NCBI RefSeq assembly: GCF_031312595.1
Contig: NZ_CP133592.1
Coordinates: 1,612,001 to 1,676,000, forward strand
Length of the DNA stretch: 64,000 nucleotides
Origin: Methanolobus sediminis
Lineage (GTDB): Archaea > Halobacteriota > Methanosarcinia > Methanosarcinales > Methanosarcinaceae
Reading direction: 5' to 3'
The number at the start of each line of letters is the position of its first letter. Position 1 is the stretch's first letter. Positions 1-64,000 of the stretch are shown piece after piece. The notes under the pieces were generated by a model. That model was not told where the DNA came from, made no database searches, and worked only from the letters and a program-made list of their open reading frames with translations. Position numbers and translations under genes: made by a program.

Positions 1-35
1 TTGAATCAAGTTCTTTTCTCAGAAGGGGATTTCAA

Positions 36-422
36 ATGAACAAATATCTGAAAATGGTCCTTTACGGATCTATCGTGTGGCTGGTGCCTTTTATCATATC
101 ATTTGCATTCGTTGACCGGCAAGGTAATTTCACCATCGATGAGACATTCTTCAAATCTATCATGGTAGTTACAGGTGCTCTTGTGGGTGTGGTTCTTGCT
201 GTACGTTATTTCAGGGATGTTGAAACAAACTACGTTAATGGAGGCATTGTTCTCGGAGTAATCTGGCTTGTCATTAATCTTGCACTGGATCTTTCAATGG
301 TGTATGGTGGATTTTTCCAGATGTCAGTGACCCAGTACTTTACTGATATAGGTATGAGGTATCTTTCCATGCCGATATACACCATCGGAATGGGTTGTGC
401 ACTAATGCAAAAGTCAAGATAA
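36..422 (+). CDS. Small four-helix membrane protein, unknown function
   Basis: A 128-residue hydrophobic protein with about four predicted membrane segments (near residues 5-25, 40-57, 68-87 and 105-123) and a short basic C-terminus. The ATG at 36 follows an AGAAGGGGA ribosome binding site at 21-29, which supports this start. I recognise no catalytic motif. The next gene is on the same strand 64 nt downstream but appears to have its own TATA-like element, so co-transcription is uncertain. It may belong to one of the small archaeal membrane DUF families, but I cannot name it from sequence alone. Confidence 0.75.
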   Translation: MNKYLKMVLYGSIVWLVPFIISFAFVDRQGNFTIDETFFKSIMVVTGALVGVVLAVRYFRDVETNYVNGGIVLGVIWLVINLALDLSMVYGGFFQMSVTQYFTDIGMRYLSMPIYTIGMGCALMQKSR

Positions 423-486
423 TTTGCAGTGACTTCTAACCTGAAAACCCAACACGTTTATTATTTCCAAATCCAATGCATTATCC

Positions 487-1170
487 ATGTCTGTGAAGTA
501 CCAGAATGTAGTTCCCTGGGGACGTTCCTTTCAGGAATATGTTGACATGTTCAGTCTTACGGATAAAGATTTGGAAAAATCCATTCTGGGTTGTGGTGAC
601 GGTCCTGCCAGTTTTAACTGTGAAATGAACAGGAAGGGCAAATCGGTAGTTTCAGTTGATCCTATCTATGAACAGGACAGGGATTCGATTCAAAAAAGGA
701 TTGATGAAACTTATTCAGAAGTGCTGGAGCAGACAATGGCAAACCAGGACAAGTTCATCTGGAAGAACATATCCTCGGTTGAAGAGCTTGGCAGTATTCG
801 AATGAATTCAATGAGTCAGTTTCTTGATGATTTTGAGGAAGGAAAAAAACAGGGCAGGTATGTTTCAGGTGTATTGCCTGAACTGCCGTTTGCAGACGCC
901 TCATTTGACCTGGTACTTGTATCACACCTTCTGTTCTTATACTCAGAGCAGCTATCATTTGATTTTCATGTGCAGGCAATTGATGAACTTCTGAGGGTTG
1001 CCGGTGAAGTAAGAATATTTCCGCTTGTTGATCTGGATTCAAGAAAATCCATACATCTGGATGAAATCATAGGCCATTTAGTTTCACAAGGTTATGTTGT
1101 TAGTGAGGAAAAGGTGAACTATGAATTCCAGAAGGGCGGGAATACGATGTTGAGGATCATTCATTCCTGA
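487..1170 (+). CDS. SAM-dependent methyltransferase-like protein
   Basis: A 227-residue protein with a class I methyltransferase layout. A glycine-rich motif I (ILGCGDGPASF, about residues 33-43) is followed by an acidic strand end (SVDPIYEQ, about 56-63), and a later motif IV/post-I-like stretch reads LPFADASFDLVLVSHLLF (about 133-150). The substrate cannot be inferred. No clear Shine-Dalgarno site precedes the ATG. A TTTATTATT element roughly 25 nt upstream suggests a leaderless transcript. The gene converges with the minus-strand gene ending at 1173, leaving only 2 nt between stop codons. Confidence 0.75.
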   Translation: MSVKYQNVVPWGRSFQEYVDMFSLTDKDLEKSILGCGDGPASFNCEMNRKGKSVVSVDPIYEQDRDSIQKRIDETYSEVLEQTMANQDKFIWKNISSVEELGSIRMNSMSQFLDDFEEGKKQGRYVSGVLPELPFADASFDLVLVSHLLFLYSEQLSFDFHVQAIDELLRVAGEVRIFPLVDLDSRKSIHLDEIIGHLVSQGYVVSEEKVNYEFQKGGNTMLRIIHS

Positions 1171-1172
1171 TA

Positions 1173-1655
1173 TTAACAGATATCACAATTAGTAGATTCT
1201 ATGAGTTTTTTCTTCAAAAAAAGCAATAATAAGGCTAAAGATACGTAAAATATTCCTATTGCTAGTATTGTATAATCCGGGAAATTTCTGAAAAGCAGCA
1301 GAATTCCGTTTAAGTATGCAATTCCCAGCAAAAAACCGGATATAATTCTGAAAAGGTTTTTGCTCCTGTTGATTTCAAATGCTGATATTGACCAATCAAT
1401 AATTGCTGGCATAGGGAGTATAGATATCAATGCATATGATAAATGTGAATCTGAAATGTAATTGTAGTAAAGAAAACCAATTATCAAGCCAGTATATATT
1501 CCAAAGCATCTGGCGCATAAGTAGTGTTTTTTCCCATCATGTTCCAGTTCCAGACATTTGTAATATTCACTGACTTCATGATGGGATAACAGATACTTCG
1601 AAGTCTCATTCAATCCGGAGAGAATCTCCGATTTTAGAGAAGTAGTGTCTGTCAT
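1173..1655 (-). CDS. DUF2085 family membrane protein
   Basis: A 160-residue protein with the DUF2085 signature: an N-terminal His/Cys-containing segment (YKCLELEHDGKKHYLCARC) followed by CFGIYTG and then about four hydrophobic helices (around residues 50-68, 73-90, 100-121 and 128-147). The Cys residues in the CARCFG motif could bind metal, but the function of this family is unknown. It lies 12 nt downstream of the TM2-domain gene on the same strand, so the two probably form a short operon. Confidence 0.8.
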   Translation of the reverse strand: MTDTTSLKSEILSGLNETSKYLLSHHEVSEYYKCLELEHDGKKHYLCARCFGIYTGLIIGFLYYNYISDSHLSYALISILPMPAIIDWSISAFEINRSKNLFRIISGFLLGIAYLNGILLLFRNFPDYTILAIGIFYVSLALLLLFLKKKLIESTNCDIC

Positions 1656-1667
1656 TTTGTGTCTTAC

Positions 1668-1991
1668 TTAGTTATACTTGCTGTTAAAATCATCATCGGA
1701 CATTGTGAGGTAGATTATTCCTTCGATCAGACCTATAAGTGAAGGTATCATGGTCCAGCTAAAGCACAAGTACAAAATTCCTGTACCGACTTGACCCAGG
1801 TAGAACTTGTGCGCTCCAAGTCCTCCCAGTAGTATTCCAAGTATTCCGGCAGCCACTTTGTTCTTCTCTCCTGAAGAACCGATTGATGGTTGTTTAACTC
1901 CACATTTAGGACAGATCACAGCTTCTTTAGTGATCACGGACCCGCATTTTGTACAATATTTCTCATTGTCCCCTACTATATTTTCTTCCAT
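1668..1991 (-). CDS. Zinc-ribbon plus TM2-domain membrane protein
   Basis: A 107-residue protein with two parts. Residues about 13-33 form a zinc ribbon (CTKCGS then CPKCG). Residues about 47-100 form a TM2 domain: two helices around a glycine-rich GGLGAHKFYLGQ turn, then a second helix ending in a short acidic/polar tail. TM2 proteins are widespread two-pass membrane proteins of uncertain role. The ATG at 1991 has a good AAGGGTG ribosome binding site. It is the first gene of a two-gene minus-strand unit with the DUF2085 protein. Confidence 0.85.
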   Translation of the reverse strand: MEENIVGDNEKYCTKCGSVITKEAVICPKCGVKQPSIGSSGEKNKVAAGILGILLGGLGAHKFYLGQVGTGILYLCFSWTMIPSLIGLIEGIIYLTMSDDDFNSKYN

Positions 1992-2099
1992 AGAAACACC
2001 CTTTGATAAAAACTCACTTCATTAAAAATTGTGATGTATTTTCATTTTTATTTAAGGAACTATCTAGTAGATATACTTATTGTTTTTTTTTCATGATGC

Positions 2100-2119
2100 A
2101 AAACACAAAAATACTAACA
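2100..2119 (+). promoter_or_regulatory. 20-base element shared by mutS and mutL upstream regions
   Basis: AAAACACAAAAATACTAACA occurs here and again, identically, at 6171-6190 before mutL. The copy here ends 39 nt before the mutS ATG. Similarity continues weakly beyond it (AGATA then a T-rich run). It may combine a BRE/TATA-like core promoter with an operator; which of these is inference. Confidence 0.5.
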
Positions 2120-2158
2120 GCCAGATAATTTGCAGCACCAATTTTGTGTGAGTCGAAT

Positions 2159-4810
2159 ATGGAAAAGATGACACCTGCAATGCAGCAGTATTATGCAGCC
2201 AAGGAAGAGCATAAGGACGCCCTCATATTCTTCAGGATGGGGGATTTTTACGAATCATTTGGAGAAGATGCAAAGACAATTGCAAAGGAGCTTGAGATCA
2301 CCCTGACAACTCGCGGGAAGGGAAAAGACGGGGAGAAGATGCCGCTGGCCGGTATTCCCTATCATGCAATTGATAATTATCTTCCGCGGCTTATCAAGAA
2401 AGGATATAAGGTTGCTATATGTGAGCAGCTTGAAGACCCAAAGAAGGCAAAGGGTGTAGTGAAAAGAGGAGTTGTAAGGGTTGTAACTCCAGGCACTGCA
2501 ATGGATTCTTCCATGTTCTCGGATTCCTCTAATAATTATCTTGTGGCTCTGTATGGTGATAAGGGTGAATTTGGTCTGTCTTTTCTGGATATTTCCACAG
2601 GAGAATTCCTTGCAACCCAGCTTACTGATGAGGAGCCATATGATCGAATCATAAGTGAGCTTGCACGCATGGGGCCATCTGAATGCATCATGCCTCCATC
2701 CATGCTAAAAGACGCTCATCTCAAAGAGAGAATAAAAGACCTGAGGATAATTATTCATGAGTTTGATGAGGATCTATTCGATCACAAAATTGCTGAAAAA
2801 GTCCTCCTTGACCATTTTAAAGTATCCACTTTAGAGGGCATGGGTTGCAGTGAACTCCTGGCGGCAGTTTCATCTGCCGGTGCAGCATTGCGTTATGCGA
2901 CCGACACCCAGATGAGAGAACTCTCACAGGTACAAACACTAAAGACTTATTTTGATTCCGAGTTCATGGTTCTGGATGCCATAACCCTGAGGAATCTGGA
3001 AATCGTCAGGAATGTCCGGGGAGAAGGAAACGATGCATCTCTTATCGGTGTTCTTGATGAAACAAAAACCCCAATGGGCAGAAGACAATTACAAAAATGG
3101 CTTCTGAAACCACTGATCTCTGTGGATGCTATCAATGACAGGCTGGATGCTGTTTCATGGCTTCATGATAATACACTTGTGAGATTCGATATACGTGCCC
3201 ATCTTTCTTATGTAAAGGACATGGAACGTCTTGTAGGAAGGGTAATATATGGAAACTCCAATGCAAGAGACCTTGTCTCTCTTAAAAAATCTCTGGAATC
3301 CGTTCCTCTTTTGCTTGCTTCTCTTCAGGAATGCGAAGGCATAGAATTACTTGAAAGCACTTCATCAAAGCTTTCATCATTTGCAGAGCTCGATGAACTT
3401 GCAAAACTCATAGACAGCGCAATTGTGGAAGAGCCTCCTCTCAGTGTCAGGGATGGAGGAATGATAAAACCCGGTTATAATGAGCAGCTTGATGAGCTGT
3501 TCGATCTTTCAAAGAATGGAAAACAATGGATTGCAAAGTTCCAGCAGAAAGAGCGTGACAGGACCGGAATAAGGTCCATGAAAGTAGGTTATAACAAGGT
3601 TTTCGGTTATTATCTTGAGGTCACAAAGGCCAACATCTCACAGGTTCCTGATGATTATATCAGGAAGCAGACAATGACCAATGCCGAGAGGTTCTATACT
3701 CCTGAACTGAAAGAACGTGAGAGTGCCATACTTTCGGCTGATGAGAAGATGACGGCACTTGAATATGAACTTCTCACTGAGCTAAATACTATAATCGCAT
3801 CTCATTCCAGACAGTTGCAGGAAACTGCAGCCCTTATAGGGACACTGGATGTGCTCGCAAACCTTGCTGAAGTTGCAGCCAATAATAATTACGTAAGACC
3901 TGCGATTACTTCTGACTGCAGGTTGCTTATCAGGGATGGAAGACATCCTGTGGTTGAGAACACAGTTCCAGGTGGATTTGTTCCCAATGATACTGAGATG
4001 GATTGCAGTGAGAACCAGTTCCAGCTTATCACCGGACCTAACATGGCAGGTAAATCCACATACATGAGACAGATCGCGATGATAGTTATCATGGCACAGT
4101 CAGGTTCCTTTGTTCCTGCATCGCACGCTTCCATTGGAATTGTGGACAGGGTATTCACAAGGGTAGGTGCTTTTGATGACCTTGCAAGCGGTCAGAGTAC
4201 ATTTATGGTTGAAATGGTTGAGCTTGCTAATATCCTGAACAACGCAACACCTAAAAGCCTTGTACTGCTTGACGAGATCGGCAGGGGTACCAGTACTTAT
4301 GATGGTTACAGTATTGCAAAGGCTGTGGTGGAATATATTCATAATAAAGGGCGTGTCGGTGTCAGGTCACTTTTCGCCACGCACTATCACCAGCTTACAG
4401 AAGTTGCAGCCAGTCTAAAGAGAGTTAAGAATTATCATATTGCCGTGAAAGAAGACGGTGATGACCTTGTTTTCCTGCGCAAGATCGTTCCGGGTGCAAC
4501 AGACAGGAGTTATGGTATCCATGTTGCAAGAATAGCCGGTGTGCCTCATGCAGTCACTTCAAGAGCAAAGGAAATCCTTGAGGATATCGAGGATGAGTGT
4601 ATGCTTAGTGAAGAGGACCGCAAGGGAAGTAAAAAGAAACAACGCAGCAGTGCCAAATATACTCAGGTCATACTCTTTGATCAGGATGCTTCTTATGGTG
4701 AATCTGCTCCTGATCCTATTGTTGAAGAGCTGAAAAAACTGGATATAAATTCAATGACTCCTATCGAAGCATTGAATAAACTGAATGAGTTGAAAGGAAA
4801 ATTGGCATAG
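2159..4810 (+). CDS. mutS: DNA mismatch repair protein MutS
   Basis: An 883-residue MutS1-type protein that recognises base mismatches and small loops and recruits MutL. The N-terminal mismatch-binding domain carries the Phe-X-Glu motif (GDFYESF). Connector, lever and clamp domains follow. The C-terminal ABC-type ATPase has the P-loop GPNMAGKST near residue 626 and Walker B LVLLDEIGRGTSTYDG near 700, then an ATHYHQL H-loop. An in-frame TTG lies 15 nt upstream, but the ATG at 2159 places the conserved TPAMQQYY segment at the usual distance. mutS and mutL are of bacterial type and rare among archaea outside Methanosarcina relatives and haloarchaea, so ancient transfer is likely. Confidence 0.97.
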   Translation: MEKMTPAMQQYYAAKEEHKDALIFFRMGDFYESFGEDAKTIAKELEITLTTRGKGKDGEKMPLAGIPYHAIDNYLPRLIKKGYKVAICEQLEDPKKAKGVVKRGVVRVVTPGTAMDSSMFSDSSNNYLVALYGDKGEFGLSFLDISTGEFLATQLTDEEPYDRIISELARMGPSECIMPPSMLKDAHLKERIKDLRIIIHEFDEDLFDHKIAEKVLLDHFKVSTLEGMGCSELLAAVSSAGAALRYATDTQMRELSQVQTLKTYFDSEFMVLDAITLRNLEIVRNVRGEGNDASLIGVLDETKTPMGRRQLQKWLLKPLISVDAINDRLDAVSWLHDNTLVRFDIRAHLSYVKDMERLVGRVIYGNSNARDLVSLKKSLESVPLLLASLQECEGIELLESTSSKLSSFAELDELAKLIDSAIVEEPPLSVRDGGMIKPGYNEQLDELFDLSKNGKQWIAKFQQKERDRTGIRSMKVGYNKVFGYYLEVTKANISQVPDDYIRKQTMTNAERFYTPELKERESAILSADEKMTALEYELLTELNTIIASHSRQLQETAALIGTLDVLANLAEVAANNNYVRPAITSDCRLLIRDGRHPVVENTVPGGFVPNDTEMDCSENQFQLITGPNMAGKSTYMRQIAMIVIMAQSGSFVPASHASIGIVDRVFTRVGAFDDLASGQSTFMVEMVELANILNNATPKSLVLLDEIGRGTSTYDGYSIAKAVVEYIHNKGRVGVRSLFATHYHQLTEVAASLKRVKNYHIAVKEDGDDLVFLRKIVPGATDRSYGIHVARIAGVPHAVTSRAKEILEDIEDECMLSEEDRKGSKKKQRSSAKYTQVILFDQDASYGESAPDPIVEELKKLDINSMTPIEALNKLNELKGKLA

Positions 4811-4825
4811 GTGCAGTATGCACCT
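4809..4825 (+). terminator. Hairpin at the mutS 3' end
   Basis: AGGTGCA-GTA-TGCACCT forms a perfect 7-bp stem that includes the last two bases of the mutS stop codon, followed by a T-rich stretch. It sits between convergent mutS and the MFS gene. Confidence 0.55.
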
Positions 4826-4858
4826 AATCTTTATTCTTATATTTCTGATATTTTAGTT

Positions 4859-6046
4859 CTAGTTCTTATGTTCAGAGCCAAGTCCTCTTTTCTGCAATAG
4901 TATCCATGCTGCGAAAACAATAACTCCGCAAACCAGAGTGATGGTTCCCAGTATCTGCATGCGCTCCATCCATTCCTGCGATACCAGCCACATACCAACT
5001 GCTCCAAGTGTGAAGTATGTGAATATGAGCAGGGAAGATGCAGCTCCGGCATCCTTGTGTACCTGTTCGAGTACCAGGTGGTTGCTCGGTGGCCTGCTGA
5101 TTCCTATGGAGTATGTGATGAGTGCCATTGGGAGTGCAAATGTCCAGGGTCCGTAATGTCCTATTGTGAGGATTAGTACGGCTCCGATTGCAATCCCTGC
5201 AAAACCGGCTGTCATCAGATGTTTTGGATTAATTCTGTCTGTGAGTTTCAGGCATGACATTGACCCTGTCATGAGTGCAAGGGCATTGAATGCGAAAAAG
5301 TAACTGAAAGTCTGTTCACTCATTCCGAATTTGTTGATGTAAAGGGCTGAAGACCCGGCAATGAAACTGTAAAGTGGCAGCAGGCTGATTGACATCACAA
5401 GGACCATGACTACATAATTTGTGTTGAGAAGCAGTCCCCAGTAAGAATTCATGACCTTTGAAATAGGAACTATTGTTGGTTCTTTTAGTGTTTCTGGTGT
5501 TCTGATAACTCCAAGAAGTCCGATAAGTCCCATTGCACCCTGGGCAATGAAAATCCAGTGCCATGAAAGGTATGCAAGTATCCATCCGCCTACAATAGGT
5601 GCAAACATAGGTGCAAGTGCCATTATAACGGCGATGTAAGCAAGTATTCTCTGTCTTTCGTTTCCTGAAAAGATATCCTTCGTCATAGCCATTGAAATGG
5701 ATGCACTGGCAGCAGCTCCGGCTGCCTGCAGTACTCTGGATACGATTAATGCAGTGGCACCATTGGCCATAGCACAGAGGATACTGGCAAGTATGTACAA
5801 AATGATACCTGCCATCAAAGGTTTCTTGCGTCCGTACCTGTCGGATATCGGACCATAGAAAAGCAGTGAAAATCCATAAGTTACAAAGAAACCGATGAGT
5901 ATAAGGTTAACCACGGAGAGTGGTTTGCTCCACAGTTCTGCAAGTGACGGTATCGCTGGCAGTATCATGTCTGTAGAAAATGCTGGAAATGCTGTCAAAA
6001 GAGCTAATAAAGGAACTATGTTTTTTAGTTTACCGGAATTGTCCAT
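4859..6046 (-). CDS. MFS multidrug exporter, Bcr/CflA type
   Basis: A 395-residue major facilitator superfamily protein with about 12 membrane helices. The loop 2-3 motif A reads YGPISDRYGRKKPL (about residues 63-76), and the helix 5 antiporter-type glycine/proline-rich stretch APMFAPIVGGWIL is present. The length and the N-terminal AFPAFSTDMILPAIPSL signature match the Bcr/CflA subfamily, which exports drugs such as bicyclomycin and chloramphenicol by proton antiport. The substrate here is unknown. The gene lies between mutS and mutL on the opposite strand, so it is not part of a mut operon. Confidence 0.9.
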   Translation of the reverse strand: MDNSGKLKNIVPLLALLTAFPAFSTDMILPAIPSLAELWSKPLSVVNLILIGFFVTYGFSLLFYGPISDRYGRKKPLMAGIILYILASILCAMANGATALIVSRVLQAAGAAASASISMAMTKDIFSGNERQRILAYIAVIMALAPMFAPIVGGWILAYLSWHWIFIAQGAMGLIGLLGVIRTPETLKEPTIVPISKVMNSYWGLLLNTNYVVMVLVMSISLLPLYSFIAGSSALYINKFGMSEQTFSYFFAFNALALMTGSMSCLKLTDRINPKHLMTAGFAGIAIGAVLILTIGHYGPWTFALPMALITYSIGISRPPSNHLVLEQVHKDAGAASSLLIFTYFTLGAVGMWLVSQEWMERMQILGTITLVCGVIVFAAWILLQKRGLGSEHKN

Positions 6047-6170
6047 GTAAAGCCTTCTTATTTGATATTGCTTTCAGATAGCATGAAATGATATAATTCT
6101 ATTGTTCGTTAATCATAATTTTTCATGGGTATTAAATTACAGCAGGGAGTTAGGGGATCTTTTTCCAATG

Positions 6171-6190
6171 AAAACACAAAAATACTAACA
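6171..6190 (+). promoter_or_regulatory. Second copy of the mutS/mutL 20-base element
   Basis: Identical to positions 2100-2119 (AAAACACAAAAATACTAACA). It ends 74 nt before the proposed mutL ATG. The identity over 20 bases in otherwise dissimilar AT-rich spacers suggests common regulation or a shared strong promoter. Confidence 0.5.
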
Positions 6191-6264
6191 ACAAGATATT
6201 TTTGCCGTGATGGGTTGGAGATCAGAATATACTTGTTATACTTGCCGTGGACAGGAAGTGGAAA

Positions 6265-8331
6265 ATGACTGAAAAATCGTGTGATATCAAAGGTTCCAGA
6301 ATAAAATTACTGGACGAGTCCACCATCAATAAAATAGCAGCAGGAGAAGTGATTGAGCGTCCTGCATCAGTGGTAAAAGAGCTTATTGAGAACTCAATTG
6401 ATGCCCATGCGACTGATGTTCGAGTGGAAATAGGGGGGTATGGCACGAAAAGCATCCATGTTATTGACAATGGTAAGGGTATGAGTCATACGGATGCTTC
6501 AATGGCCTTTAAGAAGCACGCCACCAGTAAGATAAACAGTATCGAGGACCTTGATAATATTCTCACTATGGGATTCAGGGGTGAGGCTCTTGCTTCCATT
6601 GCTTCAGTTGCACGCGTAGAACTGGTTACCCGGCAGGAAGGAGAGATTGAAGGCACAAAGGTCGTGGTTGATACCAGTGGCATCAAGAACATAACTTCTA
6701 CCGGTGCTGCAGTGGGAACCAGTATTCTTGTCAATGACCTTTTTTACAGTACTCCCGCACGCAGAAAGTATCTCAAAAGTGCCAGGACTGAACTGGCTCA
6801 TATCATTGATGTCGTCTCAAGAAACGCTTTGTCACATCCGGATGTTTCATTTACTCTGGTTATAGATGGAAAAGTGAATCTGCGTTCTCCATCATCTGTA
6901 AAAATGCTTGACAGCATAGTTCATTTGTATGGTGCTGACGTTGCACGTTCCCTTGTTCCTCTGGAATACGAATCAGACCTTCTGATAATCTCCGGGTATG
7001 TATCAAAGCCGGAGTTCACCAGGAGTGGAAAGGATTTCCAGGTATTTTTCATCAATGGCAGACCCATATATTCCAATCAGCTTAGCAATGCTGTGAGACT
7101 TGGTTACTATACCTTACTTCCAAAAGGTCGCTATCCTGCAGCTTTCCTTAACTTCATGATCAATCCTGTGAACGTTGATGTGAATGTGCATCCTGCAAAG
7201 AGGGAAGTCAGGCTTAGTCATGAAAAAGAAATTGGTGTCATGATCGTAGCTGCTGTGGAGGAGGCGCTTGCAAAGACATCTCTTGTACCTGAAGTCCAAT
7301 TGGACAAAAAAGATGTTCCTGTTCAGTCACGTTTTAACATTTCTGGATCTAAACCAACTTCATCTTCTTCAGGTACCTCATCAAACAAATCAGTAGCATA
7401 TGATTCTGTAGAATCCGGAAAGTCGGCAGAATTTTCTGTTTCTTCTGCACAAGCTACGTCCACTTCATCGAAACCACTTGTCTCATCTTATGATTATCAA
7501 AGTGTTGAGTCCTCACGTATAGAGGAAACAGTTTCCCAAGGATTGAATGATGATCTGGAAAGTTCTTCTCCAATTATAATTTCTGATGAAGAACCGGTTG
7601 AAAAAGTGAAAACAACTGTTGTTAAAGAGGAAAAAGAGCCTTATCATTATCCTGCTAAGGACACACAACGCCGCCTGAAAAAAAGTGAGAGGCTACAACA
7701 GACAAGTGTGATTTCAGAAGGAACAGCAGAGTTGGAAGAACTGAAAGCTTCATTTAATCCATCAGAAGTGAAGGTATTCGGTCAGTATGCCGATCTTTAT
7801 ATTCTCACAGAGATGGACAGTAAGCTTGTGCTAATTGACCAGCATGCAGCACATGAGCGTATCATGTATGAGCAGGTGTTGAGGATGCAGGATATGGGAT
7901 GGCAGGAACTGATCACTCCGATCACTCTTGACCTGAGCCAGAAGGAGATAGCAATCATTGAGGATTTTATTCCGCAGCTTGAGGAAATGGGTTTTTCTAT
8001 ATCGGAGTTTGGTCCGAAAAGTTATGTTGTGACAACGGTTCCAAGTATCTTCGGTAAACTTGAAGATACTGATGTGATACATGATATAATCTCAGACCTT
8101 CTTTCAGTTGGCAGGGTCAAGGAAGATACTGAACGCTATGACCTTCTGTGCAGTACCATGGCATGCCGTGCAGCTATCAAGTCAGGTGCCGTATGCAATA
8201 CTAAACAAATGGAAGAACTCATACGTCAGCTCATGAACTGCAACAACCCTTATACATGTCCTCATGGTCGTCCAACTATGATTTCTTTCACGAAGGATGA
8301 ACTGGCAAAGCTCTTCAAAAGGACCGGATAG
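6265..8331 (+). CDS. mutL: DNA mismatch repair protein MutL, endonuclease type
   Basis: A 688-residue GHKL ATPase/endonuclease that acts after MutS. The N-terminal ATPase motifs are visible: IERPASVVKELIENSIDA, DNGKGM, HATSKI and GFRGEAL. A Ser/Thr-rich linker of about 150 residues (roughly residues 340-490) leads to the C-terminal dimerisation domain. That domain carries DQHAAHERIMYE, the metal-binding nuclease motif, plus ACRAAIKSG and CPHGRP, so strand nicking should be intact. A GTG at 6247 is also in frame, but the ATG at 6265 has the AGGAAGTGG ribosome binding site. Confidence 0.96.
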   Translation: MTEKSCDIKGSRIKLLDESTINKIAAGEVIERPASVVKELIENSIDAHATDVRVEIGGYGTKSIHVIDNGKGMSHTDASMAFKKHATSKINSIEDLDNILTMGFRGEALASIASVARVELVTRQEGEIEGTKVVVDTSGIKNITSTGAAVGTSILVNDLFYSTPARRKYLKSARTELAHIIDVVSRNALSHPDVSFTLVIDGKVNLRSPSSVKMLDSIVHLYGADVARSLVPLEYESDLLIISGYVSKPEFTRSGKDFQVFFINGRPIYSNQLSNAVRLGYYTLLPKGRYPAAFLNFMINPVNVDVNVHPAKREVRLSHEKEIGVMIVAAVEEALAKTSLVPEVQLDKKDVPVQSRFNISGSKPTSSSSGTSSNKSVAYDSVESGKSAEFSVSSAQATSTSSKPLVSSYDYQSVESSRIEETVSQGLNDDLESSSPIIISDEEPVEKVKTTVVKEEKEPYHYPAKDTQRRLKKSERLQQTSVISEGTAELEELKASFNPSEVKVFGQYADLYILTEMDSKLVLIDQHAAHERIMYEQVLRMQDMGWQELITPITLDLSQKEIAIIEDFIPQLEEMGFSISEFGPKSYVVTTVPSIFGKLEDTDVIHDIISDLLSVGRVKEDTERYDLLCSTMACRAAIKSGAVCNTKQMEELIRQLMNCNNPYTCPHGRPTMISFTKDELAKLFKRTG

Positions 8332-8372
8332 AGTCGGTAGATTTTAAAAGTATTACTTACAATTGACCTGAG

Positions 8373-9383
8373 ATGATTGACCCGGTAAACAAATCCAAAA
8401 TTCCAGACGAATGGCTGGATCGTTCTAAAATGCCACGTAAAGAGCTTGAAGAAGGTATTAAGAACGGAACTCTTGTAGTTCTGAGCGATGGTTCTGTATT
8501 AAAGAGAGGATATACTACCGGAACCACTGCAGCAATGGCTGCAAAGGCAGCTGTTCTTTCCCTGGGCGGTGATGTGAACCACATTTCAGTTCCAACGTCT
8601 GTTGGACTCCGAGCAGAAATGGATGTCACAGGAAGCAAAGGACATGCTGTTGCAGTAAAGATGAATAACGATCATGAATCAGATATCACAAGGGGCCTTG
8701 AATTCGTTGCCGATGCAAGGGAAGCTGAAGGTATTAATGTTTACGCAGGCGAAGGGATTGGAATTGTTACCCGCAGCGGTCTGGAATCCAAGAAAGGCCA
8801 TCCTGCGATCAACCCTGGGCCCATGAAGCAGATAAGGGAATCTATCAAGGAAGCTGTGGATGAACTTGGTCTTAAGGGTGCAGAAGTAACTATATATCTG
8901 CCAAAAGGCAAGGAAATTGCGAAGGAGACCCTGAACAGCCGTATTGGTATTGTTGATGGAATTTCTATTCTTGGCAGTACTGGATTTGTGGAACCATGGA
9001 ATGATCACCTTGGTGAAATGAAAGGTGATCTCATAAGGCACTCTGATAAAGTGGTGCTTACAACGGGCAGGGTTGGTATCCGTTATTCAACCATGCTTTT
9101 CCCGGATCATACTGTTGTGCTTGCAGGAAGCCGTATATCCGAAGCTCTTGATGCAGCACATGGTGATGTGGTAATCTGCGGATTACCGGGTCTTGTATTG
9201 AAATGGGGCAATCCTGATATGCTAAAAGACAGCGGCTTTGCTACTGTTGTGGAAATGCTCGATCTTGATCCTGAGAATGAGCGTCTTAAGCAGGCATTTA
9301 ATATGGCTGTGGAAAAAGGCAAAGGTGCCCGTATTGTTGTCGTTGACAGGGACGGCACGGTTCTGATGGATAGTGGTGAGTAA
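8373..9383 (+). CDS. cbiD: Cobalt-precorrin-5B C1-methyltransferase CbiD
   Basis: A 336-residue protein of the anaerobic cobalamin pathway that methylates C1 of cobalt-precorrin-5B using SAM. The diagnostic N-terminal motif [19 protein letters not shown] is at about residues 45-63. The GIGIVTRSG segment and NPGPMKQI follow as expected for CbiD. It starts 41 nt after mutL, and a TTTTAAAAG element just upstream may be its own TATA box. It is tightly linked to cbiE, with 2 nt between the genes, and the cobalt importer genes lie next downstream. Corrinoids are essential for methyl transfer in methylotrophic methanogens. Confidence 0.95.
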
Positions 9384-9385
9384 AT

Positions 9386-9967
9386 ATGATCGTAGTGGGC
9401 GTTGGTGTCGGTCCCAATATGCTGACACAGGAAGCAATAGAAGTAATCAGTAATGCTCCTGTAGTTTATGGTTCAAAGCGCTCTATTGAACTTGCAGAAG
9501 ATTTCATCAAATGTGATGCCCACGTAATTAAGGATTACAAGAGCCTTTATCTTTTGCCTGAGGATGCAGTTATACTATCCACTGGCGACCCAATGTTTTC
9601 AGGGCTTGGCAAGTTTGCCACCGAAAAGGATAGAATTGTTACGGGTGTATCATCCATACAGGCTGCATGTGCCCGTTTTCATGTTGATATGTCGACACTG
9701 GCAATAATCACTGCACATGGGAGGGATCCTGCTCCTGCAAAAGAGGCTTTCATAAGGGAAATATGTCTGGGCAAGAATATTTTTATGTTGCCTGCCGCAA
9801 GTTTTGGCACAAAAGAGGTTGCATCATTGTTAGAGGAAATGAGTATTGATGCACGAATCTGCATTTATGAAGATATTGGCTATCCAGATGAACGTTCAGT
9901 GTGTGGTACAGTTTCAGAGCCACCTGTGAATAATTCCGATGTGTATTGCATCATGGTTGTGCGTTAG
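9386..9967 (+). CDS. cbiE: Cobalt-precorrin-7 C5-methyltransferase CbiE
   Basis: A 193-residue tetrapyrrole methylase. The N-terminus MIVVGVGVGPNMLT and the later LSTGDPMFSGLGK (about residues 66-78) match the SAM-binding loops of CbiE. The C-terminal methyltransferase/decarboxylase CbiT is not fused and does not follow here, so it must be encoded elsewhere. The ATG begins 2 nt after the cbiD stop, with TGGTGAG inside the end of cbiD acting as the ribosome binding site, indicating translational coupling. Confidence 0.9.
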   Translation: MIVVGVGVGPNMLTQEAIEVISNAPVVYGSKRSIELAEDFIKCDAHVIKDYKSLYLLPEDAVILSTGDPMFSGLGKFATEKDRIVTGVSSIQAACARFHVDMSTLAIITAHGRDPAPAKEAFIREICLGKNIFMLPAASFGTKEVASLLEEMSIDARICIYEDIGYPDERSVCGTVSEPPVNNSDVYCIMVVR

Positions 9968-10292
9968 TTCTTCACGTATATTTTATTTTTATACAAAATC
10001 AATTTATTCTGTTTTTGTTTTACCCATAGTCTTATCATTATATCTGCATCCGTTAGCTGGTAGTTTGGATAATATCATTTAGATTGTTTGTGTACTAGTG
10101 TTTCTTAGCAACCTATGTTTGTTAGCTAGTAAGTACATAGTATTAATCTTTAGTGTGAATCGTTATGTTTATGTACCATAACATAATACACTTTGTATCC
10201 GAATCAACTTTAGTTGTTTAATATATTTGCTTAATTTAGTTGATGGGGTATGGTCCAATAATTTGTAATTTAAAAATGGAAGGTGAAAAATA
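9968..10292 (+). other. Long AT-rich leader between cbiE and cbiM
   Basis: 325 nt without a credible reading frame. It holds two related GTTAGCTGGTAG / GTTAGCTAGTAA segments (around 10052 and 10120) and a dyad around 10163-10184. I looked for a cobalamin riboswitch B12-box and did not see one. Confidence 0.6.
10168..10181 (+). promoter_or_regulatory. Putative metal-regulator site before cbiM, shared with nikR
   Basis: TTTATGTACCATAA is matched by TTTATGTACTATAA at 34438-34451 before nikR. Each contains the symmetric pair TTAT-N5-ATAA, and here the dyad extends as ATGTT-N3-GTAC-N3-AACAT. I infer a common regulator, possibly NikR. The site could also overlap a TATA box. Confidence 0.45.
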
Positions 10293-11000
10293 ATGCATAT
10301 ATTCGAAGGCTTTTTGCCATCTCCATGGTGGCAGTTATGGTTCGTGTTTTCTATTCCTATTATATTGTATGGTATGTATAAACTGAATAAACTTGTAAGC
10401 GCAAAACGTGAGGTTGTGCCTCTGCTGGCAGTGGCCGGTGCATTTATATTTGTGCTCTCTTCTCTTAAACTCCCATCAGTTACCGGCAGTTGCTCACACC
10501 CAACTGGTACTGGTATGGCTGCTGTGCTTTTCGGTCCATCGATTACAGCAGTTCTTGGTGTTATTGTTCTTATATATCAGGCACTTTTCCTGGCTCACGG
10601 AGGCATCAGCACACTTGGTGCAAATGTAGCATCCATGGGTATTGTTGGTCCTGTTGTGGCTTATGCATTCTATAAAGCTGCTTCAAAGGCAAACATGAAC
10701 TTTTATCTTAATATCTTCCTGGCAACAGCAATAGCTGACTGGGTGACATATGTGACAACATCTATCCAGCTTTCCCTTGCATTCCCTACAGGAGGCGCCC
10801 TCACAGTGTCCGGTTTCCTGACATCTTTCTATGCATTTGCTATGGTATTTGCAACTACTCAGGTTCCACTGGCAATCATGGAAGGTGCTCTCACAGCACT
10901 TATTATGAAGTATGTAGTGGAAGTCAAGAGCGATGTGCTTGTGAACCTTGAGGTCCTGTCAACCGAAGCTGTAAATAAGCTTAAGGGGGCTCTGGCATGA
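10293..11000 (+). CDS. cbiM: Cobalt ECF transporter substrate-binding membrane protein CbiM
   Basis: A 235-residue integral membrane S-component with about seven hydrophobic segments. The N-terminus is MHIFEGFLP; the Met-His start is the metal-coordinating feature of CbiM/NikM proteins and confirms the ATG at 10293, which has a strong GGAAGGTGA ribosome binding site. The internal SGSCSHPTGTG-type segment (LPSVTGSCSHPTGTGMAAVL, about residues 60-79) carries the conserved His. It imports Co(II), with CbiN, CbiQ and CbiO, for corrinoid synthesis. It overlaps cbiN by 4 nt (ATGA). Confidence 0.95.
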   Translation: MHIFEGFLPSPWWQLWFVFSIPIILYGMYKLNKLVSAKREVVPLLAVAGAFIFVLSSLKLPSVTGSCSHPTGTGMAAVLFGPSITAVLGVIVLIYQALFLAHGGISTLGANVASMGIVGPVVAYAFYKAASKANMNFYLNIFLATAIADWVTYVTTSIQLSLAFPTGGALTVSGFLTSFYAFAMVFATTQVPLAIMEGALTALIMKYVVEVKSDVLVNLEVLSTEAVNKLKGALA

Positions 11001-11290
11001 AGCTAGAATATATAGTAGGTATCATAGCCATTCTGTTCATATTTCAGTTCTTCTATGGAGTTGCGATACATCCTGATGCAGAGTATGGCGGAGCAGATGG
11101 TGAAGCTGAGAATGTAATCACTGCTATTGATCCAACTTATGAAGCATGGGATCCGGGACTTCCAACATTCGAACCACAGAGCGGCGAAATTGAAAGTCTG
11201 CTTTTTGCTCTTCAGGCTGCCTTTGGTGCTATAATCATAGGTTACTTCTTTGGTTACTACAGAGGAAAGAATCAGGTGAACAAACAATAG
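10997..11290 (+). CDS. cbiN: Cobalt transporter auxiliary protein CbiN
   Basis: A 97-residue protein with two membrane helices (about residues 4-22 and 70-88) around an extracytoplasmic loop holding PDAEYGGADGEAE and SGEIESLLFALQAA, both typical of CbiN. Its presence argues for cobalt rather than nickel as substrate. CbiN is needed to load metal onto CbiM. The start overlaps the end of cbiM in an ATGA arrangement, so translation is coupled. A hairpin with a T-tract directly follows the stop codon. Confidence 0.95.
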   Translation: MKLEYIVGIIAILFIFQFFYGVAIHPDAEYGGADGEAENVITAIDPTYEAWDPGLPTFEPQSGEIESLLFALQAAFGAIIIGYFFGYYRGKNQVNKQ

Positions 11291-11314
11291 GCTTCCTCTG
11301 AAGCTTTTTTTTTT
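11291..11314 (+). terminator. Hairpin plus T-tract after cbiN
   Basis: GCTTC-CTCT-GAAGC followed by nine or more T residues. It could separate cbiMN from cbiQO transcriptionally, or let only part of the transcripts read through. Confidence 0.65.
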
Positions 11315-11469
11315 GCATTGTAAACTCAGCCTGATTTTCTGTTTGTTTCAGGTTGGTTTTTTTATCTAATACGCAATGCTTATCTAATATGAATCGCAAC
11401 CTTCTGCATTAAAATGCTTTTTTAAAAAAACAAATCTTCTTGATTAATATATGCAATTCAGGGAAAACC

Positions 11470-12252
11470 ATGACCTCTATGCTGGATGACTATGCACTGA
11501 ATAGCCCTCTTCGGGAAAAGAATAACTGGCTCAAACTCGGGATAACGACTTTTGGGATACTTGCAGGTGTATCGTCTAATTCTCCCTTTCCTCCTTTTAT
11601 GATAGCTGTCTGTATGAGTATTGCAGTCATCTGGCTTGGTAAGGTTCCTGCCAGATTTTACTTGAAGATATTGGGTGCTCCCGCGGGTTTTGTACTTGTG
11701 AGTGCAGTTATCATTGCGTTTTTATCAGGTTCCGGGGATGACATCTTTGGTTTTGATGTTCTGGGACATCGTCTGGGAGTAGATGCGGATGGTCTGAGCA
11801 TGGCAATTCTTGTGTTATCCCGCACCATCAGCGGAATGTCATGTATGTTCTTCCTTTCATTAACAACTCCTATGATTGAGTTGTTTTCAGTCCTGAAGGC
11901 GGCAAAGCTACCCGATTCCTTTGTGGAGATCGCGATGATGATGTATCGTTATATCTTTGTTTTCTTGGATGTTGCACTGGGTATAAGATATGCTCAGGAG
12001 GTCCGTTTGGGATACAGGGATTTCAGGACATCTTTCAGGTCAATGGCAATGCTTGGTACAAATCTTTTCATAAGATCATGGGAACAGGGGGAAGTGCTCT
12101 ATATGTCCATGAATTCAAGATGCTATGACGGAAAGTTGATGATGTATGATGAAAAAAGGCCCGTGAAGATGCCTGAAATTTTGCTGACCGTGGTATATTT
12201 TTCACTGGTCCTGGCAGTTTTCTATCTGACTCGGGGAATGTCTTTAATTTGA
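11470..12252 (+). CDS. cbiQ: Cobalt ECF transporter T-component CbiQ
   Basis: A 260-residue membrane protein with about five helices, the transmembrane coupling subunit between CbiMN and the CbiO ATPase. The cytoplasmic coupling segments are recognisable: ALGIRYAQEVRLGYRDF (about residues 177-193) and the later EQGEVLYMSMNSRCYDG, corresponding to the two Ala-Arg-Gly-like coupling helices. I chose the ATG at 11470, which has an AGGGA ribosome binding site, over an in-frame TTG at 11440. cbiO follows after 9 nt. Confidence 0.9.
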   Translation: MTSMLDDYALNSPLREKNNWLKLGITTFGILAGVSSNSPFPPFMIAVCMSIAVIWLGKVPARFYLKILGAPAGFVLVSAVIIAFLSGSGDDIFGFDVLGHRLGVDADGLSMAILVLSRTISGMSCMFFLSLTTPMIELFSVLKAAKLPDSFVEIAMMMYRYIFVFLDVALGIRYAQEVRLGYRDFRTSFRSMAMLGTNLFIRSWEQGEVLYMSMNSRCYDGKLMMYDEKRPVKMPEILLTVVYFSLVLAVFYLTRGMSLI

Positions 12253-12261
12253 GGTGAAACG

Positions 12262-13602
12262 GTGGTCATTTTAGAAACAAAGGATCTCAGTTACTCTTAT
12301 CCTGATGGTACTCTGGCACTCGAGGGTATCAATATCAAAATAGAGAAAGGAAAAAAGGTGGCCTTCGTAGGACGCAACGGCTCTGGAAAATCTACCCTTT
12401 TCATGACGCTTAACGGAACTCACCGTCCCCGGAAGGGAGAGGTGCTTTTCCACGGCAAATCCTTAAAATATGATTCAAAGTCCCTACGGGAAATAAGAAA
12501 AAATATAGGTATTGTTTTTCAGAATTCGGATGACCAGATATTTGCCCCTACAATTTTTCAGGATGTGGCATTTGGTCCTGTCAATCTTGGTTATCCAAAG
12601 GATAAGGTTACAAAGATAGTTAACGATACACTTGAGTATGTGGGGCTTACGCATCTGAAAAATAAACCTCCTCACCACTTAAGTGGAGGACAAAAAAAGA
12701 GGGTTGCAATTGCAGGTATTGTTGCAATGGATCCAGAAGTGATCATTCTTGATGAACCGCTTGCAAATCTGGATCCGGTTGGTGCAGATGAGGTTATGGA
12801 TCTTCTCAATGAACTGAACTATTTCGGTAAAACCATCATCATATCCACACATGATGTCGATCTGGCATATGGATGGGCAGACTATGTTTTCCTTATGAAT
12901 GAGCATAGAGTAATCAGTGAAGGTACTCCTGAAGCTATCTTTATGCATGATGATAATCTGAAAACTGCTTACCTTAGAAGGCCTGTTACTCTGGAGATAT
13001 ATGAAGAGATCAAACGCAGAGGTCTTGTAAAACCACAATGTTGTCCACGTGACATTCCTGACCTTGTCCATTCACTGCGTTCACAGCAATTATTGTGGGC
13101 CAAAATACCATCTGAGGTAAAAGAAGGGGATTACATCAATCTCGGTATACTGTATGGTGATTATGCACCAGATTCCGGCTACGAAGCTGCAAATTGTAAG
13201 GTTCTCCATATCCATGAGGATAATCTTGCCATCGTAGAAATGGAAAGAAGGCCATATAGGGCCGGTTATATTGGGATATATGACACATCCAGATATTCTA
13301 AAGATGAGCTTAATGACATAATTCTCAGAGATGAGATTGAATGTATTGGTGCTATGGGCAAGAGAAGCAAAATTCTTGCTGAAAGGGATGAGATTTATCT
13401 TCATGTAACTGCAGGAGTTGTAGATCGTTCAATCCTGAACTCACTGGCAGGTCAGAGGTGCCTAATTCTTACAAATGGTGGTATGGTCTGCCATGCTCTG
13501 AAAAGGATAAAGGAATACATGGAAAAAAGCGGAATCAACATTCCGGTTACTGTTGTCAATCCTGAACAAAAAAAGCCAGATGCAGAAAACATGAACAATT
13601 GA
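12262..13602 (+). CDS. cbiO: Cobalt transporter ATPase CbiO with unusual C-terminal domain
   Basis: A 446-residue protein starting at GTG with a GAGGTGAA site upstream. Residues 1 to about 275 are a standard ECF ATPase: Walker [10 protein letters not shown] (about 37-45), Q-loop FQNSDDQIF, signature LSGGQKKR, Walker [14 protein letters not shown] and the switch His in STHD. Residues about 276-446 form an additional domain, which makes the protein roughly 170 residues longer than most CbiO proteins. This tail ends in [20 protein letters not shown] and has a final hydrophilic stretch. I do not recognise its family; a regulatory or ligand-binding role is only a guess. Confidence 0.93.
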
Positions 13603-13628
13603 TTTTTATTTTTTGAATCAATTCGTTT

Positions 13629-14240
13629 TTAGTTTTCCATCATGTTCTTTACGGTAAAATCTTCAATTCCTTCTATTTCAATATTTAATCCAACAAGAAA
13701 TGTTCCGATATGTAAATCTCTTCCACATGGAATTTTGGATTTGATGTATCCATCGGTTAACCTTGAAGGTGATGCTATTAAAGCTTCAGATACAAAATTC
13801 ATATTTTCGGCTTCATTCCATGTTTTAGCACTGATAATCATCAGTGGAGGTTCAGTTGTATTTCTAAGGTCTTTCATTTTTCGGAAATTGACTACAATGT
13901 TGCCAAATACACAGTGATCATTTGAGTCTATGTACTTTTTAATTTCATTCGCATCGCTGATGTCCCTTCCAATAATCTCTCCCTGGTACATTATCTTTAG
14001 ATTATCAGTTGGCCACTCATATTCTATGTTGGTTACAAAAGCCAGCAGTATGTCTGCTCCAAGAGCTTTTTTAACTCCTATATTATGTTTTCTGCCTATA
14101 TATAATGAATTCATCTGTTCGTCCTTTTCTTCAAGCTTCGTTATTATCTCAACATCCTCATTGTCAAGGACAATTGCTTTTTCTATTCCTTTAATATCAT
14201 GAAGCATTTCTATAGCTTTTTTAGCGATCAATGTATTCAA
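13629..14240 (-). CDS. Hypothetical protein next to cobalt transport genes
   Basis: A 203-residue soluble protein that I do not recognise. It looks alpha/beta, with no membrane segment or signal peptide. The most distinctive stretch is near the C-terminus (SPSRLTDGYIKSKIPCGRD, about residues 157-175), with a single Cys there and one more at HCVFG. Its start overlaps the stop of the upstream 82-residue gene by 4 nt, so the two are translated together. It converges with cbiO, whose stop is only 26 nt away. Position suggests a link to cobalt or corrinoid metabolism, but no motif proves it. Confidence 0.65.
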   Translation of the reverse strand: MNTLIAKKAIEMLHDIKGIEKAIVLDNEDVEIITKLEEKDEQMNSLYIGRKHNIGVKKALGADILLAFVTNIEYEWPTDNLKIMYQGEIIGRDISDANEIKKYIDSNDHCVFGNIVVNFRKMKDLRNTTEPPLMIISAKTWNEAENMNFVSEALIASPSRLTDGYIKSKIPCGRDLHIGTFLVGLNIEIEGIEDFTVKNMMEN

Positions 14241-14485
14241 GACAATTCTCCTACTGCATGAATGTTCAATCTTTTTGAATCTGGAAATTGCGGGTTAATG
14301 GCAGATACTGTTTTGTCAATGATTTCATGAATAGTTTCAGATTCAGGTTCTACCAGAAATCTAGCTATGCTAATTAGCCTGTAATTGAGATCAATATCTT
14401 TTTTGTAGATGTAAGTCTGCCAGAAAAGTCCGTTTTTATGTGTTTCATAAGCTGTATTTTTGTATTCATCACTTTGTGGATACAT
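14237..14485 (-). CDS. Small hypothetical protein, first gene of a two-gene operon
   Basis: An 82-residue soluble protein with no recognised domain. It has an aromatic-rich N-terminal half (GLFWQTYIYKK near residues 19-29) and a C-terminal segment NPQFPDSKRLNIHAVGE. It overlaps the following gene by 4 nt. The promoter region just upstream contains a near-perfect palindrome built on ATACTAA, which resembles a palindrome before nicO, so expression is probably controlled by the same regulator. Confidence 0.6.
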   Translation of the reverse strand: MYPQSDEYKNTAYETHKNGLFWQTYIYKKDIDLNYRLISIARFLVEPESETIHEIIDKTVSAINPQFPDSKRLNIHAVGELS

Positions 14486-14523
14486 CTCAACATCTCTCTA
14501 TAATAGCTAATACTTATATTAAA

Positions 14524-14545
14524 AATACTAATGTAAATTAGTGTT
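14524..14545. promoter_or_regulatory. ATACTAA palindrome before the two-gene unknown operon
   Basis: Arms AATACTAAT and ATTAGTGTT flank GTAA, giving nine-base arms with one mismatch. It lies about 40-60 nt upstream of the start at 14485 and shares the ATACTAA half-site with the palindrome at 16258-16278. Likely an operator; the regulator at 14689-15234 is the obvious candidate. Confidence 0.55.
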
Positions 14546-14688
14546 ATTGTATAAGTAGTTGTTCGGTAGTCTGGCAATTGTCATATGGGAATCAAAATAA
14601 TTCCTTTATTGTCAGTTGCAAAAACCAGGTGTCAGCTACGCTGTAAAAAGTAAGGATATTCTGCTCTGTATGAGTACTTGTAGATGAA

Positions 14689-15234
14689 TCAATCTTCTAT
14701 CTCAACATTGAGGCGTATTTTTGCAATAGGCTCAAGCTTTTTCCATGTTATTGTCACACTATTAGATAATGTGCATTTCTGGGCAGTCTGGTCACAAAGT
14801 TCGCCGTCTTTTTCATATATGTAAAAGCCTTCGTCCCCGTTCACTGCAACCACCTGCTCTATTCCCTTTATTTTCTTCGTCTCAACGATTGCAACTCTTT
14901 TAAGAGCTTCAAGCAGGTTGGTTCCCTTTTTCACTTTAATGCATCTGGTTGGTGCCAGGATATCAAGTGAGCTGGCAACATCTTTGTTATTTATTTCCAG
15001 AACGTGGGTTTTTCCATATATGTGTCTTTCAATAAGGCTGGCTTCTTCAAGAATACTCACATGTTTTGATGCAACAGGAATCGATAATTCCTGTTCACGA
15101 GCCAGCTGTGAAATATGTTTTTCATTCTCCTGCAGGCTCTGTATCATATTTAGCCTTGTTTTACTATCAAGTGCATAAAATAATTTCAAGAATTGTGATT
15201 TACTATCATTATTTCTATTATTCTTTTCACTCAT
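14689..15234 (-). CDS. ArsR-type regulator with C-terminal beta-grasp-like domain
   Basis: A 181-residue protein. Residues about 12-90 are a winged helix of ArsR type (FYALDSKTRLNMIQSL, then ISQLAREQELSIPVASKHVSIL as recognition region). Residues about 95-181 resemble the DUF4430/transcobalamin C-terminal beta-grasp fold: KKGTNLLEALKRV, a VNGDEGFYIYEKDGE turn and a final SNSVTITWKKL strand. Assignment of this second part is by eye and tentative. Because such domains belong to the SLBB superfamily, which includes B12-binding proteins, and the gene sits between cobalt transporters, a corrinoid or metal ligand is plausible. Confidence 0.7.
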   Translation of the reverse strand: MSEKNNRNNDSKSQFLKLFYALDSKTRLNMIQSLQENEKHISQLAREQELSIPVASKHVSILEEASLIERHIYGKTHVLEINNKDVASSLDILAPTRCIKVKKGTNLLEALKRVAIVETKKIKGIEQVVAVNGDEGFYIYEKDGELCDQTAQKCTLSNSVTITWKKLEPIAKIRLNVEIED

Positions 15235-15296
15235 ATTAGTTGATAAATTGTGCTACATGTATATGTATTCTTCTTTTTTATTGTATTACTCTTGGT

Positions 15297-15305
15297 AACG
15301 TTTGT
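15297..15305. repeat. AACGTTTGT element, copy 1
   Basis: TTGGTAACGTTTGTCA lies about 62 nt upstream of the ArsR-type gene start. A related TTGGTTGCAACGTTTGTTA occurs around 15769-15788, upstream of the 64-residue gene. The common part is TTGGT followed within a few bases by AACGTTTGT. Possibly a shared regulator site. Confidence 0.3.
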
Positions 15306-15386
15306 CATTATTTTCAAACAAATTATACAAGCTAAAGGCTACAAAGAATAATTATATTAAAAAGTGATGTTCAGAGGGATAAACGA

Positions 15387-15413
15387 ATGCTAGAAATCGA
15401 AATTAAAATGTAG
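15387..15413 (+). other. Eight-codon reading frame followed by a hairpin
   Basis: ATG at 15387 has an AGAGGGAT ribosome binding site and encodes MLEIEIKM before TAG. The stop codon runs into the hairpin at 15412-15429. The arrangement resembles a leader peptide, but no plus-strand gene follows until nicO at 16340. It may be chance. Confidence 0.25.
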
Positions 15414-15429
15414 GGTGTTTTTTCACCCT
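15412..15429 (-). terminator. Hairpin downstream of the 64-residue gene
   Basis: AGGGTG-TTTTTT-CACCCT, a perfect 6-bp stem. On the minus strand it follows the 64-residue gene by 24 nt and is followed by a T-rich stretch, so it probably ends that transcript. Confidence 0.45.
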
Positions 15430-15453
15430 GAAAATAATGGTTAAGATTTAACC

Positions 15454-15648
15454 TTACATCTTGACAGCTACAAGGGAAAGTCCAAGTTCGCCTTCTATTG
15501 TCTTGATTTGTTCGAGATCATCGGATGTAAGTTCTGCGTTCTTGATATCCTGTTCGGAGAATGCAAGAAGGGTTACACCCAGCTTCTTCTCAAGTTCTTC
15601 GATGGTCTTTACCTTTGCTTCATCTATTTTTGAGTAACTCCATAACAT
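15454..15648 (-). CDS. 64-residue protein with internal repeat
   Basis: A small acidic protein with no recognised family. It contains two copies of a short motif: KTIEELEKKLGVTLLAF (about residues 14-30) and KTIEGELGLSLVAV (about 49-62), suggesting an internal duplication of a helix-strand unit. The ATG at 15648 is preceded by TAAGGAGTT at a normal spacing, supporting a real gene. It is flanked by the ArsR-type regulator and the long AT-rich spacer before nicO, and it appears to be transcribed alone, with a hairpin shortly after its stop. Confidence 0.6.
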   Translation of the reverse strand: MLWSYSKIDEAKVKTIEELEKKLGVTLLAFSEQDIKNAELTSDDLEQIKTIEGELGLSLVAVKM

Positions 15649-16339
15649 CGTTATTAACTCCTTACTGTGTAAGTACGGGCAGACATCAATTTTTTTGATA
15701 TAAAAAGGAGTACGTTCGTTAATCTTCTATGATAAATCATGTTGTCATAAGAAGTAACGCTACTTTCTTTTGGTTGCAACGTTTGTTAAAGTATGCAATA
15801 ATATCCTTCATTTTTTAAAATAAATATTTCTTAATTTCCACACTTGATTTTTATGATTTTTGTATTTTCGGGGGCAACTGCTTTTGTTTTTTCACGCTGT
15901 TAACAGTTCTTATTTGATTTTTAAGATATATGGTTACTATATTTTTAACTTCATTAAACTGTTTTCTTCTTTCTACGTTTCAGCAAAATACTAGAATATA
16001 ATGTACTATTTTATCTACGGTTTTTATGCTTTAACCATGTTATTTTTATTTTTAGTTATTGAGTATTGAATTAGTATGTATTTTGTTGATAATTACAATT
16101 ATTCTGCTACATAAACGTATATTGTTCACACAAAACACTTTTTAAATTTCAAGTTCTGCTAAATTACCTCCCCCATGTTTCAGGAATATTTTGCTATTTC
16201 TTGCATTAGTATTACTTTAATTACAATTAGTAGCATACTCTTTCATAACACATATATATACTAACATCAAATTAGTATTACATATAACATATTACACTTG
16301 CTTGCACTTTAGCATTCAAATAGAAACGGGGTAATCATC
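15649..16339. other. 690-nt AT-rich non-coding spacer before nicO
   Basis: No credible reading frame is present on either strand. The top strand is T-rich. Repeated TTAGTAT half-sites occur at 16071-16077, 16206-16212 and 16272-16278, with a variant TTAGTAG at 16227-16233. The length is unusual for this gene-dense window. It may hold regulatory sites for both flanking genes or an unrecognised RNA. Confidence 0.6.
16258..16278. promoter_or_regulatory. ATACTAA palindrome before nicO
   Basis: ATACTAA-N7-TTAGTAT has perfect seven-base arms and overlaps a TATATATA run, 62 nt upstream of the nicO ATG. It shares half-sites with the palindrome at 14524-14545. Overlap with the TATA region would suit a repressor. 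Confidence 0.55.
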
Positions 16340-17026
16340 ATGGATATACTTTCAATTGGAGCAGATGGACTTTCTTCAGGCCTTAGTCTTTTTATAGTCA
16401 TATCTGCATTCCTGCTTGGTGCGCTTCATGCGCTTGAACCAGGTCACGGAAAATCTATAATGGCAGTTTTTGTCATGGGTACGGATGCAGATCTTAAAGA
16501 CGCACTTCTTCTTGGGATGACTATTGTTGTATCTCATGTTATTGTGGTACTGGCATTGGGAGTTGCATCGATCTATCTGATAGAAGCTTTGAATGTGGAC
16601 ATGACCCATGATATCATGAGTGTAGTGGGAGGCATCATCCTCATAGTAGTGGGAGTATGGATCCTCAGGAAATTTTTCCATCCGCACGAACATGCAATTA
16701 ATACAAAAAAAGGAGTCATTGCAATAGGGCTTTCAACAGGACTCATTCCATGCCCGGCTGCACTTGCAGTATTGCTATTCAGCATCGCAAACAATCAGGT
16801 GTATAATGGTTTGATATATGTACTGATATTCAGTGCCGGCCTTGCACTGGCTATTACTTCACTGTCAGTAGTGTTTGTCAAAGGAAAAGGTTTCATTGAG
16901 AGTTATGTGAGCAGTACCAAAATAAACAAACTTCCGCTTGTAAGTGGTTCTGTTATTGTGGTGATTGGTATTTTCACATTGATGCATCCATTCCTGGAGC
17001 ATGTGGCACCCTCTCTTCACATATAA
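16340..17026 (+). CDS. NicO/RcnA-family nickel-cobalt transporter
   Basis: A 228-residue membrane protein with about six helices. The family motif GALHALEPGHGKS (about residues 27-39) holds the conserved His pair, a His-rich loop FFHPHEHA follows at about 114-121, and STGLIPCPAALAVLL (about 133-147) is the second signature. NicO proteins move Ni(II) or Co(II), and both import and efflux versions exist. With cbi genes 3 kb away, cobalt is likely. A GGGGTAATC site precedes the ATG. The palindrome and half-site array upstream suggest metal- or corrinoid-dependent control. Confidence 0.88.
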   Translation: MDILSIGADGLSSGLSLFIVISAFLLGALHALEPGHGKSIMAVFVMGTDADLKDALLLGMTIVVSHVIVVLALGVASIYLIEALNVDMTHDIMSVVGGIILIVVGVWILRKFFHPHEHAINTKKGVIAIGLSTGLIPCPAALAVLLFSIANNQVYNGLIYVLIFSAGLALAITSLSVVFVKGKGFIESYVSSTKINKLPLVSGSVIVVIGIFTLMHPFLEHVAPSLHI

Positions 17027-17047
17027 TGAGGGTCTACAATCCCTCAT
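17026..17047. terminator. Bidirectional hairpin between nicO and the Nfo-like gene
   Basis: ATGAGGG-N8-CCCTCAT starts at the last base of the nicO stop codon and includes the end of the convergent gene. It could serve both directions. Confidence 0.5.
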
Positions 17048-17870
17048 AGGTTCTTTTTAGCAACATGGCATCTCCTTCATTATCAGGACTTTCGCATATC
17101 AGCAGACCTTTTACCTTAAAGTCTTTAAGGGCGCGCATAAGTTCTGTATATTGAAGGTCAGAATCATCGAGATTCAGGTGATTTCTCTCACCTTTTTCGC
17201 TGTACTCAATACCTGAAACATGCATATGCATATCATCAAGTCCTTCCCTGCCAAGTTCATTCTCAACCAGCTCAAGTGTGGCCGAGAATTCCTCATAGCT
17301 GTTCTCAGCGCCATTGCTTCTTGCATGCAGGTGTGCAAAATCAATGCATGGAAGTACGTTCTCCAGTTCTGCTCCAAGCCTAACGTTTTCTTCAAGGCTT
17401 CCAAACTGTGTCCCCTTTCCTGTAGTTTCAGGCCGAAGTATTACTTCTATGCCTTCATCATTAAGCTTTGAACCCAGTTGTTCCAGCAATGAAAATACCT
17501 TTTCATAGACCTTCTCCGGTTTTTCTTTGTGATAATATGCAGGATGGAACACGATGTTCCTTGCACCGCAAAGACTCCCGATTCTGGATGACTTGTATAT
17601 CCTCTCGATACTGGCATCTATCTTTTCAGATTCCTGTGAGTTCAGGTTGATGTAATAAGGACCATGAACGCTCAGCGAGATATTTTCTTCATGTGATTTC
17701 TCCAGAACTTCAGCAGCAGTGGCTTCACCCATCTTGACCCCGCGGACAAATTCAAGTTCCATGCAGCCAAGTCCGAGTTCCTTCACCCTTTCAATACCTG
17801 AAATACTGTTTCTCTTCCTGGAACTCTTTGGTGTACCAGCAGTTCCAAAAAGCAGTCTGGATGGCTTCAT
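17034..17870 (-). CDS. Endonuclease IV-like TIM-barrel protein
   Basis: A 278-residue protein of the AP endonuclease family 2 / sugar isomerase-epimerase superfamily. Metal-ligand motifs appear in the expected order: SVHGPYYINL (about residues 67-76), NIVFHPAYYH (about 105-114), RPETTGK (about 146-152), CIDFAHLHA (about 174-182), MHMHVSG (about 213-219) and a terminal ICESP. These fit endonuclease IV, which cleaves DNA at abasic sites, although some archaeal relatives are isomerases. Its start overlaps the stop of the upstream 110-residue gene by one base (TAATG). Confidence 0.85.
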   Translation of the reverse strand: MKPSRLLFGTAGTPKSSRKRNSISGIERVKELGLGCMELEFVRGVKMGEATAAEVLEKSHEENISLSVHGPYYINLNSQESEKIDASIERIYKSSRIGSLCGARNIVFHPAYYHKEKPEKVYEKVFSLLEQLGSKLNDEGIEVILRPETTGKGTQFGSLEENVRLGAELENVLPCIDFAHLHARSNGAENSYEEFSATLELVENELGREGLDDMHMHVSGIEYSEKGERNHLNLDDSDLQYTELMRALKDFKVKGLLICESPDNEGDAMLLKRTYEGL

Positions 17871-18202
17871 TATGCCATTCCAAGCTTTGCTTTGAGTTCC
17901 TTCATCTTCTCAGTAGAGAGTCTCTCTTCAACCATCTCGATGAAAGTATCAACATCTTCCTCTTCAAGAGACCTGATGTCCTCTTTGCCTTCCAGTGCAA
18001 GCTGGAAAAGATATTCCATTTCTTCGGTGTCCAGTTTATCCATCCTTGCCCTGAAGTCATCGGCATCAACTGCTATTTTGTGGGATAGTGGCCTGAGGAT
18101 AAAGGGGTAGTTATGTCCTGAATTTGACATTGTGTTCCCGGCAAGTTCAGGTGCAAGCTTGTTAAAGATCTGATTGTCCATTTCGTTGAATACTCTTCCC
18201 AT
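17870..18202 (-). CDS. Conserved-looking hypothetical protein upstream of Nfo-like gene
   Basis: A 110-residue soluble protein, rich in acidic and Leu residues in its second half, which looks mostly helical (about residues 45-108). No recognised motif. The one-base TAATG overlap with the endonuclease IV-like gene implies translational coupling and possibly a related role in DNA maintenance, but this is inference from position only. Confidence 0.7.
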   Translation of the reverse strand: MGRVFNEMDNQIFNKLAPELAGNTMSNSGHNYPFILRPLSHKIAVDADDFRARMDKLDTEEMEYLFQLALEGKEDIRSLEEEDVDTFIEMVEERLSTEKMKELKAKLGMA

Positions 18203-18266
18203 GGACAGTAGTTGTAGAAAATAGTTTATAAAATTATGTTCCGAAAACCAGTGTCTTACAAGTACC

Positions 18267-18725
18267 TTATTTCAGGTGACCGTGGATGTCAATCTCACCG
18301 TGGGCTATTCTTGTAGAAGATATGGGTATTTTATCGTCAGCAAGCACAAAATCTACCCTGACAATCTCGATTTCCTTCATGCTTTCCTTAGTCCTGAGCT
18401 GGTTGATCTTCAATGCAACAGGATGTGTTTCCGGTGAAACTACAATGTAATCATAGTCTGCTTCAAGCGTTTTTCCGAAGGGCTCATTGAGTTCCAGTAT
18501 CGTATATTCCTGACCTTCTGAGATCTCATTGATGTATCCAAGAAGATTAGTCTTTCTGATATCATAATCAGGAACGTGCCGTGGACGCTTGTTTGCCATT
18601 TCATTGGATGTAAGTCCGATGTCTACAATTCCACTCTTTCCGGCAAGTTCGAATGCTTTGCGGATAAGTTCCTTGTGTCCGTCATGCAGGCATTCGAAAG
18701 TACCGCCTACTACTACTCTGGCCAT
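18267..18725 (-). CDS. coaD: Phosphopantetheine adenylyltransferase, archaeal type
   Basis: A 152-residue nucleotidyltransferase that converts 4'-phosphopantetheine and ATP to dephospho-CoA. The N-terminal motif GGTFECLHDGHKELI holds the HxGH signature and the C-terminal ISSTRI is the second ATP-binding motif. An in-frame upstream extension to 18800 exists, but the ATG at 18725 has an AAGGAAG ribosome binding site and puts the GGTF motif at the expected residue 6. It is divergent from radA with about 170 nt between starts; TATA-like TATATATA elements are present for each direction. Confidence 0.92.
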   Translation of the reverse strand: MARVVVGGTFECLHDGHKELIRKAFELAGKSGIVDIGLTSNEMANKRPRHVPDYDIRKTNLLGYINEISEGQEYTILELNEPFGKTLEADYDYIVVSPETHPVALKINQLRTKESMKEIEIVRVDFVLADDKIPISSTRIAHGEIDIHGHLK

Positions 18726-18891
18726 TGCTTCCTTAATGACTGGTTTTAATGATAAGTTTTGTCGTACACATGTCATGAATACTATATATAATACTTTCAC
18801 CTCGCTCTATTCAGCTATATATACTCAAAAATCAATTAGTTAATCGAATTGTGCACCAGAAGAAAACATGTGCACCCAGGAGTTAAGATAA

Positions 18892-19869
18892 ATGTCAGAA
18901 GTGTTATTGGAAGAACTGGACCATGTCGGTCCGGCGACCGCACAGAAACTAAAAGATGCCGGTTTCACAACCGTTGAAGCAATTGCTGTTTCTTCTCCGG
19001 CAGAACTTGCAACCGCAGCTGAAATTGGTGAATCCACTGCAGCAAAGATCATTCTTGCAGCCAGACAGTCGGCTGATATTGGTGGATTTGAGACCGGTGA
19101 TGTTGTGATGGAACGCAGGAAGCTTGTTGGTAAGCTTTCCACGGGATGTACCGAGTTCGATGAAATGATGGGCGGTGGTATAGACACTCAGGCAATTACT
19201 GAACTCTATGGCGAATTTGGTTCCGGTAAGACGCAGGTTGCACACCAGCTTGCTGTAAATGTACAATTGCCAAAGGAACAGGGCGGACTTAGCGGTTCTG
19301 TGATTATTATCGATACTGAGAATACCTTCAGACCTGAAAGAATAAAACAAATGGTTGAAGGTCTTTCTGAAAGATACGGTCAGGAATATGACCCTGAAGA
19401 ATTCCTCAAACACATCCATGTTGCACGTGCATACAATTCCAATCACCAGATACTGCTTGTAGATTCTGCAATGGAACTTGCAAATGAATTAAAGGACAGT
19501 GATATGCCTGTGAGACTTTTCATTGTGGATTCCCTGACGGCTCACTTCAGGGCAGAATACATCGGAAGGGGAACACTGGCAGACAGGCAGCAGAAACTTA
19601 ATAAACACCTGCATGGTCTGCAAAAATGTGGTGATCTCTATAATGCATCAGTAGTAGTTACAAATCAGGTTATGTCAAAACCTGATGCATTCTTTGGTGA
19701 TCCTACCAAACCGATCGGTGGACACATTGTGGGCCACACAGCAACTTTCAGGCTTTACCTGCGTAAATCCAAGGGTGATAAGAGAATAGTCAAACTAGTG
19801 GACTCTCCAAACCTTCCTGATGGTGAAGCTATTATTTCTGTAACCACTCCCGGTCTGCGTGATCCATAA
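18892..19869 (+). CDS. radA: DNA repair and recombination protein RadA
   Basis: The 325-residue archaeal RecA/Rad51 recombinase that forms filaments on single-stranded DNA and performs strand exchange. An N-terminal helix-hairpin-helix domain (about residues 5-60, [15 protein letters not shown]) precedes the ATPase core with Walker [10 protein letters not shown] (about 105-113) and Walker [14 protein letters not shown]-binding loops follow at [11 protein letters not shown] and [23 protein letters not shown] promoter lies about 75 nt upstream. A clear hairpin terminator follows. Confidence 0.97.
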
Positions 19870-19888
19870 TAATGGAAAAGAGTTAATG

Positions 19889-19926
19889 ATTCTCCTTTTT
19901 GGAGAATACTTCCCTGTCTTTTTTTT
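19889..19926 (+). terminator. radA terminator
   Basis: ATTCTCC-TTTTT-GGAGAAT forms a 7-bp stem, followed 10 nt later by a run of eight T residues. Confidence 0.7.
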
Positions 19927-20019
19927 AAGTCATATTTTTGTATTATATGTCTCTATACATGTTTTGTCTAATCATGAAATTACACCACTGAAAACACTTT
20001 TATCTCACATTGTCTTCTA

Positions 20020-20706
20020 ATGCTTATGACATTCAAGGCCATTGTAATTGACATCGATGGAACCATTACTCACAGGGATCGCAAGCTCAGTCTCAATGCT
20101 GCTGCAAAACTACGCACCCTTGATATTCCTGTTGTGATTGCCACAGGAAACGTACTCTGCTATGCCAAAGCTGCAGCCAAACTTGTAGGAGTATGCTGCA
20201 ATATAATAGCAGAGAATGGTGGTGTCATAGTTGATGGCTTTGATAATGAGCCAATAGTTTCTGATGTGATCCACGAGTGTGAGGAAGCCTACGAATTCCT
20301 TTCTTCCGAGTTCAATATGGAAAAGCTGGATTCAGTTCACAGAAAAACCGAAATAGTCCTCAGAAACAATTTTGATGTTGAAGAGGCACGTGTTATCTTG
20401 GGAACACATTTTCCTAACGTAGAAATTATAGATACGCATTTTGCCATACACATAAAGAGTAAAACGATTAACAAGGGAACAGGGCTTTTAAAAATGGCAG
20501 AGCTTATGGGTCTTGAAACCACTGATTTTGTAGCCATAGGTGATTCGATCAATGATCTGGAAATGCTTCAGGAGGCAGGATTTGCAGTTGCCGTAGGCAA
20601 TGCTGATGATTTCTTAAAAGACATTGCAGATTATGTCAGTGAAGCAAGTTATGGGGACGGCACAGTGGAAGCACTAGCTTATCTTCAATCAAGTAACTTG
20701 ATTTAA
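20020..20706 (+). CDS. Phosphoglycolate phosphatase, archaeal HAD type
   Basis: A 228-residue HAD-superfamily phosphatase of the Cof/archaeal PGPase type. Motif I is IDIDGTITH (about residues 10-18), motif II is PVVIATGN (about 38-45), motif III Lys lies in KTINKGTGL (about 149-157), and motif IV is AIGDSINDLEM (about 173-183). It is predicted to hydrolyse 2-phosphoglycolate, for example from DNA 3'-end repair. No ribosome binding site is visible; a TTTTAT element about 24 nt before the ATG suggests a leaderless mRNA. ATG at 20026 is an alternative start. Confidence 0.88.
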   Translation: MLMTFKAIVIDIDGTITHRDRKLSLNAAAKLRTLDIPVVIATGNVLCYAKAAAKLVGVCCNIIAENGGVIVDGFDNEPIVSDVIHECEEAYEFLSSEFNMEKLDSVHRKTEIVLRNNFDVEEARVILGTHFPNVEIIDTHFAIHIKSKTINKGTGLLKMAELMGLETTDFVAIGDSINDLEMLQEAGFAVAVGNADDFLKDIADYVSEASYGDGTVEALAYLQSSNLI

Positions 20707-20743
20707 TCAATCTGGTTAATGATTGTTAAAAAAGAATGTACAG

Positions 20744-20767
20744 GGCTGCAAGGCAATCTCTGCAGCC
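20744..20767. terminator. Hairpin between convergent pgp and PRC-barrel genes
   Basis: GGCTGCA-N10-TGCAGCC, a 7-bp perfect stem in the 68-nt gap between two convergent stop codons. Confidence 0.45.
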
Positions 20768-20774
20768 GGTGTGA

Positions 20775-21056
20775 TCATATTTCTACAGGTTCCGGGTTCA
20801 AGCCACGGGCTATATTTTTATCAACTACTATATAGTCCTTTATGGCCCTTACAGACTCAAAAGGCAGTAATATGTACTGCTCATCGGCCCTGTATTTGGA
20901 AGTATCAAGACTCATGTCCGGTTTAACTATAAGGTCAATTAGGTCTCCTGTCCTGATATCCATTACAATATTATATAATATGCCTATCTCCGTTCCATCT
21001 GTTGCCATTACCTGTTTGCTCGAAAGGTTTTTTGCAAAGACATTTGCCATTTTCAT
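20775..21056 (-). CDS. PRC-barrel protein, CdpB-like
   Basis: A 93-residue single PRC-barrel protein. The segments VFAKNLSSKQVMATDGTEIG, LYNIVMDIRTGDL and VRAIKDYIVVD match the short archaeal PRC-barrel proteins, including the haloarchaeal CdpB1/CdpB2 cell-division factors that link to SepF and FtsZ. That function is known for haloarchaea; here it is inference from similarity by eye. The ATG at 21056 is close to a GGGGCGA site, and the second ATG at 21050 has better spacing, so the start may be two codons later. Confidence 0.82.
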   Translation of the reverse strand: MKMANVFAKNLSSKQVMATDGTEIGILYNIVMDIRTGDLIDLIVKPDMSLDTSKYRADEQYILLPFESVRAIKDYIVVDKNIARGLNPEPVEI

Positions 21057-21098
21057 TCGCCCCTTGATATAATAATCACATCTAAATTTTTCATATAT

Positions 21099-23336
21099 TT
21101 ATCTGTATCCTATATAAGAACTTGCTTCTTCTTTCTTGATGCCGCCCTTGAACTGTGCCTGTATTTTCTCATAATAATCTACCAGATTCTCGGACAGTGT
21201 GGGTCTGACCTTATTAAGAGCTTCTCTGAAGTACTTCATACTAACAGTTTCGGCATCAAAGTTCTCTCTCAGTGAAAGCATTACAGCTTCTCGGCATACT
21301 GCTTCAATGTCTGCCCCTACAAATCCTTCTGTCATGGTTGCAAGTTCATCAATTGTAACGTCATCTCCAAGAGGAATGTTCTTTGAATGGATCTTGAATA
21401 TCTGTTTTCTTCCGGAATAGGTGGACTGTCCAACAAGAACCATCCTGTCAAATCTTCCGGATCTCAAAAGTGCAGGGTCAATTATGTCCGGTCTGTTGGT
21501 TGCGGCAATCACTACTATTTCCTTCAACGGCTCAAGACCATCCAGCTCTGTCAGAAGCTGGTTCACTACTCTTTCTGAGACCTTTGAATCCTCTGACATA
21601 GCACTTCTCATCGGTGCAATAGAATCTATCTCATCAAAGAATACAATACATGGAGCTACCTGTCTTGCTTTCTTGAATGTCTCCCTGATGGCCTTTTCAG
21701 ATTCTCCTACCCATTTGGACAGCATCTGCGGTCCTTTTACACTAATAAAGTTGGCATTTGACTCATTCGCAACAGCCTGGGCCATCAGTGTTTTACCGGT
21801 TCCGGGTGGTCCGAATAGCAGAACTCCCTTAGGAGGTTTGATTCCCATGGTCACAAACCTGTCAGGTCTTGTGAGCGGCCATTCCACAGCTTCTTTGATC
21901 TCCTGCTTGGCTTTGTCCAGTCCTCCGACATCATCCCATCTGACATCAGGAACCTCTACAAGCACTTCTCTCATCGCCGAAGGCTCTATTTCTCTCAGTG
22001 CATTCTCAAAGTCATCCTTACAGACAACAATGGTGTCCAGTATCTCCTGCGGGATGTCTTCATCTTCAAGATTGATATCAGGCAGTGCTCTTCTCAAAGA
22101 GCGCATTGCAGCTTCCTGGACAAGCGCCAGAAGGTCTGCCCCTACAAATGCCTGTGTGTGTTTTGCGATATAGTCAAGGAACTCGTCGTCAACATCTTCT
22201 GCAAGAGGTACACCACGTGTGTGAATCTGCATGATTTCCAGACGGTCATCGGTATCAGGGACTCCTATCTCGATTTCCCTGTCAAATCTTCCTGGTCTTC
22301 TGAGTGCCGGGTCGATTGCATCAACACGGTTTGTAGCACCTATTACAACGACCTGTCCTCTTTCCTCAAGGCCGTCCATCATTGTAAGCAACTGAGCTAC
22401 AACTCTGCGCTCAACTTCTCCGGTGACGTTCTGTCTTTTTGGTGCAATAGAATCTATCTCATCAATAAATATGATTGAAGGTGCGTCATCCTCAGCTTCC
22501 TCGAATATCTTACGGATGCGCTCTTCGCTCTCTCCGTAGTATTTACCCATGATCTCAGGGCCTGCAATATAGAGGAAGTTTGCTCTTGACTCATTTGCAA
22601 CTGCTTTTGCAATAAGTGTTTTACCTGTTCCCGGTGGTCCGTAGAGAATAATTCCCTTTGGAGGTTCGATATTAAGTCTCTGGAATAGTTCAGGGTGCTT
22701 GAGTGGAAGCTCTATCATTTCCCTGACACGCTGTATCTCTGAACCGAGTCCGCCAATATCTTCGTAGGTAACTCCACGGGTCGCACCGTCATAACCACGA
22801 ACAGGTTTCTGGCGAAGTTCGATTTCAGTGAACTCTCCTATTATGAGGATCTCTTCTTTAGGATCAGTTTCAACGGCGATAAGTGGAATTGCCTGTCCGC
22901 CACCCATCTGGCTGGTCATAGGCTGTGTCATTGAACTTATGATAGGGATGATGTCGCCTTCCACCAGTGGGCGTTTCATTATGTTACGTTTGATTATCTC
23001 GCTTATGTGGTCTCCATATTCCATGGAAACTCCTTCAGGAGGTGCCAGAATTACTTTTGTGGCCGTAACTACTTCCGCTTTTCTTACGGTGATCCTTTCA
23101 CCAATTCCAACTCCGGCGTTCTGCCTGATAAAACCGTCAATCCTGACAATTCCCTGTCCCCAGTCCTGCCTTTCAGCCCTCCATACTTTGGCTGCTGTTT
23201 TCCTTTTTCCTTCTATCTCAACTATATCTCCGGGAGATAGTTGCAGGCTTAGGAGTGTTGTAGGATCCAGACGTATAATTCCTCTTCCAAAATCGTTAGG
23301 GTGAGCTTTTTCAACTTTTATCTGAACTTCATCCAT
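21099..23336 (-). CDS. AAA+ ATPase Cdc48/VCP-like
   Basis: A 745-residue archaeal p97 homologue: an N-terminal double-psi/barrel domain (about residues 1-180) and two AAA modules. D1 has GPPGTGKTL and [14 protein letters not shown], and D2 repeats GPPGTGKTL with [14 protein letters not shown]. Arg fingers and sensor motifs (GATNR, AATNRPD) are present in both. It unfolds proteins for the proteasome and remodels complexes. The frame opens at 23366, but [19 protein letters not shown] from 23336 is the usual N-terminus. The protein ends in IGYR, near but not exactly the HbYX proteasome-docking form. Confidence 0.95.
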
Positions 23337-23589
23337 TGTATTCATCCCAAAAATTACTCTGAACAAACTGTGAGCTTGTGATTTATAACTATCTATTTTA
23401 TTCTAAAGAATAAATAAGATATGGTTTCTGCATTGATTCTGTTTCAGACTGAGAAGTTTTAAATATCTGTTGTGTATAAGTAACGCTGTAAGATTTGATA
23501 CAATTCTGGATTCATTGATATTACATTTTTATCGTGGTTTTCTCAGTGTGGTTTCTTATCTTAGTTTGAATTAAAGGACGTGTATTATT

Positions 23590-23802
23590 TTGTTTAATAA
23601 CAATGACAGAGAATCAACAGCTCCTGTAGATGTTGGCGAGACATACGAAGTAACAATTGAAGACCTTGCAAGAGAAGGAGACGGCATCGCCAGGATCGAA
23701 GGCTTTGTAATCTTTGTGCCTGACACCCAGGTCGGTGACACTGTAAATATCAAGATCACAAGAGTACTGCGCAAATTCGGATTTGCAGAAAAGGAAGAAT
23801 AA
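23590..23802 (+). CDS. TRAM-domain RNA-binding protein
   Basis: A 70-residue protein made almost entirely of one TRAM domain (about residues 13-66: VGETYEVTIEDLAREGDGIARI, then FVIFVPDTQVGDTVNIKI). Stand-alone TRAM proteins of methanogens act as RNA chaperones, some of them cold-induced in Methanococcoides. The start appears to be TTG at 23590, with AAAGGACG about 11 nt upstream; there is no in-frame ATG at a suitable place. A strong hairpin follows directly. Confidence 0.88.
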   Translation: MFNNNDRESTAPVDVGETYEVTIEDLAREGDGIARIEGFVIFVPDTQVGDTVNIKITRVLRKFGFAEKEE

Positions 23803-23809
23803 ATCTATT

Positions 23810-23832
23810 AAGAATGGTTTTTTACCATTCTT
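23810..23832 (+). terminator. Terminator after the TRAM gene
   Basis: AAGAATGGT-TTTTT-ACCATTCTT forms a perfect 9-bp stem, followed by T-rich sequence. Confidence 0.65.
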
Positions 23833-23973
23833 CTTTACTTTTATCCGGTTATTACCGGAATACTATTTCTCTCAGTTACTTTGTTTTAAAAAAGCTGCTA
23901 ATATGCAGTCATATTGTTGTTATTAGAAGCTATTAGAAATCAGGATTTGAAAAAAAGTAATTGTTGATGATGG

Positions 23974-26121
23974 TTACTCCATCATCAAATTCATAAGGCT
24001 TTCTCTTGCCTCTTTAATCTCTTCAAGGGTTAATTCTGTCTTTGAATCGCCTATCTGGATGCTCAGTGTGTTTCCACCAACCGTGCCAATGACAGTGTAT
24101 GGCAGTTCTCCAAGCATTTCCTTGACAACATCCGGTTCGGAAGTTGCTATCAGTGCTCTGGCATATGATTCAGAGAACAGGATATCATCAGTTCTTAAGC
24201 CCTCTGCAACACCGCTAAGGTCGACTTCAGCACCTGTCTTCTCACACATTTCTGCAAGTGCGACTGCAATTCCACCAAGTGATACATCGTGTGATGCAGT
24301 AATCTTTTCACTCTCTGCAAGGCTGATAAGTGCATCTATAACCGCAGTTACGTTCTCAGGGACCTGTGGAGCCTTTCCATCCATTTTCTTTCCTATAATG
24401 TTATAGTACTCAGAACCTCCAAGCTCATCGGATGTGCTTCCGACCAGAATTATTGTGTCGCCATTATTTGAGAACACTCCTGCCGGTGCTTTTGTCACAT
24501 TTTTGATGTAACCTGCAAGTCCGATTGATGGTGTTGGGACAATTGCTGTCTTAAATTCACCACTTTCATTGTACAGGGAAACATTTCCGCCGACAACAGG
24601 TATTGACAGGTCTCTTGCAGCATCTCCAAGCCCGAGAATTGCGTGCTTGAACTGCCAGTAAATGTCAGGCCTCTCAGGGTTTCCGAAGTTAAGACAATCG
24701 ACAATTGCGATTCCGCGTGCACCTTTTACTGCAAGGTTCATTGCATTTTCAACAACTGTTCCTTTTCCACCTGCATATGGGTCAAGGAGCGTATGTCTTG
24801 GATTGCATCCGCATGAAAGTGCAATTCCTTCCTTTCCATCGATTCTCAGTATACCTGCATCATCGCCTGGTTTTGTAACAGTCCTTACCTGTACTTCATG
24901 GTCGTACTGTCTGTAGATCCATCTCTTTGATGCTACATTGTGTGATGACAATACATCGATAATTGCCTGTTTGATGTCTGCCGGAAATTCCGGTTTATCT
25001 CCAATATCACGTTCCTGCGGAGCAGTTGATGGGCGCTCAAAGGTTGGTGCACCTTCGGTCAGGAGCTTGACTGGGATGTCTGCTGCAATCTCTCCCTGGA
25101 ATTCTACTGTATAGTTAAGTTCCTCAGTGAGTTCACCGATCATACTTCCGTTAAGGTCGTATTTCTTTGCAATTTCAAGGACCGCATCAACATTTTCAGG
25201 TTCAACTTCAAGGAGCATACGTTCCTGTGACTCTGCGATGAGTATTTCGTAAGGGGTCATGCCGCTTTCACGAAGAATGACATTGTCTGCAATGATCTTC
25301 ATTCCAAGGTTACCCTTTGCTGCCATTTCTGAACTTGCACCGGCAAGTCCTGCTGCCCCAAGGTCTCTGCATGATTTTACGTATCCTTTTCCAATGGCTT
25401 CAAGTGTTGCTTCTATAACGAGTTTCTCTGTGAACGGATCTCCGATCTGGATACTTGGCCTGTCTTCTGCTTCTGAATCTTCAGAAAGGTCTCTTGATGC
25501 GAATGATGCTCCGCCAAGTCCGTCTCTTCCTGTGGTGGAACCCATAAGGACAAGCTTGTTACCTGCTTTCTGTGAGCATGCGGTCACAACATCCTTTTCG
25601 CGGGCAAGTCCCACTGCAACCACATTTACAAGAGGGTTTCCACTGTATGATTCGTCAAAGAATGCCTCTCCACGTACAACCGGCACACCGATGCAGTTTC
25701 CGTATCCTGCAATTCCTTCAATGATGTGTTCAAAAAGATAGAGGTTCTTCGGGTTATTAAGCGGACCAAAGTAGAGTGGGTCCATAAGTGCAATTGGTCT
25801 TGCTCCCATTGAAATAATGTCACGCACAATTCCGCCAACACCTGTTGCTGCACCGTTGTATGGGTCAACATATGATGGGTGATTGTGGCTCTCCATTCCT
25901 ATTGCGAGCACCCATCCGTTTCCAAAGCTGATAATTGCTGCATCGTCACCAGGACCGATTATAACCTTGTCTCCGGTGGTTGTAAATGTTTTAAGCAGGG
26001 GTGCGCTTGAGCGGTATGAGCAGTGCTCACTCCACAGGTTAAGGAAGCATCCCTGTTCTACGAGATTAGGTTCTCTTCCCATTTTCTCTGTTATGATCTT
26101 TAAGTCATCTTCAGGTAACAT
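23974..26121 (-). CDS. purL: Phosphoribosylformylglycinamidine synthase subunit PurL
   Basis: A 715-residue small-type PurL that, with PurQ and PurS, makes FGAM from FGAR, ATP and glutamine in purine synthesis. The N-terminus has [14 protein letters not shown], then [11 protein letters not shown]-like [25 protein letters not shown] signature segments, and the duplicated AIR-synthase-like halves ([13 protein letters not shown] and [13 protein letters not shown] regions) are visible. Its length is typical of the archaeal/Gram-positive form. purQ and purS are not adjacent, but purC lies at 33.6 kb. Confidence 0.96.
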
Positions 26122-26261
26122 CTATGTTCCTCGGTAGTTGAGTATTATTATAATATGGTGATTCTATCAGGGCTTTAAAGAACCCGGAATGTAATAAACA
26201 TTTCTTTAAACAGGTTTTAACATCTGTATGTATCTATCCATTCCATGCAGCTCTTCAGTGC

Positions 26262-26621
26262 CTAATGACATTGATTTTCAAATTCAAATGTATCGCCAGG
26301 TTTAATCCCTAATTTTTCAGATTTTCCGTGGGATGTTTCAATGATGTATTTTACCTTTCCTTCGCAGGAGCAAGTACCAATCCATGCTTTCAGACTGGAT
26401 GTTTTTATGACCTTTTTCTTATCGTCAAGGAAAATAGCATCAATTGGATAAGTGACAAATAGCATATGCAACGAAATTCTCTGGGCTTTCTTCATTACAA
26501 ATACAAGGGCATAGTTGTCAGGTATCCTCTTACTGAACATAAGCCCCTTGATATGCTTTAGGATGTTGCAGGCAAAATCAACGTCCGTTGCTACTTCTTT
26601 ACCATTAGATTTTAATATCAT
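26262..26621 (-). CDS. DUF192 family protein
   Basis: A 119-residue DUF192 protein: LKHIKGLMFSKRIPDNYALVFVM (about residues 27-49), the SLHMLFVTYPIDAIFLD core (about 55-71) and a GIKPGD motif near the C-terminus. The family is a small beta-rich domain of unknown function, often exported. This copy lacks a signal peptide and has a Cys pair (CSCEG) in the middle. It appears to be a single-gene unit, divergent from the eIF1 gene. Confidence 0.85.
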   Translation of the reverse strand: MILKSNGKEVATDVDFACNILKHIKGLMFSKRIPDNYALVFVMKKAQRISLHMLFVTYPIDAIFLDDKKKVIKTSSLKAWIGTCSCEGKVKYIIETSHGKSEKLGIKPGDTFEFENQCH

Positions 26622-26705
26622 CGAAGTTTTACTCTATTCATCTATTTAATTAAATGCATATGGAGTGTTTAAAATAGATAATAATGTCGGAGGAAATACC
26701 ACAAG

Positions 26706-27014
26706 ATGAGTTCAGAAATGTGTTCAGTCTGCGGATTGCCAAGGGAACTTTGCATTTGCGAAGAAGTGGCAAAAGAGCAGCAAAGAATAATTGTCAAAGT
26801 AAATAGAAGAAGGTACGGTAAAGAAGTAACAGTCGTAGAGGGTTTTGATGCCCACGAAATCGATCTTCATGAGCTTTCTACTTACCTGAAATCTAAATTT
26901 GCATGCGGTGGAACTGTAAAAGGAAATTCTGTTGAACTTCAGGGAAATCACCTGAGCCGCATGAAAGATGTTCTTATTGAAAAAGGGTTTTCTCCAGATC
27001 AGATCAAGGATTAA
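26706..27014 (+). CDS. Translation initiation factor 1-like SUI1 protein with zinc knuckle
   Basis: A 102-residue aIF1/SUI1 protein that promotes accurate start-codon selection on the small ribosomal subunit. A Cys cluster at the N-terminus ([13 protein letters not shown], about residues 6-18) can bind zinc. The SUI1 domain follows with [33 protein letters not shown] and a C-terminal LIEKGF. A GGAGG site lies about 12 nt before the ATG at 26706; the in-frame ATG at 26718 is possible. A long hairpin with a T-tract follows. Confidence 0.93.
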
Positions 27015-27024
27015 TACTATTCTC

Positions 27025-27053
27025 ACGTGTGTGGACAGACCACACATGTTTTT
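27025..27053 (+). terminator. Terminator after the SUI1 gene
   Basis: ACGTGTGTGG-ACAGA-CCACACATGT makes a 10-bp stem with one G-T wobble, followed by T residues. Confidence 0.7.
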
Positions 27054-27130
27054 AACGGCACTTAAGCTGATTATGTTCTCTAGCATACTTGCTGAAGGAT
27101 ATTTATTTATTGAAGTCTTCTCTTCTTATA

Positions 27131-28297
27131 ATGGATACTATGAAAAGGATCTACATGGACCACAGTGCAACCACTCCAGTTGATTCATTGGTTGTGGATG
27201 CTATGTTACCATTTTTTTCAGAGACCTTTGGTAACGCTTCAAGTCTTCATTCATTTGGAACCGAAGCTGCAGAAGCTCTTTCTCTGGCACGTAAACAGGT
27301 TGCAGATGCTATAGGGGCTCTTCCCGAGGAAATCATATTCACGTCTGGCGGGACGGAATCTGATAATCTTGCAGTAAGGGGTGTGGTTCCATTCAATGAA
27401 GGTAAAAAGCACGTCATAACTTCTGTCATCGAGCATCCGGCAGTTCTCAATACATGTGCTTTCCTTGAAAGTCTGGGACATGAAGTTACGTATGTTCCGG
27501 TAGATACTGATGGGTTAGTTGATGTGAAGGCACTTGGAAAGTCAATCAAAGAAAACACTGTGCTAATATCGGTAATGCATGCCAACAACGAAGTTGGCAC
27601 CATCCAGCCTATAGAAGAGATATCTGCAATTGCAAAAGAACATAATATCTATTTCCATACGGATGCCGTGCAGAGTGTTGGAAAAATTCCTGTTAATGTA
27701 GACGATCTGGGCGTTGACATGCTTTCTATTTCATCCCATAAGATACACGGCCCCAAAGGAGTCGGAGCTCTTTATGTCCGCAAGGGGACTACGATCAGTC
27801 CTATAGTGTTTGGCGGAAATCATGAAAAGGGAATGCGTTCAGGAACAGAGAACGTTTCCGGTATAGTAGGATTTGCAAAAGCAATGGAGCTTGCAGTTGA
27901 GCGCCTGGCCGATGATTCAATACACATGACCCGGATGCGTGATTCACTCATTGGCAGGGTATTTGATACAATTTCCGATGTTCGCCTGAACGGTCATCCT
28001 TCCAAACGCCTTCCAAACAACGTAAATATGAGTTTCAAATACGTTGAAGGCGAATCAATGCTCATGCTGCTGGATATGCAGGGAGTTGCAGTATCCACGG
28101 GTTCTGCATGTTCTTCAAAATCACTAAAAGCTTCACATGTGCTCAGTGCACTGGAAATCGAGGATGAGTTCATACATGGTTCCCTGAGGATAAGTCTTGG
28201 AAGGGAGAATAGCATGGGTGATATTGATTATGTTGTCAATGCTTTGCAGGAAACAATTGCTAAGTTAAGGGCAATGTCTCCACTTGCTGGCAGGTAA
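27131..28297 (+). CDS. nifS: Cysteine desulfurase NifS/IscS
   Basis: A 388-residue class V aminotransferase-fold enzyme that takes sulfur from cysteine and passes persulfide sulfur to a scaffold. The PLP Lys is in SISSHKIHGPKGVGALYV (about residues 199-216), the catalytic Cys in VSTGSACSS (about 320-328), and the N-terminal YMDHSATTPVD is typical. The frame is open from 27089, but the ATG at 27131 lies about 30 nt after an ATTTATTTA element, suggesting a leaderless start there; 27140 is also possible. nifU follows after 20 nt, so the two form an operon. Confidence 0.94.
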   Translation: MDTMKRIYMDHSATTPVDSLVVDAMLPFFSETFGNASSLHSFGTEAAEALSLARKQVADAIGALPEEIIFTSGGTESDNLAVRGVVPFNEGKKHVITSVIEHPAVLNTCAFLESLGHEVTYVPVDTDGLVDVKALGKSIKENTVLISVMHANNEVGTIQPIEEISAIAKEHNIYFHTDAVQSVGKIPVNVDDLGVDMLSISSHKIHGPKGVGALYVRKGTTISPIVFGGNHEKGMRSGTENVSGIVGFAKAMELAVERLADDSIHMTRMRDSLIGRVFDTISDVRLNGHPSKRLPNNVNMSFKYVEGESMLMLLDMQGVAVSTGSACSSKSLKASHVLSALEIEDEFIHGSLRISLGRENSMGDIDYVVNALQETIAKLRAMSPLAGR

Positions 28298-28317
28298 CTA
28301 TGGATAACTAAGGAGGA

Positions 28318-28692
28318 ATGGTTCTGTATTCTAAGAAAGTAATAGAGGAGTTCAGTAACCCTGCAAATGTAGGGGTTATTGAGGATGCCGATGGTGTGGG
28401 CGAGATTGGAAGCACAATAGATGGTGATATAATAAATATCTCCATAAAGGTTAAGGATAATATACTGGAAGACGTTAAGTTCAAAACCTTCGGGTGTGTT
28501 GTTGCGATTTCCACATCAAGTGCAGTTGCCAAACTGGCAAAAGGAAAAACAGTAGATGAAGCCATGGCACTGACAAACGAAGATGTGATCAACTACCTCG
28601 ATGGTCTTCCAGAAGGAAAAGACCGATGTTCAGGTTTTGCTCTTGACGCTTTGAAAATGGCAATTGAAGATTATATTCATAAAAGTGAATAA
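28318..28692 (+). CDS. NifU/IscU-like protein with altered ligand residues
   Basis: A 124-residue NifU N-terminal-domain protein, located behind nifS like a Fe-S scaffold. The fold signatures VIEEFSNPANVG and FKTFGCVVAISTSSA are present. Two of the usual cluster ligands are changed. The GNPxCGD motif reads GSTIDGD (Cys to Asp, about residues 31-37) and the usual HC pair reads KDRCSG (His to Arg). The Asp of CGD and the other two Cys residues remain. It may be a sulfur carrier or a modified scaffold. AAGGAGG ends only one base before the ATG, an unusually short spacing. Confidence 0.85.
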   Translation: MVLYSKKVIEEFSNPANVGVIEDADGVGEIGSTIDGDIINISIKVKDNILEDVKFKTFGCVVAISTSSAVAKLAKGKTVDEAMALTNEDVINYLDGLPEGKDRCSGFALDALKMAIEDYIHKSE

Positions 28693-28722
28693 CAATAATA
28701 ATAACGAAAAAGGTGACTTTCT

Positions 28723-29091
28723 GTGAAAACAACATGTGAGATCATGGTTCAACGTGTATTGCCTGCCATCCGTGCAGAACTTGCTAGATGTATGATATGG
28801 GAACACGGGAAGAACCAGCAGGAAGTTGCAGAGATCCTTGAGTTATCAAGGGCTGCGGTGTCTCAGTATTTGAATGATAAAAGGGGTGCAGAGGTGGATT
28901 TCTCAGAAGATGCCCAGCAGGAGATACAGAGATTTGCAGCGAAATTAATTGAGGGAATGAGCACCCGGGAACAGGTTGCGGGTATGTGCAACGTGTGCAA
29001 GTTCGTTCAGCGCTCCGGCTGGCTGAACAAAAATGAACCTGATGCCGGATATTGTATCCTTTGCGGAGACAGCGAAGTCATTGACTCCTAA
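28723..29091 (+). CDS. Helix-turn-helix regulator with zinc-binding tail
   Basis: A 122-residue protein. Residues about 28-55 form an XRE/sigma-like helix-turn-helix (NQQEVAEILELSRAAVSQYLND). The C-terminal part has two Cys pairs, CNVCKF (about 90-95) and CILCGD (about 112-117), likely a zinc ribbon. It resembles the archaeal COG2522 regulators. Translation starts at GTG, with AAAGGTGAC about 6 nt upstream. The nreA gene begins inside its 3' end, and nifSU lies just upstream, so it may regulate either neighbour. Confidence 0.8.
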   Translation: MKTTCEIMVQRVLPAIRAELARCMIWEHGKNQQEVAEILELSRAAVSQYLNDKRGAEVDFSEDAQQEIQRFAAKLIEGMSTREQVAGMCNVCKFVQRSGWLNKNEPDAGYCILCGDSEVIDS

Positions 29092-30304
29092 TCTTTGCAT
29101 AAAATGCAAGGGCAAAGGTCTTTGTGGAAGGCCATACTGCCCGATTCTTGAAAAATTCAAATCCATTGAATCAGTGGTTCCAAAATCCTCTGGAGAAACG
29201 TCCATATTTGGAGCATCTCCACCATCTGTTTTTGTTGGCAGGTACAACTATCCGAATGTGATGGCAGGACCAATGATCCCTCCGCAACTCTGCGGGGATG
29301 ATGCAATGCAGCTAGAAGATCCTAAAGCATTGCTGAAAATGGGCATACAGGATGTCATAGCTTCCCGCTCCCAGCTTGTAAGGGCAAATACCGGGGTCAA
29401 TGTGAAAAATGCCCGCTCTCCTGATAATCCTCTTATCGAGAAGTCTCAGGAACTCGCTCTTTCAAAAAAGCCGGTGGATACTGAAGCATGGTTCAATAAG
29501 CCCATCAGTAACAAACTGAAATTCGATAATGTGCTGACTCCCATGGGTCCGTCAGGAGACCTTAAGAAGTTCGATATAACTGAGAATCCTAAGGTTCCAA
29601 AAAAAGTGGATTCTCTTGTCTATGACGATGATGCCCTGGCAAAAGATGCCATCTCTGAACTCTGGGGTGGCAATATTCCTGCAGAGCATATTTCACGTCT
29701 GTTATCCATCGGTCTTTTAGGTCAGGAAAGAAAACTCGTTCCTACACGATGGTCAATAACAGCTGTTGATGACATGGTTGGAAAAGACCTTCTGACTGAG
29801 ATAAGGGACTACCAGCAGTTAAGTGAAGTAACTGTTTTCAGCGGCGGTGTTTTTGGGAATCATTTCGAGATTATCTTAATACCTCGCATGTTCTCTTTTG
29901 AACTGATAGAAGTCTGGATGCCACGAACAGTATGGTCCGGTGGCAGCACATGGATAGAAGCAGACCATGAAGGGTTTGGAGGAAAAACAAAGTATTCCAA
30001 CCTTGCAGGCGGTTATTATGCAGCGCGTCTTGGTGCCCTTGAGTATCTCAAATCCATACGGAGACAGGCTACTGTTTTCATGGTAAGGGAAATTCGTCCG
30101 GAATACTGGGCTCCGCTTGGAGTATGGGTTGTGAGGGAAGGCGTAAGGGAAGCTTTCAGTAAAGAGCCTGAAAAGTTCGGTTCGGTAGAACAGGCAATAG
30201 CAAATATTTCCACTCGTCTGAAGACCGATAAATCAAAATGGATGGCTCAGGCAGCTATGTTGCCCGATGTCCGTTTCCAGCGAACTCTGGATTCTTTCTT
30301 CTAA
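29033..30304 (+). CDS. nreA: DNA repair protein NreA with PCNA-interaction tail
   Basis: A 423-residue DUF650/DUF651 protein of the Nre family, which acts in archaeal DNA-damage repair. A zinc-binding N-terminus (CIKCKGKGLCGRPYC, about residues 22-36) is followed by the long conserved body with GASPPSVFVGRYNYPNV and MPRTVWSGGSTW. The last residues, QRTLDSFF, form a PIP box (Q-x-x-L-x-x-F-F) for binding PCNA, as known for NreA. The start at 29033 overlaps the upstream regulator gene by 59 nt. An ATG at 29042 or a TTG at 29081 could be the real start. Confidence 0.92.
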   Translation: MNLMPDIVSFAETAKSLTPNLCIKCKGKGLCGRPYCPILEKFKSIESVVPKSSGETSIFGASPPSVFVGRYNYPNVMAGPMIPPQLCGDDAMQLEDPKALLKMGIQDVIASRSQLVRANTGVNVKNARSPDNPLIEKSQELALSKKPVDTEAWFNKPISNKLKFDNVLTPMGPSGDLKKFDITENPKVPKKVDSLVYDDDALAKDAISELWGGNIPAEHISRLLSIGLLGQERKLVPTRWSITAVDDMVGKDLLTEIRDYQQLSEVTVFSGGVFGNHFEIILIPRMFSFELIEVWMPRTVWSGGSTWIEADHEGFGGKTKYSNLAGGYYAARLGALEYLKSIRRQATVFMVREIRPEYWAPLGVWVVREGVREAFSKEPEKFGSVEQAIANISTRLKTDKSKWMAQAAMLPDVRFQRTLDSFF

Positions 30305-30409
30305 ATAGTTCTATATATCTTATTTATTACTATATAGTATATAGTACGCACCTTTATGTTTATGTCTTTACTTTGCCCTACTAAATCTATATAGTGGAGA
30401 ATATTATCG

Positions 30410-31447
30410 ATGAGTCTCTTTGATCCTCTCGTATTGTTACTGGTTGCAGCAGGTCTTTACATGGCGTGGAATATTGGTGCCAACGACCTTGCAAATGCCA
30501 TGGGAACGTCAGTAGGCAGCGGTGCGTTGTCTATCAAACAGGTAATTATCATCGCAGGTCTTTTTGAGTTTGGAGGCGCTGTGCTTTTTGGAAAAAGAGT
30601 AACTTCAACTATTGCCAAGGGAATCGTTCCAATTGATTCCATTAGTGCAATAGATCCTCATCTTGTGGCTATAGGTATGCTTGCAGCTATTCTTGCAGCA
30701 AGTTTCTGGATTACCCTTGCAACATTCTATAATCTTCCGGTATCTACAACTCACTCAATAGTAGGAGCTGTCCTTGGTTTCGGTCTGACAGCAGTCTATT
30801 ATGGAATGATAAGCTATAGCGAGATCAAATGGGCTGTCCTCACCAAGATCGTTGGTAGCTGGCTCGTATCACCTCTTCTTGGAGCTGTCATTGCTTATGT
30901 CATATTCACCCTTATTCGATATTTCATTCTTCAGAAAGCTGATGACCCGTACAATGTAGAAAAGAAATTCGTTGTCTTCCAGACAATGACCGCGTGTTAT
31001 ATTGCCTTTGCACATGGGTCCAATGATGTTGCAAACGCGGTAGGTCCACTTTATGCAGGACTTAGTTCTCTTGATATGGCAGGAGTAAGCGTTCCTCTCT
31101 GGGTAATGGCTCTTGGAGGTATTGGAATGGTTGTCGGATTGGCCACATGGGGGTACCGTGTCATTGAAACTATCGGTACACGTATCACAGAACTTACTCC
31201 AACCAGAGGATTTTCAGCAGAATTTGCAACAGCTTCAGTAGTTGTGCTCCATAGTTACAGTTCTTTACCAATATCAACCACACATACTCTTGTTGGTTCA
31301 GTAATTGGTGTAGGTCTTGCAGGTGGTCTTGCAGCGGTTGATTTAAGTGTTATCGGAAAGATAGTTGTTTCCTGGATAGTAACCGTACCCGTGGCAGCTC
31401 TTACATCTGCACTGATATTTGCGGGACTGTTGGGAGTTGGAATATGA
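30410..31447 (+). CDS. PiT family inorganic phosphate transporter
   Basis: A 345-residue membrane protein with about ten helices and the duplicated PiT signature: [18 protein letters not shown] (about residues 24-41) and [13 protein letters not shown] (about 202-214). [12 protein letters not shown] and [12 protein letters not shown] repeat in the same way. It imports phosphate with a cation. The upstream spacer has several CTATATA/TATATAG runs that could act as promoter elements, and a GTGGAG site lies about 13 nt before the ATG. It overlaps the PhoU-like gene by 4 nt. Confidence 0.94.
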
Positions 31448-32136
31448 TCAAAAAAGAGTATATTCGTTCCGTATTGAATGTATTTGCAAGCTCACCTTTC
31501 AAGCCTCTTGTAATGCATGCCAACAAAGGTGGAGATTGCGTAAGAAAGCTCAATGAGTCTGTTAAGGCTTACTGTGAAGGTGACATGGAAAAGGTCGAAG
31601 CTCTGAACAAGGAGATCGATGTACTAGAGCATGAAGCGGATGTCATAAAACAGACAATTCGCTCTGAACTATCCTCTTCTATTATGCTTCCGGTACATGC
31701 CAATGATCTGCTTAATTTCCTGAAACCACAGGATTCTATATCAGATGACGCTCAGGAAGTTGCATTCTGGCTCACACTTCGGAAATTTGAAGCTCCATCC
31801 GAGATACATGAAGGTTTCTGTGAACTCATACTAAAGACTCTTGAAACAGTTGAGCTTTATGAGGATCTTGTTGCAACACTTGGTGAGCTTCTCGAAACTT
31901 CTTTTAGTAAAAGGGATGTTGAAGAAACTCTTGCCCTTGTAACAAAAGTTGAGGAAATGGAGCATCAGGTAGATATCATAGAAAAGGACCTTGTTAAGCT
32001 GATATTCCGCAATGAGGATGCCATTGGTGCACTGGGTGTTTATCATCTGTCTCGCCTTGTAAGGGGAATAGGCGACATTGCAGACAAAGCTGAACATGCA
32101 GCTGATAGGTTAAGAACAATGGTTCTGAGAAGGTAA
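31444..32136 (+). CDS. PhoU-like DUF47 phosphate transport regulator
   Basis: A 230-residue all-helical protein of the DUF47/PhoU-like family. Acidic metal-binding motifs typical of PhoU domains occur as [13 protein letters not shown] (about residues 55-67) and [13 protein letters not shown] (about 170-182). DUF47 genes commonly follow pit genes, and here the ATGA overlap shows translational coupling. It probably controls the activity of the Pit transporter in the cytoplasm. A hairpin overlaps the stop codon. Confidence 0.9.
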
Positions 32137-32146
32137 TCACCTTCTC
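32127..32146. terminator. Terminator after the pit operon
   Basis: GAGAAGGT-AATC-ACCTTCTC, a perfect 8-bp stem that includes the stop codon, followed by T-rich sequence. It may also serve the convergent gene ending at 32165. Confidence 0.65.
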
Positions 32147-32164
32147 ATTTTCATTCATTTATAG

Positions 32165-33616
32165 TCATTTGTGAAGACAACCATCTTCATTCATCTTTTT
32201 CAGTAATTCCACAACAGAATATGCTGCACGGGTTATTCCCATACTTCGTCTATCAGTATCAGTTCCTGCTGTATACAATCCATTAATGGGTGTTCTTACA
32301 TCTGCAAAATAGCCATCAATTGTAACTGCAGCTTTTTCAGGAATTGTTATCTGGTTGTGTGTCATTTCAATATGGTCTTCAATTCCCGGAATAGCCTTGT
32401 ATATTGTGTCATATGCCTTTTTGATCTGCATATCTTCATTATCATCATCCTTGAGGATAAATGAGAAACCTACTAGCTGTTTACCTTTGGGTGCCAGAGA
32501 AGTATCATAGTTACTAATTGGCATTGCCCAGTATGGTGAATCCTTGAACCATATCTCAGAACCGATGTAATTAAAATCATCTCTCACAGAATCAAGTCCA
32601 ATCCACACAGTCAGGCTTTTTGTGTGTGCAACTCTTCTGAGATCCTGTATGTAGGTATTCGGAAGACTTTCTATCATTTCTGGCAAGTCTGTTACAAATC
32701 CTGTGTAAACTACTTTGTCAGCCCTGTATACCTCATCAGCTTCAACACCTATTACTTTCCCTTTTTCAGTGATTATCTTCTTCACTTCACAGTCTGTCTT
32801 GATTTCCACAGTGTTTGGCAGTGAGAACAATACAGCGTTAAGTATGCCTTTTAGTCCCTTTCGGGGATAGCCCTGTGAATAGTTTACTTTATTAGTGGCC
32901 AGTCTTCCAAGTGATGTAAAAGGATTGGATACTTTGGTGAGTTTCATCTGCAGGGAAGTATGAACATTTGGTGGCAGGAATGATTTTGGAACCGGCTCAG
33001 GGCTTATCTTTTCATTGTGTTTCAGGATACTTTCAAGCTGTTCCTCCGGTACACTGTCTCTCACAAAACTGCTTCCTGTAAGAATTCTCTGGGCAGATGT
33101 CTGTTTCATGTCCTTGCCTGAAAGGAAATAGCAGATCGTATCAATAAAATGGTATGTATCTGCTGTCAGGTTAGTTGGCATAAATTCATATACGGACTCT
33201 TTGGACAGGTCAGTTCCAAATGTCGAAAGGGTGAGTGCCTTTGTAATCGCTTGTGTAAGAATGATCCTGTCTTTACGTGGAAGTACATCAAATGTGACAA
33301 ATTCCTTTACATTGGAAGGTACTTTCATAAAAGTATCTTCTGTTCTCACAAAGTAATTACCATAATCCTCAAAGACTGGCAGGTAATCAAAATAATTGTC
33401 CATAAGCCTTCTAAGAGGGCCAACTTCAAGATGTGTAATGGCGTGAGCACCTGTATCTACCTGGAAACCATCAACCATGTAGCTGTTACAGTTGCCGCCA
33501 ACAAATTTGCTTTTTTCAAGAACAAGTACTCTGTTGCCGTGTTTGGATAAAGTGAGTGCGGACAAGAGTCCGCTTATGCCGGCACCTACAATGATCACAT
33601 CGTAATCTTCCATCAT
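32165..33616 (-). CDS. FAD-dependent phytoene desaturase-like oxidoreductase
   Basis: A 483-residue flavoprotein of the phytoene dehydrogenase / carotenoid isomerase superfamily. The N-terminal Rossmann motif DVIIVGAGISGLLSALTLSKHG binds FAD, followed by LVLEKSKFVGGNCNS, and the C-terminal NGLYTAGTDTDRRSMGITRAAYSV closes the FAD site. Substrates of this family are often polyisoprenoids, but the actual substrate here is unknown. Methanophenazine or isoprenoid side-chain chemistry is a possibility without direct support. GAGGGGA precedes the start. purC lies 23 nt upstream on the same strand, so co-transcription is likely. Confidence 0.82.
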   Translation of the reverse strand: MMEDYDVIIVGAGISGLLSALTLSKHGNRVLVLEKSKFVGGNCNSYMVDGFQVDTGAHAITHLEVGPLRRLMDNYFDYLPVFEDYGNYFVRTEDTFMKVPSNVKEFVTFDVLPRKDRIILTQAITKALTLSTFGTDLSKESVYEFMPTNLTADTYHFIDTICYFLSGKDMKQTSAQRILTGSSFVRDSVPEEQLESILKHNEKISPEPVPKSFLPPNVHTSLQMKLTKVSNPFTSLGRLATNKVNYSQGYPRKGLKGILNAVLFSLPNTVEIKTDCEVKKIITEKGKVIGVEADEVYRADKVVYTGFVTDLPEMIESLPNTYIQDLRRVAHTKSLTVWIGLDSVRDDFNYIGSEIWFKDSPYWAMPISNYDTSLAPKGKQLVGFSFILKDDDNEDMQIKKAYDTIYKAIPGIEDHIEMTHNQITIPEKAAVTIDGYFADVRTPINGLYTAGTDTDRRSMGITRAAYSVVELLKKMNEDGCLHK

Positions 33617-33639
33617 TTCCCCTCATTACGATAGTGTTC

Positions 33640-34353
33640 TTATTCAAATATCTCAGGTACGATACGCTTTGCAACTTCTTCATATGCTTTTGAAAGGTCT
33701 CCTTTGTCAAAGCGGAAAATATCCTTGTCCATTGACTGGCCTGTACTCTTGTCCCAGAGACGGCATGTGTCACATGATATCTCATCGGCAACAACGATCT
33801 TGCCGTCCATTCTGCCAAACTCAAGTTTGAAGTCAGGGAGCAGGAATCCTTTCTCATCAAGGTAACTCTTCAGTATTTCATTGATCTTGAGTGCCATTTC
33901 ACGTATTTGTGCGACCTCTTCATAGGTAGCAATACCCATTGCAACAGCGATGTCCTCGTTCATCATAGGGTCACCGTGTTCATCGCTCTTGTAATCCATG
34001 ACAAGCACAGGTGTCTTGAAAACAGTTCCTTCCTCTATTGGGTATTTGCGGGTAATGGAGCCTGCTGCAATGTTCCTTGGGATCACTTCTATTGGAATAA
34101 TTTCTACAGCACGGACAAGCATCTCATTACCGGATTCCATGCCAAGGTAGTGCGTTGGAATACCTTTTTCTTCGAGCATTTCAAAGAGCTTTCTGGAAAT
34201 CTGGGCGTTGTAATATCCTTTGTTTGCAGCTTCACTCTTCTTTTTTCCATCAAAAGCAGTAAGGCTGTCTCTGAATACTGAAATCAGTTTTTCAGGGTCT
34301 TCGGTTCTGTAAATAGTCTTTGCTTTACCTGAGTATAATTCTTCTTTTTTCAT
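33640..34353 (-). CDS. purC: SAICAR synthase PurC
   Basis: A 237-residue phosphoribosylaminoimidazole-succinocarboxamide synthase, joining aspartate to CAIR with ATP. The N-terminus [17 protein letters not shown], the [13 protein letters not shown]-like segment ([15 protein letters not shown]) and the later [30 protein letters not shown] are diagnostic. Full length. It is divergent from nikR with a 177-nt spacer that holds the palindromic site at 34438-34451, so its promoter region overlaps that of nikR. Confidence 0.96.
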
Positions 34354-34437
34354 CGGTATCCTCTTTTTCCAGTTTTGTTATTGATTATTTTATAATATAG
34401 ATATCCTATAATTATTTATGTCTTAATTAATGTATCA

Positions 34438-34451
34438 TTTATGTACTATAA
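34438..34451 (+). promoter_or_regulatory. Putative metal-regulator site before nikR, shared with cbiM
   Basis: TTTATGTACTATAA differs in one base from the site at 10168-10181, and here TTTAT-N5-ATAAA is symmetric. It lies 79 nt before the nikR ATG and about 85 nt before purC. NikR autoregulation would explain it; this is inference. Confidence 0.45.
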
Positions 34452-34530
34452 ATGCATACTAAATGTTATTATAGCACTGAAATGATTACTATTATGTTTA
34501 TTGCGTTTGATTATTTTATAGGTGAATTAT

Positions 34531-34953
34531 ATGGAACAGGAACTTATGCGTATTGGTGTATCACTTCCCGAAAATCTTCTTACTAAATTTGATTCCATCA
34601 TTGAACAAAGAGGTTATTCCTCACGTTCAGAAGGTATCAGAGATTCTATCAGGAACTATATTACCCATTATGAGTGGATGAGTGACGTTAAAGGAAGGCG
34701 CGTCGGTACTATCACATTGATCTACGACCATACCAAGCGTGGCCTTTCAAGCGCTCTCACTGAGATACAGCATGATTACTCTCATATTATAAAGTCTTCC
34801 GTCCACATTCATCTTGACCACGACAACTGCCTTGAAGTTATCATACTTGATGGTGAAGGTGAGGAAGTAAAAGCAGTAGCAGAAAGGACAATGGCACTGA
34901 AAGGCGTCAATTATGTCAAGCTTAACACGGCACTTCCTGCTGAGAAAATATAA
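34531..34953 (+). CDS. nikR: Nickel-responsive regulator NikR
   Basis: A 140-residue ribbon-helix-helix repressor that binds operator DNA when loaded with nickel. The RHH domain (about residues 5-48: [35 protein letters not shown]) precedes an ACT-like metal domain. The nickel ligands are all present: the His in IQHDYSH, both His residues in [13 protein letters not shown] and its Cys. The ATG at 34531 has a GGTGA site 5 nt upstream, which decides this start over the GTG at 34522. Targets may include its own promoter and cbiM, which share a sequence element. Confidence 0.95.
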
Positions 34954-34956
34954 GAA

Positions 34957-35316
34957 TTAAATCCCTTTTTTGAATGAGGAGTCAATACTCCTCAATAATT
35001 TATCCCCGGTTTCTGTGAGATAGTATATCTGGAAATTTTTGTCTCTTCTTGAATCAACAAGTTCTGCGTCTTTCAGGAGCTTCAGGTGATATGACAATGC
35101 TGAATGTTTATAGTCTGTAGTTTCAACTAGCACGCATACACAAAGTTCGGTTATCTGAAGTGCTTTAAGAATTCGTATTCTGACAGGATCGGACAGTACT
35201 TTGAAAACAGACACAAGGTTGTCTACATTCTCTTTCATGACATTATGAACTTCCAGTGATGTCGCGTCCGGAAGAATGTAAGGTTCCTGAATTATGTTTA
35301 TGTTCTGATCTGCCAT
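34957..35316 (-). CDS. ArsR/SmtB-family metal-sensing repressor
   Basis: A 119-residue winged-helix protein. The helix containing TELCVCVLVE (about residues 55-64) matches the alpha-3 metal site ELCVC(D)L of arsenic/cadmium sensors, although the usual Asp is Val here. The recognition helix is HSALSYHLKLLKDAELV, followed by a beta-hairpin wing DSRRDKNFQIYYL. It converges with nikR, with 3 nt between stop codons, so two different metal regulators sit side by side. Its target cannot be seen. Confidence 0.88.
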   Translation of the reverse strand: MADQNINIIQEPYILPDATSLEVHNVMKENVDNLVSVFKVLSDPVRIRILKALQITELCVCVLVETTDYKHSALSYHLKLLKDAELVDSRRDKNFQIYYLTETGDKLLRSIDSSFKKGI

Positions 35317-35384
35317 CTACTGAGTAATTAGGTTTAAGTAATTAATAGGTTTTGACTAATGCCAGCAAAATAAATTTTAAAAAG

Positions 35385-35403
35385 AAGGTCTATTTAAGAC
35401 CTT
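35385..35403 (-). terminator. Terminator after the hemerythrin gene
   Basis: On the minus strand, AAGGTCT-TAAAT-AGACCTT (7-bp stem) followed by CTTTTT; it overlaps the hemerythrin stop codon. Confidence 0.65.
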
Positions 35404-35797
35404 TTTCTATGAAAAGTGCTGCATACTTCTTGTCAGTACCCTGTATATGACCCACAAGCCAGTCCTTAAGGAAGTTAAGTATGTCGTAGCTGACACCTGC
35501 TTTACCTTCCTCATAATCTTTCTTGAAAGCGAGCACCTTTTCTACAAACTTTTCATGTTCTATTTTGTGTTCTTCATAATCAGGATATGCATAACGTTTC
35601 ATATATTTTTCTTCGGTAGTAAAATGGAATTTTGTATACTCTGCCATCTTGTTAATAATGTCCAGAGATACTTCTTTGCTTTTTGCATTCTTCATCGCAT
35701 CATGAAGCTCGTTGATCATACCCACGAGTACTTTATGCTGGTCATCGATTTCTTTTATTTGAAGGCTGTATTTATCTGACCATGTAATAAGTGCCAT
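35390..35797 (-). CDS. Bacteriohemerythrin
   Basis: A 135-residue four-helix di-iron protein that binds oxygen. Ligand residues are visible in order: His in IDDQHKVL (about residue 21), FHFTTEEKYM (His about 57, Glu about 61), EEHKIEHEKF (His about 76 and 80) and HIQGTDKKY (His about 116, Asp about 120). In methanogens, hemerythrins are thought to scavenge or sense O2. It is a single gene with its own terminator. It fits the oxygen-defence genes at 43-45 kb. Confidence 0.93.
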   Translation of the reverse strand: MALITWSDKYSLQIKEIDDQHKVLVGMINELHDAMKNAKSKEVSLDIINKMAEYTKFHFTTEEKYMKRYAYPDYEEHKIEHEKFVEKVLAFKKDYEEGKAGVSYDILNFLKDWLVGHIQGTDKKYAALFIEKGLK

Positions 35798-35872
35798 AAA
35801 CTATCACCAGTAAATTAAAGGTAATTAAAATATAAATGCTTTATTATATTTAAAAAAAGAATACCTAGTAAT

Positions 35873-37219
35873 TTAATACCAGATTGTCAGAGTATTGTTA
35901 TCTGTTCCTATCCCTATAGCAAATCTATCATATCCATAGCTTACTGCAGCAGTATTAGTATTAACCCTGCCATCAAGTTCCAGTTCATCTACAACCTGTA
36001 TTCCATCATTATTTTCTTCAAGAACAGCAAGTTCCTCGTAATTCTGCAATGGGACAAGAAGCTCAGTGTTCTCGTCTTCATCAAAGTTTCCTGCAATGGC
36101 CATGTCCAGATTTGCTGATCCTGCAAGGTGAGAACTATAACCTGAAAGACTTGAGGTGATTGTCAGCTCATCACCTTTCCATTTGTAGAGTTCAACGATT
36201 CCTCCTATGTGAGGTGTAAGTACATCAGCGATCCTCTTCTCTCCATCAGGTCCGAAAGGAGCTACAGCGATCTGGTGTCTCCACATGTATCCAGAACCCG
36301 CAGCACGTCCTTCTGCCAGAAGATTTCCGTTTTCATCAAGTACAACCAGTCTGGCTCCTTCCTCCTCATAGCTGAGTGTTACAATAATCTCTCGAGAACC
36401 GTCTCCATCAAGGTCTGTCCATATTGGTGCAATCCCTTCGATCACGTTTCCTTCAGGTATACTGATGACTGTGCTGATATTCGGCTTTGTGATCGTATCA
36501 ACGATAGTTATGCTTGAAGCCTCTATATTGTCCCCCAGTATTCCATGGTCATATTTTTCAGTGGGTCCGGTAAGTAACATTATTCTTTCTTTTTCATCTA
36601 CCAGCAACCTGGCATCAGGAAGCGCATCAACTTTAAGGCGCGAGAATTCTTTATCATTCACCCTGAAAACAAGATCTCCTGTAGAGTCTATGAATACTGT
36701 TCTTCCCGAACCTGTAAGGACTATAGGATGTGTAAAAAGTGATTCATTCCACAGCCCAGGAGCAAGCAGGAATGCTTCTCCCTCTTTAATCATAAGAATT
36801 GGTGGACTATCGGGGTGGATTCTGGAAGGGCTTACATTTCTCTCTACAATGACACCATCTGACAATTCAAAAGCATCAACTGTGCCATCATCCAATACAA
36901 CAGCCCATATGCTTCCGTTATTGGAAGGCGCGGCTACAACCCACTCCGGTTCACCGTCCAGTTTTTTCGTTATCTTTTTTGCATTAAGTATGTCCAGTTT
37001 GCCTTCAACAACTCTGTTCCCGTCAGGTTGAACATAAGTGTAGGCTAGTGTGAAAGGTGTTCTGTAATTGAAAGTACAATAATCACAATCCAATATCTCA
37101 CTGGGTATTATGATATCTTCCTGTTCTTCCTGCTCTTCATTTATTACAATGGCAAGAATGACTATCGATGCCATTATTATCAGCAGTATGTACTTTTCTT
37201 TTCCACTACTTCCTATCAT
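35873..37219 (-). CDS. Membrane-anchored FG-GAP/beta-propeller surface protein
   Basis: A 448-residue protein with one N-terminal hydrophobic helix (about residues 9-26) that acts as signal anchor, and a large extracytoplasmic domain. Integrin-type FG-GAP/VCBS motifs with Ca-binding-like Asp clusters occur at IWTDLDGDGSREIIV (about 268-282) and AIAGNFDEDENTELLV (about 381-396), so a beta-propeller is likely. A Cys pair, CDYC, lies just after the anchor. The gene starts 1 nt after the P-type ATPase stop, implying coupling. A role sensing or assisting ion transport is inference. Confidence 0.75.
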   Translation of the reverse strand: MIGSSGKEKYILLIIMASIVILAIVINEEQEEQEDIIIPSEILDCDYCTFNYRTPFTLAYTYVQPDGNRVVEGKLDILNAKKITKKLDGEPEWVVAAPSNNGSIWAVVLDDGTVDAFELSDGVIVERNVSPSRIHPDSPPILMIKEGEAFLLAPGLWNESLFTHPIVLTGSGRTVFIDSTGDLVFRVNDKEFSRLKVDALPDARLLVDEKERIMLLTGPTEKYDHGILGDNIEASSITIVDTITKPNISTVISIPEGNVIEGIAPIWTDLDGDGSREIIVTLSYEEEGARLVVLDENGNLLAEGRAAGSGYMWRHQIAVAPFGPDGEKRIADVLTPHIGGIVELYKWKGDELTITSSLSGYSSHLAGSANLDMAIAGNFDEDENTELLVPLQNYEELAVLEENNDGIQVVDELELDGRVNTNTAAVSYGYDRFAIGIGTDNNTLTIWY

Positions 37220-37220
37220 C

Positions 37221-39899
37221 TTACTTCTTTACGCTCCGGGTTGTGTATTTTAAGCCCTCTGCAATGAGGAATGTTATAAACGCAACAGCAATTGGCATGA
37301 GCCATTCAGATGGAGAAAGGGCGATCAATCCAAATGCATCGTTAAGTTTTGGGATATACATGACCGATACAGTTGCGAAGAATGTAGCTGTAACTCCGGC
37401 TATCATTAAGCGGTTACTAAATATCCCTATGCTGAATACGGACTTTTCAAGTGACCTGAATGCCAGCGGTATGAACAGGATCATACTAACAACCGTAGCG
37501 AATGTCAGTGTCCTTGCCATGCTTGTATCAGCTACCGGATCACTCATTTCAAACACAAGGAAAGATGCACTTCCCATTGCAAACGCCAGTGTGATCACAA
37601 GGAATAGATTGCGCTTTTTAAGGAAATTGTCATTCGGGTCTCTTGGTGGTATTGTCATGATCCCTTCAGTTGCCGGGTCAAGTCCAAGTGATACAGCGGG
37701 CATTATCTCATTGAACATATTGATGAAAAGTATCTGCAATGCAAGCAGCGGTATTAGGTCAAATCCAAGAAGACTTATGCCTGCCATTATCAGTATGATA
37801 AGCATGAAATTCCTTGAGATCAGATAGGTTATGAATTTCTCAATATTATTGTAAATGGTCCTGCCGCCACGAATCGCTTCCACAATGGTTGCAAAGTTGT
37901 CATCCTGAAGTATCATGACACTGGATTCCTTCGCAACATCCGTTCCTTTTATTCCCATTGCAATGCCAATATCAGCTTTTTTAAGAGCTGGTGCATCATT
38001 CACACCGTCTCCTGTCATAGCAACGATGTGTCCTTTTTTCTGAAGGGCATTTACAATCCTGAGTTTCTGTTCCGGCATTGTCCTGGCGTAAACGTTTATA
38101 TTATCAACAATGATATCAAACTCCTCATCGTTGAGTTCTTCAAGCTCATCACCGGTGACCGCGCAGTCCTCTGCTATTTTACTGAGTTTTTCATCCTCAT
38201 AGACTCCGCAACCATTTTTGCCATCGAACAGGCCAATGTTTCTTCCAATAGCCTTTGCAGTTTCCTGGTTGTCTCCGGTTATCATTATTACTTTAATGCC
38301 AGCTTTCCTGCACATTTCAACGGCTTCTTTTGCCTCTTCTCTTGGAGGATCTATCATTGCCACAAGTCCAAGGAATATCATATCCTTTTCAAACTCTGCA
38401 GTGTCAGCTCCGACAGACTCTTCCTTGCATGCAACGGCCAGTACTCGATAGGCAGAACTTGCAAACTCCAGGTTCTTATCAAGTATTATCTCTCTATCCT
38501 TTTCTGTGAGGAAGAATCTGTCTCCGTTTTTCTCTATAACACTGCACTGCGGCAGAACATATTCAGGAGCACCTTTTGTAAATGAGATAAATCCACTTTC
38601 GGTCTTGTGGATAGTTGTCATTATCTTCCTTTCGGAGGTGAAAACTATCTCTTCTGTCATTTCATAATTTTTATCAAGTTCATCCTTCCAGAGATCAGCC
38701 TTTGCAGCGGCAACAGTAAGAGCAATTTCAGTGGGGTCTCCAACAACTTCCCATTTCTCACCTTTCTTTTCAATGGCAGAATTGTTACAAAGCGTGATTC
38801 CCCTGAGAAGATCAAGTGTAGTACCATCATTCTTTAGATCAAGATTGTTTCCACGTTTCAGGAAATCTCCTTTGGGAATGTATCCTGAACCAGTGACATC
38901 AATTTCAGTCTCGCTGACAAACAGTTTTTCCACCGTCATTTCATTGCGGGTAAGTGTACCTGTTTTGTCTGTACAGATAATTGTGGTTGAACCAAGAGTC
39001 TCCACAGCAAGCATTTTTCTGATAATGGCATTGTGTCCTGCCATTTTTTTCATGCCGTATGCAAGGGTTATTGTAAGTGTGAGAGGCAGCCCTTCAGGCA
39101 CAGCGGCCACTGCAAGAGCCAGTGATATCAGGAGCATATCACCAAAAGGCGCTCCAATGTAAATCCCTATTGCAAATGTAATTGCAGAAGCAAGAACAGC
39201 GAGAAATGCCAGTGTCAGGGAGAGTTTTGTAATTTTAGTCTGAAGCGGAGTGTCTTCATCTTTTGTCTGGATGAGGCTTGCAATCTGTCCAATCTTAGTG
39301 TTCATCCCGGTTGAAGTGACCAGGGCCTTACATTTTCCATGAACAAGCTGAGTACCGGCAAAAATAGTATCGTTTTCGTTTTTACCAACCGGCACACTCT
39401 CTCCTGTCAGGGCTGATTCATCTATCTTAAGGGCGACTGCCTCAAATACAAAAGAATCTGCCGGAATTTTGTCGCCCGTCTCGAGAACAAGAATATCTCC
39501 GGGAACAACATTGACTGTGAATATCTTTCGAAGACGTTTATCTCTCAGTACGGTGGTTTCGGGCTGCACTATGCTTTTCAATGCCTCCATGGCTTTTTCA
39601 GCCCGATACTCCTGAATGAATCCCAATGTGATGACAACGGCAATTGTGAACATTATTACCCAGAAGTCAATGGTCTCACCAATTGCAAGGGAAATTACAG
39701 CGGCAGCAGCGAGTACCCATACTATCAGGTTTACGAACTGTCCTGCAAAGACTTTCAACGCCGTTGTTTTTTTCTTTTCAGTAAGCTCGTTCTTTCCGAA
39801 ACTTGCTAACCTTTCCTGTGCTTCCTGCTCGGAAAGTCCGACTCTGGAACTTTTCATTTCAGCGAATACGTCTTCAAGAATAACGTTTTCCTGTTCCAC
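37221..39899 (-). CDS. P-type cation ATPase, calcium-pump (P2A) type
   Basis: An 892-residue P-type ATPase. It has an N-terminal cation_ATPase_N domain, TGES loop (DESALTGESVP, about residues 163-173), the phosphorylation motif DKTGTLT, and the hinge GDGVNDAPALKKADIGIAMG. The membrane site in TM4 reads VPEGLPLTLT as in Ca pumps. In TM6, where Ca pumps have N-x-x-x-D, this protein has INMFNEIMPA, so Asp is replaced by Glu. Ca or Mn is the most likely cargo, but specificity is uncertain. It is the first gene of a unit with the FG-GAP protein. Confidence 0.92.
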   Translation of the reverse strand: MEQENVILEDVFAEMKSSRVGLSEQEAQERLASFGKNELTEKKKTTALKVFAGQFVNLIVWVLAAAAVISLAIGETIDFWVIMFTIAVVITLGFIQEYRAEKAMEALKSIVQPETTVLRDKRLRKIFTVNVVPGDILVLETGDKIPADSFVFEAVALKIDESALTGESVPVGKNENDTIFAGTQLVHGKCKALVTSTGMNTKIGQIASLIQTKDEDTPLQTKITKLSLTLAFLAVLASAITFAIGIYIGAPFGDMLLISLALAVAAVPEGLPLTLTITLAYGMKKMAGHNAIIRKMLAVETLGSTTIICTDKTGTLTRNEMTVEKLFVSETEIDVTGSGYIPKGDFLKRGNNLDLKNDGTTLDLLRGITLCNNSAIEKKGEKWEVVGDPTEIALTVAAAKADLWKDELDKNYEMTEEIVFTSERKIMTTIHKTESGFISFTKGAPEYVLPQCSVIEKNGDRFFLTEKDREIILDKNLEFASSAYRVLAVACKEESVGADTAEFEKDMIFLGLVAMIDPPREEAKEAVEMCRKAGIKVIMITGDNQETAKAIGRNIGLFDGKNGCGVYEDEKLSKIAEDCAVTGDELEELNDEEFDIIVDNINVYARTMPEQKLRIVNALQKKGHIVAMTGDGVNDAPALKKADIGIAMGIKGTDVAKESSVMILQDDNFATIVEAIRGGRTIYNNIEKFITYLISRNFMLIILIMAGISLLGFDLIPLLALQILFINMFNEIMPAVSLGLDPATEGIMTIPPRDPNDNFLKKRNLFLVITLAFAMGSASFLVFEMSDPVADTSMARTLTFATVVSMILFIPLAFRSLEKSVFSIGIFSNRLMIAGVTATFFATVSVMYIPKLNDAFGLIALSPSEWLMPIAVAFITFLIAEGLKYTTRSVKK

Positions 39900-39955
39900 T
39901 TAGTTTCTCCCCTTTATTTCCATTTGATTATCAGTTACTATATTCATCTTTGTTG

Positions 39956-40891
39956 CTATATCTTTTTTAGCCTGTCTGCAAAATCGGATGATATATAATT
40001 ATCAGTGCTCATGCACACATGTGTTGCAAATTCAATTGCAGTGTTGATGATCTCATCCCATTCAGATTCAGAAACTGTGTAGATGTTCGTGATTTTCCTG
40101 CGATGCAACATGTATGCTATGCCTGCATTGAAAGTATCACCTGCCCCAACAGTGCTTAAAGTCTCGATTTCAGGGACTGTGTATTGTTTAGAATAAGAAG
40201 GCGTTCTCAGGTAAACACCACGGGAATTTGCGGTGTAAATTAGTACATCACATCCTCTCCCGCAAACAAAATCATATGCATCATCAGGATTATTGCATCC
40301 TGCTATCATTTTCATATCCTCATCCGAAGCCCTTACAATATCTGCAAATTTTATGTTCTCAGATATCACTGGTCTGATCTCTTCAAGTGAAGAAGAAAGA
40401 GAATCTCTGAAATTAGGATCATAATACAGCATAGTACCCTTGTTTTTTGCAGTAATAATAAGATTTTTCAGTCCTTCTCTGATTTCCGGTTTTAATGCCA
40501 TAATTGAACCGAACATGAGTATGTCTTCAGGCTCATATTCCGGTAATTCAATATCAAGACGCTTTTTAGGAAAATTTTCATAGAACTCAAATGATGCATC
40601 GTTGCGTTCATTCAGAAATACAAGTGAAAGAGGCGACTTGCCATTATATAGGAAAAGATGGGCGGTTGAGACTCCATTCTCATTGAGGAATTCTTTGATC
40701 CGGATGCCTATATTGTCATGCCCGAACTCGCTGATAAATGATACCGGAACTCCTGCTCTTCCAAGAGAGACGGAACTATTCAGCATGGCTCCACCGGGGC
40801 AGGATGCTATTATTTTTCCTTCCTTGAAAAGTATGTCATAAAAAGTTTCGCTGATGGTGTAAACATGTGATATGTTATCATCCGCCAGAAT
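39956..40891 (-). CDS. PfkB-family sugar kinase with defective or non-standard start
   Basis: A ribokinase/fructokinase-like protein. The first ATG in frame (40786) would give 276 residues, but homologous sequence continues about 30 codons upstream: HVYTISETFYDILFKEG and the PfkB signature CPGGAMLNSSVSLGRAG. That open stretch has no ATG, GTG or TTG before an in-frame TGA at 40892-40894. An ATG at 40879-40881 is one base out of frame, so a one-base deletion after it, or initiation at a rare codon such as CTG, must be assumed. The catalytic GAGDTFNAG is intact. It lies 7 nt after the PAS gene. Confidence 0.75.
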   Translation of the reverse strand: MLADDNISHVYTISETFYDILFKEGKIIASCPGGAMLNSSVSLGRAGVPVSFISEFGHDNIGIRIKEFLNENGVSTAHLFLYNGKSPLSLVFLNERNDASFEFYENFPKKRLDIELPEYEPEDILMFGSIMALKPEIREGLKNLIITAKNKGTMLYYDPNFRDSLSSSLEEIRPVISENIKFADIVRASDEDMKMIAGCNNPDDAYDFVCGRGCDVLIYTANSRGVYLRTPSYSKQYTVPEIETLSTVGAGDTFNAGIAYMLHRRKITNIYTVSESEWDEIINTAIEFATHVCMSTDNYISSDFADRLKKI

Positions 40892-40898
40892 TCAGTTT

Positions 40899-41330
40899 TT
40901 AATTATCCGTAATATCTGTTAGTATTCCTACAATGTAGGCTACAATTCCATTTTCATCACGTATGAATGTGGTTTTTTCCTCAACTGTTCTGACATGTTC
41001 CTTTTTAGTCCTTATCCTGTATTTCTGTGAAAGTCCGGCAGCACCTTCAAGTGCATTTTCCTTCAGTTCCAGAACGACTCTGTCAAGGTCATCAGGATGA
41101 ACAAGTTCCTTGAAATTCACTTTTCCTGATGAAAAATCTTCAGTTTTGTATCCTAATTCCTCAATTGATGAAGATACAAATTCCACTTTCCCATTTTCCT
41201 TACGTATGAATGCTATTATTCCTGAGTTATCAAGAAGCATTTCAAGGGCTTTAACACGAAGCTCCAGTATCTCTAGAACGTCTTTTTGCTTTAGGGCACA
41301 TTCCAGTTCAGCGTTCTCCGTTTCTCTCAT
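40899..41330 (-). CDS. Single PAS-domain protein
   Basis: A 143-residue cytoplasmic protein: an N-terminal helical or coiled segment (about residues 1-30) and one PAS/PAC domain (NSGIIAFIRKENGKVEFVSSSIEELGY to IRDENGIVAYIVGILTDITD). It has no kinase or output domain, so it may be a sensor that partners with another protein or a truncated relative of a histidine kinase. Its ATG overlaps the stop of a tiny upstream frame (ATGA). It is followed closely by the PfkB kinase gene. Confidence 0.8.
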   Translation of the reverse strand: MRETENAELECALKQKDVLEILELRVKALEMLLDNSGIIAFIRKENGKVEFVSSSIEELGYKTEDFSSGKVNFKELVHPDDLDRVVLELKENALEGAAGLSQKYRIRTKKEHVRTVEEKTTFIRDENGIVAYIVGILTDITDN

Positions 41331-41417
41331 TTCTCCCAGTTTATCTTCCTTTCTGTCATAATTGCTGTAAGCAGCTTTTCCAAAATTAGTATCATGACCG
41401 ATAATAACCCCTCCATA
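41327..41417 (-). CDS. Tiny hydrophobic frame coupled to the PAS gene
   Basis: Starting at ATG 41417 (or ATG 41395, which has GGAGGGG 12 nt upstream), this frame encodes 22-29 residues of mostly hydrophobic sequence (LLSVMILILEKLLTAIM) and ends in a TGA that overlaps the PAS ATG. It could be a leader or a small membrane peptide; a chance frame is equally possible. Confidence 0.3.
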
Positions 41418-41470
41418 TTGTATTAAATAATACTCTTATTCAATAATTTAAGTATTTGTTGTCCTTGTTA

Positions 41471-42655
41471 TCAGACAATCGTCTGCTCAGGTACTTTCAA
41501 TCCTTTTTCCTTATATCTGATGGACATCTCCAGCAGTATTGGTGAGATGATGATGGAAACAATGACCATGAGAACAATGGCAGAGAACACCTCATTGCTG
41601 ATTATCCCTAATTCTTTTCCAATTGCAATAACAACAAGTCCCACTTCTGCACGTGGCATCATTCCTATTCCGAATATCAGGCTGTCCTTTGAACTGTAAC
41701 CAATCAGTTTTGTGCCCATAAATCCGCCAATGAGCTTGCCTGTAAGTGCAAGTACAATAACAAGAACAGCAAAGGTACCGGCAGTGTACAGTACTTCTAT
41801 TTCAACAGAAAGCCCGATGAAAGCAAAGAACAATGGTGTAAAGAGCCCATAGGCAATTCCACTAACTTTCTTCTGAACAGTCTCTATCTTTGCAATTGGA
41901 AGGTCTGAGATAAGTATTCCTCCAGAAAAGGCACCTATGACCGCATGAAGTCCAAAAACTTCAGAAAGGTATGCTGAGAATAAAGCTATGATTATCACGA
42001 AAGAGAAGAGTGCTTCTTTTGTATGCATTTTCTGAACATGGTCAAAAAGGGTAGGAAATATTTTCCATCCCAGAATTCCCATGATAATTGCAAATACTAT
42101 TATGTTCCCGACTATCCATAGCATATCAATAATTGATGGCAGGTGTTGAAATGTGGCAACTGATATGACAACGGTTAGCAAAAATAGGCCTATTATATCA
42201 TCGAAGATTGCCGATGTCAGCATAAGGGAACCGGGCTTGCTGGACAGGTAATCCGTATCTATCAGGGTTTTAACCACTACACTGATGCTTGTGGGACTGA
42301 ACGCAACTGCCATGAAGAGTGATTCGACAAAGCTGAATCCGTACATGTTCCCAAGCATGAATCCGAATGTAACGGCAACAATGATCTGAAAGAAAGTAGG
42401 GATAAGTGCATTTATTGATGCTGCCTTAAGCTCTTTTGCATGGACTTCCCTGTAACCTGCTGTGAACAGGAGGAATATTGCCCCGAGTTCTCCCATGAAA
42501 GTAAAGATTTCAATGTCATCCGGCTTGAATACCAGTGCAAAGAGAAAACCTGCTGCCATCTCTCCTATTATACCCGGAAGTCCTGCTCTTTCACTGACCT
42601 CGCTTAGTATCCTTGCCAGGAACAGTATAACCATTATCTGAAGAATGGCTTCCAT
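41471..42655 (-). CDS. CPA2-type sodium/proton or potassium antiporter
   Basis: A 394-residue membrane protein with about 12 helices of the Na_H_Exchanger (KefB/NapA-like) family. Recognisable parts are LPGIIGEMAAGFLFALV (about residues 26-42), FSPTSISVVVKTLIDTDYL (about 123-141), GAFSGGILISDLP and a late FGIGMMPRAEVGLVV. It has no TrkA-N or other cytosolic nucleotide domain. The CBS-domain gene lies directly upstream with a 3-nt gap, so the CBS protein may gate it. The transported ions cannot be fixed from sequence. Confidence 0.9.
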   Translation of the reverse strand: MEAILQIMVILFLARILSEVSERAGLPGIIGEMAAGFLFALVFKPDDIEIFTFMGELGAIFLLFTAGYREVHAKELKAASINALIPTFFQIIVAVTFGFMLGNMYGFSFVESLFMAVAFSPTSISVVVKTLIDTDYLSSKPGSLMLTSAIFDDIIGLFLLTVVISVATFQHLPSIIDMLWIVGNIIVFAIIMGILGWKIFPTLFDHVQKMHTKEALFSFVIIIALFSAYLSEVFGLHAVIGAFSGGILISDLPIAKIETVQKKVSGIAYGLFTPLFFAFIGLSVEIEVLYTAGTFAVLVIVLALTGKLIGGFMGTKLIGYSSKDSLIFGIGMMPRAEVGLVVIAIGKELGIISNEVFSAIVLMVIVSIIISPILLEMSIRYKEKGLKVPEQTIV

Positions 42656-42658
42656 TGG

Positions 42659-43177
42659 TCAATGTCCCCGCAGTTCGTATATTTTCCTGATTATATCTGA
42701 TTTTGAAACAACACCTTCAAGCTTTTTGTTCTTCACAACACATAGCCGGTCAATATGATGTTTTATCATAAGGTCGGCAGCTTCGCATAGAGTGGCATCC
42801 GGGTCTATAATCATGGGGTGATGTACCATCAAAGTTGATGCTTCTTCACTCAAAGCTTTGATAGCCATTAGATGTGTGTGATGATGACGGTTGCTTCTTT
42901 CAAAAAAAAGTAGTTCAAGAATATTGTCCTCATCAATGACGCCAACCAGTTCGCCATCCAAGTTCACTACAGGATAGCTGTGATATGGTGTTTTTGTCAT
43001 TAATTCTAGTATATTCTCTATGGTTTCAGTTTCTTTTACCACGGTCATTCCTTTTGACATGATCTCACTGACTATGATATCAGCACAGATGTCAGATAAC
43101 CTGGTTTTGTCTCTGGGAGCTTCTTCCTTTTCCTTAACTTCCGTTTTGTCCGTTTCCTCTTCTCCAGTTTCTGTCAT
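42659..43177 (-). CDS. Two-CBS-domain regulatory protein
   Basis: A 172-residue soluble protein with a charged N-terminal tail (about residues 1-28) and two CBS domains. The first runs from IMSKGMTVVKETETIENIL to GVIDEDNILELLF and the second from MVHHPMIIDPDATLCEAADLMIKHHIDRLCVV to GVVSKSDIIRKIYEL. A His-rich stretch (RHHHTH) separates them. CBS pairs bind adenine nucleotides. Coupling to the antiporter gene suggests energy- or ion-dependent control of transport. Confidence 0.9.
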   Translation of the reverse strand: MTETGEEETDKTEVKEKEEAPRDKTRLSDICADIIVSEIMSKGMTVVKETETIENILELMTKTPYHSYPVVNLDGELVGVIDEDNILELLFFERSNRHHHTHLMAIKALSEEASTLMVHHPMIIDPDATLCEAADLMIKHHIDRLCVVKNKKLEGVVSKSDIIRKIYELRGH

Positions 43178-43249
43178 ACGGATCAGGATTTTGGATATGA
43201 AAAAAGATGGGTATGAAGCTTAGAGCTTCATTTGTATTTGTAAAATGTT

Positions 43250-43525
43250 TTATTTAATGTAAAGTCCGCACTTGCATGAACCGCGGGTTTCAACATCTCT
43301 TGTCCTTGCAGCGCATGGGCAGATAATCTTCTTATCCTGTTCCTTGTCTCCGGTTCTCTTCTGGCAGAAGCAGTACCATTCACCAAACTCCTTCTTGTTG
43401 TTGCAAATGCCTTTTACAGCAGTTGTAATAACATCCCAGTCAGTGTTGAGTTTGTATCCGGTTGTTTCTGCGTTTTTCTTAGACCTTTCATAAAATTCTG
43501 CTTCTAGATCATTTTCGAATCTCAT
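43250..43525 (-). CDS. Ferredoxin-thioredoxin reductase catalytic-chain-like protein
   Basis: A 91-residue FTR beta-like protein with the Cys pattern of the [4Fe-4S]/disulfide active site: ICNN, YCFCQK, ICPC and SCKCGLYIK near the C-terminus. In methanogens, FTR-like proteins pass electrons from ferredoxin or other donors to thioredoxins. The frame opens at 43555, but the ATG at 43525 has GAGAGTG upstream. It follows fprA and the rubrerythrin gene on the same strand, matching a role in redox stress. Confidence 0.85.
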   Translation of the reverse strand: MRFENDLEAEFYERSKKNAETTGYKLNTDWDVITTAVKGICNNKKEFGEWYCFCQKRTGDKEQDKKIICPCAARTRDVETRGSCKCGLYIK

Positions 43526-43569
43526 AGTAACACTCTCATATGTTGGAATAAACATTCATCTTCATAAAT

Positions 43570-44781
43570 TTAAGAGTTTGCATTGTCTTTTGCAATTTCA
43601 GCAAGTCTGTATCCGATTTCCCGGCAAGCTTTCTTATCTTCTTCATAAGGTCTGAACTTGATTTGCATACTTTCCATAGCAAGCTCAAACTTTGCACTTT
43701 CGATCATCTTTTCCATTCCTTTGACTGCACCGCCTCCCCATCCGTAGGAACCGAACAGGAAGTACTTTTTACTCTTAGGATGCAATCCTGTAAGGTATGT
43801 CAGGAATCCGGCAATAGTAAAGAACATTCCATTATTCATTGTGGGTGAACCTATGGCTACCACCGGTGCATCCATGATTTCCTTCATTGTCATGCTCCAG
43901 TCGTTCTTTCTCAGGTGCCTCAGGCGTACTTCAACTCCTGCAGACCTCGCACCTTCGACAATTTCCATTGCCATTTTTTCAGTGCTTCCCCACATGGTAT
44001 CATAGATGACTATGACCTTGGGGGTAGTTTCACCGTGTGCCCATTTCAGGTATTGTGTCATCACCTTTGAAACATCCCTTCTCCAGATAATTCCGTGTGC
44101 AGGGGCTATCATTTCAGGATATACTTCCAGTTCTTTAAGCTTCTCAATATATTTGAGGACCTGGGAACCAAAAGGCAACAGGATATTGGCATAGTATATG
44201 CCCGCATCTTCCATTACATCATCAACTTCATCATCAAAGCGTTTGGATGTTGCAACATGCTGTCCGAATGCATCATTTGAGAAAAGGAGCTTGTCTTCTT
44301 TCACATAGGTCTGCATGCTGTCAGGCCAGTGAAGCATTGTTGCCTCAATGAACATCAGTGTCCTTTTTCCAAGGCTTAACTCATCACCTGTTTTAACAAC
44401 ATTCAGGTCCCAGTTGTCAAAACCTTCTTCGTTGTAATATTCTGAAAGACCTGTCTGTCCTTTTGATGATGCAAAGACCTTAGCATTTGGTGCTACTTCC
44501 AGAACCGCAGAAATTGAACTGGAGTGGTCCATTTCGACGTGGTTGGATATGATGTAATCTATCTTTGAAGGATCGATTATCTGACTGATACGCTTGATCA
44601 ACTCTCCGGCAAACGGAGCTTTAACCGTGTCAATGAGCGCTATCTTCTCATCGACAACAAGGTATGAATTGTAAGTGCCTCCCTTTGGTGTCTCATATCC
44701 GTGGAAGTCGCGCAGATTCCAGTCAACCACACCTACCCAGTAGATTCCTTTTGTTAATTCAAGTGGTTTGTAATCGTCCAT
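43570..44781 (-). CDS. fprA: F420H2 oxidase, A-type flavoprotein FprA
   Basis: A 403-residue flavodiiron protein that reduces O2 to water with F420H2 in methanogens. The beta-lactamase-like domain has HVEMDHSSS (di-iron ligands, about residues 83-91) and LHWPDSMQTY, and HGIIWR closes the site. The C-terminal flavodoxin domain begins KVIVIYDTMWGSTEKMA (about 254-270) and has SPTMNNGMF. The frame extends upstream to 44847, but the ATG at 44781 has a GAGGAAGG ribosome binding site. The rubrerythrin gene is 19 nt upstream. Confidence 0.95.
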   Translation of the reverse strand: MDDYKPLELTKGIYWVGVVDWNLRDFHGYETPKGGTYNSYLVVDEKIALIDTVKAPFAGELIKRISQIIDPSKIDYIISNHVEMDHSSSISAVLEVAPNAKVFASSKGQTGLSEYYNEEGFDNWDLNVVKTGDELSLGKRTLMFIEATMLHWPDSMQTYVKEDKLLFSNDAFGQHVATSKRFDDEVDDVMEDAGIYYANILLPFGSQVLKYIEKLKELEVYPEMIAPAHGIIWRRDVSKVMTQYLKWAHGETTPKVIVIYDTMWGSTEKMAMEIVEGARSAGVEVRLRHLRKNDWSMTMKEIMDAPVVAIGSPTMNNGMFFTIAGFLTYLTGLHPKSKKYFLFGSYGWGGGAVKGMEKMIESAKFELAMESMQIKFRPYEEDKKACREIGYRLAEIAKDNANS

Positions 44782-44800
44782 TATCCTTCCTCTTACTATT

Positions 44801-45289
44801 TTATGTCTGCATCCTGAACTGGGTTGCATCATCGAGCAGCTCATCAATTATCCTGTAGTGTCCTCTCTCGGCAGCTGCAACCTGTTCAAAGAATACTCTT
44901 TGTTCTTCGCTTTCTGCTCTTTTGGCAAGTTCCATGTAAAAATATTCACTCTTGTGCTCAAATCTGAGGGCTGCGAGAAGTATTCCTATTTCTTCCAGTT
45001 TTTCATCTGAGAATTCTTCACTGAAAGACGCTTCAAACTTTGGATATGTGAATTCCACTTCCGGAATGTTCTTACTTTCCCTGTACTGCTGGAGATATCC
45101 TGCATGCTTTTTTTCTTCATCTGCAAGGAAAATGTACAATTTGCTTGCGGTCGCATTCTTCATAACGGATGCTTTTTCACTGTAATACGCCATTCCCTCT
45201 TCCTCAAGTTCGATGGCAAGAGCAATAGCCTCGTCAAGTGACTTAAGATGGTCAAGCTCATCTGCGATCTCATGTAGTATATCTTTCAT
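44801..45289 (-). CDS. Ferritin-like rubrerythrin-family protein
   Basis: A 162-residue four-helix ferritin-like protein. Di-iron Glu/His motifs occur as ELEEEGMAYYSEKA (about residues 26-39), ADEEKKHAGYL (about 53-63), RFEHKSEYFYMEL and AAAERGHYRII. There is no rubredoxin domain, unlike classical rubrerythrin. Likely reduces peroxide or stores iron. The ATG at 45289 with AAAGGAGATT upstream is preferred over an open extension to 45424. First gene of the rubrerythrin-fprA-FTR set. Confidence 0.88.
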   Translation of the reverse strand: MKDILHEIADELDHLKSLDEAIALAIELEEEGMAYYSEKASVMKNATASKLYIFLADEEKKHAGYLQQYRESKNIPEVEFTYPKFEASFSEEFSDEKLEEIGILLAALRFEHKSEYFYMELAKRAESEEQRVFFEQVAAAERGHYRIIDELLDDATQFRMQT

Positions 45290-45565
45290 TTTAGAATCTC
45301 CTTTAAGAACTGATGTTGCTAAAATACAAATTTGTCGTTCCCTGTCTGAACAAAAATAAAACCCACTGTAGCAAATATTATCTAATTCTGGCTTAATATA
45401 TCTTTCGAGCTTTGTTGCCTGCAATTGCCGGGTTTAGCTAATATTTATATGATATAGGCGACCATTCCATGTTTAGAAAACTTTTTATTTGTGTCAATAC
45501 ATTAATGTGGTTATATTCCATCTGTTATTCATTTTGAACAAGATCACTTTTATAGAGGTAGTTGA

Positions 45566-46669
45566 ATGGACAAAATAAAAATCGCAATTGCTGGTATTGG
45601 CAATTGTGCAAGTTCCCTTATTCAGGGTATTGAATACTACAAAAACAAGAATGAGGAAGATGCAACAGGTTTAATGCACTGGGATCTCGGTGGCTACATG
45701 CCATTCGATATTGATGTGGTCGCTGCTTTTGATGTAGATGAGAGGAAAGTTGGCAAAGATGTCTCAGAAGCAATTTTTGCACCACCTAACTGTACAGCGG
45801 TTTTCTGTCCGGAAATTCCACCCACAGGTACCATTGTAAAAATGGGTAGCATTCTTGATGGCGTATCAGAACATATGGTCGACTATAACGATAACAGGCG
45901 TTTTATTCCTTCTGATGAAGCACAATTTACAAAAGAGCAGGTAGTAAAGGAGTTACAGGATTCCGGCGCAGAGATCTTACTGAACTATATGCCTGTAGGT
46001 TCTGAGGAAGCAACCCGTTTCTATGCGGAATGCGCCCTTGATGCAGGAGTTGCATTCATCAATAATATGCCTGTCTTCATAGTAAGCAATCCAGAGTGGG
46101 CTGCGAAGTTCGAGGAAAAAGGAATCCCTATTATTGGTGATGACATAAAAGCCCAGCTTGGTGCAACAATTACTCACAGAACCCTTGCGGACCTCTTCCG
46201 TAAACGTGGTGTGAAACTGGAACGGACTTACCAGCTTAATACCGGAGGAAACACTGATTTCCTCAATATGCTCAACAGGAACAGACTTGCTTCCAAGAAG
46301 GAATCCAAGACCGAGGCTGTACAGTCAGTAGTTGGCCAGAGAATGGATGATGATAATATCCATGTTGGTCCAAGTGACTATGTTCCATGGCAGAACGATA
46401 ACAAGTTATGCTTCCTGAGAATGGAAGGTAAGCTTTTCGGTGATGTTCCAATGAATATCGAGCTTCGCCTTTCAGTTGAAGATTCCCCTAACTCTGCGGG
46501 AGTTGTCATTGATGCGGTCAGGTGCTGTAAACTTGCGCTTGACAGGGGAATTGGCGGTATCCTTTACTCACCATCTTCATACTTCATGAAGCACCCACCA
46601 AAGCAGTTCACAGATGATGAAGCTCATGCAATGACAGATGCTTTCATCAAAGGTGAGCGCGACAACTGA
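45566..46669 (+). CDS. ino1: Myo-inositol-1-phosphate synthase
   Basis: A 367-residue NAD-dependent enzyme that converts glucose 6-phosphate to inositol 1-phosphate. The N-terminal IAIAGIGNCASSLIQGIEYY is the NAD-binding loop, and GDDIKAQLGATITHRTLADLF and LNTGGNTDFLNML are family hallmarks. In Methanosarcina relatives the product feeds archaetidylinositol lipids. A GAGGT site precedes the ATG, with a TATTTATATGATA promoter-like run about 115 nt upstream. The DUF429 gene starts 13 nt after its stop. Confidence 0.93.
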   Translation: MDKIKIAIAGIGNCASSLIQGIEYYKNKNEEDATGLMHWDLGGYMPFDIDVVAAFDVDERKVGKDVSEAIFAPPNCTAVFCPEIPPTGTIVKMGSILDGVSEHMVDYNDNRRFIPSDEAQFTKEQVVKELQDSGAEILLNYMPVGSEEATRFYAECALDAGVAFINNMPVFIVSNPEWAAKFEEKGIPIIGDDIKAQLGATITHRTLADLFRKRGVKLERTYQLNTGGNTDFLNMLNRNRLASKKESKTEAVQSVVGQRMDDDNIHVGPSDYVPWQNDNKLCFLRMEGKLFGDVPMNIELRLSVEDSPNSAGVVIDAVRCCKLALDRGIGGILYSPSSYFMKHPPKQFTDDEAHAMTDAFIKGERDN

Positions 46670-46682
46670 TCAGGACAAATCT

Positions 46683-47516
46683 ATGGACTTTGCTGCCACT
46701 GGAAAAGAACGCCGTATATTTGGTGTTGATTTCAGTGGTGCAAAAGATGCCTGTAAAAAGATATGGATTAGCAGCGCTAAGCCTGTTGGTAATACTCTGT
46801 ATATAGAGGAGTGTTACAGGCTGGCAGACCGTATAGGTTCTACCGCGAACTCCCGTTCAGGAAGAGATGAATGCTTCTCAGCACTGAGATCATTGATAGT
46901 ACGGGAGATTGATGCTGTTTTTGGAATCGATCTTTCTTTTTCCCTGCCAGAATCTCTCATGGAAGATTCCTGGGAGGGCTTTATTGAATCGTTCTCTTCA
47001 AATTATCCTTCTGCTGAACAGTTCCGTGAGTCCTGTAGGGACAAGGCTGCTGGGAAAGAAATTAAACGTGCATCTGAGATCAGAGCAAAAGTTCCTTTTT
47101 CAGTATATAATCTAAGGCTTTATCGACAGACCTATTTTGGTATAAGGGACGTAATATCTCCTCTAGTAAGGGACAATCTTGCATGTGTACTTCCAATGCA
47201 GGAAGCAAGGGACGGGAAAGCATGGCTCATAGAGATCTGCCCTGCCTGCAGGCTGAAGAAAGAGGATATGTATATTGCATATAAAGGTAAGACTGACGAC
47301 AGGCGCATTGCCCGTTGTCGCATACTTGAATATTTTATGAGCAAAGGCATTGTTATCCCTTCATCGTTACAGGAACTAATTGTGGACGATACGGAAGGTG
47401 ATGCCCTTGACAGCATCATTGCAACGTATTCCACTTTCAGATCGCTCTCCCGGCTGAGTGAGATATCAGACACTTTACCGGAAAATTACACGATAGAAGG
47501 CTACACTTTTTTCTGA
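46683..47516 (+). CDS. DUF429 family protein
   Basis: A 277-residue protein with the DUF429 (predicted RNase H-like fold) N-terminal motif IFGVDFSGAKDACKKIWIS, where the Asp is a probable metal ligand, a middle AVFGIDLSFSLP segment, and a late VDDTEGDALDSIIAT acidic motif. The function is unknown. The frame is open upstream into ino1, but the ATG at 46683 has an AGGA site. Linked in direction to ino1 but with no obvious pathway connection. Confidence 0.85.
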   Translation: MDFAATGKERRIFGVDFSGAKDACKKIWISSAKPVGNTLYIEECYRLADRIGSTANSRSGRDECFSALRSLIVREIDAVFGIDLSFSLPESLMEDSWEGFIESFSSNYPSAEQFRESCRDKAAGKEIKRASEIRAKVPFSVYNLRLYRQTYFGIRDVISPLVRDNLACVLPMQEARDGKAWLIEICPACRLKKEDMYIAYKGKTDDRRIARCRILEYFMSKGIVIPSSLQELIVDDTEGDALDSIIATYSTFRSLSRLSEISDTLPENYTIEGYTFF

Positions 47517-47532
47517 AACATAATCAAAAAAA

Positions 47533-49155
47533 TCATGTTTCAAATCCGCAGTTAGAGTCAACCCACTCCTTTGCTCCGTATATCTGCCTGAGCATTTCAT
47601 CCATGTGTTCTTTTTCGATGAAAGGGCTCATTGGATAGGACTTCAATGCAACTATCGTCCTGCTATTCCTTGTTGTCTTATAGTTGTCAGTATAGGATAT
47701 CATGGCAGTACCTTCTTTTTGCGCCCTGGCAATCATGTACTGTGCTATCCTCTGGTTGTATGAGTTGACCTTCTCTGTGAACTCCTCTTCGGTCTCATCA
47801 CACATCTCTTTCTGAAACAGGGGATTTCCATCAGTATCAAATTTTGTGTGAGGGTAGATACGAAAATCAGTTACAAATGCAGGGTTGTGTCTGTTCAGCA
47901 GTTCAATGTCCGAACAATTATCCATCATTTCTCTCAGGTGGTCAGCAGCAGTTATCAGATGTACTATAAGGGTTTCATATCCCTGTTTTCCCATCAACAT
48001 CATGTTTGCAAGTGCTTTTTGAGCATAATTAGGTCTGCTTGATTCCAGGGTGAATGTCCCTGGCTGGTAGCCTTCCCCGTGGAACAGGTATGGCATATCC
48101 TTTTTCTGCTTCTGCAGAAGTGTAAAATCCTCTCTGTTCTTTATAACAAATGCACTGCACAGGTATGGTGCCCATCCTGTCTTATGGAAGTCTATTCCTA
48201 CCGAATCCGCATATCGCAGGTCGCTTATGCTGGAAAGTATCTCTCTTATCTCCTCCTGCAACATGTGTGGAAGATGATCGATACGTGTGTCTCCCCTGAA
48301 TGTGAGGTATGGCCATCCAATGACCGCATCGGCATGTACATGTATCCTGTAATCTATTTTTTTCTGAATTCTGTCTCGTAATTCCACTATCTTTTTAAGA
48401 GGGTCTATTCCAAAAGCATCTGTTGTACCCATTGTGGCAAATATCGTTCCAATGCGGGCTCCCTCGCTGATAGTCCGTTCCATCTCTTCTTCAAGCAGGT
48501 GAATATCCATTACGTTATCACACGAAGGTATCGTCTTTATGTTGTCCAGTCCGACCCCTGTCCACAGGGCAGCGGATCTGATGCTATAATGGGCAACATC
48601 TGAGCAGAAGAAGTGTATCCTATCCCTTATTCCTGTATTCTTTGCATTCGGGTCGGCCTTTTCGATCCCTATGCGTGCACCATAAAGGTTACAGCCGGTT
48701 CCTCCAAAGGTGAAGATGCCGCCAGCCTTTGTTGTATCATATCCTATAAGGTCGGCAAGCATGGCTATTGCCATTATCTCTGAGCGTGCCGCACTCATTC
48801 CGTAATCATCACTGATGGAATTCTCATTGTATCTTGCACCCAACGCTGCGGCAACAATTGAAAGTGCCGTGGCAGGTGGCACGACGTTCGCCTGCATAAG
48901 AGGATGGCACCATATGTTCACACCTCCATAGAGCTCGGTAATGAAGTCGCCGACATCTGCTTCATTTCCCATCCCATGTGGGAACTTCGTTTCCCTCATA
49001 AGCTTCTCATAATCCAGAGTTTCTTTCTTTCCAATTATCGTGCCGTTCTCTTTACTGTCTATCTTCTTTAGCAGATCATTCAACAGCAGGACTATTTTAT
49101 CCTCATCTCCTGCAGGTCTGGTAAAAAAAGAACGCATAAGCTCAATCTCTTTCAT
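47533..49155 (-). CDS. Group II PLP-dependent decarboxylase-like protein
   Basis: A 540-residue fold-type I PLP enzyme related to glutamate/tyrosine/aromatic amino acid decarboxylases. The PLP Lys lies in SVGIDFHKTGWAPYLCSAF (about residues 315-333), the preceding metal-free HADAVIGWPYL segment holds the PLP Asp, and GGTGCNLYGARIG contacts phosphate. It is longer than archaeal MfnA (about 390 residues), so it is not the standard tyrosine/aspartate decarboxylase. The substrate is unknown. It is the last gene of the redox block, 38 nt after the archaeoflavoprotein gene. Confidence 0.85.
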   Translation of the reverse strand: MKEIELMRSFFTRPAGDEDKIVLLLNDLLKKIDSKENGTIIGKKETLDYEKLMRETKFPHGMGNEADVGDFITELYGGVNIWCHPLMQANVVPPATALSIVAAALGARYNENSISDDYGMSAARSEIMAIAMLADLIGYDTTKAGGIFTFGGTGCNLYGARIGIEKADPNAKNTGIRDRIHFFCSDVAHYSIRSAALWTGVGLDNIKTIPSCDNVMDIHLLEEEMERTISEGARIGTIFATMGTTDAFGIDPLKKIVELRDRIQKKIDYRIHVHADAVIGWPYLTFRGDTRIDHLPHMLQEEIREILSSISDLRYADSVGIDFHKTGWAPYLCSAFVIKNREDFTLLQKQKKDMPYLFHGEGYQPGTFTLESSRPNYAQKALANMMLMGKQGYETLIVHLITAADHLREMMDNCSDIELLNRHNPAFVTDFRIYPHTKFDTDGNPLFQKEMCDETEEEFTEKVNSYNQRIAQYMIARAQKEGTAMISYTDNYKTTRNSRTIVALKSYPMSPFIEKEHMDEMLRQIYGAKEWVDSNCGFET

Positions 49156-49193
49156 ACGTTATTCCACTCCCTGTTTTGTGTGAACTAAATTTA

Positions 49194-49739
49194 TTAATCC
49201 CTGTTCACACCAAGTATGTCATAAAGTTCATCAGGACTATTGATAACTGTAATATTTTCCATCTGGGCAAGTTTCTTTGTATTGGATACGTCAACTTCGC
49301 GCATTTTCAGTTCCATTACACGTCCTTCAGGAGATACTGTTTTGACAGTTCCCATTTCCCTGTCAACTGGCAGTATGTATATCGGTGTGCTTCCTTTTGC
49401 TGTCTGTGAAACAACATTTGTGACAAGGGTATCTCCGATTCCACATACTATTTTTGCAACACTGTTGGAAGTCATCGGGGCGATGATAAGTGCATCATAG
49501 TATCCGACCTGAAGCGGTCCTGCAATAAATGGTGAGTTTGGTCCGCCTTCTGTTTTAAAATTAGGGAAATCCTTCTGGATGTCATCCCACATATGATACC
49601 ATTTCATAACGGTCTCTCCTTCCTTTGAAAGGAAAACCATTATCTGCAGATCGGTCTTGTTCTTGATATCCACCATTGTCTCATATGTTTCTTTGATAAG
49701 GTCTCCTGACCCCGTAATTCCCCATGCTATCCTTTTCAT
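49194..49739 (-). CDS. Archaeoflavoprotein, AfpA/DmrB-like
   Basis: A 181-residue flavoprotein of the AfpA/DmrB group (flavin-binding, Dfp-like Rossmann fold). The N-terminus KRIAWGITGSGDLIKET and the middle YYDALIIAPMTSNSVAKIVCGIGDTLVTN are characteristic. AfpA of Archaeoglobus takes electrons from ferredoxin, whereas DmrB reduces dihydromethanopterin. Linkage here to a ferredoxin and an iron-sulfur flavoprotein favours the AfpA-like electron-transfer role. It lies 22 nt after the FNR-like gene. Confidence 0.88.
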   Translation of the reverse strand: MKRIAWGITGSGDLIKETYETMVDIKNKTDLQIMVFLSKEGETVMKWYHMWDDIQKDFPNFKTEGGPNSPFIAGPLQVGYYDALIIAPMTSNSVAKIVCGIGDTLVTNVVSQTAKGSTPIYILPVDREMGTVKTVSPEGRVMELKMREVDVSNTKKLAQMENITVINSPDELYDILGVNRD

Positions 49740-49761
49740 GATCTGTGCCTTCTGTTTATTT

Positions 49762-50460
49762 TTAGTAACCTATCAGTGATTCTTTGTTGATCTCGCTATC
49801 GGGTATTCTCATAGATTGAAGCAGTTCCACCATTGAATCAACCATGGGTGGTGGTCCGCATACGTAGAATGTTCTTTCATAATAATCCGGTAATTCCCGG
49901 AGTATAAGGTTCTCACAGATGCGCTCCCTGCATCCTGTCCAGCTTTCTGAGGCCCTGGTGAGTGTGTGGAATACATTGAGGTTGGGATTTTGTTTTTTCA
50001 TCTCCTCAAGTTCTTCTGTGAATATCATGTCCTCTTCGGTCTTGTCACTGCATATCAACATGATATCCGTATTAAGTTTCATATCAGTGCAATATTTGCA
50101 AATGCTGATCATTGGTGTGATACCTATGCCACCACTGAGAAGTGCTATCTTTTCGCGTTCCCCTTCAAAGGTAAGTTTGCCAAATGGACCTTTTATCGTC
50201 GCTTTGTCTCCCGGCACCATGGCATCAAGCATGTTTGAGTACTCATGTCCCGTGAGTTTTTTTGTAAATTCAATGTGATCTTTTTCAGTAGGGCTGCTGG
50301 AGAGCGTAAAGGGTTTACCAATTTTCTTCTCTCCGTCTTTTAATGTGATTATCACATATTGTCCGGCTTTGTAATCAAAATCATCCGGTTTCTTGAACCT
50401 GAAACTTTTTACATTGTACGTCCGTTTTATAATCTCTGTAACAGGTTCTTCAAATTCCAG
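49762..50460 (-). CDS. Ferredoxin-NAD(P)H reductase-like flavoprotein with CTG start
   Basis: A 232-residue FAD/NAD-binding reductase without Fe-S domain. The FAD part has FKKPDDFDYKAGQYVIITL and KPFTLSSSPTE (Lys replaces the usual Arg), and the NAD part has LLSGGIGITPMISI and FYVCGPPPMVDSM. The first in-frame GTG (50355) cuts the FAD domain. Homology starts further up, and the only fitting start is CTG at 50460, 7 nt after a perfect AAGGAGG inside the end of the preceding gene. No ATG, GTG or TTG is available between. Confidence 0.85.
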   Translation of the reverse strand: MEFEEPVTEIIKRTYNVKSFRFKKPDDFDYKAGQYVIITLKDGEKKIGKPFTLSSSPTEKDHIEFTKKLTGHEYSNMLDAMVPGDKATIKGPFGKLTFEGEREKIALLSGGIGITPMISICKYCTDMKLNTDIMLICSDKTEEDMIFTEELEEMKKQNPNLNVFHTLTRASESWTGCRERICENLILRELPDYYERTFYVCGPPPMVDSMVELLQSMRIPDSEINKESLIGY

Positions 50461-50462
50461 AC

Positions 50463-51092
50463 TTACTCCTCCTTACGCAGGTCTTTTGTTGCTATGGCCG
50501 TTTTCATGAGTTTATTCATGGTTCTGTGCAGGCTTCTGATTCCTTCCGAATCTTCTGCAGCACCTTCGGCACCTCTGTCCTGTGACCAGAACGTACCGCC
50601 AAGGTTAGATCCGAATGATCCACCTGCAACAGGTATCATTTCACTGATGACGTAAAAATTGAGAATATTCTGTATTGCAGGTTCCTGTCCGCCTATCCTG
50701 TCTCCACCAACAGCAGCGGCAGCTCCAACTTTGTTCATAAAGGACTTTGGATCACGCGCAACAACTGCACGGCACCTGTCCATAATAGTTTTAGTCTGGG
50801 CACTTAGAGTACCCTGGTATACTGGAGTGCCAATTATCCATGCGTCTGCCCAGAGCATTTTATCGTAGAGTTCCACAAGGTCATCTTTGTGAATACAGCC
50901 TTCTTTCTTACGGACACAATAATCACAGTGGATGCAGAATTTCATCTCTTTGCCGCGGGCAGAGAAATATTCTACTTCAGCACCATATTTTTCCTGCGCG
51001 AATCTGAGAGCTTCATTTACAACATAATCTGTGGACTTCCTCCTGGGGCTTCCTGAGATGCCCAGCAGGCGAATGCTTCTGTCTTCTGACAT
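50463..51092 (-). CDS. Iron-sulfur flavoprotein (Isf family)
   Basis: A 209-residue flavodoxin-like reductase. The N-terminal LLGISGSPRRKSTDYVV binds FMN phosphate. The compact cluster motif CIHCDYCVRKKEGC (about residues 53-66) is the Isf-type [4Fe-4S] site, and GTPVYQGTLSAQTKTIMDR follows. Isf of Methanosarcina thermophila accepts electrons from ferredoxin and reduces O2 or peroxide. It lies 19 nt downstream of the ferredoxin gene, and its 3' end carries the ribosome binding site for the FNR-like gene. Confidence 0.92.
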   Translation of the reverse strand: MSEDRSIRLLGISGSPRRKSTDYVVNEALRFAQEKYGAEVEYFSARGKEMKFCIHCDYCVRKKEGCIHKDDLVELYDKMLWADAWIIGTPVYQGTLSAQTKTIMDRCRAVVARDPKSFMNKVGAAAAVGGDRIGGQEPAIQNILNFYVISEMIPVAGGSFGSNLGGTFWSQDRGAEGAAEDSEGIRSLHRTMNKLMKTAIATKDLRKEE

Positions 51093-51111
51093 GGTAGCAC
51101 TCCGTTTTTGT

Positions 51112-51303
51112 TTATTCCAGTGTTATTGCTTCCTGTGGGCAGGCATCAACACAGTTACCGCATTCCACACAGTCGTCAGGACGTGCAATGACGGATTTTA
51201 AATCTCCGTTTGCGTCTTCCTGTACTTCAATAACGTCTGTCGGGCATGCCTGAGCGCAGGCTCCTATTCCTTCACATTTAGCTAAATCTACTTCTGGTGG
51301 CAT
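51112..51303 (-). CDS. Two-cluster ferredoxin with altered first site
   Basis: A 63-residue ferredoxin. The second site is complete (CVECGNCVDACP, about residues 45-56). The first reads CEGIGACAQACP (about 10-21): the second Cys of CxxCxxCxxxCP is Ile, leaving three Cys residues. A [3Fe-4S] cluster or a labile fourth iron is expected there. It probably links the iron-sulfur flavoprotein, FNR-like protein and archaeoflavoprotein encoded next to it. It lies 13 nt after the cytochrome gene. Confidence 0.92.
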   Translation of the reverse strand: MPPEVDLAKCEGIGACAQACPTDVIEVQEDANGDLKSVIARPDDCVECGNCVDACPQEAITLE

Positions 51304-51316
51304 TATTTTTCCTCCA

Positions 51317-52738
51317 TTATTTTCTTTTTAAGATATACATCGTAATTCCAAGAACCATTGCAGCAGTAAGTGCACTAAACCCTGGAGTGCTTGTACTGCC
51401 TGATTCTGGCTGGTTTCTTTCATCTGCAGGTGTTGATGGATCATAAATGATTGCAGAGATTTCGTTCATGTCAACAACCGGAACCCCTGTTTCTTCTCCA
51501 AGGAGCTTATCGATCATATCCTGCGGAGCTGACCTGTATTTCAGGGTGCTCTGTACTGTAAGAGGGTATGCTGCATTTTCAGGCATAACAAATGAGTGCT
51601 CTTCTGTTACAGTTTCCTTTGGACCGATCCTGTTATCTTCAAGAACACTTTCTGCAAGCCAGAAACTCTTTGTTTCCTTCCCTTCAATATCTGCCAGAAC
51701 GTTGTTGTATAACACTTTTGCGTCTATGATGTTCCCATCAGCATCGACACTTCCGGCGTTGTAAATAATATCCCCGTTTGCATCAGTGACCGTAAGTTCC
51801 AGCCACATCTCTCTTATTTCAGAAACTCCAGTGGGGATCTTGTGTCCGGCACCGGAGTTTGTGATGGATAAATCAATAAGAATTTCATCTCCTGCAGATG
51901 CAGTCTCTGGTGCCGATATATCCATTATAGTGGCTTTTTGCAGCCTTTCAACTGCCATGTCAGCTACGTTCTCAGCACCAAACATTGGTGGTATCAGGGT
52001 GTTGGCACCCACAATATCATGTAAGGGAATATGATCTCTTTTAGGAGCACCTGACCCGGCACGTCCGGGATTTGCCTTGAACTGCGTGATACCTTCTGTC
52101 ATGTGACAGTCCTGACATACGACATTCTCTTCAGCATACTGGCTGTCTTTCCATGTTGAATATGTATCGTCAATAACAAGCCCGTTAACAGGGTTGATTA
52201 CCTGATGGCACATTCCACAGTATTCTGACTGAGTAAAAAGTTCAAGGTATTCGGACTCATGGTAGTTCCCTCTTGCATCATCGAATGGTCCCCATTTCGT
52301 ATTTCCAGGGGTCACTGTGAATTGTGCATTTCCTGTACCATTACTTCCGGATACTACGTGACAGAAATCACACTGTACTCCGAGTTTGGCAATATCGGAC
52401 ATTTCAGAACCATCTATTGGTGGTATTTCACCACTGACAACTCCTATGGGTGTGTGACAACGTGAGCAGAACTCGTCCAGTGAGCCATTTGTGTCTTCAC
52501 TTGCTATCTTTACCTCTTCAAGATAGAACGGATCAAGGTATGCATTAAAGTGCATAGTTCCTTCCCATTCGGCATAAATTATAGCATGGCATTGCCTGCA
52601 TTTACTTTCATAGGCAAAATCGTCCGAGCTGTATTCGCCAGCTTGTGTTGCCGGTGTTGCAGTTGCAACGCTACCTGTGCTAAGTAGTAAAAGCATTGCT
52701 GCCAAGACCAGGCCAAGCTTTACAACGGTTCCCCTCAT
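51317..52738 (-). CDS. Surface-anchored pentaheme cytochrome c with PGF-CTERM-like tail
   Basis: A 473-residue exported protein. It has a Sec signal peptide (about residues 1-28) and five CxxCH haem sites (47-51, 91-95, 123-127, 174-178 and 208-212), with further His residues as possible distal ligands, in a cytochrome c-554-like N-terminal half. A beta-sandwich-like region spans about 265-430. The C-terminus has a Ser/Thr/Pro linker, PGFSALTA (about 452-459), a membrane helix and a KRK end, like archaeosortase-processed PGF-CTERM proteins. Placed with ferredoxin and flavoproteins, it may carry electrons to the cell surface. It is not the heptaheme MmcA. Confidence 0.9.
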   Translation of the reverse strand: MRGTVVKLGLVLAAMLLLLSTGSVATATPATQAGEYSSDDFAYESKCRQCHAIIYAEWEGTMHFNAYLDPFYLEEVKIASEDTNGSLDEFCSRCHTPIGVVSGEIPPIDGSEMSDIAKLGVQCDFCHVVSGSNGTGNAQFTVTPGNTKWGPFDDARGNYHESEYLELFTQSEYCGMCHQVINPVNGLVIDDTYSTWKDSQYAEENVVCQDCHMTEGITQFKANPGRAGSGAPKRDHIPLHDIVGANTLIPPMFGAENVADMAVERLQKATIMDISAPETASAGDEILIDLSITNSGAGHKIPTGVSEIREMWLELTVTDANGDIIYNAGSVDADGNIIDAKVLYNNVLADIEGKETKSFWLAESVLEDNRIGPKETVTEEHSFVMPENAAYPLTVQSTLKYRSAPQDMIDKLLGEETGVPVVDMNEISAIIYDPSTPADERNQPESGSTSTPGFSALTAAMVLGITMYILKRK

Positions 52739-52780
52739 GTCCTCTCATCTACATCATATTTATGTTTTTAGTGCACCTGA

Positions 52781-52804
52781 ACACCGGTTTACCCAAACCG
52801 GTGT
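52781..52804. repeat. Perfect 10-bp hairpin before the cytochrome gene
   Basis: ACACCGGTTT-ACCC-AAACCGGTGT lies 43-66 nt upstream of the cytochrome start. It has no T-tract after it on the minus strand. It could be an operator or an mRNA stability element. Confidence 0.5.
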
Positions 52805-52824
52805 AAAGGCAAAATTGATGTAAA

Positions 52825-52841
52825 AAGGGATAACTTCCCTT
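52825..52841 (-). terminator. Terminator after the AhpD-like gene
   Basis: On the minus strand, AAGGGA-AGTTA-TCCCTT followed by TTT, 11 nt after the stop codon. It suggests that the cytochrome operon has its own promoter. Confidence 0.55.
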
Positions 52842-52851
52842 CTTGTCTTAA

Positions 52852-53220
52852 TTATTTAAGCTGTTTTAGTGCATCTCTGCATGCGGCAACAGCAGGAGCT
52901 CCGGATGTGATGAAAATGACGTCCATTACTTCCATGATCTCTTCCTTTGTTGCGCCGTTCTTCAGTGCACTCTTCATCTGTGACACAACACAGCGTTCAC
53001 ACTGTTTTGATGCAACTACGGCAAGTGCCATAAGTATCTTTGTCTTTGCAGGGAGTGCCCCATCTTTAAGCAATTTGTGATTACACATGTTATATTTGTG
53101 TACAAATTCAGGTTCAAGTTCCCCCAATGTTTCTAATATCTGTGGTGTGAATCCCAGCTTGTCGGACATATCATCGATGATATCTCTGTGTCCGCATCCT
53201 TTACCTTGTTCTCCGCACAT
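52852..53220 (-). CDS. Carboxymuconolactone decarboxylase / AhpD-like protein
   Basis: A 122-residue helical protein of the CMD/AhpD family. The redox motif [13 protein letters not shown] (about residues 74-86) with its CxxC and following helix is the peroxidase-type active site, preceded by [15 protein letters not shown]. An N-terminal Cys/His segment ([12 protein letters not shown]) is an addition that might bind metal. A disulfide-reducing or peroxide-protective role is likely. It is third in the unit behind two DUF2180 genes. Confidence 0.88.
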
Positions 53221-53268
53221 TTCCTCTTCTCCTTTTATTTGATAAAATCAGGGATGTTTCCATCCCGA

Positions 53269-53487
53269 TTAGTCGAATCCATCTTCAATTGTCCGGTCAA
53301 AACAGTATTTACAAAGAATTCTTGGCAGTCCCTTTGGAAGCCTCTGTACGTTAGGTGGCTGTCCAACGGATACCGGAAGTTCAAGTTCCTTGCAGTGATC
53401 GCTACAGAGGCCTTTTCCGCAGGCAATGCAGATGCATGTTGCTTCTGTATCGTCTCCATCTTCCATGCAGTCATAACATTTCATCAT
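53269..53487 (-). CDS. DUF2180 zinc-binding protein, copy 2
   Basis: A 72-residue Cys-rich protein of the archaeal DUF2180 type: KCYDCMEDG, CICIACGKGLCSDHC and CKYCF provide Cys/His zinc ligands resembling a B-box or treble clef. The function is unknown. It lies 8 nt after a related gene, and the pair probably arose by duplication. AGGTGAT precedes the ATG pair. Confidence 0.8.
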   Translation of the reverse strand: MMKCYDCMEDGDDTEATCICIACGKGLCSDHCKELELPVSVGQPPNVQRLPKGLPRILCKYCFDRTIEDGFD

Positions 53488-53495
53488 GATATCAC

Positions 53496-53735
53496 CTAGT
53501 AGTTCTCCTTCATGGCTTCATGGCATGGCATACAGAGCACTTTCTTCCAGTGCTGTATGTCCTTGTAGTCACAGGAAATTCCCATTCCACATTTCAGCTT
53601 AATGCTGTATTCACCCTCCCATACAGGTGTTTCTTCTCTTACAAGGTGGTCCTTGCAAACTCCTCTCCCGCAGATTATGCAGACAGCAACGGTGTCACTA
53701 TCTTTTCCATTTTTTGCACATTCAAAGCATTTCAT
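53496..53735 (-). CDS. DUF2180 zinc-binding protein, copy 1
   Basis: A 79-residue paralogue of the next gene: KCFECAKNGKDSDTVAVC, IICGRGVCKDHL and a C-terminal CMPCHEAM motif. The frame opens three codons earlier (53744), but ATG at 53735 aligns with the family start MKC. It is the first gene of the minus-strand unit, located just downstream of a perfect palindrome and a TATA box, so it defines the operon start. Confidence 0.8.
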   Translation of the reverse strand: MKCFECAKNGKDSDTVAVCIICGRGVCKDHLVREETPVWEGEYSIKLKCGMGISCDYKDIQHWKKVLCMPCHEAMKENY

Positions 53736-53795
53736 GACGATCACTCTGTCAATATGTTGTTTGTTCGCAAATGTTTCCGTTCATCATTTCTGCAG

Positions 53796-53814
53796 ATGCA
53801 AATTGAATTTGCAT
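53796..53814. promoter_or_regulatory. Perfect 19-bp palindrome at the redox-block promoter
   Basis: ATGCAAATT-G-AATTTGCAT lies about 60 nt upstream of the first DUF2180 start. Extra GCAAAT half-sites occur at about 53767 and 53823. It falls where transcription from the TATA box at 53829-53838 should begin, which suits a repressor operator. Confidence 0.65.
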
Positions 53815-53828
53815 GATATTGGCAAATA

Positions 53829-53838
53829 CAGCTTTATA
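53829..53838 (-). promoter_or_regulatory. TATA box for the DUF2180-AhpD unit
   Basis: On the minus strand the sequence is GGTATATAAAGC. It is about 25 nt upstream of the palindrome centre, consistent with an archaeal promoter. Confidence 0.45.
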
Positions 53839-55167
<1,329 letters not shown>

Positions 55168-55194
55168 ACAAGAAAAGAACGTCGGAGGCAGTTA

Positions 55195-56223
55195 ATGGCC
55201 CATCCAAAAATATTAGAGGTCATTGAGCACGACGTCTGCACTTCTTGTGGGGCATGCGTTTCAGCATGTCCTGCAGGTGCTATTGTTATGAACAAGCATG
55301 CAGAAGTCCGTGACCCTGATAATTTAGAATTATACGTCAAAGGAGCAGCGCCAAATGTATGTGAGGGATGTCTCACATGTGCAAGACTCTGTCCTGTTAT
55401 TGACGGATATGTAGAAGACGAGTTTGCAAATGTAAAAGAGTTCTTTGGAGCAAAGAGTACCATAAAAGGTCAGGATGGTGGTGTAACTTCCATTCTTGCA
55501 AAGGCTTTGCTTGAAACCGGCACGGTAGATTGTATTGTTGGTATTGCCAGAGATGGTGAATGGGGTACTGAACTTATTGTTATGACCAAGCCGGAAGATG
55601 TTGACAGAACAACAGGTACCAAGTATACTTATGATTCTGTACTTTCAGCACTCAGAGAACCTTTTGAGAAATATGATAAGATTGGTGTTATTGGTGTTCC
55701 CTGCCAGGCCCATGGTGCACGTCTTCTCTTTGAGAACAACAATGACAAGATCGTTGTGATCCTTGGTCTTCTGTGCATGGAAAGTTTCTACCATGATGTA
55801 ATGACAGAGAAGATCGTCCCTGAAGTAATGGGACTTAACCTTAATGATGTCGTAAAGATGGACTTCGGTAAGGGTAAGTTCTGGAACTACACAAAGGATG
55901 GTGAAGAACACAGTGTTAAGATCGCTGAGGTTGCTCACTATGCAAGAAATCCATGCCACAACTGTTGTGACTATACATCAGTATCTGCTGACATATCACT
56001 GGGATCTGTCGGAACTCCAGATGGCTGGAACTGTGTGCTTATAAGGACTGATGTCGGTAAGAAGATTTTCGAGCTTGTCAAGGATAAGGTCGAGATCATG
56101 GAAGATCCAAAACCAGGAATGGATCTTATCGGGAAGCTTGCCAAGATGAAACACGATAACAACTCAGGTCACTACCTTGAAGTCTGTGAGAAATTCTCAT
56201 TTGATGAATGTGGCATTCACTGA
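55195..56223 (+). CDS. fpoF: F420H2 dehydrogenase subunit FpoF
   Basis: A 342-residue FrhB/FpoF protein, the F420H2-oxidising input module of the Fpo proton pump. Two N-terminal [4Fe-4S] sites (CTSCGACVSACP, about residues 15-26, and CEGCLTCARLCP, about 56-67) precede the FrhB domain with FFGAKSTIKGQDGGVTS and VIGVPCQAHG. The CHNCCDYTS motif is a further cluster or flavin contact. Its location next to mer is known from Methanosarcina, where FpoF can also act as a soluble F420:ferredoxin oxidoreductase. Confidence 0.96.
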   Translation: MAHPKILEVIEHDVCTSCGACVSACPAGAIVMNKHAEVRDPDNLELYVKGAAPNVCEGCLTCARLCPVIDGYVEDEFANVKEFFGAKSTIKGQDGGVTSILAKALLETGTVDCIVGIARDGEWGTELIVMTKPEDVDRTTGTKYTYDSVLSALREPFEKYDKIGVIGVPCQAHGARLLFENNNDKIVVILGLLCMESFYHDVMTEKIVPEVMGLNLNDVVKMDFGKGKFWNYTKDGEEHSVKIAEVAHYARNPCHNCCDYTSVSADISLGSVGTPDGWNCVLIRTDVGKKIFELVKDKVEIMEDPKPGMDLIGKLAKMKHDNNSGHYLEVCEKFSFDECGIH

Positions 56224-56236
56224 TGGTTTATCTAAT

Positions 56237-56755
56237 ATGCACATGAGAAGAGCGTTCTATATTGGACGCTTTCAACCATTTCATCTCGGACATTACTCTT
56301 TAATAAAAGATATTGCCCGGGATGTAGATGAAGTAGTAATTGGCATCGGCAGTGCGCAGAAAAGCCACGAGCCCAAGAATCCATTTACTGCAGGTGAACG
56401 CGTAATGATGATCAAGCATGCTTTAGAGGATGCTGGCATTAAACATTACGCGATTCCTCTGGAAGACCTGCAAAGAAATGCTGTGTGGGTCTCTCATATT
56501 ATTTCTATGACACCACCTTTTGATGTGGTCTATTCTAACAATCCACTTGTTGTTCGTCTTTTTAAAGAATCGGGCATTCCGGTAGAGCAACCTCCAATGT
56601 ATCAGAGGGAAGGTTATTCCGGCAGCGAAATTCGAAAAAGGATGCTAAGAGATGAGGATTGGAAATCTCTTGTTCCTGAGGCTGTTGTTGATGTTATCGA
56701 GGAAATAGATGGTGTTAACAGACTCAAGTGCGTATCAAAATCAGATGCCGATTGA
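56237..56755 (+). CDS. nadM: Nicotinamide-nucleotide adenylyltransferase, archaeal type
   Basis: A 172-residue NMNAT that forms NAD from NMN and ATP. The nucleotidyltransferase motif GRFQPFHLGHYSLI (about residues 8-21) and the C-terminal GYSGSEIRKRML are clear, and EPKNPFTAGERVMMI is typical of the archaeal family. The frame is open from 56177 inside fpoF, but ATG 56237 or 56243 gives the normal N-terminus. No strong ribosome binding site is seen, so translation may depend on coupling with fpoF. Confidence 0.93.
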   Translation: MHMRRAFYIGRFQPFHLGHYSLIKDIARDVDEVVIGIGSAQKSHEPKNPFTAGERVMMIKHALEDAGIKHYAIPLEDLQRNAVWVSHIISMTPPFDVVYSNNPLVVRLFKESGIPVEQPPMYQREGYSGSEIRKRMLRDEDWKSLVPEAVVDVIEEIDGVNRLKCVSKSDAD

Positions 56756-56884
56756 ATCAGGCACATCTTTTTTTAAGTAATGGATATGTATTTTTGTTGG
56801 CACCAATTTCAAAACATCTTGAAACACTTATATACAAGAGCAACATAACTTTTAGTATATTTCAAATCAGAAATGGTGAATTAA

Positions 56885-57199
56885 ATGGCTGAAGTTGTTA
56901 TTAACTCAAACATATGTGGCTTTGCACATAAGGTGCATGGAAAAATGGATGGAAAGAACATCATTATCGATATCGAAAGTGATTGTGAGAAAATAAAGAA
57001 GTTATCACATATGGAAGTGCCTATGGACCAGACACTTGATATCAAGGATAATTATGTGTTGACAAAAGCTCAGGAAGCGCAATGTTCATCTAACTGCCTT
57101 GTTCCATGTGGAATACTAAATGTATGTCGTATAGAAATGGGTATGTTATCCGCATCACTGGCAAGGAAATCAGGAAATATCAGTATAGATTTCAAATAA
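56885..57199 (+). CDS. Small cysteine-rich hypothetical protein
   Basis: A 104-residue soluble protein with six Cys residues, four of them in the segment AQCSSNCLVPCGILNVC (about residues 65-81), a likely metal or cluster site. It resembles small methanogen proteins now grouped under a DUF name (possibly DUF6951, by memory), without known function. A CTTATATAC promoter element lies about 60 nt upstream, and a weak GGTGAA site precedes the ATG, so it is probably its own transcript. Confidence 0.75.
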   Translation: MAEVVINSNICGFAHKVHGKMDGKNIIIDIESDCEKIKKLSHMEVPMDQTLDIKDNYVLTKAQEAQCSSNCLVPCGILNVCRIEMGMLSASLARKSGNISIDFK

Positions 57200-57236
57200 A
57201 GCTACTTAGCTATGAAATCAAATCCTTCTTTTATTT

Positions 57237-58028
57237 TCATTGTCCCAGTATCTTTCCTTCAATAACAGTCACTGCCTTACCGGAGATCAGAACTCTTTCA
57301 CCTTTAACCTGTACTTTAAGGAATCCGCCTCTTTCAGAGGCCTGATATGCAGTGAAAACGGTCTTGTTCAGTTTTTTTGCCCAATAAGGTCCAAGGCAGC
57401 AGTGGGCGGAACCGGTAACCGGGTCTTCGGGAATTCCTATTGCAGGAGCAAAAAGCCTGGATATGAAATCGTATTCTTTGGACGAAGAAATAGCTGTGAC
57501 ATTTATTCCTCTGGCAGTTATCTCTGCAAGCTTGGGGAGGTCAGGCTTTATCGATCTCAACTCTTCCTCTGAAGCAACTTCAACAAGATAATCAAAAGCA
57601 TTTTTTCCAGTATATAATGTTTTTACTCCAAGGGCTTCTGTAAGTCCTACCGGAGCATCAGTCTCTTCTTCTGTAAGTGCGGGGAAGTCAAGCTCGACCC
57701 ATCCATCATTAAAGGTAGCAGTTAGCAAACCGCTTTTTGTGAAGAACCTTAAGGTTTCATCTTCTCCTGCGAATCCTTTTTCCCACAAAATATGGGCACT
57801 TGCAAGAGTTGCATGTCCGCAAAGGTCTACTTCTGCGTCAGGTGCAAACCAGCGCAGATCGTACCCGTCATTTTCAGGATACAGGAATGCAGTTTCCGAA
57901 ATAGCCATTTCCTTTGCTACGTTCTGCATCCATTCTTCATTAGCCGGCCCGTCAAGAATACAAACTCCTGCGGGGTTTCCGGCAAAAGGTATGTCAGTGA
58001 AAGCATCTACCTGATAGATCGTTATCAT
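57237..58028 (-). CDS. PhzF-family isomerase-like protein
   Basis: A 263-residue protein of the PhzF / diaminopimelate-epimerase-like fold. The motifs QVDAFTDIPFAGNPAGVC (about residues 5-22), SETAFLYPENDGYDLRWFAPDAEVDLCGHATLA and DPVTGSAHCCLGPYWA are diagnostic; the Glu in SETAF is the catalytic residue of PhzF. The substrate is unknown. It lies 5 nt downstream of cysS, so the two are co-transcribed. Confidence 0.92.
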   Translation of the reverse strand: MITIYQVDAFTDIPFAGNPAGVCILDGPANEEWMQNVAKEMAISETAFLYPENDGYDLRWFAPDAEVDLCGHATLASAHILWEKGFAGEDETLRFFTKSGLLTATFNDGWVELDFPALTEEETDAPVGLTEALGVKTLYTGKNAFDYLVEVASEEELRSIKPDLPKLAEITARGINVTAISSSKEYDFISRLFAPAIGIPEDPVTGSAHCCLGPYWAKKLNKTVFTAYQASERGGFLKVQVKGERVLISGKAVTVIEGKILGQ

Positions 58029-58033
58029 CTATA

Positions 58034-59470
58034 CTATTCCCTTCTCCACCGGACTCCTTCTTTGCCATCTTCAATGATGATTCCTTCCTCTTTCAACTCA
58101 TCACGTATGGCATCAGCTTTAGCCCAGTTCTTTTCAGCACGTGCTTTGTCTCTGAGTTCGACAAGCTCATTAATGTCGTCGTCTGAAATTCCATTACTTT
58201 GTTCTTCTGAGCCCGAATTCTCATCATCGTCAAAGATACCCAGGACTTCGTTTATTTCCGAGTAGAAATCAAGCACCTTCCCAAGAGAGTTTCTTCCGGG
58301 TTTTTCGTTTGCGATTATAGAATTGACCTTGCGGCTGAATACAAAAAGGTTACCGATTGCTTCTCTGGTATTGAAGTCGTCATCCATTGACTCAATAAAT
58401 GCGGTTCTGGTTTCATCTATGAGTTCTGAAAGTCCCCAGTCATTGTCATTATCTGGTGCTTCGGAGACCGCATGTTTTACATTTGAGGAAGCATTCATTA
58501 ATCTCTTTCTTGCTCTGCCAGCTTCTACGAGCGCATCCTCACTAAAGTCAATGGTACTTCTGTAGTGAGTATAAACAATGAAGAACCTGATAGTTCCGGG
58601 AGAGAATTTTTCGAGCACTTCCTTTATTGTAAAGAAGTTCCCAAGGGACTTTGACATTTTTTCCTTGTCAATGGTAAGAAAACCATTGTGCATCCAGTAC
58701 TTACTGAAAGGATGCATTCCCGTGCAGCTTTCGGATTGGTGAATTTCAGCTTCATGGTGCGGGAATATGAGGTCCATTCCTCCACCGTGGATGTCCAGTT
58801 GCTCAGAGCAGTATTTCATGGACATGACAGAACATTCGATATGCCACCCGGGTCTTCCTTTTCCCCAGGGACTGTCCCAGCCGGGTTCATTTTCAGGAGA
58901 GTTTTTCCAGAGCACAAAATCAAGCTGGTACCTTTTATCATCCTCTACATCAATTCGGCACCCTGATCCTTCCATTAAGCCTTCAACAGTCTGGTGGCTA
59001 AGTATGCCTATCCTGTCCGCAGATTTCTCAAGGTCATAGTATACGTTCCCTTTCGCAGTTGCATATGCTGAACCGTTTTCAATAAGCTTGGTTACAGTAT
59101 CTATGATGTCATCTATATGTTCTGTAACTTTAGGACGTGTATCAGGTTCCATCACTCCAAGAGCCTGCATATCTTCCTCAAAAGATGCAGTGAACTTCCT
59201 TGAAAGTTCAAAGGCATCTTCTCCGCTTTCCTTTGCCCGGTTTATTACCTTGTCATCGACATCAGTAATATTGGATACATAATTCACATCGTATCCACGG
59301 TATATCAGGTAGCGCCTGATAACATCAAAAGAAACATAACTTCTGGCGTGGCCCAGATGACAGTGGTCGTAAACTGTGGGTCCGCAAACATACATATTCA
59401 CTTTATTGTTGTTCAGAGGTACAAAATCCTCTACTTCTCTTGTCAATGTATTGTAAACTCTAAGCACCAC
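58034..59470 (-). CDS. cysS: Cysteinyl-tRNA synthetase
   Basis: A class I tRNA synthetase of about 478 residues. Zinc ligand Cys in MYVCGPTVYDHCHLGHARSYV, where HLGH is the HIGH motif, plus IECSVMS and HHEAE; the KMSKS loop reads EKMSKSLGN. The start is a GTG: 59470 has GGGTG at the right distance, with GTG 59467 and 59479 as alternatives. A tRNA-Cys gene sits 23 nt upstream on the same strand. Many methanogens use SepRS/SepCysS instead of, or besides, CysRS. Confidence 0.95.
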   Translation of the reverse strand: MVLRVYNTLTREVEDFVPLNNNKVNMYVCGPTVYDHCHLGHARSYVSFDVIRRYLIYRGYDVNYVSNITDVDDKVINRAKESGEDAFELSRKFTASFEEDMQALGVMEPDTRPKVTEHIDDIIDTVTKLIENGSAYATAKGNVYYDLEKSADRIGILSHQTVEGLMEGSGCRIDVEDDKRYQLDFVLWKNSPENEPGWDSPWGKGRPGWHIECSVMSMKYCSEQLDIHGGGMDLIFPHHEAEIHQSESCTGMHPFSKYWMHNGFLTIDKEKMSKSLGNFFTIKEVLEKFSPGTIRFFIVYTHYRSTIDFSEDALVEAGRARKRLMNASSNVKHAVSEAPDNDNDWGLSELIDETRTAFIESMDDDFNTREAIGNLFVFSRKVNSIIANEKPGRNSLGKVLDFYSEINEVLGIFDDDENSGSEEQSNGISDDDINELVELRDKARAEKNWAKADAIRDELKEEGIIIEDGKEGVRWRRE

Positions 59471-59493
59471 AGTAAACACCCTGATAAATAAAA

Positions 59494-59566
59494 TGCCGAG
59501 AGAGAGATTCGAACTCCCGGAAAACCGCTCTGCAGGCGGTCACATTAGCCACTCTGTCATCTCGGC
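59494..59566 (-). tRNA. tRNA-Cys (anticodon GCA)
   Basis: A 73-nt cloverleaf: acceptor arms GCCGAGA/TCTCGGC, D-arm with ACA...TGT as in bacterial tRNA-Cys, anticodon stem ACCGC/GCGGT around loop CTGCAGA, and T-arm GGGAG-TTCGAAT-CTCTC. No CCA is encoded. The discriminator base is A, whereas tRNA-Cys normally has U73, and the preceding T could pair with it. A TTTATAGA box lies about 27 nt upstream. It probably shares a transcript with cysS. Confidence 0.9.
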
Positions 59567-59904
59567 AAGATGCAAATGTAAGATTCTATAAATCCTATAC
59601 AGGATACTCTACTAATCTATTTATGTGTTCGCATCACGGCAATATCTCCATATTCTCAATTGTTGCATTTTTTATATACTTTAACCATGAACAAATTTAT
59701 TTACGAATGCATTCAATCTTTCTCTGATCGGGTAAAATGTGTATTATGTTTTCTTACATTTGTCTTCTCTCAGAAGATGAGGAATGAACTCAGTTTCAAC
59801 AATGTATTTGTGGTTATGAAAGGTCATTCCCGATCTTTGACAGGAAATTGAAAACAGAATGTAGGAGTGTTAAATATAGATGTCCAGAGGTGGATGATTG
59901 CAAT
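59567..59904. other. Spacer between tRNA-Cys and the adenylate kinase gene
   Basis: 338 nt. A plus-strand frame from ATG 59687 (54 codons) follows TTTTTATATACTTT too closely to be a normal gene, and its sequence is unremarkable. The tRNA promoter lies at the left end on the minus strand. I see nothing else. Confidence 0.5.
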
Positions 59905-60456
59905 TCAGTCGAATAGATAATCACACCAGTCAACAGATCCCGGCCTGAATTCCTCTTCAAGTTCCCCGGTATTGCCATTTCTAAGTCCCCCGATGATTCG
60001 CATAATATTCTTCAAAGTCTTTTCCGCACTTTCTTCAGTAGTATTAATTTCAAAGACTTTCTCACACCACTCTACAGCTTCTGCAAGGATAATATCAAGA
60101 GCCTCAGCTTCTAGATTCTCCTTTACTTTCTCTTCGGAATAATTCCTTTTTTCAAGCCTTTCTTTCAGTACCGCAGGATCTGTTCTCAATACAATAACAA
60201 TATCAGCAATGTGATGGGAAAGATGACTGTCAACGATGGTCACAGTATATGACTTATCCTGAAGCTCCAGAATTCTGTCGTAAACCATATCCATATCAGC
60301 AACAACACAGTCCCTTTCAGCATCCACCTCTGAGTAAAGCTTCTCGTCTTTGATAAGCTCATTAAGGTGGATCACCTGATAGTAAGGTTCCTCTTCAAGC
60401 AGCTTGGTCACTGATGTTTTCCCAGTTCCCGGTGTTCCTGTGATACCGATAAGCAT
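59905..60456 (-). CDS. AK6/Fap7-type adenylate kinase
   Basis: A 183-residue P-loop kinase. The N-terminus MLIGITGTPGTGKTSVTKLL is the Walker A, VHLNEL-like IHLNELIKDEKLY follows, VDSHLSHHIAD corresponds to the AK6 family motif, and IVLRTDPAVLKERLEKRNYSEEKVKEN forms the lid. Archaeal members of this Fap7 family act as adenylate kinases, and the eukaryotic form works in ribosome small-subunit maturation. Single gene, with the trp operon on the same strand upstream. Confidence 0.9.
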   Translation of the reverse strand: MLIGITGTPGTGKTSVTKLLEEEPYYQVIHLNELIKDEKLYSEVDAERDCVVADMDMVYDRILELQDKSYTVTIVDSHLSHHIADIVIVLRTDPAVLKERLEKRNYSEEKVKENLEAEALDIILAEAVEWCEKVFEINTTEESAEKTLKNIMRIIGGLRNGNTGELEEEFRPGSVDWCDYLFD

Positions 60457-60489
60457 AGTTAAGAATAAGCCTTCAAGTGCTTAATTATT

Positions 60490-60735
60490 GTGATGGTTCC
60501 AACTCAGTCTGAAATCCTGGAAGGTTCTATCCAAAACTCATGGCTTCTTGCAGAATCAACTGACTTTCGTGTTCCAGTCCAGCGTTTTCTCCATGATGGT
60601 TCCCATGGTTTTGTTTTCGGGTTGATTCCATATTTTCCCAAATCTATCCTTCCATTATTTCATTTTGTTTTTACTAAAATTGCAGAGATTCCTCTGTTTG
60701 ATCTAAAAATAAGTTACAGAGGGACTACTCTGTAA
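60490..60735 (+). CDS. Doubtful 80-codon frame
   Basis: A frame from GTG 60490 or ATG 60493 in the gap between two minus-strand genes. Its codons look plausible and its C-terminal half is hydrophobic (YFPKSILPLFHFVF), but it has no ribosome binding site, no recognised motif, and its end coincides with the probable trpG terminator. It may be a chance frame. Confidence 0.25.
   Translation: MMVPTQSEILEGSIQNSWLLAESTDFRVPVQRFLHDGSHGFVFGLIPYFPKSILPLFHFVFTKIAEIPLFDLKISYRGTTL
60715..60734 (-). terminator. Terminator after the trp genes
   Basis: TACAGAG-N6-CTCTGTA, a 7-bp perfect stem 21 nt after the trpG stop. On the minus strand it is followed by ACTTATTTTTAG. Confidence 0.55.
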
Positions 60736-60755
60736 ATATTAAATCAGTCTATCAG

Positions 60756-61346
60756 TTAGTTCCTGTTCCTTTGCTCAGCGATTTTCAGGAAATTCTTGAT
60801 TATCCACAGTCCTTCTTCAGTAAGAATGGATTCCGGATGGAACTGCAAGCCATATACGGGATATTCCTTGTGCTCAACTGCCATGATTATGTCATCATCT
60901 GTCTTTGCAGTGACCTTTAGATCATCTGCCAGTTTCTCAATGGCAAGTGAATGATATCTTCCGCCTTTGAACTTGTCTCCAAGTCCTTCAAAAAGTGGAG
61001 TGTCCTCATGGTTGATATCAGATGTTTTTCCATGAATCGGGCCACCCTTTGCATGTCCGATGGTTCCGCCGAATGCAGTATTAATTGCCTGGTGTCCAAG
61101 ACAAACTCCAAGCACGGGTTTTTCCGGTCCGAATTCCCTGATAACATCAAGACATGATCCAATGTCCTCTGCTTTATGAGGTGTGCCCGGACCAGGGGAG
61201 ATCACGATAGCATCAGGGTTAATTTCCTTTACTTCTTCAAGGGAAATGGTGTTAGGAACGACCATGGTATCAGGTTCGTATATGGAAACATAGTCCACGA
61301 GATTCCAGACAAAGGAATCCTTGTTGTTTATGAACAATACCTTCAT
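60756..61346 (-). CDS. trpG: Anthranilate synthase glutaminase subunit TrpG
   Basis: A 196-residue class I glutamine amidotransferase that supplies ammonia to TrpE. The oxyanion loop ISPGPGTP (about residues 49-56), the nucleophile in GVCLGHQAI (about 79-87) and the catalytic LQFHPESIL (about 173-181) are present. The ATG overlaps the trpE stop by 4 nt. Last gene of the trp unit in this window. Confidence 0.96.
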   Translation of the reverse strand: MKVLFINNKDSFVWNLVDYVSIYEPDTMVVPNTISLEEVKEINPDAIVISPGPGTPHKAEDIGSCLDVIREFGPEKPVLGVCLGHQAINTAFGGTIGHAKGGPIHGKTSDINHEDTPLFEGLGDKFKGGRYHSLAIEKLADDLKVTAKTDDDIIMAVEHKEYPVYGLQFHPESILTEEGLWIIKNFLKIAEQRNRN

Positions 61347-62914
61347 TGTTTTCCTCCTATGGCCTTTATCATTGCAGCCATTTTCCTTTCGGTTTCTTTG
61401 TATTCGTAAGTCGGGTCAGAGTCAGCTACAATACCGGCTCCTGCCTGCACATAAGCTGTGTTGTTCTTGATAAGAACTGTCCTTATGACAATTGCAAAGT
61501 CAGCGTCACCATTCCATGAATAGTAACCAACACCGCCGCCATAGATTCCTCTTGACTCTGGTTCAAGGTCATCTATAATTTCCATAGCCCTTATTTTTGG
61601 AGCACCTGAAAGTGTGCCTGCCGGGAATATGGCACGTGTGGCATCAAACTGGTCACACTCATCCCTGAGCTCGCCACTTACGGTACTTTCGATGTGCTGT
61701 AAGTGAGAGTATTTCACCACGCTCATAAGGTCATCAACCTTGACGGTTCCGCCTTTTGAGACCATTCTGACATCATTGCGGCCAAGGTCAACAAGCATTA
61801 CATGTTCTGCACGCTCTTTCTTGTCATTGAGCATCTCCTGTGCCAGTTCCCTGTCCTCTTCGTCATTATTGCCGCGGGGGCATGTTCCTGCGATAGGGTT
61901 TGTGATAACTTTCCTGTCAAAGACTGTCATAAGGGTTTCAGGACTTGCACCTACGATGCCAATATCCTTGAAGTTGAAAATGTACATGTAAGGACTTGGA
62001 TTGATGTTCCTGAGCCTGATGTAGAGTTGCAGTGGTGTCTGCTTCATTTTCACAGTGTACCTGCGGGAAGGAACTACCTGGAAAATATCACCATCAATGA
62101 TGTGGTGTTTTGCAATTCTCACTGCTTCTTCATAGGCTGCCTGATCCATATTGGCAACCGGTTCCTCGGTATCTGCTGCAGGAATGTCCTCACTGATGCT
62201 AATGACTGAAGCCATCTGAAGTGATCTTTCCATGAGTTGAGCTTCAGACACAGCATGCTCATAAACATCATTCAGGTCACTTGATTCAGTTACAAATGGT
62301 GTGATAACAATGTATGTCTCATTTGTTATGTGGTCGAAGACAAAGGTCTTTGACATGATGGCAAAGTGCATGTCAGGTACATCGGCATCAGGTTTCTTGT
62401 CCCGGTCTAACCATGAATCATAAACGAGATCGTAGCTGTTATAGCCGATAGCTCCGCCGAGGAATGTCTGCCTGTCAAAGCGCTTCTGGTTCAACATCTG
62501 AGTTCCGGTGCTTGTAGGATAAATCTTCCTGAAAGCTGCAAGGGCATCGTCACCTTCGTTGACCTTTACCCTGAACTTACCACCTATAAGTGATTCCACA
62601 TCTCCCATTGCCTTGAGTTTGTTGTAGATGTGTTTTGTAAGTTCGGAGTTCATCTGGCATTCAATTGTAATGTATCTGTCCTTGATAGCTACAACCATTT
62701 CAGGTTCGTAACCTACGAATGAATACCTTGCATGTCTTTTTTCTTTCTCTACTGATTCAAGCAGATAGGAGTGTCCTGCATTCTGCAGGGTTGCATAGAG
62801 TTGCAGTGGGCTGCAAATGCTATCCACTTTTGTCATGAGCTGCACTATGGCAGGCTTCTGTGAATTTTCAACGAGGGTTTTGAAATCCTCTTTATTAAGA
62901 TCAAAATCAACCAT
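61343..62914 (-). CDS. trpE: Anthranilate synthase component I TrpE
   Basis: A 523-residue chorismate-binding enzyme that makes anthranilate with TrpG. The N-terminal domain has the tryptophan-feedback motif YLLESVEKEKRHARYSF (about residues 50-66), so allosteric inhibition is likely kept. The catalytic core includes GDIFQVVPSRRY, ASPETLM, NPIAGTCPRG, ELAQEMLNDKKERAEHVMLVDLGRND and LSGAPKIRAMEII. It overlaps trpF by 8 nt and trpG by 4 nt, indicating translational coupling. Confidence 0.96.
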   Translation of the reverse strand: MVDFDLNKEDFKTLVENSQKPAIVQLMTKVDSICSPLQLYATLQNAGHSYLLESVEKEKRHARYSFVGYEPEMVVAIKDRYITIECQMNSELTKHIYNKLKAMGDVESLIGGKFRVKVNEGDDALAAFRKIYPTSTGTQMLNQKRFDRQTFLGGAIGYNSYDLVYDSWLDRDKKPDADVPDMHFAIMSKTFVFDHITNETYIVITPFVTESSDLNDVYEHAVSEAQLMERSLQMASVISISEDIPAADTEEPVANMDQAAYEEAVRIAKHHIIDGDIFQVVPSRRYTVKMKQTPLQLYIRLRNINPSPYMYIFNFKDIGIVGASPETLMTVFDRKVITNPIAGTCPRGNNDEEDRELAQEMLNDKKERAEHVMLVDLGRNDVRMVSKGGTVKVDDLMSVVKYSHLQHIESTVSGELRDECDQFDATRAIFPAGTLSGAPKIRAMEIIDDLEPESRGIYGGGVGYYSWNGDADFAIVIRTVLIKNNTAYVQAGAGIVADSDPTYEYKETERKMAAMIKAIGGKQ

Positions 62915-63584
62915 TGATACACCTTGCTTCTTCTATAAACCTGCATACCTTTGCAGGGTCTTTCTTTCCATCTGTTTCCACACCGGAAGCGGTATCCACG
63001 GCAAAGGGCATTACTTTGCTAACCGCATCTCTAATATTGTCAGGCTTAAGCCCTCCGGCAAGTATCACCGGAGCTTCCGTGTTCTCTACTACTTTTCTGC
63101 TTACTGACCAGTCGTGCACAAGTCCTGTGCCACCACTTGATCCTGCCTTGCCGGAATCAAGGAGAATGCCGTCTATCAGGTCACTCTCATAGAGGGAATC
63201 CATCTCTGACATCATCTCAGATGGCAGTTCCCTGCATTCCACCGGCACGACAAATGTCCTGATCATCTTCTGGTGTGTGTTGTTACGTATGATCGCGACT
63301 TCATCTGCGCTGAGCTCGTTATGAAGCTGAACTACATCCGGCCTGACCTTCTCAATTAGTTCCAGTGCTTCCTGTCCGCTTGATGGCATTATCACAAGCA
63401 CGGAGTCCACAAAAAAAGGCACTTTCCTGACAAGGTCTGCGGCGGTCTGAGCATCCAGTTTCCTGGGGGTGTTCACAGGAACCTCTGTGATGAAACCTAC
63501 AGCATCGGCTCCGCAGCTTACTGCCAGTTCAATGTCCTCGGCAGTTTTCATTCCGCATATCTTAACTCTGGGCAGATGCTTCAT
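62907..63584 (-). CDS. trpF: Phosphoribosylanthranilate isomerase TrpF
   Basis: A 225-residue TIM-barrel enzyme converting PRA to CdRP. The N-terminal RVKICGMKTAED holds the catalytic Cys, and the catalytic Asp lies in GILLDSGKAGSSGGTGLVHDWS, followed by LAGGLKPDNI and VDTASGVETDGKKD phosphate-binding loops. It overlaps trpD by 23 nt upstream and trpE by 8 nt downstream. Confidence 0.96.
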   Translation of the reverse strand: MKHLPRVKICGMKTAEDIELAVSCGADAVGFITEVPVNTPRKLDAQTAADLVRKVPFFVDSVLVIMPSSGQEALELIEKVRPDVVQLHNELSADEVAIIRNNTHQKMIRTFVVPVECRELPSEMMSEMDSLYESDLIDGILLDSGKAGSSGGTGLVHDWSVSRKVVENTEAPVILAGGLKPDNIRDAVSKVMPFAVDTASGVETDGKKDPAKVCRFIEEARCING

Positions 63585-64000
63585 CTATGACTCCCTGAAT
63601 GTTGTCGTCATCGCTGAATTCTATGAGTTTCGCCAGTGCTTTGCCGCTGTCAAGAACTTCCTCTACCATAGGAATTGCTTCTTTGATAGAGGATGCTTTT
63701 CCGGCAACATATAGGGCTGCTGCTGAGTTCATTACAATAATGTCTCTCTTTGGACCCTTCTCACCCTTTAGTATTCTTATGATATCTATTGCATTCTCCT
63801 TAGGTGTGCCGCCTGCAATATCCTCAGGAGTTGCTCTGTTGATTCCAAGTTCTTCAGGTGTTAGTGTGTAGGTAGTGATATTTCCGCCTTTTAGCTCAGC
63901 AACGTAAGTTTCAGAGAAATTGGATATCTCATCCATGCCGTCACCGTGAACTACCATTGCCCTGTCAACTCCAAGCTTTTTCATTACCTGGGCAAAAGGC
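63562..64000 (-). CDS. trpD: Anthranilate phosphoribosyltransferase TrpD, C-terminal part
   Basis: The C-terminal portion (about 146 residues) of TrpD, cut by the window end; the frame stays open to 64000. Visible parts are the catalytic-domain segments FAQVMKKLGVDRAMVVHGDGMDEIS, LTPEELGI and GGTPKENA with a final helical region. It is the upstream gene of the trpD-F-E-G series, which overlaps at every junction seen. The promoter lies outside the window. Confidence 0.93.
   Translation of the reverse strand, partial: PFAQVMKKLGVDRAMVVHGDGMDEISNFSETYVAELKGGNITTYTLTPEELGINRATPEDIAGGTPKENAIDIIRILKGEKGPKRDIIVMNSAAALYVAGKASSIKEAIPMVEEVLDSGKALAKLIEFSDDDNIQGVIDEASAQS

Follow-up and report, generated by a model that had tools for sequence, protein, structure and literature searches.

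The genes around a pentahaem cytochrome c in the window (the whole stretch of 64,000 nucleotides of Methanolobus sediminis DNA that was analysed) probably belong to an oxidative-stress defence cluster of the Methanosarcinaceae, in which the cytochrome would be the extracytoplasmic arm, and the block would be the counterpart in Methanolobus of cluster MA4664/MA3734-3743 of M. acetivorans. The link of the cluster with oxidative stress is well supported by gene content and neighbourhood, and we infer the electron path of the cytochrome. The M. acetivorans cluster is called a putative oxidative-stress operon in the part of PMC3729527 that cites Lessner and Ferry 2007; MsvR, a redox regulator of M. 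acetivorans, did not bind to the upstream regions tested (PMC3729527).

All six tightly spaced genes named in a first-pass annotation were present on the minus strand, and their identities agreed with the Pfam/NCBIfam profiles with which protein families were assigned. Following the cytochrome (51317..52738, 473 aa) were a 2x[4Fe-4S] ferredoxin (51112..51303; PF00037/PF12838), an Isf-type iron-sulfur flavoprotein (50463..51092; PF03358, E 3e-32), an FNR-like FAD/NAD(P) reductase (49762..50457; PF00970, PF00175), the archaeoflavoprotein AfpA (49194..49739) and a PLP-dependent decarboxylase (Pyridoxal_deC, 47533..49155; PF00282, E 3e-29), with intergenic gaps of 13, 19, 5, 22 and 38 bp. Comparison of starts among relatives placed the beginning of the FNR gene upstream of the mechanical ORF, apparently at CTG. 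These six genes are real, and the edges drawn around them were not those of the conserved unit. The cluster reaches upstream to a CMD/AhpD-family gene (52852..53220; PF02627, E 7e-19) and two genes for DUF2180 proteins, which are cysteine-rich, zinc-finger-like and of unknown function (a, 53269..53487, PF09947 E 1e-20; b, 53496..53744, E 2e-23). Downstream, beyond two opposite-strand genes, lie a rubrerythrin-family gene (Rbr, 44801..45289, start inferred inside ORF 44801-45424; PF02915, E 1e-9) and a gene for an FprA-type flavodiiron protein (43570..44781, start inferred inside ORF 43570-44847; PF19583 ODP and PF00258 flavodoxin), which together occupy 43570-45289. All of these additional members are on the minus strand and had been missed.

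The order DUF2180-DUF2180-CMD(MdrA-like)-cytochrome-Isf-AfpA was kept on one strand in 53 of the 53 Methanosarcinaceae loci with adequate flanks, and this count, like the other co-occurrence counts, takes no account of kinship. Because cytochrome, Isf and AfpA occur together at every one of these loci, the genes form a conserved module, as had been proposed. Rubrerythrin (46/53) and FprA (44/53) usually come next after the conserved unit, and superoxide reductase (SOR, 16/53), FNR (40/53) and ferredoxin (28/53) are optional members. The PLP decarboxylase, found at the site in only three of 53 relatives, was rejected as a cluster member and is a neighbour only. Among 22 genomes of a Methanosarcina-like genus, cytochrome and SOR were either both present (8) or both absent (14).

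AfpA scored above the curated TIGR02699 cut-off (260.5 vs 192.45 bits). The Isf protein has both the FMN_red fold and the compact CX2CX2CX4-7C motif, here as CX2CX2CX6C (CIHCDYCVRKKEGC), and Isf is said, in work of Cruz and Ferry from 2006, to reduce O2/H2O2. The CMD protein has the CMD family domain with CERC as its CXXC, so that it is a putative disulfide reductase of MdrA type and the orthologue of M. acetivorans MdrA/MA3736; MdrA has disulfide reductase activity.

The cytochrome carries five CXXCH and a hydrophobic segment at its N-terminus and matches the Cytochrome_C554 profile; it consists of a pentahaem domain, an Ig-like domain and a C-terminal anchor, in which TPGF is followed by a hydrophobic stretch and a KRK tail. 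The AlphaFold model has a C-terminal helix at residues 456-472. Across 60 cytochrome sequences, that of the window included, five CXXCH were found in all 60, together with conserved extra histidines, and PG[FILV] near the C-terminus in 59 (PGF in 51); because of this conservation chance can be excluded as the source of these features. Archaeosortase A (TIGR04125, 256 bits) is encoded in the same genome. By its motif, hydrophobic stretch, basic tail and this sortase gene the cytochrome is a predicted PGF-CTERM/archaeosortase A substrate, and the Pfam PGF-CTERM profile gave no match to it at E 0.1. The earlier description as an exported pentahaem cytochrome with a PGF-CTERM-like anchor was borne out, and export and membrane anchoring are supported by sequence criteria. 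Besides those of the CXXCH motifs, five to six histidines are conserved, against five haems, and the AlphaFold model has low confidence in its haem domain. All five haems may have bis-His ligation, and in that case the protein would be an electron-transfer protein with no open catalytic site, which would speak against its acting on O2 or ROS itself.

The best structural and profile match of the cytochrome was the family of the pentahaem c552 of Thermochromatium tepidum (PDB 5ZE8; Foldseek E 4e-12, Z 19.2, 308 residues, spanning cytochrome residues 52-431; family profile E 2e-16). With five CXXCH and a C-terminal Ig-like domain it belongs to the pentahaem cytochrome (PHC) family, in which c552, Geobacter ExtKL and the sPHC/lPHC of cable bacteria likewise place an Ig-like domain after the pentahaem domain. 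It has about 20% identity with c552 and the PHC family, and differs in having a PGF-type C-terminal membrane anchor; its gene adjoins ROS-defence enzymes, whereas the ExtKL genes adjoin porins or a bc complex (PMC5877670). A weak similarity with NrfH/NapC was also seen. MmcA (MA0658) of M. acetivorans is like the window cytochrome an exported, Ccm-dependent multihaem cytochrome c of a methanogen, but it has seven haems, belongs to an OTR-related family and has a proven role in extracellular electron transfer (EET; PMC11024163, PMC6703419). The five haems and the other fold family of the window protein keep it apart from MmcA, as had been noted for the haem count, and kinship with MmcA or with octahaem tetrathionate reductase (OTR, eight haems) was rejected on these grounds.

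The closest characterised relative is in the comparison genome that we take to be M. acetivorans (G086). Its MA3739 has 47% identity with the window cytochrome over the full length, with five haems each, and its cluster has the same order DUF2180-DUF2180-CMD-cytochrome-Isf-AfpA followed by Rbr and FprA, the full order of the M. acetivorans-type locus being DUF2180-DUF2180-CMD-SOR-cytochrome-Isf-AfpA-Rbr-FprA. From this full-length similarity and neighbourhood the window cytochrome is assigned as the orthologue of MA3739. Unlike in M. acetivorans, ferredoxin and FNR genes are inserted in the window, the PLP decarboxylase stands at the end, two opposite-strand genes separate Rbr-FprA from the rest, and SOR is encoded outside the cluster (G000:C1:2160000).

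MA3739 and its relatives have so far been treated as extra EET candidates in methanogens, and the first-pass annotation likewise read the block as a surface electron-transfer module, in which electrons of ferredoxin or NAD(P)H would travel by way of FNR, Isf and AfpA, cross the membrane and reach the cytochrome; this in turn would reduce external acceptors, or would itself take up electrons in DIET. The cytochrome is indeed exported, anchored and multihaem. Its fold family, for which kinship with the archaeal nanowire AvECN is claimed, holds ExtKL, with a proposed role in EET (PMC11976967). MA3739 transcripts rose 4.1-fold with AQDS and also rose in DIET (PMC6703419, PMC8546582); in the delta-mmcA strain they were up by 80%. 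However, the genes of the conserved unit encode neither a multi-helix membrane protein nor a membrane cytochrome, so the block lacks the transmembrane carrier of an EET conduit. Isf and AfpA, with FNR and ferredoxin where present, remain in genomes without the cytochrome, and two genomes of the window's genus have lost its haem-binding part and kept a C-terminal remnant and the rest of the cluster; the cytochrome as an obligatory partner of the flavoproteins is ruled out by such clusters. Deletion of MA3739 is stated to leave AQDS reduction unaffected (PMC8546582), it had no effect on electron uptake from Fe(0) or on methane formation that depends on Fe(0), and each of these cytochromes was dispensable for electron uptake from G. 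metallireducens (PMC10989991). The conserved neighbours of the cytochrome are oxidative-stress enzymes in multiple lineages. A conduit linking the surface with the pool of ferredoxin or NAD(P)H was not supported, and we consider a surface electron-transfer module unlikely.

Homologous cytochromes outside Methanosarcinaceae are also found beside oxygen-defence genes. One ANME-1 locus (L171) has the order FUR - EncFtn/Rbr-like - cytochrome - SOR - catalase - peroxiredoxin - flavodoxin - FprA, and a related one (L168) has ferritin in addition. The ANME-1/Methanolliviera clusters (L168, L171, L172, L178) resemble the window in having the orthologous cytochrome with SOR, FprA and rubrerythrin-like genes alongside, and differ from it in the added catalase, peroxiredoxin, ferritin and FUR regulator and in gene order. 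All six SOR genes of four ANME-1/Methanolliviera genomes adjoin a cytochrome homologue, a divergent FprA gene is present at four of four homologue loci in Methanoperedens, and a further locus (L159) has FprA and ferritin. Bacterial homologues lie with Rbr and SOR in a planctomycete, with Rbr in Aquicultor and with FUR and Rbr in one other; in eight of the 12 bacterial loci a recognised ROS gene was absent from the stretch read, which was short for some. Because genes of oxygen defence adjoin the same cytochrome in other archaea and in some of the bacteria, protection against oxygen is its likely role, more so than electron export as a way of making a living. The cytochrome might instead be a passenger, placed in the cluster by history and without functional tie to oxidative stress. 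It alone was lost in several genomes, and elsewhere its loss follows that of the Ccm machinery (0 of 22 CcmE-less genomes have it). But it is kept in 68 of 79 genomes with CcmE and adjoins ROS genes in separate lineages with differing gene order, which makes a passenger very improbable.

A general extracytoplasmic carrier or reductase for a sulfur, selenium or nitrogen oxyanion, co-regulated with stress genes since its substrate arises under oxidising conditions, would agree with ExtKL as a candidate in selenite reduction (PMC5877670), with the suggested role of T. tepidum c552 in sulfur metabolism (PMC11976967), with the NrfH/NapC similarity and with TusA/DsrE-like genes in some clusters. The constant company of the cytochrome is however SOR, Rbr, FprA, Isf and catalase, and no reductase partner or transporter is conserved with it, so we give this reading a low probability.

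In the oxidative-stress defence cluster that we favour, Isf, AfpA, the MdrA-like CMD protein, rubrerythrin, FprA and in some genera SOR would clear O2 and ROS from the cytoplasm and restore thiols there with electrons from ferredoxin, NAD(P)H or F420H2, and the ferredoxin and FNR encoded at the locus are their probable suppliers in the window's genus. The cytoplasmic flavoproteins would not feed the cytochrome directly. The anchored cytochrome would most likely draw electrons from a membrane carrier pool and hand them, at the cell surface, to O2, superoxide or peroxide, unless it serves as an electron buffer toward O2/ROS removal. A NapC/NirT-type membrane cytochrome just upstream of the cytochrome at one ANME-1 locus is a plausible membrane donor there. 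More specifically, but only tentatively, the cytochrome could be a terminal reductase of O2, superoxide or peroxide fed by the methanophenazine (or quinone) pool, an extracellular shield paired with cytoplasmic SOR, Rbr and FprA and common to methanogens, ANME-1, Methanolliviera, Methanoperedens and some bacteria. Reduction of a co-exported SOR by the cytochrome was considered and rejected, since the SORs read at loci of M. acetivorans and ANME-1 show no obvious signal peptide.

Our literature search turned up no study in which MA3739 was examined for an O2 or ROS phenotype, and no air/peroxide expression or phenotype data on the cluster genes. The repeated linkage to SOR, FprA, catalase, peroxiredoxin, ferritin and Fur-type regulators puts oxygen tolerance first as the question for MA3739 and its relatives. 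An exported cytochrome would be a way for strict anaerobes to meet oxidants ahead of cell entry, and such a role offers one reason for haem-maturation genes in some of them.

Between the CMD and cytochrome genes there is a 10-bp perfect inverted repeat (ACACCGGTTT-GGGT-AAACCGGTGT; 52781..52804, minus strand), a possible terminator or operator. As a conserved operator it was rejected, for only the tendency to form a hairpin is conserved and not the sequence. Some clusters carry further genes, recognised from sequence rather than by profile: TusA-, DsrE-, IscS- and IscU-like genes lie within the cluster in one genus, and Methanococcoides-like genomes have a rubrerythrin-like gene between FNR and AfpA.

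Six tightly packed genes on the minus strand at 47533-52738 were all confirmed, and the gene block described in the first-pass annotation is real. Profile matches supported the identities of a Cytochrome_C554 cytochrome, a ferredoxin, an FMN_red flavoprotein with the Isf motif CIHCDYCVRKKEGC, a FAD/NAD reductase (FNR), AfpA (score above the curated cut-off) and a PLP decarboxylase. The FAD-domain match of FNR extends upstream of the mechanical ORF start, and from the sequence the gene apparently starts at 50457 with CTG preceded by GGAGG; CTG is the start codon in several close relatives, and TTG or ATG in others. The nearest named relative of the cytochrome was from Methanolobus vulcani (92%), which places the genome, 2.80 Mb in size, in Methanolobus or a very close genus.

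From 60 Methanosarcinaceae genomes, some 20 kb spanning the cytochrome homologue was taken and mapped with the window genes and the M. acetivorans-like locus genes, and conserved neighbours were counted at the 53 loci that had sufficient flanking sequence. Two DUF2180 genes, a CMD/AhpD-family protein (CMD, MdrA-like), Isf and AfpA accompany the cytochrome on the same strand at all 53 loci, and the gene set is a real, conserved module. Rubrerythrin (46 loci), flavodiiron protein FprA (44), FNR (40), ferredoxin (28; a short gene that may be under-counted), superoxide reductase (SOR, 16) and PLP decarboxylase (3) were present at only some of the 53. In the window AfpA is followed by two opposite-strand genes, then rubrerythrin and FprA. 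As read from the sequence, Methanococcoides-like loci have a rubrerythrin-like gene between FNR and AfpA, and one genus has TusA-, DsrE-, IscS- and IscU-like genes between cytochrome and ferredoxin.

A homologue of the ferredoxin:thioredoxin reductase catalytic chain (43250-43555) lies immediately downstream of FprA in the same orientation, and a similar gene follows FprA at another locus (L118). The only SOR of the window's genome (L211:6486-7807, G000:C1:2159985-2161306) is away from the cluster, beside ferritin-like and DsrE-like genes. The opposite-strand neighbour at 46638-47516 has two divergent versions at one site (about 45% vs 70-84% identity); PLP decarboxylase accompanies 3 of the 4 close versions, suggesting a swap by transfer. 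Between the CMD and cytochrome genes there is an inverted repeat (52781-52804) whose 10-bp arms match perfectly around a loop of 4 bases. A separate small hairpin with a run of T's after it lies just 3' of the CMD stop codon. The hairpins that other species carry at this site are different ones.

The locus of genome G086, taken to be M. acetivorans, has the order DUF2180-DUF2180-CMD-SOR-cytochrome-Isf-AfpA-Rbr-FprA, where Rbr is rubrerythrin. MA4664/MA3734-3743 was reported as a putative operon of oxidative-stress proteins (PMC3729527, citing Lessner and Ferry 2007), and the window module is its orthologue. The cluster is very probably tied to oxidative stress. The first-pass annotation had proposed electron transfer between the ferredoxin or NAD(P)H pool and the cell surface. 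MA3739, the five-haem M. acetivorans orthologue of the cytochrome, is raised 4.1-fold by AQDS (PMC6703419), raised in DIET (PMC8546582) and up 80% without the seven-haem cytochrome MmcA (PMC11024163). Deletion of MA3739 impaired neither AQDS reduction (stated in PMC8546582) nor electron uptake from Fe(0) (PMC10989991). The surface-export role is disfavoured; the block has no membrane-crossing carrier to pass ferredoxin or NAD(P)H electrons directly to the cytochrome. For oxidative-stress defence, the cytoplasmic enzymes would act against O2/ROS, and the exported cytochrome would most simply be the outer arm, with electrons from the membrane pool. We infer, tentatively, that the cytochrome might reduce or scavenge O2/ROS directly.

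Two genomes of the window's genus (G072, G085) still carry CMD, ferredoxin, Isf, FNR and AfpA, and their cytochrome is reduced to a C-terminal remnant (window residues about 358-470) fused to a signal-like segment, with zero haem sites left. The cytochrome was not found in the cluster of G013, G020 and G046, and Methanosarcina-like genomes without Ccm retain Isf-AfpA-Rbr. By kinship-uncorrected counts, the cytochrome was present in 0/22 genomes without CcmE vs 68/79 with CcmE, and of the 22 genomes in the Methanosarcina-like genus, 8 had both the cytochrome and SOR and 14 had neither.

In a profile scan of genome contigs, relatives turned up in ANME-1, Methanolliviera and Methanoperedens, as well as in several bacterial phyla. 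Outside Methanosarcinaceae gene order varies and neighbour types are constant. One ANME-1 locus (L171) reads FUR, EncFtn/rubrerythrin-like, cytochrome, SOR, catalase, peroxiredoxin, flavodoxin, FprA, and SOR genes adjoin the cytochrome homologue in 6/6 cases from four ANME-1/Methanolliviera genomes. A divergent FprA gene was found at 4/4 Methanoperedens loci, FprA with ferritin next at L159, Rbr and SOR near the homologue of a planctomycete (L202), FUR and rubrerythrin at L193, and one rubrerythrin at the Aquicultor locus. ROS-defence genes were not found at 8 of 12 bacterial loci, several of these being short stretches. As far as we know, the linkage between this cytochrome and ROS genes, seen in several archaeal lineages and in a few bacteria, is new, and the papers searched gave no earlier account. 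At one ANME-1 locus the homologue adjoins a NapC/NirT cytochrome, a plausible membrane donor. One Methanolliviera assembly has three cytochrome-SOR-FprA clusters (L168, L174, L177), either paralogues or mixed strains.

All 60 cytochrome sequences have exactly five CXXCH; four further histidines are invariant and two more are kept in 59/60 and 56/60 sequences, respectively; 59/60 carry a C-terminal PG[FILV] motif, and archaeosortase A is encoded in the window's genome. The structure model, folded without haem (mean pLDDT 67.7, weak haem domain), matched T. tepidum pentahaem c552 (Foldseek E 4e-12, Z 19.2 over 308 residues) far better than the other structures listed, which match the Ig-like domain only. 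This c552 was grouped with ExtKL and cable-bacteria pentahaem cytochromes, and for some members of that group, which have a truncated haemoglobin fused to them, a role in periplasmic O2 reduction has been proposed (PMC11976967). The predicted pentahaem c552 fold is, to our knowledge, a new assignment, with no earlier account found in the papers searched. The window's genome also encodes a second exported multihaem cytochrome (L210:4830-6128, G000:C1:80829-82127) with eight CXXCH, a PGF-CTERM profile match, a partial Cytochrom_C552 match and likeness to octahaem reductase.
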